Of a stretch of 36,556 nt of DNA, positions 1-36,556 are shown piece after piece. Origin of the DNA: an uncultured Lachnospiraceae bacterium (GTDB lineage: Bacteria; Bacillota; Clostridia; Lachnospirales; Lachnospiraceae). Location: NCBI GenBank assembly GCA_947063675.1, contig CAMSTM010000017.1:1-36556 (forward strand). The letters run 5' to 3'. The notes under the pieces are model-generated. The model had not been told where the DNA came from and searched no databases. It saw nothing but the letters and a program-made list of their open reading frames with translations. The position numbers were made by a program, and so were the translations under genes. The number at the start of each line of letters is the position of its first letter. Position 1 is the stretch's first letter.

Positions 1-57
1 TTTTCTTTTGAGGATAAGTTGCGGGCTGTAAATATGTATCTAAGAGGCTATGGATAA
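1..57 (+). pseudogene. possible remnant of IS3-family OrfA (helix-turn-helix) N-terminus
   Basis: Frame 1 reads FSFEDKLRAVNMYLRGYG then TAA (55-57); resembles the start of IS3/IS150-type OrfA HTH proteins; very short and cut by the window edge. Confidence 0.35.
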
Positions 58-1072
58 CTGTTCCCATAACGGCGATAAGGTAAAGGCTGCCGTTATCGCC
101 TATGCTTCTAAATGGGCAGAGCAGGGACTGGTTCCGAAGGAATTTCTGGAGTATGTACAGGATTCTTCAAAGGTTACCTATCCATGGAGCATGATTGACA
201 AAATCACTCCCCGTCCCGACCCCAAGGTTCAGAAAATGCTTGAGGACGACGGTTTTGAAGACAATTACACAATCATTACCGAAAAACGTACCTATACGGC
301 TCCTTTTGTCAATGCGGAAGAAACCGAGTATCTGGTTGTGGAGGATAACTACACCAATGGCCGTCCTCCTTTAGAGCTTGGCGGCGCGTTGTATGTTGAC
401 CGTGAAACCGTTGATAAAGTGGAGAGAATGAAGGTCTGCACCTGTTTGAACCCTCTGCACACAGCAATGTCAGTTTACGGCTGTATGCTGGGATATGACC
501 TTATTTCCGCCGAAATGGAAGATGAGGATATCAAGGGCCTTATCAAGAAGATGGGCTACATCGAGGCAATGCCGGTTGTGGTAGACCCGGGCGTTCTGAA
601 ACCGGCTGATTTCATCGACGCTGTGCTTAACCGCCGTCTGCCGAATCCGTTCATGCCCGACGCGCCTCAGCGTATTGCAACGGATACCAGCCAGAAGTTG
701 TCCATCCGCTTTGGCGAAACCATCAAGGCCTATCAGGCAAGAGGCCTTAATATGGATGAACTGATTCTGATACCTCTGGTACTTGCCGGATATGCCCGTT
801 ATATTAAGGGAATCGATGATGAAGGCAAGGCATTTGAGCCCTCGCCCGACCCGCTCCTTGCAGAGCTTTCGGCGATTGTAGCTCCCCTTGAGGTAAAAGA
901 GGGCGAACAGGACTTCTCCTGCCTGAAAGAACTTTACAGCCGCAAGGACGTGTTTGGCGTTGACCTGTACGAAGCAGGCCTCGGCGAGCGCATCGAAGGT
1001 ATGGTGGCAGAGCTGTACGCAGGCCCCGGCGCCGTGAGAAAGACGCTGCATAAATATGTTTCTGCAAGATAA
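50..1072 (+). pseudogene. mannitol dehydrogenase / fructuronate reductase family, C-terminal part only
   Basis: Starts at MDNCSHNGDKV, which is internal in this family; PWSMIDKITPRPDP motif present; the N-terminal NAD-binding domain is missing and in-frame stops at 29-31 and 41-43 block upstream extension. Confidence 0.75.
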
Positions 1073-1130
1073 TACGATATTTTAAATAGCAGGCCGTTAC
1101 AGGGCCGGACAATATAACCAAAAACAGTAA

Positions 1131-1166
1131 AGGAACCGGAGCAATTTGAAGCCGGTTCCTTTTTGG
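1131..1166 (+). terminator. intrinsic terminator
   Basis: aaggaaccgg...ccggttcctttttgg stem followed by a T tract. Confidence 0.8.
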
Positions 1167-1296
1167 TATGTGCTTTTGAGCATTTAATAGAAACAATTGG
1201 AAGAAAAAAATTGTAAATCTAAAAGTAAAATTCAAAGTTTTCCGCATACTAAAACAGAAAATTTCTCTTTTACTATAAAATAAAGGATGTGGAAAC

Positions 1297-2601
1297 TTGA
1301 ACTACTTAGATGAAGCAAATCATGGCAAGGCTGCCGGATATAAAAAATTTTTATATGTCATGCTTGTTTTCGGCATAACTGCAGTGATGATTTCTTTCTA
1401 TTATTTTATGTGGCTCAGTGTTCCGTCCACCATCATGATAAAGGCGGGGGTGGAGCAGGAATTGGATTTTAAAGTACCGGCCACCGGTGAACTATATCGG
1501 GAAGCAGTGGAGGTGAGCGGCCCCGCTGTCGCAGCCCCGGAAGCGCAAGGAAGCCTTTACATTGACTTAGGGAGGCCGGTTACAGTAAAAGCAAACCAGG
1601 TCGAGCAATATAAGCTTCAGTTAAAGTTGTTCGGCGTTATTCCCCTAAAGGAAGTAGATGTAGAGGTCATTCAGGATTTACAGCTGAAGCCGGCGGGTAT
1701 CCCAATCGGAATTTACGTAAAGACAGAAGGGGTGCTTGTAGTGGGAATCGGAGAATTTGAGGGAGAGGACGGACAAAAATTTACCCCGGGAAAGTATGTA
1801 TTCCAGGTGGGAGACTATATATTGGAAATTAACGATGAGGAAATCAATGAAAAAAAGGAGCTAATAGAAAGAGTCAGCCACAGCGAAGGGCAGGAAATGG
1901 TATTTAAAGTAAAACGCGGAGACGCCCTGATAGAAGTGAAAACCAGACCGGAGATGAATCAGAATGGAGAGTACAAATTAGGCGTCTGGGTCAGGGATAA
2001 TGCCCAGGGGGTGGGCACCATGACCTATATTGACGAGCATGGATGCTTTGGCGCGTTAGGACATGGCATAAACGATGTGGATACCAGCACATTGATGAGC
2101 CTGTCCAAAGGAACTCTTTATCACACGGAAATTATAGGAATCACAAGAGGCGCCAACGGCTCGCCGGGAGAACTGACGGGTTTTATTGAGTATGACGATA
2201 AAAATATTATGGGAGAAATCACAGCCAACACGCCCAGAGGCATTTTTGGAATCTGCACGCCGGAAACTGAAACCAATGCGGATAACGATTACTATCCCCT
2301 TGGACTGAAACAGGAAATCCAAAAAGGCCCGGCACAGATTATATGCTCACTGGGAGATGAAACACGGATATACAATATTGAAATCACGGATATAAATCTT
2401 GAAAACGACAATATCAACAGAGGAATCGTCCTGAAAATTACAGACCCCGAGCTCCTTGCGGCGACAGGCGGAATCGTTCAGGGAATGAGCGGCAGCCCCA
2501 TCATCCAAAACGGCAAACTAATCGGCGCAGTAACCCACGTTCTGGTTCAGGACCCCACCAGAGGATACGGGATATTTATTGAAAACATGCTCGTGCATTG
2601 A
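1297..2601 (+). CDS. spoIVB: SpoIVB-like S55 peptidase with N-terminal TM segment and PDZ domain
   Basis: Catalytic His context YIDEHGCFGALGHGI and Ser context QGMSGSPIIQNGKLIGAVTHVLVQDPTRGYGIFIENM; PDZ-like central region. Confidence 0.92.
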   Translation: MNYLDEANHGKAAGYKKFLYVMLVFGITAVMISFYYFMWLSVPSTIMIKAGVEQELDFKVPATGELYREAVEVSGPAVAAPEAQGSLYIDLGRPVTVKANQVEQYKLQLKLFGVIPLKEVDVEVIQDLQLKPAGIPIGIYVKTEGVLVVGIGEFEGEDGQKFTPGKYVFQVGDYILEINDEEINEKKELIERVSHSEGQEMVFKVKRGDALIEVKTRPEMNQNGEYKLGVWVRDNAQGVGTMTYIDEHGCFGALGHGINDVDTSTLMSLSKGTLYHTEIIGITRGANGSPGELTGFIEYDDKNIMGEITANTPRGIFGICTPETETNADNDYYPLGLKQEIQKGPAQIICSLGDETRIYNIEITDINLENDNINRGIVLKITDPELLAATGGIVQGMSGSPIIQNGKLIGAVTHVLVQDPTRGYGIFIENMLVH

Positions 2602-2762
2602 GTCCGGGCAGACGCAGAGCCAGAGGGAAATTTATCAAGCTTGCTTGAATAAATTTCCCTCTGGCTCTGCGTATATCCGGCGAAAGCCGGACATGAGCGA
2701 AACGAAGTGAAGCGAATGCTGCCTGCAGAGGGGAAGCGAGCGGAACGAAGAGAAGCGAATTC
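2602..2762. repeat. structured intergenic repeat element
   Basis: About 29-bp stem (2612-2640 / 2643-2672), a GAAA-tetraloop hairpin (2676-2691) and two 23-nt direct repeats (2695-2717 and 2738-2760, 2 mismatches). Confidence 0.7.
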
Positions 2763-3251
2763 AAAGGCATGGTAAATGACATGCCCCCACCCTCCTTCAT
2801 TTTTGGTGCGGTCAAAGCCCTTTAGGCAGATGCTGCTGGTAATCCGGCAGCTTTTTTGGTAAGGCATGGGAACAAAGCTTCTGACCACCCGGATTGGACC
2901 TCTGCCGTTATCGTAAGGCCCGATATACCGTGAAGCCAGGGGTTCCACAAAGGGGTATTTTTCTCCGAACTGAGAGTGGCGGATTGTAAAACGGGGTGTT
3001 TTTTCCCCGTCAAAATAAAAGGAAAAGGCAGGTTCCTCGCAGCTGGGATAGCGGTGCTGGACAAAATTATAAATGCATCCCGGTCCCAGATGCTCAAAAA
3101 GAACCCATTCCCCGTTTTCGTCCTGATAGAGGTTCCAGTCCCAGTCGGCATTGCCTCCGGTTTTGTCAATGCTGCCTTCATAATGGGCCCGGCAATGGGC
3201 CTTGGGGACAGGGAGGGCTTTGGGGTTTAATAAAGTTTCATAAACATTCAT
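2763..3251 (-). pseudogene. DUF2961-family protein, 3'-truncated
   Basis: MNVYETLLNPKALP...GEWVLFEHLGPGCIYNFVQHRYP...GPYDNGRGPIRVVRSFVPMPYQKSCRIT...GGWGHVIYHAF resembles DUF2961; homology appears to stop at about 2763 and the rest of the ORF (to 2547) reads through the repeat and antisense spoIVB. Confidence 0.7.
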
Positions 3252-3405
3252 AACGGATACTCCAATCTACATTTACAGATTTACCAATCATCATATGGTT
3301 ATCTGTATTATAAAAAGTGAGGAGGAAATCACAAGGTAGGATTCTATGATTTTTGTAAAAAAGTAAAGATGCTTATAAGGCATAATACAGAATGCAATAC
3401 AGGTA

Positions 3406-3435
3406 TTGGACATCCCTCCAGAATATGTCTATAAT
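3406..3435 (+). promoter_or_regulatory. predicted sigma-A promoter
   Basis: TTGGAC (3406-3411) - 18 bp - TATAAT (3430-3435) upstream of the aldo/keto reductase. Confidence 0.55.
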
Positions 3436-3516
3436 AATGAAAACATCCGAAGGAAAATATTGTCCGGGCGCTTTTAAAGGAAGGCAGCCGGAAAACGGAA
3501 AAAGAGGAGGGCTACA

Positions 3517-4506
3517 ATGAAATATGTAAAACTGGGCAATTCGCAGCTTAAGGTTTCCCGCGTCTGCATGGGATGTATGGGATTTGGGGATGCCGGAAGC
3601 GGGCAGCATTCCTGGACTCTTGACGAGGAAAGTTCACGGGAGATTATAAAGCAGGGGCTTAACGCCGGTATCAATTTTTATGACACAGCCATCGGCTATC
3701 AGGGAGGAACCAGCGAGCAGTATGTAGGACGCGCCCTGCGGGATTTCGCAAAGCGGGAGGATGTGGTGGTGGCGACAAAGTTTCCGCCCCGGACGAAAGA
3801 AGAAATTGAAAAAGGCGTGACCGGACAACAGCATGTCGCCCGGATGCTGGATAAAAGCCTGTCAAACCTTGGAATGGACTATGTGGATTTGTATATCTGC
3901 CATATGTGGGATTATAATACGCCGGTATATGAGATTATGGACGGATTAAATCAGGCGGTGAAGGCGGGAAAAGTCCGTTATATCGGCATTTCCAACTGTT
4001 ATGCCTACCAGCTTGCCAAAGCAAACGCCGTGGCGGAAAAAGAGGGGTTTGCAAAATTTATTTCCGTACAGGGGCATTATAATCTGATTTTCCGGGAGGA
4101 GGAGCGGGAAATGGCAAGGCTCTGCAAGGAGGATAATATCGCCATGACTCCTTACAGCGCGCTGGCGGGCGGACGGCTTGCAAAGCTGCCCGGAGAGACT
4201 TCCAAACGTCTGCAGGAGGATGCGTATGCCAAATCGAAATATGACGCAACCGCCAGGCAGGACGGTATGATTATTGAGCGTGTGGCGCAGCTTGCCGAAA
4301 AGCACGGCGTGACCATGACGGAAATTTCACTTGCATGGTTGCTCACAAAGGTGACGTCTCCCGTGGTGGGCGCAACAAAAAAACGGCACATTGACGGAGC
4401 GGCAGGTGCGGTCGATATTGTTTTGGACAGGGAGGAGATTGCTTATCTGGAGGAGTTATATGTTCCCCATAATCTGGTGGGGGTTATGTCGCAGAACGGA
4501 GCGTGA
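3517..4506 (+). CDS. aldo/keto reductase
   Basis: MKYVKLGNSQLKVSRVCMGCMGFG, FYDTAIGYQGGTSEQYVGRAL, YVDLYICHMWD, KVRYIGISN; AKR signatures. Confidence 0.92.
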   Translation: MKYVKLGNSQLKVSRVCMGCMGFGDAGSGQHSWTLDEESSREIIKQGLNAGINFYDTAIGYQGGTSEQYVGRALRDFAKREDVVVATKFPPRTKEEIEKGVTGQQHVARMLDKSLSNLGMDYVDLYICHMWDYNTPVYEIMDGLNQAVKAGKVRYIGISNCYAYQLAKANAVAEKEGFAKFISVQGHYNLIFREEEREMARLCKEDNIAMTPYSALAGGRLAKLPGETSKRLQEDAYAKSKYDATARQDGMIIERVAQLAEKHGVTMTEISLAWLLTKVTSPVVGATKKRHIDGAAGAVDIVLDREEIAYLEELYVPHNLVGVMSQNGA

Positions 4507-4511
4507 AAACG

Positions 4512-4826
4512 CTATTTTTTCCCAAGATATCTTCGAAGGGTTTCCTCAAAAAACGCCAAATCATCGTCATTTAAGAGCTTCAACTGATCCACAATCCCGT
4601 GAATGCGGTCGGGGTTGTGGATATCTTTGTCAAAAAATTCCTGAGGGCTGATTTTAAAATAATTGCAGATATCAAAAAAGACAGACATGGAGGGGGATGT
4701 CTTGCCGGAGGTGATAGACTGTATATAAGAATGACTGCGGCCTAATTCCAGACTTAACTGATATTCAGACATATCCTTAAGCATTCTCAGTTCGGTAATT
4801 CTTTCACGGACAAACTTCGCATCCAT
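4512..4826 (-). CDS. XRE-family HTH transcriptional regulator
   Basis: MDAKFVRERITELRMLKDMSEYQLSLELGRSHSYIQSITSGKTSPSMSVFFDICNYFKISPQEFF; ggagg RBS before ATG at 4826. Confidence 0.85.
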   Translation of the reverse strand: MDAKFVRERITELRMLKDMSEYQLSLELGRSHSYIQSITSGKTSPSMSVFFDICNYFKISPQEFFDKDIHNPDRIHGIVDQLKLLNDDDLAFFEETLRRYLGKK

Positions 4827-4976
4827 TTTGTTTCCTCCATTAACACCCATGCGGCGCTTACAGCGTATCGCCTGCATGAAAGTTAACTGCCTTGACATTG
4901 CCGGGTATTTCAGAGTCAACAACCCTGCGGCAAGCAGATACATTTATAAGTGTATCTGTAAAGAGAATACCCATAT

Positions 4977-5033
4977 ACTATTTAAAATAGTTATATATAA
5001 TTGAAATAATAATAAAAACTATTTTAAATAGTT
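4977..5033. promoter_or_regulatory. pair of palindromic operator-like sites
   Basis: ACTATTTAAAATAGT (4977-4991) and AACTATTTTAAATAGTT (5017-5033), centres about 41 bp apart, in the divergent region. Confidence 0.5.
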
Positions 5034-5124
5034 GTATCGCAAAAAAACAGGAATGTTGTGTCAATTGGTGTAAAATTTAAGAAGGTGTTTCACAAATTTA
5101 AGTGGCAAAGGAGCTTTTCATCCG

Positions 5125-5781
5125 GTGAATAATGCAAAAATGAAGGAAATGTATGAATTGCAGCTGCAGGCATATCAAAATCAACTGGAAATTCTGAGAA
5201 GCGCCAATGAGGATTATAGAACGCTCCGCCATGATATGAAGCATCATATTGTCATGCTTACGGATTTTATTTATAAGGGCGAGAATGAAAAGGCGCTGGA
5301 ATATCTGGGAAAAATCAGCAGTTATGCGGCAGGAAACAGAGGGTATGTGGAAACCGGAAACTCAGGGATAGACAGCCTTATCAATTATATGGCCGCAAAA
5401 ATAAAGAAAGCTTCCGGGCAGGTGCTGGCGGATATTTACCTTCCGCCGGGGCTTGCCGTTGATAATTTTGACATGAGCGTTATACTGGGGAATCTGCTGT
5501 TAAATGCATGTGAAGCAATGGAAAACTGTCCGCAAAAGGAGCTGACGATTGTTTTAAGGTATAACAGAGGGATTTTGCTTATCTGTATAGAAAATACGTA
5601 TGACGGAATTCTCGAGGAGAAAAACGGAAAAATAGTGACAAGAAAAGAAGACGCGTCCAGGCACGGCGTAGGACTTGCCAGTGTGCGGCGGGCGGTTAGA
5701 AAATATGACGGAAATATAAAAATCCATTCCGATGAAAGGAGGTTTCGGGTGGAAGCCGTGTTGTATGTCGGCCGGAAATAG
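5125..5781 (+). CDS. GHKL-type (AgrC-like) histidine kinase lacking a membrane sensor domain
   Basis: YRTLRHDMKHHIVML phosphoacceptor region and VILGNLLLNACEAMENC N-box; GTG start; no TM segments in the ORF. Confidence 0.7.
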   Translation: MNNAKMKEMYELQLQAYQNQLEILRSANEDYRTLRHDMKHHIVMLTDFIYKGENEKALEYLGKISSYAAGNRGYVETGNSGIDSLINYMAAKIKKASGQVLADIYLPPGLAVDNFDMSVILGNLLLNACEAMENCPQKELTIVLRYNRGILLICIENTYDGILEEKNGKIVTRKEDASRHGVGLASVRRAVRKYDGNIKIHSDERRFRVEAVLYVGRK

Positions 5782-5812
5782 GGAGAACAGGCGATACCTG
5801 TAAGATATCATA

Positions 5813-5842
5813 AAAAGGCGGAACCGGTTATTCCGCCTTTTT
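5813..5842. terminator. bidirectional intrinsic terminator
   Basis: aaaaaggcggaa-ccggtta-ttccgccttttt between convergent genes. Confidence 0.8.
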
Positions 5843-7087
5843 ATTAATGTAATTGGCTTTAAACTTGGAGTACATAATTTTCTGGCTGTGGTAAAGACCG
5901 TAGTACCCCGACAGCATATAACTGAACGCCGCGGTCAAAAGAAAATAGGGCATTCCTTCATAGCCAAAGAGCTCAAAGCTGATGAGCAGGGAGGTGATGG
6001 GGCAGTTTGTCACGCCGCAGAAAACGGCAGTCATGCCGGCGGCTGTGCACAGTGAAGGGGAAAACCCCAGAAGGTTTCCGAACAGGCAGCCGAAGGTTCC
6101 GCCGATACAGAAAGAGGGAACAATCTCGCCGCCCTTAAAGCCCGCGCCTAAGGTGGCGGCGGTAAACAGCATCTTAAGCAGAAACATTTCCCACCGCGCC
6201 TCTCCTTTCATAGCGGGCTCAATCAGGGCGATGCCGGAGCCGTTATAGGTCTGGCTGCCCACAAGCAGGGTCAGAACAATCACAAGGCAGCCGCCGGCAA
6301 AAATTCTTATGTAGGGATTGGGAAAAAATTTGTGGTAAAGGTGTTCCGACTGATGAAGCAGGATACAGAACAAAATGCTAATCAGGGCGCACAGAGCCGC
6401 CAGAACAGTGATTTTTACCGCAGAGTCTATTGTAAAGGCGGGGATTTCCCCGAGAAGGAAAAGCTCCGCTTCCGCACCGAAACGGGAGGCAATGCTGTGG
6501 GCAATCAGGGAGGCAATCACACAGGGAACCAGGGCGGAGTAGTGCATAATCCCCACACTGACTACTTCCATGGAAAAGATGGCGGCGGCCATAGGGGTTC
6601 CGAACAGGGCGGAAAAGGCCGCGCTCATACCGCACATGGTCATGATATGCTTATCCTTTTCATTAAAGCGAAACAGCTTTCCGATTTCATTTCCGATACT
6701 TCCGCCAAGCTGCAGGGCAGCGCCTTCCCGTCCGGCGGAGCCTCCCAGCAGATGGGTAATTAATGTGGAAACAAAAATCAGCGGCGCCATGCGGACAGGA
6801 AGCTCATCTCCTGAGTGAATCGAGGAAAGGACCAGATTAGTTCCCGAGTCCTTTTCATCGTGGAGCAGATGGTAAGCGCCCACAATAAGAAGGCCGCCAA
6901 AGGGGAGCAGCCAGATAAGCCAGGGATATTCATCCCGCGACGCGGTTACGTATGCCATACAAAAATAAAACAAAGTGCCCACAGCGCCCACGACGATTCC
7001 CGAAATAATGGCGAAAATAACCCATTTGACGGAGGTTCGCGCGCGCTGTAAATTATGGTGGATTTTGTGCTTTAACCTTTCGTTCAT
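5828..7087 (-). CDS. ClC-family anion channel/antiporter, possibly the fluoride-type subfamily
   Basis: GSAGREGAALQLGGSIGN, FGTPMAAAIFSMEV, GAGFKGGEIVPSFCIGGTFG; GREG without following P and TNL instead of GSGIP. Confidence 0.88.
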   Translation of the reverse strand: MNERLKHKIHHNLQRARTSVKWVIFAIISGIVVGAVGTLFYFCMAYVTASRDEYPWLIWLLPFGGLLIVGAYHLLHDEKDSGTNLVLSSIHSGDELPVRMAPLIFVSTLITHLLGGSAGREGAALQLGGSIGNEIGKLFRFNEKDKHIMTMCGMSAAFSALFGTPMAAAIFSMEVVSVGIMHYSALVPCVIASLIAHSIASRFGAEAELFLLGEIPAFTIDSAVKITVLAALCALISILFCILLHQSEHLYHKFFPNPYIRIFAGGCLVIVLTLLVGSQTYNGSGIALIEPAMKGEARWEMFLLKMLFTAATLGAGFKGGEIVPSFCIGGTFGCLFGNLLGFSPSLCTAAGMTAVFCGVTNCPITSLLISFELFGYEGMPYFLLTAAFSYMLSGYYGLYHSQKIMYSKFKANYINKKAE

Positions 7088-7230
7088 GACAGTTGCCTTT
7101 CCTGTTTTGCAGTACTCTCAGTATACAACTTTTCACCCTGAAAATCAATTTTGTAAAATCCGTTTCCGGGAATTTTTGCTGCATTTTGTTGAATTTGCTT
7201 TCTTTCTGTGATAAATTCACTTATAGCACT

Positions 7231-7251
7231 AATTTCCAGAATATGGAAATT
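7231..7251. promoter_or_regulatory. dyad symmetry upstream of the ibrA-like operon
   Basis: aatttcca-gaata-tggaaatt perfect 8-bp arms. Confidence 0.4.
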
Positions 7252-7321
7252 TTACGGTAAGCGGGCTTGCAGGGCAGAGCGGCGCCTGATTGCGGCGGTA
7301 TCATTGGAAGGGTGATGCGTA

Positions 7322-8653
7322 TTGAAAAGAGAGTATGTGAAGCAAAATGTCTACGACGCTTTTATTGAGCGTCTGCATTTTATTTTTCAGGAATTTAATA
7401 ACATTTATGTGTCCTTTTCCGGCGGAAAGGACAGCGGGCTTTTGCTGAATATGGTGCTTGACTTTCGGAGGAAATATTATCCTGACAGGATAATAGGCGT
7501 TTTCCACCAGGATTTTGAAGCGCAGTACACGGTGACGAGCGAGTATGTGGAGAGAACTTTTGAGAGGATAAAGGATGAGGTGGAGCCTTACTGGGTGTGC
7601 CTTCCCATGGCCACAAGGACGGCGCTTAGCAGCTATGAGATGTACTGGTATCCCTGGGACGATACGAAAAAAGAGGTCTGGGTAAGGCCCATGCCGGAAA
7701 AGGAATATGTTATCAATCTGGAAAATAATCCCATTACCACTTACCATTACCGGATGCATCAGGAGGACCTTGCAAAGCAGTTTGGACGCTGGTATCGCGC
7801 AATCCACGGCAGCAAAAAGACGGTCTGCCTTCTTGGAATGCGCGCGGACGAATCTCTGCAGCGGTACAGCGGATTTTTAAATAAAAAGTACGGATATGAG
7901 GGGGAATGCTGGATTACCAATCAGTTTAAGGGCGTCTATTGTGCGTCGCCTTTATATGACTGGTCGTCAGGGGATATCTGGCATGCAAATTATCTGTTTG
8001 GCTATGATTATAATTATTTATACGATTTGTATTATATGGCGGGGCTTAAGGTTTCACAGATGCGGGTGGCCTCTCCCTTCAACGATTATTCCAAAGACGC
8101 TCTGAACCTTTACCGTGTGATTGACCCGGAAATCTGGGCAAAGCTGGTGGGAAGGGTACAGGGTGCGAACTTCGCCTGTATTTACGGTAAGACGAAAGCC
8201 ATGGGCTACCGCAATATCACGCTTCCCGAGGGGCATACATGGAAATCCTTCACTCTTTTTTTGCTGGAAACGCTTCCGGCGAGGCTCCGCAACAATTATG
8301 TGAAAAAATTTAAAACCTCCATTGAATTCTGGCATAAAACCGGCGGAGGGTTGGACGAGGAATCCATCACAGAACTGGAGCGGCACGGGTATCAAATCAA
8401 AAGAAACGGCGTTTCCAATTATACCCTGAGCAAGAAAACAAGAATTATTTTTCTTGGGGATATCCCCGACGACACTGACGATATTAAGTCGACAAAAGAC
8501 ATTCCAAGCTGGAAAAGGATGTGCTATTGTATCCTGAAAAACGACCATATCTGCCGTTTTATGGGGTTTGGGATGAGCAAGGAACAGAAAAAGCGGATTG
8601 ATGTTATCAGAAAAGAGTACAAAAGCGTAGAGGAGATGGAATATGGAGTATAA
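7322..8653 (+). CDS. IbrA-like PP-loop (PAPS reductase-like) DUF3440 protein
   Basis: NIYVSFSGGKDSGLLLNMVLDF PP-loop motif; TVCLLGMRADESLQR; RFMGFG C-terminus. Confidence 0.85.
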   Translation: MKREYVKQNVYDAFIERLHFIFQEFNNIYVSFSGGKDSGLLLNMVLDFRRKYYPDRIIGVFHQDFEAQYTVTSEYVERTFERIKDEVEPYWVCLPMATRTALSSYEMYWYPWDDTKKEVWVRPMPEKEYVINLENNPITTYHYRMHQEDLAKQFGRWYRAIHGSKKTVCLLGMRADESLQRYSGFLNKKYGYEGECWITNQFKGVYCASPLYDWSSGDIWHANYLFGYDYNYLYDLYYMAGLKVSQMRVASPFNDYSKDALNLYRVIDPEIWAKLVGRVQGANFACIYGKTKAMGYRNITLPEGHTWKSFTLFLLETLPARLRNNYVKKFKTSIEFWHKTGGGLDEESITELERHGYQIKRNGVSNYTLSKKTRIIFLGDIPDDTDDIKSTKDIPSWKRMCYCILKNDHICRFMGFGMSKEQKKRIDVIRKEYKSVEEMEYGV

Positions 8654-9170
8654 GAGTCCGGTTTACCAGGTGATTCCGGTTCCTATTGAAAAAATACAGC
8701 CGAATACCTATAATCCGAATACGGTGGCGCCGCCGGAGATGAAGCTGCTCTATGAGAGCATTAAAATTGACGGTTACACAATGCCCATTGTGTGCTATTA
8801 TAATAAGGAAAGCGATACTTATATTATCGTGGACGGTTTTCACCGTTACAGAATCATGAAAGAAAACGCCGATATTTATGAGAGGGAAAAGGGGATGCTC
8901 CCTGTGTCGGTGATTAACAAGTCAATTGACCAGAGAATGGCAAGCACGATTCGTCACAACAGGGCAAGGGGAAGCCATGATGTGGATTTGATGAGCAATA
9001 TTGTAAAAGAGCTTCATGAGCTGGGAAGGTCGGACGCGTGGATATCCAGACATCTTGGCATGGACAGGGACGAAATTCTGCGTCTGAAGCAAATCACCGG
9101 CCTTGCGTCGCTTTTTAAGGATATTAAATTCGGCGACGCATGGCGTCCGGTGGAGGAGGAAGGCGAATGA
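8643..9170 (+). CDS. IbrB-like ParB/Srx-domain protein
   Basis: [29 protein letters not shown] (ParB box), [14 protein letters not shown] region and HTH-like tail; overlaps the upstream ORF by 11 nt. Confidence 0.85.
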
Positions 9171-9997
9171 TAATCGGGACACATATGTCTATTGCGGACG
9201 GGATTGCCCGGACGGCGGAAAATGTGGTGTGGATGGAGGCAAATACCATGCAGATTTTCAGCCGCAATCCCAGAGGCTCAGGCTATCGAACCTACAGTAA
9301 TGAGGAAATAAACAAATTTCAGAAAATAAGAAAGGAAAACGGCTTCGGCCCCCTTCTGGCCCATGCGCCTTACACCATGAACCTTGCCAGCCCGAAAGAG
9401 AAGGTGTATGAGTTTGCATGTATGGTGATTAAAGAGGATATCGCCAGGATGGACGCCCTTGGCATAGAGTATATTGTATTCCATCCGGGAAGCCATACAG
9501 GAATCGGGGCGCAGGAAGGAATAAAGAACATCATTGCCGGTTTGAATCAGGCGATTACAGGGCAGGAGAATATTACAGTGCTTCTGGAAACCATGTCGGG
9601 AAAGGGGACGGAAATCGGAAGGAGTTTTGAGGAGCTTAAGGCGATTTATGACGGCATGGCGCATCCCGAGAGGGTAGGCGTATGTCTGGATACCTGCCAT
9701 GTGTTTTCGGCAGGCTATGATATTGTTCATGACCTTGATGGTGTCCTTGCGGAGTTTGACCGCATTTTAGGGCTTTCTCTGCTGCGGGCGGTTCATTTAA
9801 ATGACAGCCTTACGCCCTTTGGGGCGAATAAGGACCGCCATGCAATAATCGGCGGCGGGGAAATTGGTCTGGACGCATTGCTTTCCGTGATGAAGCATCC
9901 GCTTCTTGGGGAGCTGCCTTTTTATCTGGAAACGCCTCTGGACGATGCGGGGCATAAGGAGGAAATCAGGAAGCTGAGGGAACTGGCCGGAAGCTGA
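9167..9997 (+). CDS. nfo: endonuclease IV (AP endonuclease)
   Basis: [88 protein letters not shown] overlap with the upstream gene. Confidence 0.93.
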
Positions 9998-10082
9998 CGG
10001 AGACGGAAAAGCGCTGCGGCGGTTGCGGAATCTGGCCGGAAACGGAAGAAGACGCAGGTCGGCGACGATATCAGGAGGATTT

Positions 10083-11435
10083 ATGAAAAAGGATTTGACC
10101 GAAGGGAACGTGATGGGCACGATGCTGCGGTTCGCCGGGCCCATGATACTGGGGAATCTGTTACAGCAGTGCTATAACATTGCGGATACTCTGATTGTGG
10201 GACGGTATCTGGGGCCGGATGCGCTTGCGGCGGTGGGAAGCGCCTACACGCTGATGACATTTTTGACATCAATACTGATTGGACTTTGTATGGGAAGCGG
10301 AGCCGTGGTTTCATTTTATTACGGGAAAAAAGAGGAGTTGCAGATGAAAAAGAGTATGCTGGCCTCTTTTTTATTTATTTCCGCCGTGACACTTGCCCTG
10401 AACGGGCTTGTGTTTCTGACAATCCATCCCATTTTGCATCTTTTACAGGTGCCGGAGAGCATTTATGATTTGATGCATGAATATGTGTTTATGATTTTCT
10501 TCGGCATTGTGTTCGTGTTCCTCTATAATTATTTTGCCTATCTTCTGCGCGCCCTGGGCAATTCCGTAGTTCCGCTTTATTTTCTCGGGGCGGCGGCGGC
10601 GCTTAATATTGTTCTGGATGTGCTTTTCGTGATGGGATTTCAGATGGGAGCAGGGGGAGCGGCTCTTGCAACCGTGATTGCCCAGGCGGTATCAGGGCTT
10701 GGAATCGGCATTTATACCTGGCTTCGGGAACCGGCGCTGCGCCCGGGGCGGGAGCATTTTGCCATTGACAGAAAAACCTCGAAAGAAGTGATGCGCAACT
10801 CGGTTGCCGCCTGTCTCCAGCAGTCGGTGATGAATTTCGGGATTCTGATGATACAGGGACTGGTAAACAGCTTCGGCACCGTTGTGATGGCGGCCTTTGC
10901 TGCGGCGGTTAAGATTGATTCCTTTGCCTATATGCCGGCTCAGGAATTCGGCAACGCGTATTCCCTGTTTATTTCCCAGAATCACGGAGCCGGAAAGGAC
11001 GGGAGAATCCGGGAGGGGACGCTGAGGGCGGCGGCGGTTTCCGCTTCCTTCTGCTTTGTGATTTCCGCAGGGATTTTTGTGCTGGCGCCATATCTTATGC
11101 GGATTTTTGTGGACGCCGGGGAGCGGGAAATCATAAGAACCGGCGTGCAGTATCTGCGGATTGAAGGGGCTTTTTACTGCGGAATCGGGCTTTTGTTCCT
11201 TTTATACGGATTTTACCGGGGGGTGGAAAAGCCGGAAATGTCGCTGGTGCTTACCGTCATTTCCCTTGGAACGAGAGTGCTTCTCGCCTATATGCTTTCC
11301 CCTGTTTCATGGATTGGCGTTCTGGGTATCTGGTGGGCGATTCCCATCGGGTGGTTTCTGGCGGACGCTGTGGGGATTGCGTACATGAGGAGGATTGGAG
11401 GGTATCGGATTTTGGGGAAGGACAGAGCAGTGTGA
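10083..11435 (+). CDS. MATE-family efflux transporter
   Basis: MGTMLRFAGPMILGNLLQQCYNIADTLIVGRYLGPDALAAVG and about 12 TM segments; caggagg RBS before ATG 10083. Confidence 0.93.
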   Translation: MKKDLTEGNVMGTMLRFAGPMILGNLLQQCYNIADTLIVGRYLGPDALAAVGSAYTLMTFLTSILIGLCMGSGAVVSFYYGKKEELQMKKSMLASFLFISAVTLALNGLVFLTIHPILHLLQVPESIYDLMHEYVFMIFFGIVFVFLYNYFAYLLRALGNSVVPLYFLGAAAALNIVLDVLFVMGFQMGAGGAALATVIAQAVSGLGIGIYTWLREPALRPGREHFAIDRKTSKEVMRNSVAACLQQSVMNFGILMIQGLVNSFGTVVMAAFAAAVKIDSFAYMPAQEFGNAYSLFISQNHGAGKDGRIREGTLRAAAVSASFCFVISAGIFVLAPYLMRIFVDAGEREIIRTGVQYLRIEGAFYCGIGLLFLLYGFYRGVEKPEMSLVLTVISLGTRVLLAYMLSPVSWIGVLGIWWAIPIGWFLADAVGIAYMRRIGGYRILGKDRAV

Positions 11436-11445
11436 GAGTACGGTG

Positions 11446-11474
11446 TTTACTTTTACGTTTGTTTCGGGTACAAT
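11446..11474 (+). promoter_or_regulatory. predicted sigma-A promoter of the PARIS-like operon
   Basis: TTTACT (11446-11451) - 17 bp - TACAAT (11469-11474). Confidence 0.55.
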
Positions 11475-11520
11475 ATTATAATAAAAGCATTGATAAAAAA
11501 TCAGGGCGCAGGGAAAAAAC

Positions 11521-12795
11521 ATGAAGCATATTGAAATAAAAGGATTATTTAACAGATTTAATTACAGTTTTGATTTTGGCGGGCAGGAGATACAGATGCT
11601 GACCGGACCGAACGGGTTTGGAAAATCTACTATTTTAAGATGCATAAAGGCTTTTTCGGACAGCGATTTGCGGTATTTTTTTACGCTGCCCTTTAAGAGT
11701 ATCAGGATAGGGAATTCTGAAATAAAAGAAGAGGTTTTGATAGAGAAAAATGCCCAAAAGCAGCTGTTAATAAATGGAAAATATATCACAGAAAAAATCA
11801 TGCTGGAATATAAAAGTCCGTATCCCAGAAACGGCGTTGATGGAAGAATTGATTATATGGCAAAGATATGGGATGAATCCGAACAGAATACTTCCGATTT
11901 GGGGCAACTCGGTAAAAGTGATTATAAAAAGATACTTATAACAATGAAAGATATTGTTGGCGATGTTTTTTTCATAGAAGAACAGAGATTGATTCAAAGG
12001 AAGCAAAATGAAAAAAACAGTTTCTATTTTGATGCGAAAGGAGTGCTCAGAACAGAAAAAAACAGCGGGGACTGGGAGAGTATCATAGAACTCATACCGG
12101 GAAAAATTAAAGGGTATCTGGACACCGTTGCAGGAGAGTATGCCAATAAAGCGAATTCTCTGGACGCCACATACCCGCAGAGGCTTTTTGACGACAGCGA
12201 CGACAGCTTTTCGGAGGAAGAATATAAACGTCAGCGGGAGCTTATGAACGAAAAACTGGATAAGCTCAAAAAATATGAAATTTCCCAGTTCAGAAAAATG
12301 GAGGCGCAATATAAAGCAAAGTACGAGAAGGCTCTGAAAATTTATTTTGAAGATTTTAATGAAAAATATAAAACTTATGAGCAGTTGATTGAAAAGTTGG
12401 ACATGTTTACAGACATGGTCAACAAAAGAATTTACTTTGATGAAATCAGAATTGATAAGGATAAGGGCTGCGTAGTGGTCGATAAAGAGAACGAGAAGGA
12501 TGTTCTGGATTTAAATAAGCTCTCTTCCGGGGAAAAAGAGATTATCGTTTTATTTTATAAGCTGATTTTTGAAGTAAAAGAGGGTACGATGCTGCTTCTG
12601 GACGAACCGGAAATATCGCTTCATGTCGCGTGGCAGAGAATGTTTGCGGAGGATATGTATACAATAGCCAAAAAACGCGGAATAAGGATACTGGCGGCAA
12701 CGCATGCACCGATGATTATCAACGGACACAGGGATGTACAGATAGATTTGGGAGAATTATATGGGAGAGCTTGCAAAAGACTCAATCAGGCGTGA
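11521..12795 (+). CDS. AAA_15/OLD-like ABC-type ATPase, AriA-like
   Basis: Walker A GPNGFGKST, signature LSSGEKEI, Walker B TMLLLDEPEISLH, switch AATHAPMII. Confidence 0.85.
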   Translation: MKHIEIKGLFNRFNYSFDFGGQEIQMLTGPNGFGKSTILRCIKAFSDSDLRYFFTLPFKSIRIGNSEIKEEVLIEKNAQKQLLINGKYITEKIMLEYKSPYPRNGVDGRIDYMAKIWDESEQNTSDLGQLGKSDYKKILITMKDIVGDVFFIEEQRLIQRKQNEKNSFYFDAKGVLRTEKNSGDWESIIELIPGKIKGYLDTVAGEYANKANSLDATYPQRLFDDSDDSFSEEEYKRQRELMNEKLDKLKKYEISQFRKMEAQYKAKYEKALKIYFEDFNEKYKTYEQLIEKLDMFTDMVNKRIYFDEIRIDKDKGCVVVDKENEKDVLDLNKLSSGEKEIIVLFYKLIFEVKEGTMLLLDEPEISLHVAWQRMFAEDMYTIAKKRGIRILAATHAPMIINGHRDVQIDLGELYGRACKRLNQA

Positions 12796-13597
12796 ACTGG
12801 AAGATGCCGTATGTTATGATATTGATAACATGAGACTTCTTCTTGCGGAGGATTTCAGGCATACAAAAGGATTTGTCTTTCTGGAAGGGCCGGACGACGT
12901 TAAATTTTTCAGGAGACAATTATCAGATGTGGCAATAGGGATTGAGTATTATGGAACCGGCGGAAAGCACGGAATAGAAAAAGCTCTTGCAGACGAGAGC
13001 ATGAAAGATGACAGGGTAATAGGAATATGTGACAGAGATTATTCAGAGGAACAGGCGGACAGAATATTTTATTGTGACAAATGCTGTCTGGAGCTGATGG
13101 TGATAAGCGAAAACGAGGTGTGGCATAAATTTTGTGATTTATATTATAATGGAGAGGAAGATTATGCATCTGTTCTGGCAGGAATATTGCGACAGCTTGC
13201 GCCTGTCAGTATGCTAAGAAAAGAGAATGCACAGAAAAATGCGGGAATAGAGGAGGTTGATTTCCGCAAATTGAAGCTTGGAAAATATTTGGATGTACAT
13301 AATATTGACATTTGTCAGGCATTTACTGACTGCGGCTGGAAAGGGTATTATGAGCATTGTCTGCGGCTGGCAGCAAATTTGACGGATGCAGAATTATATG
13401 AGTATACAAATGGACACGATTTATGCAAAATTTTAGGGATGATATGCGAAGGCGGAAAAGGACCTTTAGGGGAGAAGAAGGTAAGAGATATTCTATATAA
13501 AAAATATGAAAGAAGAAATTTTGTGAAAACTGATTTGTATAATGACTTAAAACAATATCAGAATCAGGAAAGCCGGACGTGGAAATATGTAGACTAA
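12761..13597 (+). CDS. DUF4435 (TOPRIM-like) protein, AriB-like
   Basis: GFVFLEGPDDVKFFRR and VIGICDRDY (TOPRIM Glu and DxD motifs); 35-nt overlap with the ATPase gene. Confidence 0.8.
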   Translation: MGELAKDSIRRELEDAVCYDIDNMRLLLAEDFRHTKGFVFLEGPDDVKFFRRQLSDVAIGIEYYGTGGKHGIEKALADESMKDDRVIGICDRDYSEEQADRIFYCDKCCLELMVISENEVWHKFCDLYYNGEEDYASVLAGILRQLAPVSMLRKENAQKNAGIEEVDFRKLKLGKYLDVHNIDICQAFTDCGWKGYYEHCLRLAANLTDAELYEYTNGHDLCKILGMICEGGKGPLGEKKVRDILYKKYERRNFVKTDLYNDLKQYQNQESRTWKYVD

Positions 13598-13627
13598 GAT
13601 GAAGGCCTGGCCGATTGGGAGAAGAGA

Positions 13628-14005
13628 ATGCTTCTGAATAAAAATATTGTATTTGAAATTATTGATACGAATTTTATAGATGATGTAACTGACTGCTGTG
13701 AAGAATCTATTCTGAGGATGGACGAAGACGAGTTGGGCGATTACTTTGAAGAATATGCAGATAAAGCCTGTCTGGAGACCATTTATGACATTAATGTAGA
13801 GGATTATGATGAGGAGGAAAAGGACGGAATCCAGACAGTGGAGGGCTTGCTGGAAATCGCGGCGCTGATTAACGGATATGCAGATTGGGGAGATGAAGCG
13901 GAGTACATCGGAGATGCGGAGGTGATTCTGGGCTTTGCATTTTCTTTTCAGATTGATACACAGACGAATGAAGTCGGTTTTTTTGATATTGCCTGGGAGT
14001 ATTAG
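13628..14005 (+). CDS. highly acidic hypothetical protein
   Basis: 125-aa ORF 30 nt after the DUF4435 gene; 36 Asp/Glu versus 4 Lys/Arg counted from the translation; ggagaagag RBS-like sequence before ATG. Confidence 0.75.
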   Translation: MLLNKNIVFEIIDTNFIDDVTDCCEESILRMDEDELGDYFEEYADKACLETIYDINVEDYDEEEKDGIQTVEGLLEIAALINGYADWGDEAEYIGDAEVILGFAFSFQIDTQTNEVGFFDIAWEY

Positions 14006-14023
14006 CCTGTAACGGAGAAATCT

Positions 14024-14872
14024 ATGATAACCATAACAAAAGATAATTTTTCCATAAAACAAATCTGCGAATCGGGACAGTGCTTCCGGCTGGATAGGAT
14101 TAAAATGCCGGGGGAACAGAGCAACGTTGTAAAAATGGAGGAAGCAGAACGGTATAACCTTATTGCTTTTGGAAAATACCTGGAAATTGCGCAGGAGGGG
14201 AATCGGCTTTCCTTTGACTGCAAGCAGGAGGAATTTGACAGTCTGTGGAAAGGCTATTTTGACCTTGAGGAGGACTACGGGAGAATCATCGCCTCTATTG
14301 ACGGGGAGGATGACTATCTTTTTAAGGCGGCTTCCTATGGAAGCGGAATCCGCATTCTCAGGCAGGATTTATGGGAGATGATAGTATCTTTTATTGTTTC
14401 CCAGCAGAATAATATCAAACGGATAAGGAAATGCATTTCTCTTTTGTGCCGGAGGTATGGAGAGGAAAAGGCGGCGGCTTCGGGAAAACGCTATTATGAT
14501 TTTCCCACGGCAAAGGCTCTTGCCGGGGCGTCTTTTGAGGAGTTATATGCCTGTAATCTGGGCTACCGCAGCCGGTATATCCATGAAACCGCCGTGAGTA
14601 TTGCGGAAGGAGCCGTGGATTTGGAGGCGGTCAGGAAAATGGACTATCTGGCGGCAAAGGCGGAGCTTATGAAGCTTTGCGGTGTGGGAATCAAGGTGGC
14701 GGAATGCATCTGTCTGTTTGCCCTGCATAAGACGGAGGCGTTTCCGGTGGATACGCATATCAGTAAGGTGCTTACGGCGCAGTATCCGTCGGGATTTCCT
14801 TTCGACAGGTACAAAGGTTATGCGGGGACTTTGCAGCAGTATATCTTTTATTATGATTTGATGAACGGGTGA
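14024..14872 (+). CDS. 8-oxoguanine DNA glycosylase (OGG1-like, HhH-GPD)
   Basis: MIVSFIVSQQNNIKRIRKCI; MKLCGVGIKVAECICLFALHKTEAFPVDTHI (HhH-GPD with catalytic K and D). Confidence 0.9.
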   Translation: MITITKDNFSIKQICESGQCFRLDRIKMPGEQSNVVKMEEAERYNLIAFGKYLEIAQEGNRLSFDCKQEEFDSLWKGYFDLEEDYGRIIASIDGEDDYLFKAASYGSGIRILRQDLWEMIVSFIVSQQNNIKRIRKCISLLCRRYGEEKAAASGKRYYDFPTAKALAGASFEELYACNLGYRSRYIHETAVSIAEGAVDLEAVRKMDYLAAKAELMKLCGVGIKVAECICLFALHKTEAFPVDTHISKVLTAQYPSGFPFDRYKGYAGTLQQYIFYYDLMNG

Positions 14873-14880
14873 GGAGGAAA

Positions 14881-15126
14881 ATGAACCAACTAAAAAATGA
14901 GCCGATTCATGATAAACGAGAGTTGGAGTTTGCGGTATTTTGTATCGAAAATATAGCGCTGGCGCTTGGTGTCAGCCCGGAAAAGGTGTATATTGCGCTG
15001 TCGGAGAACAGCGATATTTTGAACGGATATATTGTTCCGTGTTATGACGCTCTGCATACTCAGGGAAAAGAGTATATTGTAGAGGATATTTTGGCGTTGA
15101 TGGAGAAAAGGGGTGTATCTGTATGA
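14881..15126 (+). CDS. DUF3791-family small protein
   Basis: ELEFAVFCIENIALALGVSPEKVYIALSENSDILNGYIVPCYDALHTQGKEYIVEDILALMEKRG; gaggagg RBS. Confidence 0.75.
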   Translation: MNQLKNEPIHDKRELEFAVFCIENIALALGVSPEKVYIALSENSDILNGYIVPCYDALHTQGKEYIVEDILALMEKRGVSV

Positions 15127-15596
15127 CGGTGTATCATGGTTCCAATATTGAAATTATGAAACCGGATATGGCGCATTCCCGTCTGAAACTGGATTTTGGA
15201 AAAGGATTTTATACAACATCTCTTTTGCCTCAGGCGGAAAAATGGGTGGAGCGTTTTCGCCGGGGCGGAGGCGAGGGGATTATAAATATTTATCAATTGG
15301 ATGAAGCTGTATGGACAGAGACGAGGATTCTTTGTTTTGACACTTATTCCGGCGAATGGTTGGATTTTATTACAGCCTGTCGTCAGGGAAAAGACACGTC
15401 AGACTATGATTTGATAATTGGCGGTGTGGCGAATGACAGGGTATTTAATACCTGTGAGTTGTATTTTAAACACTATATAGACAAGGATACAGCGATTGAC
15501 AGGTTAAAATACGAGAAACCAAACCAGCAAATCTGCCTGAAAAACCAGAAAACCATCAACCGGTATCTTCATTTTGAGAGGAGTAAACGTAGATGA
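15123..15596 (+). CDS. DUF3990-family ADP-ribosyltransferase-like protein
   Basis: MTVYHGSNIEI, DFGKGFYTTSLLPQAEKWV, LIIGGVANDRVFNTCELYF, NQQICLKNQ; ATGA overlaps with both neighbours. Confidence 0.8.
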   Translation: MTVYHGSNIEIMKPDMAHSRLKLDFGKGFYTTSLLPQAEKWVERFRRGGGEGIINIYQLDEAVWTETRILCFDTYSGEWLDFITACRQGKDTSDYDLIIGGVANDRVFNTCELYFKHYIDKDTAIDRLKYEKPNQQICLKNQKTINRYLHFERSKRR

Positions 15597-15805
15597 ATGC
15601 AGAACCTCTGATTTTGCAGATGAAATATGCAGATATTATTCAGCTTTTTGCAGAGCAGGAAAAGATTTCCCTGGATGAAGCACTGTCGTTTTTTTATCAT
15701 TCTGATACTTATCAGCTTTTGAAAGATGGTGTATCGGATATGCATTGCATGAGCGACGGCTATCTTGCGGAAGAATTGGAGCGTGAATATAAGAAGAATT
15801 TCTAA
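15593..15805 (+). CDS. second DUF3791-like small protein
   Basis: ADIIQLFAEQEKISLDEALSFFYHSDTYQLLKDGVSDMHCMSDGYLAEELEREY. Confidence 0.65.
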   Translation: MNAEPLILQMKYADIIQLFAEQEKISLDEALSFFYHSDTYQLLKDGVSDMHCMSDGYLAEELEREYKKNF

Positions 15806-15949
15806 AAGGTGTAAAATTAAGAGTGTGACGGGAAATGAATCGGCGCGCAGGCAAAAGCAAAAGAAACAGATTGTACCTGACAGGCAGTTACAGTCTGTTT
15901 CTCTGTGTTATACCGCAAATATCCTGTATGCTTTCAAATCTGCGCTGGC

Positions 15950-16585
15950 TCAGCGCCGCCTTTCATATCCCGCCGCGCTTACCGCCATGGAAATCCCGAA
16001 TAAAATCACGGCTCCGAGAAAGAGGGCGGGAACACAGCCCTGGGGAAAGCCTGCCATTTCTTCAAAACCAGGGCCGTCTTCAAAATATTTAATCAGGAAA
16101 AACATAGGGATAAACACGAAAAATCCCATTATCTGTGCGGACTGAAACCCGAACCAGTAGGTCATTGGCAGGCAGACGCCGGTCCACACCAGAGGAATGA
16201 CTACAGCGGAAAGAATGGAAAGCTTCCAGATATTCCAGTCAAAGCTTCGAAAAAAAATGCCGGGGAGGAGATTCAGCAAAATACTTCCCGCAAGGCTGAC
16301 GGACAGAGTGCAGAGAACGGAAAGATATTTGCCGGCCACCACGTGGAAGCCGTTTACAGGCATGGCAAGCTGGTATTTTTTCCAGCCGGCCCGCTCGTCA
16401 ACGGTAAAGCACATGATATGCTGCATACCGATGGTGATTGAGAGCATAACGGAAGATAGCATACCGGCATAGGGACCGGCGTTGCAGATAAGTAAAATGA
16501 TTGCCGCTCCGGCAATAAAAAGCAACTTTTTGTCGATACTTTTGTAAAAAAGGGAAATTTCCTTATAAATCAATCCTTTTATCAT
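15950..16585 (-). CDS. ABC-2 type permease
   Basis: Multi-TM protein beginning MIKGLIYKEISLFYKSIDKKLLF; overlaps the ATPase gene stop. Confidence 0.8.
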   Translation of the reverse strand: MIKGLIYKEISLFYKSIDKKLLFIAGAAIILLICNAGPYAGMLSSVMLSITIGMQHIMCFTVDERAGWKKYQLAMPVNGFHVVAGKYLSVLCTLSVSLAGSILLNLLPGIFFRSFDWNIWKLSILSAVVIPLVWTGVCLPMTYWFGFQSAQIMGFFVFIPMFFLIKYFEDGPGFEEMAGFPQGCVPALFLGAVILFGISMAVSAAGYERRR

Positions 16586-17445
16586 TTTTCGCTCCTGCCT
16601 CCTTTGATATAAAACAGCATAATTTCTTCTAAACTTGTGGAATCAACCACCACATTTTTGTATTTTTGTTTTGCTGCCTCCCGGTCATGGACAAGGCATT
16701 CCATAGAAAGCTTTTCTTCCCTGTAAATAATGTAGTCGTCGGGAGAAATGCCGGTGAATTTTTCCCTTCCGCATCTGATAATACCGTAATTGTAAATCAA
16801 ATCATCCTTGGATTCTTCAAAAATAATTTTTCCCTGATGAATGAGAATTACGTAGTCGGCGATTTTCTGGATATCCGATGTGATGTGGGAGGAAAAAAAG
16901 ATGGAGCGTTCCTCGTCCTGTATAAATTCCAGGAACAAATCAAGTATCTCATCCCGGACCACAGGGTCGAGTCCGGTGGTGGCCTCGTCAAGAATCAACA
17001 GCTTTGGCCGGTGCGCCATGGCGCAGATAATGGAAAGCTTCATTTTCATTCCCTTTGAAAGGGAGCCTATGGTTTTTGTACGGGGAAGCCGGAAGCGGTT
17101 CAGGTACTGCTCGAAAAGTGCTTTGTCCCATGATTTATAAATTCCCGACAGGATTTTTTCGAGGTCGTCGGCAGTAAAAATATCATGGAAATTGCAGCTG
17201 TCAAAGACAACTCCGATATCCTCCCTGACAGAAAAAGCCGTGTGGTCCTTTCCGAAAAGCTGTATCTGCCCGCCGTCCTTTTTCAGCTCATTCAAGATTA
17301 AGTTGATTGTGGTGCTCTTTCCGGCGCCGTTTTCTCCGATAAATCCTACAATTCTGCCTTTTGGCACCTGAAAGGACACATCTTTCAGAGAAAAATTGTC
17401 AAAGCTTTTGTATAAATTCCGTACAACAATATTATTTTCTTCCAT
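16582..17445 (-). CDS. ABC transporter ATPase (YtrB-like)
   Basis: Walker A GENGAGKST, SLSKGMKMKL, LLILDEATTGLDP. Confidence 0.92.
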   Translation of the reverse strand: MEENNIVVRNLYKSFDNFSLKDVSFQVPKGRIVGFIGENGAGKSTTINLILNELKKDGGQIQLFGKDHTAFSVREDIGVVFDSCNFHDIFTADDLEKILSGIYKSWDKALFEQYLNRFRLPRTKTIGSLSKGMKMKLSIICAMAHRPKLLILDEATTGLDPVVRDEILDLFLEFIQDEERSIFFSSHITSDIQKIADYVILIHQGKIIFEESKDDLIYNYGIIRCGREKFTGISPDDYIIYREEKLSMECLVHDREAAKQKYKNVVVDSTSLEEIMLFYIKGGRSEK

Positions 17446-17530
17446 ATATTAAACCTCCGATACAATCTTGCCGCAGCGCCGACACATCCGGTATGCGGCA
17501 GCCATCTGTGCGGGTCTTGCGTCCGCCGGC

Positions 17531-17902
17531 TCATTCTTCATAAAACATTTTAAGAATCCCGGCCAGTTTTTCATAGCCAATCCCGTGTGCCCTGCCGATT
17601 TCCGCCGCCTTCTGCAAAAGCTCCTCCGCTGTCCGCAGCTGTTCTTCCCTGATAAATTCCATGTTTTGTGAGGCAACAAAGCTGCCTTTTCCCGATACGG
17701 TTTCGATAAAGCCGTCCCGGGTCAAATCCTCGTAGGCCCGCTGAACGGTAATGACGCTGATATGCAGGTCTTTTGCCAGCGCCCGCATGGAAGGCAGGGC
17801 TTCTCCGGCGGACAGGGTTCCCTTCATAATCATGCTTTTTATCTGCAGGCATATTTGTTCATAAATCGGCTTATCGCTGCCATTACTCAGGATAATTTCC
17901 AT
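17531..17902 (-). CDS. GntR-family regulator (YtrA-like)
   Basis: PIYEQICLQIKSMIMKGTLSAGEALPSMRALAKDLHISVITVQRAYEDLTRDGFIETVSGKGSFVA. Confidence 0.92.
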   Translation of the reverse strand: MEIILSNGSDKPIYEQICLQIKSMIMKGTLSAGEALPSMRALAKDLHISVITVQRAYEDLTRDGFIETVSGKGSFVASQNMEFIREEQLRTAEELLQKAAEIGRAHGIGYEKLAGILKMFYEE

Positions 17903-17939
17903 TTATCCGCCCCCTTCTGCGTACTGTCTGTAATTATTG

Positions 17940-17986
17940 TACTTAAATGATAAGTATAGTATAGACGCATAGAAAGAATATGTCAA
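17940..17986 (-). promoter_or_regulatory. promoter with overlapping candidate GntR operator
   Basis: On the minus strand TTGACA (17986-17981) - 17 bp - TATACT (17963-17958), then inverted repeat tactta-N5-taagta (17940-17956) over the expected start site. Confidence 0.6.
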
Positions 17987-18127
17987 GAGAGAAAAGGAAA
18001 AAATTTCACAGGTGATTATACAAAACAGACACAAAATATGCAAAACAGATAAGAATTTCCGTGATAATGTCTGTTAATATTATTTTATAGAAAAGGCTTC
18101 GGCCAAAAGAATGAAGGAGGAAGTAAG

Positions 18128-19534
18128 ATGAAAAAGAAGAAATTATTGTCGATTTTGCTTTCAGTGGCGATGTTGACGGGCATTTTAAGCGGCTGCGGTT
18201 CCAAGCCGGCCGAAGGGACGGATGCGGGAAGCCAGACGTCCGGGGCGGAAAGCACTGATGAAGCTGCCAGTGCAGGAGATGAGCAGCAGGCGGCGGAGGA
18301 AGATACCGCTTCTGGGGAAAGCGCAACGGGAGATAAGAAGAAAGTCGTTTTCTGGAGCTGGGCATCGGGACAGCTTGATGCAACTTATAAGGCTTATTGC
18401 GAGGCGCACCCTGATATGGATTGGGAATTGGAAGAGGTAGTAGTTGCAGCTGAGGACTATCTTACTAAATTACAACAAGGGTATGCTTCCGGCGGGGATA
18501 TGCCCGACATATTGATGGGGGAAATGGGGTGGAGAGGCAGCGCCTTTGCCCTTGATATCTGGGAAAATCTTGAAGAAGCGCCTTATAACTTTGACCGTTC
18601 TATCGTTATGGATTCTGTAATCGGCGGTATGGTGAATTCACAGGACCAGGTAATCGGTATTGAAAATGCATTAAATCCGGCGTTTATGATGTATAAGAAA
18701 GACTTGGCAAGGGAATATCTTGGAACAGATGACAGGATGGAACTTGAAGCAATGTTTAAAACCTATGATGATTATGCAAAGGTTGGCGCGCAGGTGTATG
18801 AGAAGAGTGGTGGAAAAGTAACCTTGTTTCCGGGATTACAGGATATATCCAATATGATGATGATGCAGCAGAGAAATGTTAATAATGTGGATGCCGACGG
18901 CAATGTGAATGTGAGCGGAAAAGTGCAAAGAGTGTTTGAGACGGTTGAAGTAATGAGAAGCGCAAAGGCCTGCGGCAATCTGGCACAGTATTCTACAGAA
19001 TGGTCTAATGCTTTTGCAGACGGCGCCTGTATCCTTTTTCCAGGAGCTTCCTGGAGCGTGACTTATTGGGTAGAGCCCTATGACCCGGAAGGCATTGACA
19101 ATTGGGGAATGTTTACACCGGCTGAAGGCGGCTTTGGCTGGGGAGGAACTTGTATGGGAATTTATAAAGATTCCAAAATGAAAGGAGAAGCATGGGATTT
19201 TATTTCCTGGCTGCTTTTATCAGAAGAGGGTGCAAAGACAATGAAGGAAGATACAGGTTTCTTTTTGCCAGTAAAGTCCTTATATGACGACCCGGAGTAC
19301 ACCAAAGGAACAAGACCGAACTTCGGTTCTCAGGAAATCAACGCTTTCATGATGGAAGAGATTTCCCCTAATATTCCCGAAGCAAGCCTGTCCATTTACG
19401 ATAACCTTGTATCGGATTCCGTAAATATGGTGGTTCAGATGATGGGCGCGGACGAAAGTATGACGGCGGAAGACGCAATGACAGAGTTCATGACGGATTT
19501 ACAGTCCAAGATACCGGATGTAACAGTTAAGTAA
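18128..19534 (+). CDS. extracellular solute-binding lipoprotein (CUT1 sugar ABC)
   Basis: Signal peptide with lipobox LSGCGS; SBP_bac_1-like sequence. Confidence 0.9.
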   Translation: MKKKKLLSILLSVAMLTGILSGCGSKPAEGTDAGSQTSGAESTDEAASAGDEQQAAEEDTASGESATGDKKKVVFWSWASGQLDATYKAYCEAHPDMDWELEEVVVAAEDYLTKLQQGYASGGDMPDILMGEMGWRGSAFALDIWENLEEAPYNFDRSIVMDSVIGGMVNSQDQVIGIENALNPAFMMYKKDLAREYLGTDDRMELEAMFKTYDDYAKVGAQVYEKSGGKVTLFPGLQDISNMMMMQQRNVNNVDADGNVNVSGKVQRVFETVEVMRSAKACGNLAQYSTEWSNAFADGACILFPGASWSVTYWVEPYDPEGIDNWGMFTPAEGGFGWGGTCMGIYKDSKMKGEAWDFISWLLLSEEGAKTMKEDTGFFLPVKSLYDDPEYTKGTRPNFGSQEINAFMMEEISPNIPEASLSIYDNLVSDSVNMVVQMMGADESMTAEDAMTEFMTDLQSKIPDVTVK

Positions 19535-19604
19535 CAAGCGCTGTCATGCTCCGCAAGTCAGCTTATTGTAACAAACGCTGCCACGCTTTGCGCGGCAGCT
19601 CATT
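19531..19604 (+). repeat. two tandem 37-bp imperfect repeats, each a hairpin
   Basis: 19531-19567 and 19568-19604, 28/37 identical; gctg...cagc stems. Confidence 0.7.
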
Positions 19605-19661
19605 GTAAACAGAGTGGGGATTGCTTACAGGGCGGTTCCCACTTATTTAAAGGATGGTTCG

Positions 19662-20585
19662 ATGAAAGAAAAAAGTAAAAAGAAAAATAAGCTTGGTAAA
19701 TGGCCTTATATCTTCGTGGCGCCCTTTCTGATTTCGTATCTTGCATTTTATCTGTATCCTATGCTGTATTCTTTTGCCATCAGCTTTACGGACTGGACGG
19801 CGGTTAAGATGAACGACAGGCAGTTTCTGGGGCTGCAGAATTATATCAGGGTTTTCACAGCCGACCCGCTGTTTTGGAGTTCTATTTTAAATACCGTGAA
19901 AATTATGATTATCGCCATGCCTCTTACCATTGTGGGCGGCCTTCTGGTGGCTGTGCTGATGTTTAATATTGTCAAAGGCAGGCAGTTCATACAGACTGTC
20001 AACTTTCTGCCTTATATCACAATGCCGGTGGCGGTGGGGCTGATTTTCGCAAATATGTTTAATACGAATATCGGGATGGTGAATACGGTGCTTACCCGGT
20101 TAGGGCTCATGGATGAAAAGATTAACTGGCTGGGAGATAGCAAATATGCCTTTATCGTAGTAATATTGATTTGTATCTGGAAAAATTTCGGATATTTTAT
20201 GGTACTTTATTTATCAGGTCTTTCCACCATCAGCAACGAGTACTATGACGCGGCGAAGGTAGACGGCGCAAATGCGGTGCAGTCCTTTTTTAAGATTACG
20301 CTGCCCCTTCTTCGTCCCATTACCACCTTTGTGATTGTGCAGGGGGCAATCGGGGGCTTCCAGCTTTTTGACGAGGCCAAGACGCTGGTGTCCGGCTCAG
20401 GCTCCACCATTGTAGGAGGTCCCGGAAGGTCGCTTCTTACCATTGTGTGGTATTTTTACGACAGTTCCTTCCAGAATAATTCCAGATACGGGTACGGCGC
20501 GGCGATTGCCTTTAGTATGCTTCTTATTATTGCGGCGATGTCCTTTATTAATTTAAGGGTTCTGCGGGAAAAGAATGATAACTGA
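19662..20585 (+). CDS. CUT1 sugar ABC permease (UgpA/MalF-like)
   Basis: EYYDAAKVDGANAVQSFFKITLPLLRP EAA-loop; start MKEKSKKKNKLGKWPYIFVAPFL. Confidence 0.92.
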   Translation: MKEKSKKKNKLGKWPYIFVAPFLISYLAFYLYPMLYSFAISFTDWTAVKMNDRQFLGLQNYIRVFTADPLFWSSILNTVKIMIIAMPLTIVGGLLVAVLMFNIVKGRQFIQTVNFLPYITMPVAVGLIFANMFNTNIGMVNTVLTRLGLMDEKINWLGDSKYAFIVVILICIWKNFGYFMVLYLSGLSTISNEYYDAAKVDGANAVQSFFKITLPLLRPITTFVIVQGAIGGFQLFDEAKTLVSGSGSTIVGGPGRSLLTIVWYFYDSSFQNNSRYGYGAAIAFSMLLIIAAMSFINLRVLREKNDN

Positions 20586-20604
20586 AAGAAAGGCTGGATA
20601 AAAT

Positions 20605-21423
20605 ATGAAGAAAAAAATAAAAAAGCTGCCTAAGGCAATAGCGATAGCGATTGTTTCCCTGATTTCCTTTATTCCCTTTTATTACACGCTGATTGCGGCG
20701 ACCCATTCTACCGACGAGGTAATGCTGGGACTCTCTCTGCTGCCGGGAAGTCATCTGATTGAGAATATAACCACGGCGATGAACGGCACCTTCTGGGTTG
20801 CTTTTAAGAACAGCATGATTGTGTCCTTCAGCGCCATGTTCTGTTCTGTGGCCATCAGCCTGATGGCGGGCTACGGCCTTGCGGCGTATCAGTTTAAGCT
20901 GAAAAGGGTGATTTACAATTTCGTACTGCTTACCATGATGGTGCCGTCGGTGCTCGGGGTTATCGGCTACATGCAGGAGATGCGGGCGCTTCGCCTGTCG
21001 GGCTCGTTGCTGCCGCTGATACTGATTTGGTTTCCCAGCGGGTTCGGGGTGTTCTGGATAACGCAGTATTTACAGAGTTCTCTGCAGATGGAGCTGGTGG
21101 AGAGCGCAAGGATTGACGGCTGTAATGAGTTTTCCATTTTCCTCAAAATCGTACTGCCCTGTATCAGGCCCGCCATTATCTCTCTGTGCCTTTTGATTTT
21201 CCTGTGGTCGTGGAATTCCTATCTGCTTCCGCTGGTTATGATAAATAATGTGGAAAACTATACCATTCCCCTTTACATCCAATCTCTGGGGAACGAGCAC
21301 CGCAAGGATATTGCAGCGCAGATTACCGGTCTGCTTATTTCGGTTCTGCCGCTCATTGCCGCCTTTGCCGTATTTTCAAAGGACTTTATCAGAGGACTGA
21401 CAGAAGGCGCTGTCAAGGGATAA
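20605..21423 (+). CDS. CUT1 sugar ABC permease (UgpE/MalG-like)
   Basis: LVESARIDGCNEFSIFLKIVLPCIRPAI EAA-loop. Confidence 0.92.
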   Translation: MKKKIKKLPKAIAIAIVSLISFIPFYYTLIAATHSTDEVMLGLSLLPGSHLIENITTAMNGTFWVAFKNSMIVSFSAMFCSVAISLMAGYGLAAYQFKLKRVIYNFVLLTMMVPSVLGVIGYMQEMRALRLSGSLLPLILIWFPSGFGVFWITQYLQSSLQMELVESARIDGCNEFSIFLKIVLPCIRPAIISLCLLIFLWSWNSYLLPLVMINNVENYTIPLYIQSLGNEHRKDIAAQITGLLISVLPLIAAFAVFSKDFIRGLTEGAVKG

Positions 21424-21468
21424 TTGGGATTCGTAAATCCGTGATTTGCGTGGTGCGGACACATTGAA

Positions 21469-22956
21469 ATGGGGATGAAAATGAACAGGGTTCTGATTAT
21501 AGATGATGAAATACTGACAATCAAATATTTAAAGAGCCTGCATTCCTGGGAGAAATTTGGATGCGGGGATATTCTGTATGCGGTTACCATTGCGGCCGCC
21601 CTGGATATTTTTCAGCGGGAGGCGCCGCAGATTGTGTTTGTGGACGTGAGGATGCCGGGAATGGACGGTCTGGAATTAAGCCGAAGGCTTCTTTTGGAAA
21701 ATCCGGGCGTCAGCATTGTGATTATGACGGCTTATCAGGAGTTTGACTATGTGAAGGAAGCCATGGAGATGGGGGTTAAGTATTTTCTGGTAAAGCATGA
21801 GATTACAGAGGATACCCTGGACGAAGTCCTTCAAAAAATATCCGACGGTTTCCTGTCGAAAAAAAGATACGAGCAGATGATGGAAAACGACTGGCTGCGA
21901 AAGGTATGGGACGGCGAGAGGACGGATAATGTCAGGCTTTTGCAGGGAGCAGACCGCTGCTTTCTTGCGATGATGGCGCTTAGCGGACTGTCAGTGTTTA
22001 CCGGGGATAAGGAGCCTGTTTATCTGAAGGAGGAGAGAATCAGGGAATTGTCCCCTTCGGGAATCCGGGTGAGAGGTTTTACACGTCAGGGATTTTATAC
22101 TTATGTGATGATATGCGAGTATGAAAAGCCGGTTTCCGAGAAGGAAAACTATCGGATTCTGGCACACTTTACCGGGGAGCTGGGAGAGAGGTGCCGTACA
22201 GACAGCGGCCTTACGCCCGTCTTTTTCCTTTCCGCCGCTTATGAGGCTTATGAAAGCCTTAAAAGTGTTTGTCCGGTTATGCGGCGTTACTGCGACTGCG
22301 TTCTTGCCCAGAGGGAAGGGGTGGTTTGGGAAGAAATGCTTTCCGGCTACGAAAAGCTGTTTCCCGAAAAGCTTGAACTGGAGAGAAAACCGGAGGTGTG
22401 GAGTAAAGCAGATATATCCTCTATGCTCTCAAAAATAAAGGACGGGAGCTATTACATGGAGATAAAAGACTTTACCCATCTGCGGCAGTACCTCCGCGCT
22501 GGAAATTTCGTTTCTTTTCTGGAGGGCGAGGAGAAAGAAATCCCGATGGTCTGTCTGGAACAGTTACTTAGAGCCTGTCTGCGTTATTATGAATGTCAGG
22601 AGGAAGAAAAAGGCGCAGGGAACAGGATAGTCAGAAAAACCCTTGACTATATACACGGTCACTATGCGGAAGACATTTCCAGCACCATGATAGCGGAATC
22701 TTTAGGCATCAGCGACGGCTATCTTCGGCTTCTCTTTAAGAGGGAGATGGACTGTACGGTAAAGGACTATATTCTGCGCTGTCGGGTGGAGCAGGCAAGA
22801 CATCTGCTTCTGGAAAATAAGAAAAAGATTTATGAGATTGCGGCGGAATGCGGCTTTGTCAGCAGCCAGCATTTCAGCAGAGTGTTCCGCCAGATAACGG
22901 GGATTGCACCGGGAGAATTCAAACAGCAGGATGGAGGAGGGGATATTGGTACGTAG
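21469..22956 (+). CDS. response regulator with AraC-type DNA-binding domain (YesN-like)
   Basis: Receiver VLIIDDE...IVFVDVRMPGMDGLEL; C-terminal AraC HTH IYEIAAECGFVSSQHFSRVFRQITGIAPGEFK; exact start uncertain (21469/21475/21481). Confidence 0.92.
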   Translation: MGMKMNRVLIIDDEILTIKYLKSLHSWEKFGCGDILYAVTIAAALDIFQREAPQIVFVDVRMPGMDGLELSRRLLLENPGVSIVIMTAYQEFDYVKEAMEMGVKYFLVKHEITEDTLDEVLQKISDGFLSKKRYEQMMENDWLRKVWDGERTDNVRLLQGADRCFLAMMALSGLSVFTGDKEPVYLKEERIRELSPSGIRVRGFTRQGFYTYVMICEYEKPVSEKENYRILAHFTGELGERCRTDSGLTPVFFLSAAYEAYESLKSVCPVMRRYCDCVLAQREGVVWEEMLSGYEKLFPEKLELERKPEVWSKADISSMLSKIKDGSYYMEIKDFTHLRQYLRAGNFVSFLEGEEKEIPMVCLEQLLRACLRYYECQEEEKGAGNRIVRKTLDYIHGHYAEDISSTMIAESLGISDGYLRLLFKREMDCTVKDYILRCRVEQARHLLLENKKKIYEIAAECGFVSSQHFSRVFRQITGIAPGEFKQQDGGGDIGT

Positions 22957-24733
22957 ATTCACAGGTTTCAGACAGTCTGTAGGGATGCGGTTTATGGCGG
23001 TGACTCTTATTGTGATTTCGGCACTGGTTGCAATCAGCTCTCTGTTTTCCGCCTGGTACATGGTGAAAGCCACGGAAAAGAAGCTGCTCGAGGATTATCA
23101 GGCAACGTTGGATTTTACTACCGGACAGATAGAGGATTTTGCGGATGAAATCACCCGTCACAGCGCATTGGTGGCGGCGGATGAAAACATTCAAAGGCTT
23201 CTTGTGGAATCGGACAGCTTTTCCAAACTGGAAAAGGTAAAATATTCGCGCGATATTTACAAAAATTTAAGATACTATGAGCTCCTCCGGGACGACTGTA
23301 TCAATATCGAGCTGTATCTTTATAACGGAAATATTTTTACCAGCGATTCCTCCAATAAAAATACTCTGCATTCCACCGGGGATACTTCGTGGTTTGACAA
23401 CGCGCTTTCAGGCGGGGCGACAAAGGTTTTTTCCAAACCCCACGGACTTCTGTGCAAGAATATTTCCTATGATAATGCAGTTACTTATATCTGTGATATG
23501 GGGAATTACAACACCAATCAGGAAAAAATAGGAAAAATCTTTCTGCATTTGAAGCAGGATGCTTTTTACAGCCTGCTTTATAAGGTGGATTTGGAAAATG
23601 CCTGGTGTGCGATAATGAATTCCCAGAATGAGATTCTGGCACAATCCGGTGGCAGAAATGAGGATGTGGAAGGCTGGCTAAGCAAGGCAGGTGATACGCT
23701 TCCGTCTTCCGGGACGGAAAAAGGAAAACACGGGTGGATTCTCTGTAACAGCAGGCTGAAATGCGGTCTCCAATTAGTGATGTATATGCCTGATGCAAGA
23801 CTTCACGGCGAAGTGAAAAATATTTTCCTGTTTTTTCTGCTCCTGTATGTCTCCTGCGTTTTTGTCTCTGTGGTGGTGATGATACCTGTTGCAAGGAGGT
23901 TCAGCACCCCTATCAGCGCCCTGAGCAACGCCGCCCGGCAGATTTCAGAGGGAAGGCTGGACGTTCAAATAAAGGCGGAGAATCAGGATGAAATAGGGAC
24001 GCTGACGGAGGTTTTCAACCAGATGGCCTTAAGCCTTGAGCGTCAGATGCGGGATTTGCAGAAGGCCGAGAGAGAGGGGGCGGATTTGCAGATGAGTATT
24101 CTCATGGCGCAGATAAATCCCCATTTCATTTATAACACTTTAAATTCGGCTATCTATCTTTCAAAAACAGGGGAGAGCAAAAAAGCGGAGAGGCTGCTGA
24201 CATTATTTATCAGCCTTTTGCAAAACAATATGAAATCGGGCGTCGACGGTATTATCACCACTTTAGGGGAGGAAGTGCGGGATGTCCGTGAATATATCGA
24301 GCTGCAGCAGATAAGGTATCCGGAGAGGTTTTCCTTTCTCCTAAACGGGGACGAGTCGCTGTATCATTACGCAGTCCCAAGGCTTTTTTTGCAGCCTTTG
24401 ATTGAAAACGCCTTAAACCACGGGATTCTGCCCAGGGAATCGGGAAAAATCGAACTTACCATTTACGAGGAAAACGGATGGCTCATTTTCCGGCTGAAAG
24501 ACGACGGAGAGGGAATGAGCAGGGAAAAAGTGAAGGCGCTCTTAAAGTGGAAGGACGAGGGCAAAAAGCACGGGAAGAGGAGAAGAAGCGTATCCAAAAT
24601 CCATTCGATAAGTATCGAAAATATCTGCCAGAGGCTGGAGCTTTTATATAAGGAAGAATACCAATTTGAAATTATCAGCAGCGTCGGAAAAGGAACGGAA
24701 ATCGTGATAAGCTTTCCGACGGAGTACAGATAA
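22931..24733 (+). CDS. sensor histidine kinase (YesM-like)
   Basis: HAMP region, MAQINPHFIYNTLNSAIYLSK, RLFLQPLIENALNHGI, DDGEGMS; overlaps the response-regulator gene; start uncertain. Confidence 0.92.
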   Translation: MEEGILVRRFTGFRQSVGMRFMAVTLIVISALVAISSLFSAWYMVKATEKKLLEDYQATLDFTTGQIEDFADEITRHSALVAADENIQRLLVESDSFSKLEKVKYSRDIYKNLRYYELLRDDCINIELYLYNGNIFTSDSSNKNTLHSTGDTSWFDNALSGGATKVFSKPHGLLCKNISYDNAVTYICDMGNYNTNQEKIGKIFLHLKQDAFYSLLYKVDLENAWCAIMNSQNEILAQSGGRNEDVEGWLSKAGDTLPSSGTEKGKHGWILCNSRLKCGLQLVMYMPDARLHGEVKNIFLFFLLLYVSCVFVSVVVMIPVARRFSTPISALSNAARQISEGRLDVQIKAENQDEIGTLTEVFNQMALSLERQMRDLQKAEREGADLQMSILMAQINPHFIYNTLNSAIYLSKTGESKKAERLLTLFISLLQNNMKSGVDGIITTLGEEVRDVREYIELQQIRYPERFSFLLNGDESLYHYAVPRLFLQPLIENALNHGILPRESGKIELTIYEENGWLIFRLKDDGEGMSREKVKALLKWKDEGKKHGKRRRSVSKIHSISIENICQRLELLYKEEYQFEIISSVGKGTEIVISFPTEYR

Positions 24734-24755
24734 GTGTGCTTGCGGAACTGAAACA

Positions 24756-24845
24756 GCAAGTCCCCGAACAGTGCACGAAACGGTTTCCGGGCACAAAGTG
24801 ACCGCAAACCGTTTCAGACCCGGGTGTGCTGGAAGGGGGACTTGC
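24756..24845 (+). repeat. nested inverted repeats in the intergenic leader
   Basis: Outer gcaagtcccc (24756-24765)/ggggacttgc (24836-24845); inner gaaacggttt (24777-24786)/aaaccgtttc (24806-24815). Confidence 0.65.
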
Positions 24846-24869
24846 GGAACTTAAAATGGAGGAAAAAGA

Positions 24870-25724
24870 ATGAAGAAAACAATCAGGGTAGAAACGAAAC
24901 AAAAATGCTGGTCACTGGTGGAGGATATCACTTACGCGGCGGTTCCCGCATGGTACGGGAGCACTTACCGCAGTATGAAGTGCAGTATCTGTATGCCAAA
25001 GGTGAGAGAGGAAGGGGTGAAATACCCGCTTCTTGTGTGGTTTTGCGGAGGGGCTTTCAAGGTGATGGACAAGGATGTATGGTGGCCTCAGTGGATGGAA
25101 TTTGCCAGAGAGGGCTGTGTGGTTGCCAGTGTGGAATACCGAACCAGTAACGAGGCGGTATTTCCGGCGGCGCTTACGGATGCGAAAGCGGCTATCCGGT
25201 ATCTAAAGGCAAATGCCGAAGCATACGGCATTGACAGGGACAGGGTTTTCGTGGCGGGGGAATCCGCCGGCGGCGCGCTGGCAAGCCTTGTGGGCGTGAC
25301 GGGAGATAATTATAATGAAGGGGAATTCCTTTCATATGACAGCCGGGTCTGCGGAGTCATTGATTTTTATGGGCTTGCGGATATGACCGCGCCTGTGGAT
25401 GCGAATGCGCAGAATATGACTTTCGGGGCAAACGAGCAGTTTATCGGCGTGGAGGGCGACAGTAAGGCCTTGAAAAAAGAAGCCAGTGCAGTCAGCCATA
25501 TTTCACAGGATACGCCGCCGTTTCTCATTTTCCACGGAGATAAGGATGATTTGCTGCCCAAAAGTCAAAGCGATTTGCTGTACGAAAAGCTTTGCGAGGC
25601 CGGGGTAAGGGCGGATTATTATATTTTAGAGCAGGAAGGACACGGAGCCGACGCTTTTTACCAGAGGGAGATTCTGGACATTGTGCGGGCATTTATGGAA
25701 TCCGTGGCAGGAAAGGAAAAATAA
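24870..25724 (+). CDS. alpha/beta hydrolase (esterase/lipase-like)
   Basis: VWFCGGAFKVMD, VFVAGESAGGALASLVG nucleophile elbow, FLIFHGDKDDLLP, EGHGADAF. Confidence 0.9.
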   Translation: MKKTIRVETKQKCWSLVEDITYAAVPAWYGSTYRSMKCSICMPKVREEGVKYPLLVWFCGGAFKVMDKDVWWPQWMEFAREGCVVASVEYRTSNEAVFPAALTDAKAAIRYLKANAEAYGIDRDRVFVAGESAGGALASLVGVTGDNYNEGEFLSYDSRVCGVIDFYGLADMTAPVDANAQNMTFGANEQFIGVEGDSKALKKEASAVSHISQDTPPFLIFHGDKDDLLPKSQSDLLYEKLCEAGVRADYYILEQEGHGADAFYQREILDIVRAFMESVAGKEK

Positions 25725-26387
25725 ATGGCAGCGGATAAAAAAGATTATCTAAAGGATATGACGGAAAAGCTTAAGAGGGTCTGGCCGGATAATGAAAGTA
25801 TGACGGTGGTTTGCCATGGGCACAGCATTCCCTGCGGATACATGGCGGACAACGTTACCAGACCTTTTGACGCTTATCCGCATCTGTTTCATGCCGCCCT
25901 GGCGGAGCGGTTCCCCCATTCCGTGATAAACGTGACGGTAACGGCGGTGGGAGGAGAAAATTCCCTTTCAGGTGCAAAAAGGTTTGGGCGGGACGTTTTG
26001 TCCCACCGCCCTTATCTGATAACGATTGATTATGGAAGAAACGATATGTTTCTCACGGAAGAACAGATGCGTGGGGCGTGGAGGGACATGACAAAAGAGG
26101 CACTGGACGCCGGATGCAAAGTGCTTCTGCTTACTCCGGCGCCGGACAGCGGCGCGGCTTATTATGAGGAAAACGAAAGGCGGCTTACGGATGCAAAGAT
26201 GGCTGAAATTATCCGTGAAACGGCGGAGCGTTTCCAGGTAGGACTTGCGGATGTCCACGGAACTTTTGAGAGACTTTTTGCGCAGGGACATAACAGGAGC
26301 GAATATGCGGCCAGCGTAAATCATCCGAACAGACAGGGCCATGAAATTATTGCGGATTGTATGATGGAGTGGGTTCCGTATATTTGA
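25725..26387 (+). CDS. SGNH/GDSL-type hydrolase
   Basis: VVCHGHSIPCGYM, ITIDYGRNDMF, VNHPNRQGHEIIADC. Confidence 0.85.
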   Translation: MAADKKDYLKDMTEKLKRVWPDNESMTVVCHGHSIPCGYMADNVTRPFDAYPHLFHAALAERFPHSVINVTVTAVGGENSLSGAKRFGRDVLSHRPYLITIDYGRNDMFLTEEQMRGAWRDMTKEALDAGCKVLLLTPAPDSGAAYYEENERRLTDAKMAEIIRETAERFQVGLADVHGTFERLFAQGHNRSEYAASVNHPNRQGHEIIADCMMEWVPYI

Positions 26388-26406
26388 AGAGGTGTGAGAT
26401 AAAAAA

Positions 26407-26470
26407 TACGGAAGCCAATCCTCAAAACAGCGTACGGCGGTTTGAAGGTCTGGCTTCCGTGTAAGTTTTT
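26407..26470. terminator. long hairpin, probable terminator between convergent genes
   Basis: acggaagcca...tggcttccgt outer stem with partly paired interior, followed by gtaagttttt. Confidence 0.6.
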
Positions 26471-26810
26471 AGGAAATGTGCTGTGAAATCCAGTCGATAT
26501 ATTTTTTGCGGCTCATATAGGCGAGCTTGTATTTGTTTCCGTCTTTCATTGTAATCAAAACGCCAAAAGGAAAGAAGGGCGGCGTCATGCAGGGCTTTAC
26601 TGATGCAATGTCTTTCATTTCAATTTCCCAGCTTGCGCTTGCCGTCCCGATTAATCCCGACGCCAGAAATACAATACGCTGGTCTGTGAGGTAGGTTTTT
26701 CCGGATATCTGCCGGCTGCCGACTTGTTTGGGGGATTTCCAGCAGTCTGCAGTTACCCTTTCTGCAAAAACATTTTCTCCGTTTCGTGCTTCAAAAACTG
26801 GTTTGGCCAT
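26469..26810 (-). CDS. PH/GRAM-like domain protein
   Basis: GKTYLTDQRIVFLAS...EIEMKDIASVKPCMTPPFFPFGVLITMKDGNKYKLAYMSRKKYIDWI. Confidence 0.65.
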   Translation of the reverse strand: MAKPVFEARNGENVFAERVTADCWKSPKQVGSRQISGKTYLTDQRIVFLASGLIGTASASWEIEMKDIASVKPCMTPPFFPFGVLITMKDGNKYKLAYMSRKKYIDWISQHIS

Positions 26811-26911
26811 AACTGTTTCCTCGCTTTTTCATTATGTGATGATAACTGTATTTTATTTATAATTATAGCAGATATATAATTTTGATACAAGGACGGAAAA
26901 GCGCGTTTGGC

Positions 26912-26940
26912 TTTACACAGAAACGACGTTTTGGTATAAT
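26912..26940 (+). promoter_or_regulatory. predicted sigma-A promoter
   Basis: TTTACA (26912-26917) - 17 bp - TATAAT (26935-26940). Confidence 0.65.
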
Positions 26941-27136
26941 AAAATTATCCTGTAAATGCATTGCATGTGGAAAGCCGCATTAATAAATAACCAGAATAAC
27001 AACTGACAATGAGGGGTGCAGAGCCTGTAAGCGGAAGGGTTCTGTGCCTTGTCTTTTCCTTTGTGCAATCAGGGAGCGTAAGAGATAGTCTGACGCATTC
27101 ATCTGTCTGGATAAAGGAAAATACAGGAGGTATTTC

Positions 27137-27916
27137 ATGGAAATCAATCGTCCGAGGGCAGCGGCAGGCTTTGCCGCTTATGTGAAAAATTACGACGTCA
27201 GCGATGAGAAAATCAGGCTGAAAATAGAGCATACCTATAAGGTTGCGGATTTATGTGAAAAGATTGCAAAATCGGAAGGCTGTCTGCCGCAGCAGGTGGA
27301 TACGGCATGGCTTATAGGGCTTTTGCATGACATTGGCCGTTTTGAGCAGCTTAAGCGTTTCGGAACATTTATTGATTCCGAGTCCATCGACCATGCGGCT
27401 TTCGGAGCGGATTTACTGTTTGGAGACGGACTGATACGGGAATTCATTCAGGAGGACTCCGGGAATCACCTGCTGGAAAGAGCCATCCGTACTCACAGCG
27501 CGTTCCGGCTGCCGGAGGATTTTGACAGGGAAACTATGATGTTCTGCAATATCATAAGGGACGCCGACAAAATAGATATCATGCGTGTCAATGTGGAGAG
27601 CCCTCTGGAGGAAATCTACAACGTATCCACGGAAAAACTGCGCGGCGACGTGATTTCTGACAGGGTTCTGGCCAGCTTTTTTGAGGAGCATGCGACTTTG
27701 AGGGATTATAAGAAAACTGCCGTAGATTATATCGCCGGGCATATTTCGCTGGTCTATGAGCTGGTGTACCCTTATAGTATCCGGGAGGCGTACAGGCAGG
27801 GATTTTTACACAAAATGATTGATTTCCAGTCGGATAATCCCCGGACCAGAGAACAGTTTCAGATAATCAGGCAAAGAGTGGAGAACTATCTTGAGAGGAA
27901 AATGAAGCAGATTTGA
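27137..27916 (+). CDS. HD-domain hydrolase
   Basis: KIEHTYKVADLCEKIA, AWLIGLLHDIGRFEQ, DADKIDIMRV; caggagg RBS. Confidence 0.9.
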   Translation: MEINRPRAAAGFAAYVKNYDVSDEKIRLKIEHTYKVADLCEKIAKSEGCLPQQVDTAWLIGLLHDIGRFEQLKRFGTFIDSESIDHAAFGADLLFGDGLIREFIQEDSGNHLLERAIRTHSAFRLPEDFDRETMMFCNIIRDADKIDIMRVNVESPLEEIYNVSTEKLRGDVISDRVLASFFEEHATLRDYKKTAVDYIAGHISLVYELVYPYSIREAYRQGFLHKMIDFQSDNPRTREQFQIIRQRVENYLERKMKQI

Positions 27917-28113
27917 AAGATGGGAACAGAAAAGGCGCGGACTGCGAAAAGTGCGGCAAAAGGCTGCAGCGGCGCCGGAACAGGAGGGTGTCAAAAATTA
28001 TATCCTCTTTTCAGCAACTGTTTTCATTTTATAATGAAAACAGACGGAGCAGGTATCGGCAAACGGGGTTTGCATGGGATGTACCGTTCTAAAACAGAAC
28101 AGGAGAGTAAAAA

Positions 28114-30633
28114 ATGGTGCGAGTGGAAAGAGAATTTATGGACGGCTGGCGTTTTGCCCTGACAAACGCCGGTAAAACGGAAAAGGAAACGCTGGATTTG
28201 AACTGCCCTGAGGAAGCTGCATTCCGGGAGGTTGCGCTGCCCCATGACTGGGCGATTGCGGCGCAGATAAAGGAGGATACAGAACGGGGCGCAGACCAGG
28301 GATATTTTGACAGATGGGGAATCGGCTGGTACAGAAAGGATTTCGAGCTTTCGGAAATCAGGGAGAAGGTATGTTATTTTCTGGATTTTGGCGGCATTTT
28401 TGAGGACAGCACCGTCTGGGTAAACGGAACGGAAGCGGGAGGGTGTCATTATGGCTGCCGGCCTTTCCGGCTGAATGTCACAGAGGCCTTGCATACCGGA
28501 AAAAACGAGATTCTGGTGCGGGTCAACAATACTGCCTCTCCGGCGGACCGCTGGTACAGCGGGTGCGGCATTTACCGCACGGTGAAATGGGTGGAGGTAA
28601 ATGAAAGGCATCTTTTTGCGGAGGATGTGACGGTAAGAACAGAGGTCACGGAAAAGGGAGCTTTTGTGCATGTAAAGGCGGACACGGACGGAGATGTGAG
28701 GGCTGTTTTATCGCCGCCTTCAGAAGAACCGGAGGGCCGGGGCGGATTTTCAGAAGTAGGTGCAGAGAGCCGTGGCGGATTTTCAAACGGAGAAGGTTTT
28801 TGCAGAATAAAAGAAGATTGTCAGCGGGGAGAAAAGGAATTCTGCGCCGGGGCAAAAGGAAAAGGCGGAGAATGGCTCACTTTATCGGTAGAAAATCCCC
28901 GGCTTTGGTCGGCGGAGGAGCCTTTTTGTTATAAGCTGACTCTTACTTTGATGGAGGAAAGTCAGTCTGTGGATGAGATTTCCCTCAGGATTGGCATACG
29001 CAAGGTGGAATTCCTTCCGGGAAAGGGGCTGTTCGTCAACGGAAAGGAAACTGTTCTGAAGGGAGTCTGCCTCCATCAGGATATGGGATGCCGGGGAATT
29101 GCGGCAAAAAAAGAGATGTGGCGGCAGCGGCTTTTGGATTTGAAGGAAATGGGATGCAACGCCATCCGGGCAGCGCATCATATGCACTCGGAGGAGTTCC
29201 TTGATTTGTGCGACGAGCTGGGCTTTTATGTGTATGAGGAGTGCTTTGACAAATGGACGGGCGGCCTTTACGGAAGATATTTTGAGAAAGACTGGAAGAT
29301 GGACGTAAGGGCCATGATTGACAGAGACAAAAACCGTCCCAGCGTGATTATCTGGGGCGTGGGAAACGAAGTGGAAAATCAGGGACAGCCGTCCATGCTG
29401 GCGATTTTGAAGGAGCTGACGGATTACGTGCGGGCTCTGGATGGCAGCCGTCCCGTTACCTGCGCCATGAATCCTCATTTTAAAAGAGAAAGCAAGGTGG
29501 ATATCAGGACGGTTTCGGATATCCAGCAGTTTGTGGACGAGGTTTCCGATACGGAGATTACCGACAATGTGGAGAGGATGGAGAGGATTTGTGCAATCGG
29601 AAGGCTGGTGGATATCATTTCCTGTAATTATCAGGAGCAGTGGTATTCCATGATTCATGAGGCCATGCCGGACAAGCTGATTTTGGGAACGGAAATTTAT
29701 CAGTATTTCTGCGGGCACCCTGACCAGATGCAGAATTATACGGAAGAAAATCCTTCTCTGGTGCCTTTTCGTTACCCGTGGTGCATCGGCGGCATGATTT
29801 GGACGGGGATTGATTATCTGGGAGAATCCATGGGATATCCCTCCAAAGGCTGGAGCGGAGCAATGATTCGCACCAACGGTGAGAGGAGGGCTAATTTTTA
29901 TACTCTGAAAAGCTATTGGGCGGAAGAGCCTGTGGTGCACTTTGCGGCGCTGGACGCTTCCCTCGGGGATGAGATGGTCAAGGAACACTGGGATGCGCCC
30001 ATGTATATGGAGCATTGGGATTTCCCGTGGCTTAAGCGGGGGCTGATTCCCTACAGAATTGCCACCAACTGCGAAGAAGCGGCAGTTTATTTAAACGGAA
30101 AGCGGCTCTATGTGAAAAGGCCTGCGGATTTCCCGAACAGAATCATTACCGGATATCTTCCCTGGCAGCCCGGGGAGGTGAAAGCAGTCGGTTACCGGAA
30201 CGGGAAGGAGGCGGCGCGCCATGTGGTAAAAACGCCGGAAAAGGCGGAGCGGCTTGTGTTTACCTTTCATGCCGGCTGGCCGATGGAAGCCGGGCAGGAA
30301 ACACTTTTAACCGTCCATGCGGCGGATGCTTATGGTATCATAAACATGCGGACAAGGGCGGAGGTTTCCTTTGAAGCAGAAGGAGCGGCGGAGATTCTGG
30401 GAGTGGATAACGGGGATTTGACAGACCATACCCCGTATCAGAGCCGCCGGATTTCGCTGTACCGCGGAGCCGCCAGCGTGGCGGTCCGCATGACAAAGCA
30501 GGACTGCGAAGGAATGAGAACCGGTATTACAGCAGGAGGCCAGGGGGCGGAATTAACAAAGGAAAGGTACGTTAAGGTACGGGCGTCTGCGGAAGGCCTG
30601 GAAAGCGCGGAAATTATTGTGAGGCGAATTTAG
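28114..30633 (+). CDS. glycoside hydrolase family 2 (beta-galactosidase-like)
   Basis: VALPHDWAI, GIGWYRKDF, NGKETVLKGVCLHQDMG, MGCNAIRAAHHMHSEEFLDLCDELGFYVYEECFDKW, VIIWGVGNEVENQG, ILGTEIYQ. Confidence 0.93.
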   Translation: MVRVEREFMDGWRFALTNAGKTEKETLDLNCPEEAAFREVALPHDWAIAAQIKEDTERGADQGYFDRWGIGWYRKDFELSEIREKVCYFLDFGGIFEDSTVWVNGTEAGGCHYGCRPFRLNVTEALHTGKNEILVRVNNTASPADRWYSGCGIYRTVKWVEVNERHLFAEDVTVRTEVTEKGAFVHVKADTDGDVRAVLSPPSEEPEGRGGFSEVGAESRGGFSNGEGFCRIKEDCQRGEKEFCAGAKGKGGEWLTLSVENPRLWSAEEPFCYKLTLTLMEESQSVDEISLRIGIRKVEFLPGKGLFVNGKETVLKGVCLHQDMGCRGIAAKKEMWRQRLLDLKEMGCNAIRAAHHMHSEEFLDLCDELGFYVYEECFDKWTGGLYGRYFEKDWKMDVRAMIDRDKNRPSVIIWGVGNEVENQGQPSMLAILKELTDYVRALDGSRPVTCAMNPHFKRESKVDIRTVSDIQQFVDEVSDTEITDNVERMERICAIGRLVDIISCNYQEQWYSMIHEAMPDKLILGTEIYQYFCGHPDQMQNYTEENPSLVPFRYPWCIGGMIWTGIDYLGESMGYPSKGWSGAMIRTNGERRANFYTLKSYWAEEPVVHFAALDASLGDEMVKEHWDAPMYMEHWDFPWLKRGLIPYRIATNCEEAAVYLNGKRLYVKRPADFPNRIITGYLPWQPGEVKAVGYRNGKEAARHVVKTPEKAERLVFTFHAGWPMEAGQETLLTVHAADAYGIINMRTRAEVSFEAEGAAEILGVDNGDLTDHTPYQSRRISLYRGAASVAVRMTKQDCEGMRTGITAGGQGAELTKERYVKVRASAEGLESAEIIVRRI

Positions 30634-30962
30634 CGTACAAAAGGCTGCAGTTACTGCAAAATCACAGGCAGGTGTCAAAATTTTAGAACATTGACAGAGC
30701 CCTCTGAAAGCCCCGGATGCGGGAAGAAAGCGGCGGAAATGCAGCAAGTACAGGCATTTTTCAATAAGGAAGAAAGAAGGCATTGCTTACAGGAAATTTG
30801 TGTAATCAGTGTCTTTTTTTCTGCCAGAACGGGGAAATATGCAAAGAAAAACAAAAGAAACAGGAGGGACGGTGCGATAAATTTAAACACTTTACCTGAA
30901 AAGCAGGATGGATTTACACTTGGACTATACAAAACAACAGGAAAGGGCGGGGACATGGAAGA

Positions 30963-31928
30963 ATGGAAATGCGGACGTTTCGGAAGATGAAGCCGGAAAA
31001 GGCAAAGACAAAAGTAAAGAAGAAGGGCGGAGGAAAAGAATACTGGAAAAACAACTGGCAGTTATATGTGCTGGTGCTGCCGGCCATCATTTACTTTTTC
31101 GTATTTAATTATCTGCCGCTGTACGGAATCCAGATTGCATTTAAGGATTACAAGGCGGTGAGCGGAATTGCAGGAAGCGCGTGGGTGGGGCTGAAACATT
31201 TTAAAGAGTTTTTCAACGCCTACTATTTTAAGAGGTTGTTATCCAACACCTTTTTGCTGAACATCTACTATTTATTATGGAGCTTTCCGGTGCCGGTATT
31301 TCTGGCAATTTTGCTGAATCAGCTCCGGGGCGCAAAAAAGAAACGGTTTATCCAGACAACGATTTATGTGCCATACTTTATTTCAACGGTGGTTCTGGCC
31401 GGAATGCTTTACATATTTTTATCGCCCACCAGCGGGATTTTCAATGTGATTCGTCAGGCTATGGGAATGCAGGCCATTGATTATATGTCAGATGCGGGAG
31501 CATTCCGAAGCATCTATATTATATCGGGAATCTGGCAGGCGGCCGGGTACGGGACGATTCTCTACATTGCAACCCTGACGGGCATCGACCAGTCCTTATA
31601 CGAAGCGGCGGAAATCGACGGCGCAAGCATCTGGCAGAAAATACGCTACATTGATTTGCCGAGTCTGGTGCCCACGATTATGATGGTGTTTATACTTGAC
31701 TGCGGAAAGCTCCTTTCCAGCGATACCAACAAGGCGCTGGTAATGCAGACGGCAGGGAACATTCCCACCTCGGATATCATAGGCGTTTATGTCTACAACG
31801 TGGGTCTGGGAAGCGGGCAGTTTTCCTACACGGCGGCCATCGGGCTTTTCATCAATGTCATTAATTTTGTGATGATAATTGCAGTAAACCGCATTTCGAA
31901 AAAGACCACAGACGTGGGACTGTTTTAG
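30963..31928 (+). CDS. ABC permease (LplB-like)
   Basis: FVFNYLPLYGIQIAFKDYKAVSGIAGSAWVGLKHFKEFF; SLYEAAEIDGASIWQKIRYIDLPSLVPT. Confidence 0.92.
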   Translation: MEMRTFRKMKPEKAKTKVKKKGGGKEYWKNNWQLYVLVLPAIIYFFVFNYLPLYGIQIAFKDYKAVSGIAGSAWVGLKHFKEFFNAYYFKRLLSNTFLLNIYYLLWSFPVPVFLAILLNQLRGAKKKRFIQTTIYVPYFISTVVLAGMLYIFLSPTSGIFNVIRQAMGMQAIDYMSDAGAFRSIYIISGIWQAAGYGTILYIATLTGIDQSLYEAAEIDGASIWQKIRYIDLPSLVPTIMMVFILDCGKLLSSDTNKALVMQTAGNIPTSDIIGVYVYNVGLGSGQFSYTAAIGLFINVINFVMIIAVNRISKKTTDVGLF

Positions 31929-31944
31929 GGGAGGTGAGCGAAAG

Positions 31945-32850
31945 ATGAACAAAAAAGAAATAAGCCTGTCCAACAGAGTATTCCATATTTTTAATACGAT
32001 TGTGTGGATTGTGGTAATGTTTCTGATAGTGTACCCTTTATATCTGGTAGTCATTGCATCGGTTTCCGACCCGGACGCAATCATAAGGGGGGAGGTTATC
32101 TGGCATCCGGTGAATTTTTCCCTTGTGGGGTACAAGGCAGTTTTTAAGAACGGCGAGCTGCTCCGCTCCTACGGGAATTCCATTATTTATACTTTTTTAA
32201 GCGTCATTATCAGTATCGGGGTAACGCTGGCGGCGGCGTACACGCTGTCAAGGCCGAAGTTTAAGGGCAAGGCGCTGATAAACCTGTTTTTCGTCTTTAC
32301 CATGTTTTTCAACGGAGGGCTGATACCTACCTTTCTGGTAATGCGGGATATCCATTTGTACAATTCGCCTCTGATTATGATTTTGATGGGGTGCGTCAGC
32401 GTGTGGAACCTGATGGTGGCAAGAACTTATATCCAATCCAGCATCCCTCATGAGCTTTACGAGGCGGCCATGCTGGACGGGGCAAGCCATTTTCAGTACT
32501 TTTTCAAAATAGTGCTGCCTCTTTGCAAAACCATTGTGGCGGTGCTTGCGGTATACTACGGAGTGGCAAAGTGGAACGACTACTTCACCGGTCTGGTGTA
32601 TCTGCGGGACAGAAGCCTTCTCCCCTTGCAGACCATTCTCCGGGAAATCCTGGCGACTTTGCAGGTGGATAAGTCCAGCTACATGATGACCATGGCAGAC
32701 AACGCAGAGAGCATGGCCGAAGCCATGCGGGTGGCAAATGTGGTGAAATACTGCGTGATTGTGGTGGCAACCGGGCCGGTGGTAATTCTTTACGGCTTTA
32801 TGCAGAAGTATTTTGAAAAAGGCGTTATGATTGGCTCTTTAAAGGGCTGA
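31945..32850 (+). CDS. ABC permease (YtcP/LplC-like)
   Basis: FHIFNTIVWIVVMFLIVYPLYLVVIASVSDPDAI; ELYEAAMLDGASHFQYFFKIVLPLCKT; AESMAEAMRVANVVKYCVIVVATGPVVILYGFMQKYFEKGVMIGSLKG. Confidence 0.93.
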   Translation: MNKKEISLSNRVFHIFNTIVWIVVMFLIVYPLYLVVIASVSDPDAIIRGEVIWHPVNFSLVGYKAVFKNGELLRSYGNSIIYTFLSVIISIGVTLAAAYTLSRPKFKGKALINLFFVFTMFFNGGLIPTFLVMRDIHLYNSPLIMILMGCVSVWNLMVARTYIQSSIPHELYEAAMLDGASHFQYFFKIVLPLCKTIVAVLAVYYGVAKWNDYFTGLVYLRDRSLLPLQTILREILATLQVDKSSYMMTMADNAESMAEAMRVANVVKYCVIVVATGPVVILYGFMQKYFEKGVMIGSLKG

Positions 32851-32965
32851 CAGGAAGCGGAAACAAGTTCGTTGCACGTAAGTGTTGATGATAAAAAACA
32901 GCATCTGTCCAGACAAAGTGGCATTGGGAGGACGGATGCGGAACTGGAACAGGAGGACAAATTTA

Positions 32966-34642
32966 ATGAAGAAAAAATTGATTGCAGCTTTATTGACAAC
33001 AGCCATGTTATTTACCGGCCTTACCGGATGCGGCGGCTCATCGGAGGGCGGAGCGGATAAGGCAGCCTCGGCACAGGCCGGGGAAGGCGGCGCAGAGACC
33101 GCGGCGGCAGCCGAGCCGGGGGATAATTTTAACGAGACAGGCTACCCCATTGTGAACGAGCCGATTACCTTAAAAGTGCTTCTCGGAATCAGAGACGTGG
33201 ATTCCTTAACGCCCACGGAGGAAATGCCCGCCCTTGTAAGACTGGAAGAACAGACAGGCATTCATATTGAATGGGAAATCATCAAGGGAGCGGACTGGGA
33301 GACAAAGCTGAATCTGATGTTTGCTTCGGGAGAATATCCGGACATCATTCTTTCCTGTAATACTACGGTTGATGATGAGGAGTATGGCGTTACCCAGCAG
33401 ATTCTGATTCCTCTGGAGGATGCGATTGCCAAATATATGCCTACTTATATGGAGCGTGTAAACGCGGAGGATTCCGACCCCACCACGGGCCTCGTGGCTT
33501 CCGACGGACATACTTATTCCGTGGGCTATCTGGTGGGACAGAACATCAATACCAACGCCCACTATTTTATCAATCAGACCTGGCTGGACAACCTGAATCT
33601 GGAAACGCCCACCACACTGGAAGAACTGACAGAGGTTCTGCGCGCCTTCAAGACACAGGACCCTAACGGAAACGGAGAGGCGGACGAGGTTCCGCTGGAA
33701 ATGAACCTGGACGGAGGAGCTTACTACGGCGTCCGCTATATGCTCCCTATGTTCGGAATCCCATGCGACCATGAAAAGTGGATTTATCTTGACGACGATA
33801 AGAAGGTTCAGTTTGCGGCGACCCAGCAGGGCTTCAGAGAATGTATGGAATGGCTGAACCTGTGTTATACGGAAGGGCTGGTTGACCCGGAAATCATTTC
33901 TCAGGACGTCAACACAGTAGAGACAAAGCTGAAAGAAGGCAATGTGGGATTCTTTGCCGCATGGCGGCTTCTGGCAATGGGATTTGACGACGGCGTGGCA
34001 AAGGACTGTACGCTTTATATGCCCGCGGGTCCCGAGGGAAGAAAAGCAAGCCTTCTCCGTTACATAGAAATGGCAAAGCCGGAGTCCGGCGCGTTCCTTA
34101 CATCGACAAACGAGCATGTGGCGGAGAGCCTTCGCTGGCTGGATGCGCTTCTGGAGACGGAAACCATGTTTTCCCTGTATTACGGCGAGCAGGATGCCGG
34201 CGATGAGAAGATGGGATGGGAATACGACGCTGAAAACGGTAAAATCAACGCCCTTGCCGACGGTTCCGTTGAAGTGAAGAATTGTCTGGACTGCAATACA
34301 TTATTCTTTGCGCCCGGTAAATATATCTCAGAGACCTTTAATATGCCGCCGCAGAGAATTGAAAAGACCGATTACTGTACAAAGTATGATGATGCGGGTA
34401 TTATCCAGAAGTATTCCAACGATTATTTAAAGCTTGCGCCTCTGACCGCGGAACAGCTCCAGCAGCTTTCACTGAAAGAAACGGATATCAAAAACGCGGT
34501 GGAGGAAAATATGGCTGCCTTTATCACTCAGGGCGTGACCGATGAGAGCTGGGATGCGTTCATGAAGCTGTTTGAGGGAATGGACGTAGCCGGTTACGTG
34601 AAGGTTTATCAGGACGCCATCGACCAGATGGATATCCGGTAA
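32966..34642 (+). CDS. extracellular solute-binding lipoprotein (LplA-like)
   Basis: Signal peptide with lipobox LTGCGGS; aggagg RBS; SBP-like sequence. Confidence 0.9.
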
Positions 34643-34667
34643 AAATATTATTTAAGTAAAGACGATG

Positions 34668-34735
34668 GTCCTGACGCGGGTCAGGACTGTCTCCAAAAGC
34701 CGACTTGACATAAAGGATAAGCCGGCTTTTGGGGA
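34668..34735 (+). terminator. two tandem hairpins, probable terminator/attenuator
   Basis: gtcctgac-gcg-ggtcaggac and ccaaaagccg...cggcttttgg stems after the SBP gene. Confidence 0.6.
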
Positions 34736-34802
34736 TAAATGGATTTACTTTTGCGAGAAGATATCTGATAATAGAAAAAACAGAAAACCCGGGGGAAGTC
34801 GG

Positions 34803-36556
34803 ATGAGGAAAGCGTTGAAAGCGTTCAAAAATCAGAGCATTTTTTATTATATCCTGATGTTCAGTGCCATGGTGGTGCTGATTATCGGGCTTCTTGGCGG
34901 GTATCTGTACCGGTTTTATTACCGGACGCTTTATAATGATTTCCTGTCCTCCAACGAAGCCTGGCTTTCTTCTGTCGCCGGGCGTCACGAATACGATATG
35001 CAGACCTTTTCAAATGTTGCTTTAGAGATGGGAATTTCCATGGATATTGCGGCGTTTAAGCTGGACGAGCAGCCGGAAAAAAGTATACGGCTGAAGGAGA
35101 GGCTGAATCAGTATATGGCGGTGAGCCAGAATATCAGCGATATCTTTTACGCCTATCATCAGGACAACTATATTTACGATTACCGCACTTCCGCTGATAT
35201 TGACCGCTTTTTTACAAGCGGGATTGTACTGGAGGAGACGGAGCCCTGGAAATTCCGGGAGCTTGTCTACCAGGATATCAGGGAAATGACGGCGCTTCCC
35301 GAGCAGAATATTTCCGGCTATCTCACCGGCTCCTTTAAGGATGTGAATACCAATGCGGTCATTTATATTTATCCTGTGGCGCCCAAATACTGGGGAAATG
35401 TGGTTTTTGTGGTGAACAGCAACTATTATGAGGAGCTTCTTTCCGCTTCGGAGGAACAAAAAAGGGAAACCTGCCTGCTTTATGACGGACAGATAATCAC
35501 CCGGCGGGGAAATCTCGGCCTTTCAGGAGAAGCGTTGACAGAGGCGCTTGCAGGAGCAGAGGACGGACAGAAGAAAATAAGCATTGACGGCAAAAGCTAT
35601 CTTCTTACCGCAGCTTCCGGCAGCGGGTTGACCTATTGCAGTATCCAGCCCATGGGAATCTTTTACGATAAAATTATGACCCAGCAGTGGGGGATTATTC
35701 TGTTGCTTTTAATTTGTAGTATTCCGGCCTCTTTCATTATCGTGTCGCTGTCAAGGAATCTGATGGGAAAGGTGAAGGGAATCAATATTCTCTTAAACGA
35801 CGAGGAGGAATCTTACTATAATATCAGCAATATCGAGAGCGGAATCCGTATGCTGGTGGAAAACAGTCGGGAGACGGAGAAGGAAAGCGCCTCCCTTCGA
35901 AGGACAAAATTTTTAATTAATTTTATCCGCAGCGAATATCCCGACAGAAAGAGCATGGAGGAAATGGCCCATAAGGCGGAGCTTTGCGTGGATTACCGGT
36001 ATTTTGCGGTGCTTCTTATGGGGGACAGGGGGAACAGCAACGAGCGAAAGGCTCATGAGAAGATGCTGGCGGAAGTGGCGGGAGCCAAGGGCATCGAGGG
36101 CTACGGCATGAACCTCATCAGCAATAACCAGAGTCTTTTTGTGATTTTCGGGGACGAGCCGGAGCGGCTTTGCCGGATAGAAAAGAGTATTTTCAATATC
36201 GGCAAAAAATACTGCGAGGAGTTTATCATGGCGGTCAGCGGGCTTCATGAGAAATTTGCGGAGGCTTCCGAGGCGTATCTGGAGGCGGACGCGGCCTTTG
36301 ACAACCGTTTTCTGATGGATAACGATGAGATTATCCGCTATGAATCTCTGGCGGATACGAAGGAGGTTCACCTTCTTCCCGAAAATTATTTAAAGCGTTT
36401 GAAAAACGCCATCCGCACAGGGCAGGAGAAAGAGATGGAAACGACGGTGGAGGAAATCTGCCGGCGGCTTAAAAAGGAAAACTATACCCTGCTGACTTTC
36501 CGTCTTTTATACAACGATATTATTCATATGCTGGTGTCCGAGTGGAACATCGGGGA
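34803..36556 (+). CDS. membrane-anchored AraC-type regulator with extracytoplasmic sensor region (partial, runs off the window)
   Basis: Frame open from ATG 34803 (MRKALKAFKNQSIFYYILMFSAMVVLIIGLLGGYLYRFYY...) to the window end; two TM segments; not in the ORF track because the stop lies outside; the DNA-binding part is not seen. Confidence 0.75.
   Translation, partial: MRKALKAFKNQSIFYYILMFSAMVVLIIGLLGGYLYRFYYRTLYNDFLSSNEAWLSSVAGRHEYDMQTFSNVALEMGISMDIAAFKLDEQPEKSIRLKERLNQYMAVSQNISDIFYAYHQDNYIYDYRTSADIDRFFTSGIVLEETEPWKFRELVYQDIREMTALPEQNISGYLTGSFKDVNTNAVIYIYPVAPKYWGNVVFVVNSNYYEELLSASEEQKRETCLLYDGQIITRRGNLGLSGEALTEALAGAEDGQKKISIDGKSYLLTAASGSGLTYCSIQPMGIFYDKIMTQQWGIILLLLICSIPASFIIVSLSRNLMGKVKGINILLNDEEESYYNISNIESGIRMLVENSRETEKESASLRRTKFLINFIRSEYPDRKSMEEMAHKAELCVDYRYFAVLLMGDRGNSNERKAHEKMLAEVAGAKGIEGYGMNLISNNQSLFVIFGDEPERLCRIEKSIFNIGKKYCEEFIMAVSGLHEKFAEASEAYLEADAAFDNRFLMDNDEIIRYESLADTKEVHLLPENYLKRLKNAIRTGQEKEMETTVEEICRRLKKENYTLLTFRLLYNDIIHMLVSEWNIG

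Follow-up and report, generated by a model that had tools for sequence, protein, structure and literature searches.

A conserved acidic third gene accompanies a divergent PARIS-type ATPase and TOPRIM pair in a gut bacterium

The PARIS anti-phage system is described as a two-gene cassette or as a fusion (PMC9122126, PMC12409363). In the window, that is the whole stretch of 36,556 nucleotides analysed here, a PARIS-like ATPase and TOPRIM pair is followed by a third, very acidic gene, and the question is whether this gene belongs to the system and what part it might play in it. In the known system, the AriA hexamer binds three AriB proteins, which are inactive while held, and the freed AriB dimerises and cleaves tRNA-Lys and others (PMC11455837, PMC12409363). 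The acidic phage proteins Ocr and Arn are sensed by E. coli PARIS, probably electrostatically, through positive residues of AriA (PMC11455837, PMC12409363). The preliminary description of the locus had read the pair as AriA and AriB and had suspected that the acidic gene is tied to it. Every figure it gave was confirmed, namely the coordinates (Table 1), the overlap of 35 nt between the ATPase and TOPRIM ORFs, the spacing of 30 nt from the TOPRIM stop to the acidic ORF, and the composition of the third protein, whose 125 residues include 36 Asp/Glu and 4 Lys/Arg. The net charge of this protein is -32.

Table 1. Features of the three-gene cassette and its borders in the window
Feature	Position	Strand	Remark
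Cassette bounded by the empty site	11436..14023	+	Between MATE efflux gene and OGG-like DNA glycosylase gene
MATE efflux gene, stop	11435
OGG-like DNA glycosylase gene, start	14024
Possible promoter TTTACT-17-TACAAT	11446..11474	+	Consensus match only; just inside the cassette
AriA-like ABC/AAA_15 ATPase, 424 aa	11521..12795	+	Pfam AAA_15, PADLOC AriA, PDB AriA 8ux9
Walker A GPNGFGKS, ATPase residues 29-36	11605..11628	+	Invariant in six triad ATPases
ABC signature LSSGE, ATPase residues 334-338	12520..12534	+	Invariant in the six-ATPase alignment
Walker B end DEPE, ATPase residues 361-364	12601..12612	+	Invariant in the six-ATPase alignment
AriB-like DUF4435/TOPRIM protein, 278 aa	12761..13597	+	Pfam DUF4435, PADLOC AriB
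Predicted catalytic Glu E42	12884..12886	+	Invariant in triad TOPRIMs and Yersinia prophage AriB-like protein
TOPRIM D-x-D metal motif D91-R-D93	13031..13039	+	Both Asp invariant
Acidic third protein, 125 aa	13628..14005	+	Same position in 6/6 triad loci

The identity of the pair was analysed with family profiles and solved structures. The ATPase matched Pfam AAA_15 with 89.1 bits (6.1e-25), AAA_21 with 63.9 bits, and the PADLOC AriA profile with an E value of 3.8e-25. The search of the PDB with the ATPase profile gave AriA (8ux9) as the best structure, aligned nearly end to end at 2e-28, followed at lower ranks by PtuA (1e-11) and retron ATPases (about 1e-10). The GPNGxGK core of the Walker A motif is also present in a Yersinia prophage AriA. 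The TOPRIM protein matched Pfam DUF4435 with 37.5 bits (2.9e-9) and PADLOC AriB at 1.4e-12. The detection rule of Rousset et al (PMC9122126) sets minimum scores of 32 bits for AAA_15 or 27 bits for AAA_21, together with 27 bits for DUF4435, and the adjacent genes of the window score above all these values. The AriA/AriB composition proposed in the preliminary description is thus borne out by PADLOC, by Pfam and by the best solved structure. The ATPase is predicted to be the sensor and the AriB-holding subunit, and the TOPRIM protein is the predicted nuclease effector. The residues E42, D91 and D93 of the latter do not vary among six proteins, one of which is the AriB-like protein of Yersinia phage vB_YenM_31.17. 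E42 would be the counterpart of AriB E26, a correspondence drawn indirectly rather than from a direct alignment; no AriB chain of the PDB was reached by sequence search. The possible promoter in front of the ATPase gene, at the left edge (11446) given in the preliminary description, is one of 11 sigma-70-like matches found, compared with 10.5 expected in shuffled sequence.

The order ATPase, TOPRIM and acidic gene was identical in all six loci sampled, referred to here as triad loci, namely the window, bacterium 1xD8-48 and the genomes G026, G315, G817 and G802. They represent five separate lineages from four genera, all within one family. The 1xD8-48 locus is a near-copy of the window cassette, G026 belongs to the window's genus and carries the triad on a different contig with different flanks, and G315, G817 and G802 come from further genera of the family. 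Identity to the window's proteins across the four lineages other than the near-copy ranged over 33-43%, and was about 35-40% between groups. No gene apart from the three was common to the compared triad flanks. As a separate observation, a SUKH/SMI1-KNR4 immunity-type protein is encoded after the acidic gene in G315 (L009:2824-3573), and none is encoded there in the window or G026. The DUF4435 score fell to 22.9 bits in G802, and the TOPRIM proteins of G026, G315 and G817 gave no DUF4435 match and no significant AriB match. Because DUF4435 lies below the cut-off in these four of the six loci, they would escape the usual PARIS rule.

The co-occurrence of the genes was then surveyed across genomes of the family. 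At a threshold of 1e-50 the ATPase profile was found in 4 of 397 genomes (the window's own, G315, G802 and G817). A second set of 397 genomes, drawn around G802, gave the acidic profile in three (G802, G315 and G817), always beside the pair; the two sets have equal completeness and genus tallies and apparently hold almost the same genomes. In the genus survey, TOPRIM matches and full-length acidic matches occurred in the same three genomes, and the acidic gene is single-copy in the window genome. Partial weak acidic matches in the genus genomes G005 and G002 were rejected as chance, as they lie inside large ORFs in genomes lacking a TOPRIM protein of the family. Among the fetched loci, the profile search placed the acidic family in triad loci only, and eight outgroup pairs are without it.

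The extent of the unit was read from its insertion site. The MATE and OGG genes are separated by about 15-40 nt in at least five genus-mates (L043, L048, L049, L051, L052) and by about 90-110 nt in three more, and none of the three cassette proteins was found at these loci. The segment inserted in the window holds exactly the three genes. The same site is empty in G026, whose own triad is located elsewhere. A partnership of the acidic gene with the downstream glycosylase was considered and rejected, as the glycosylase occurs without an adjoining acidic gene in 14 of 14 genus genomes tested and the triads of G026 and G315 have no glycosylase as a neighbour. Two further gene pairs were noted in the surroundings of the cassette. 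Directly after the glycosylase gene, a DUF3791 ORF (85 aa) overlaps a DUF3990 ORF (157 aa) at 14869-15596 and has a toxin-antitoxin-like look. Just before the endonuclease IV gene, a DUF3440/PAPS-reductase-like gene and a ParB-like gene (an IbrA/IbrB-type pair) lie at 7322-9170, and this neighbourhood is also seen in the genus-mates L041 and L045.

The phylogenies of the three proteins were compared. The six triad ATPases group together as a single clade (100/99), to the exclusion of the eight outgroup pairs. The split of the window, 1xD8-48 and G802 from G026, G315 and G817 is common to the ATPase, TOPRIM and acidic trees, with weak support (77/80) in the tree of the short acidic protein. For pairs of loci, the distance in the acidic gene correlates with the distance in its partners at 0.71-0.77 when the near-copy is left out. 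Since the window and G026 belong to one genus and lie on opposite sides of this split and at different sites, we infer that the cassette has moved horizontally. The linkage suspected in the preliminary description, for which it had proposed a neighbourhood survey, therefore holds, the acidic ORF being conserved in the same order in every close relative found, co-occurring with the pair and included in the three-gene insertion. In this clade the gene for the small, strongly acidic protein is obligately linked to the pair and is transferred along with it. The part of regulator, antidote or decoy that the preliminary description considered for it stays conjectural.

Comparison with the relatives indicates that the acidic ORF is a real gene, since the same ORF is kept in 1xD8-48 (89% identity, dN/dS 0.25) and full-length homologues of 33-37% identity occupy the corresponding position in four further lineages. 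As judged from the substitution ratio, the gene is under purifying selection. The homologues in the other triad loci are all strongly acidic (net -19 to -30), the family ranges over 119-125 aa, and two conserved blocks were observed, an N-terminal N-x-N-I-[IV] and, close to the C-terminus of most homologues, L-G-[IF]-[GA]-F-[SA]-F. The protein diverges faster than its partners. Between the window and 1xD8-48 its identity of 89% compares with 99% and 96% for the partners, with higher dN and dN/dS, and within G026, G315 and G817 it shows 39-50% identity against 59-62%. A part of this faster divergence is a general speed-up, because dS is also high (0.23 vs 0.05-0.08 for the partners). The window protein gave no match in Pfam, NCBIfam, PHROGs or PADLOC. 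Searches with every acidic homologue at lax cut-offs in Pfam, PHROGs and PADLOC gave stray hits only, each of 0.06 or worse and from a single member. Against the PDB, the six-member profile matched nothing but cytochrome P450 3A4, by chance (E 0.67 or worse), and the four-member profile nothing better than E 0.16. There was no similarity to any antitoxin or immunity family, and no relative was found in plasmids, phages or viral contigs, where close TOPRIM relatives were likewise not found. AlphaFold2 predictions from two-sequence alignments had a mean pLDDT of 35.7 for the acidic protein and the same value for the TOPRIM protein. By these searches the acidic protein is the founding member of an unnamed family.

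The cassette was compared with known systems. Like E. coli B185 PARIS, it has an ABC/AAA_15 ATPase gene followed by a DUF4435/TOPRIM gene with the metal-binding acidic residues kept. It differs from that system in the conserved acidic third gene, in the length of the ATPase (about 396-432 aa in the triad clade vs 464 aa) and in the strongly diverged TOPRIM protein, which in most of the triad loci scores under the DUF4435 cut-off. The P2-like Yersinia phage vB_YenM_31.17, whose ATPase shows 31% identity over 97%, and Salmonella and Vibrio plasmids carry two-gene pairs with the ATPase gene before the DUF4435 gene, as in the window, but have no acidic-family member downstream. Pairs of the same two families with clear DUF4435 (52-54 bits) are found in G1128 and G882, from other classes of the phylum; these are AriB-AriA pairs that lack the acidic gene, unlike the window, and in G882 the order is nuclease gene, ATPase gene and then a gene of cyclase-like/TPR-S type. 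PMC9122126 and PMC12409363 mention no third PARIS gene, and a literature search on AriC gave nothing relevant, the coverage being incomplete, so a description elsewhere is possible. As a third conserved gene is found in all six loci of the clade and the established definition is two-component, the cassette is filed as a divergent variant of PARIS and not as a typical system. That the locus is a three-gene PARIS-type unit can be held with high confidence.

Other pairs of these families were observed during the comparison. In G882 (same phylum, outside the window's class; L038:3040-6764), the AriB-AriA pair is followed after 10 nt by a gene whose product of 484 aa has a TPR-S sensor domain (3e-8) and matches a class III cyclase weakly, below the cut-off (7e-4), and repeat-rich, CRISPR-like sequence lies on either side; this locus may represent a further PARIS variant in which the third gene is another one. 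Prophage ATPase and TOPRIM-like pairs on viral contigs (L018:4188-6282, L022:4191-6276, L023:4968-7167) lie far from the triad clade in the ATPase tree and are without an acidic gene.

A mechanism was drawn up by analogy. Since the ATPase and TOPRIM motifs are kept, the core mechanism is likely to be the same as in E. coli PARIS. Carried over from that system, the ATPase ring would hold the TOPRIM nuclease inactive, an infection signal would make the ATPase release it, and the freed protein would dimerise and cut RNA, probably tRNAs, so that growth stops. The acidic protein very likely works with the pair, and its most probable role would be that of a resident protein whose negative surface attaches to the ATPase-TOPRIM complex. 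As a resident acidic protein here adjoins a sensor of acidic proteins, the candidate docking places would be the face of the TOPRIM protein that binds tRNA or, on the ATPase, the basic region with which AriA of E. coli detects acidic proteins of phages. The AriB-like proteins of the clade are net negative (-12 to -18), so they could attract the acidic protein only through a local patch of basic residues. Bound at either place, the acidic protein could restrain the nuclease, as a brake or antidote that sets the level at which the system fires. The reading of the locus as a PARIS-type abortive-infection cassette in which the acidic third component restrains the nuclease is given a probability of about 0.48. 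The role of restraint rather than of activator or sensor is itself a tentative choice at somewhat less than even chance, preferred because a constitutive acidic trigger of AriA would be self-toxic. Against a separate antidote, AriA alone restrains AriB, and no toxicity results when ariA is deleted in E. coli B185 (PMC9122126). In a more specific form, which is unlikely, the acidic protein would be a resident mimic of the trigger that sits on the ATPase sensing surface without releasing the nuclease, and phage DNA mimics would have to displace it before the system fires. The arrangement of the genes is also compatible with a classical toxin-antitoxin module, in contrast to which known PARIS is already restrained by its ATPase.

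The main rival to restraint takes the acidic protein as a positive component, such as an adaptor, bait or sensor, and the pair would fire when it is bound, modified or removed; a cassette without it would then be inert. The strict co-occurrence observed is what an essential sensor would show, and the faster divergence of the acidic protein fits as well, but in E. coli PARIS the sensing is done by AriA itself and involves no adaptor (PMC12409363), and this reading is considered the less probable of the two. Another explanation is that the protein acts independently of the pair as a decoy, mimicking DNA or RNA against phage nucleases or host restriction enzymes. Its charge and size are like those of DNA mimics such as T7 Ocr, also small and very acidic (117 aa, compared with 125 aa for the window protein and a family net charge of -19 to -32). 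Ocr is phage-encoded and without sequence relation to the acidic family (hhalign probability 0.3%), whereas the acidic protein is host-encoded beside the pair. An independent mimic should moreover occur alone, but in about 400 family genomes the acidic gene was always accompanied by the pair, and the searches of plasmids, phages and viral contigs did not find it; the decoy is considered quite improbable.

Two more explanations concern the unit itself. If the acidic gene were a hitch-hiking passenger without functional tie, its own start, the gap before it, the lack of overlap with the TOPRIM gene and the ability of two-gene PARIS to do without a third gene would be accounted for. The gene is nevertheless kept in all six loci, where the partners are only 35-43% identical and the flanks differ, and purifying selection and the matching splits in all three trees also speak against a passenger, which has only a slight chance of being right. 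The pair could finally belong to another ATPase-nuclease defence (Septu PtuA, a retron ATPase, OLD or Gabija), in which case the AriA/AriB mechanics would be inapplicable. The PADLOC PtuA profile scores the window ATPase at 5.6e-23, nearly equal to AriA, and outscores AriA in two relatives, and the TOPRIM proteins of three relatives escape the DUF4435 and AriB profiles. The neighbouring genes are against it: no HNH-type PtuB was found among the three genes, no reverse transcriptase or UvrD gene follows, and the partner of the ATPase is a DUF4435/TOPRIM protein. The order of the PDB matches, with AriA far ahead of PtuA and the retron ATPases, and the grouping of two-gene DUF4435 pairs with the triad clade in the ATPase tree are in accordance with PARIS, and a different system is considered very improbable.

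The PARIS branch of this gut bacterium thus probably has an extra working part. The literature on PARIS (PMC9122126, PMC12409363, PMC11455837) leaves open how false firing is avoided and how AriB is activated after its release, and an obligate third protein with a charge like that of the phage triggers is a natural test case for the control of the PARIS alarm. If the resident-mimic reading is true, the cassette would contain a built-in competitor that tunes a defence alarm. As most members of the triad clade fall below the current PARIS profiles, PARIS in gut Clostridia may be under-counted.
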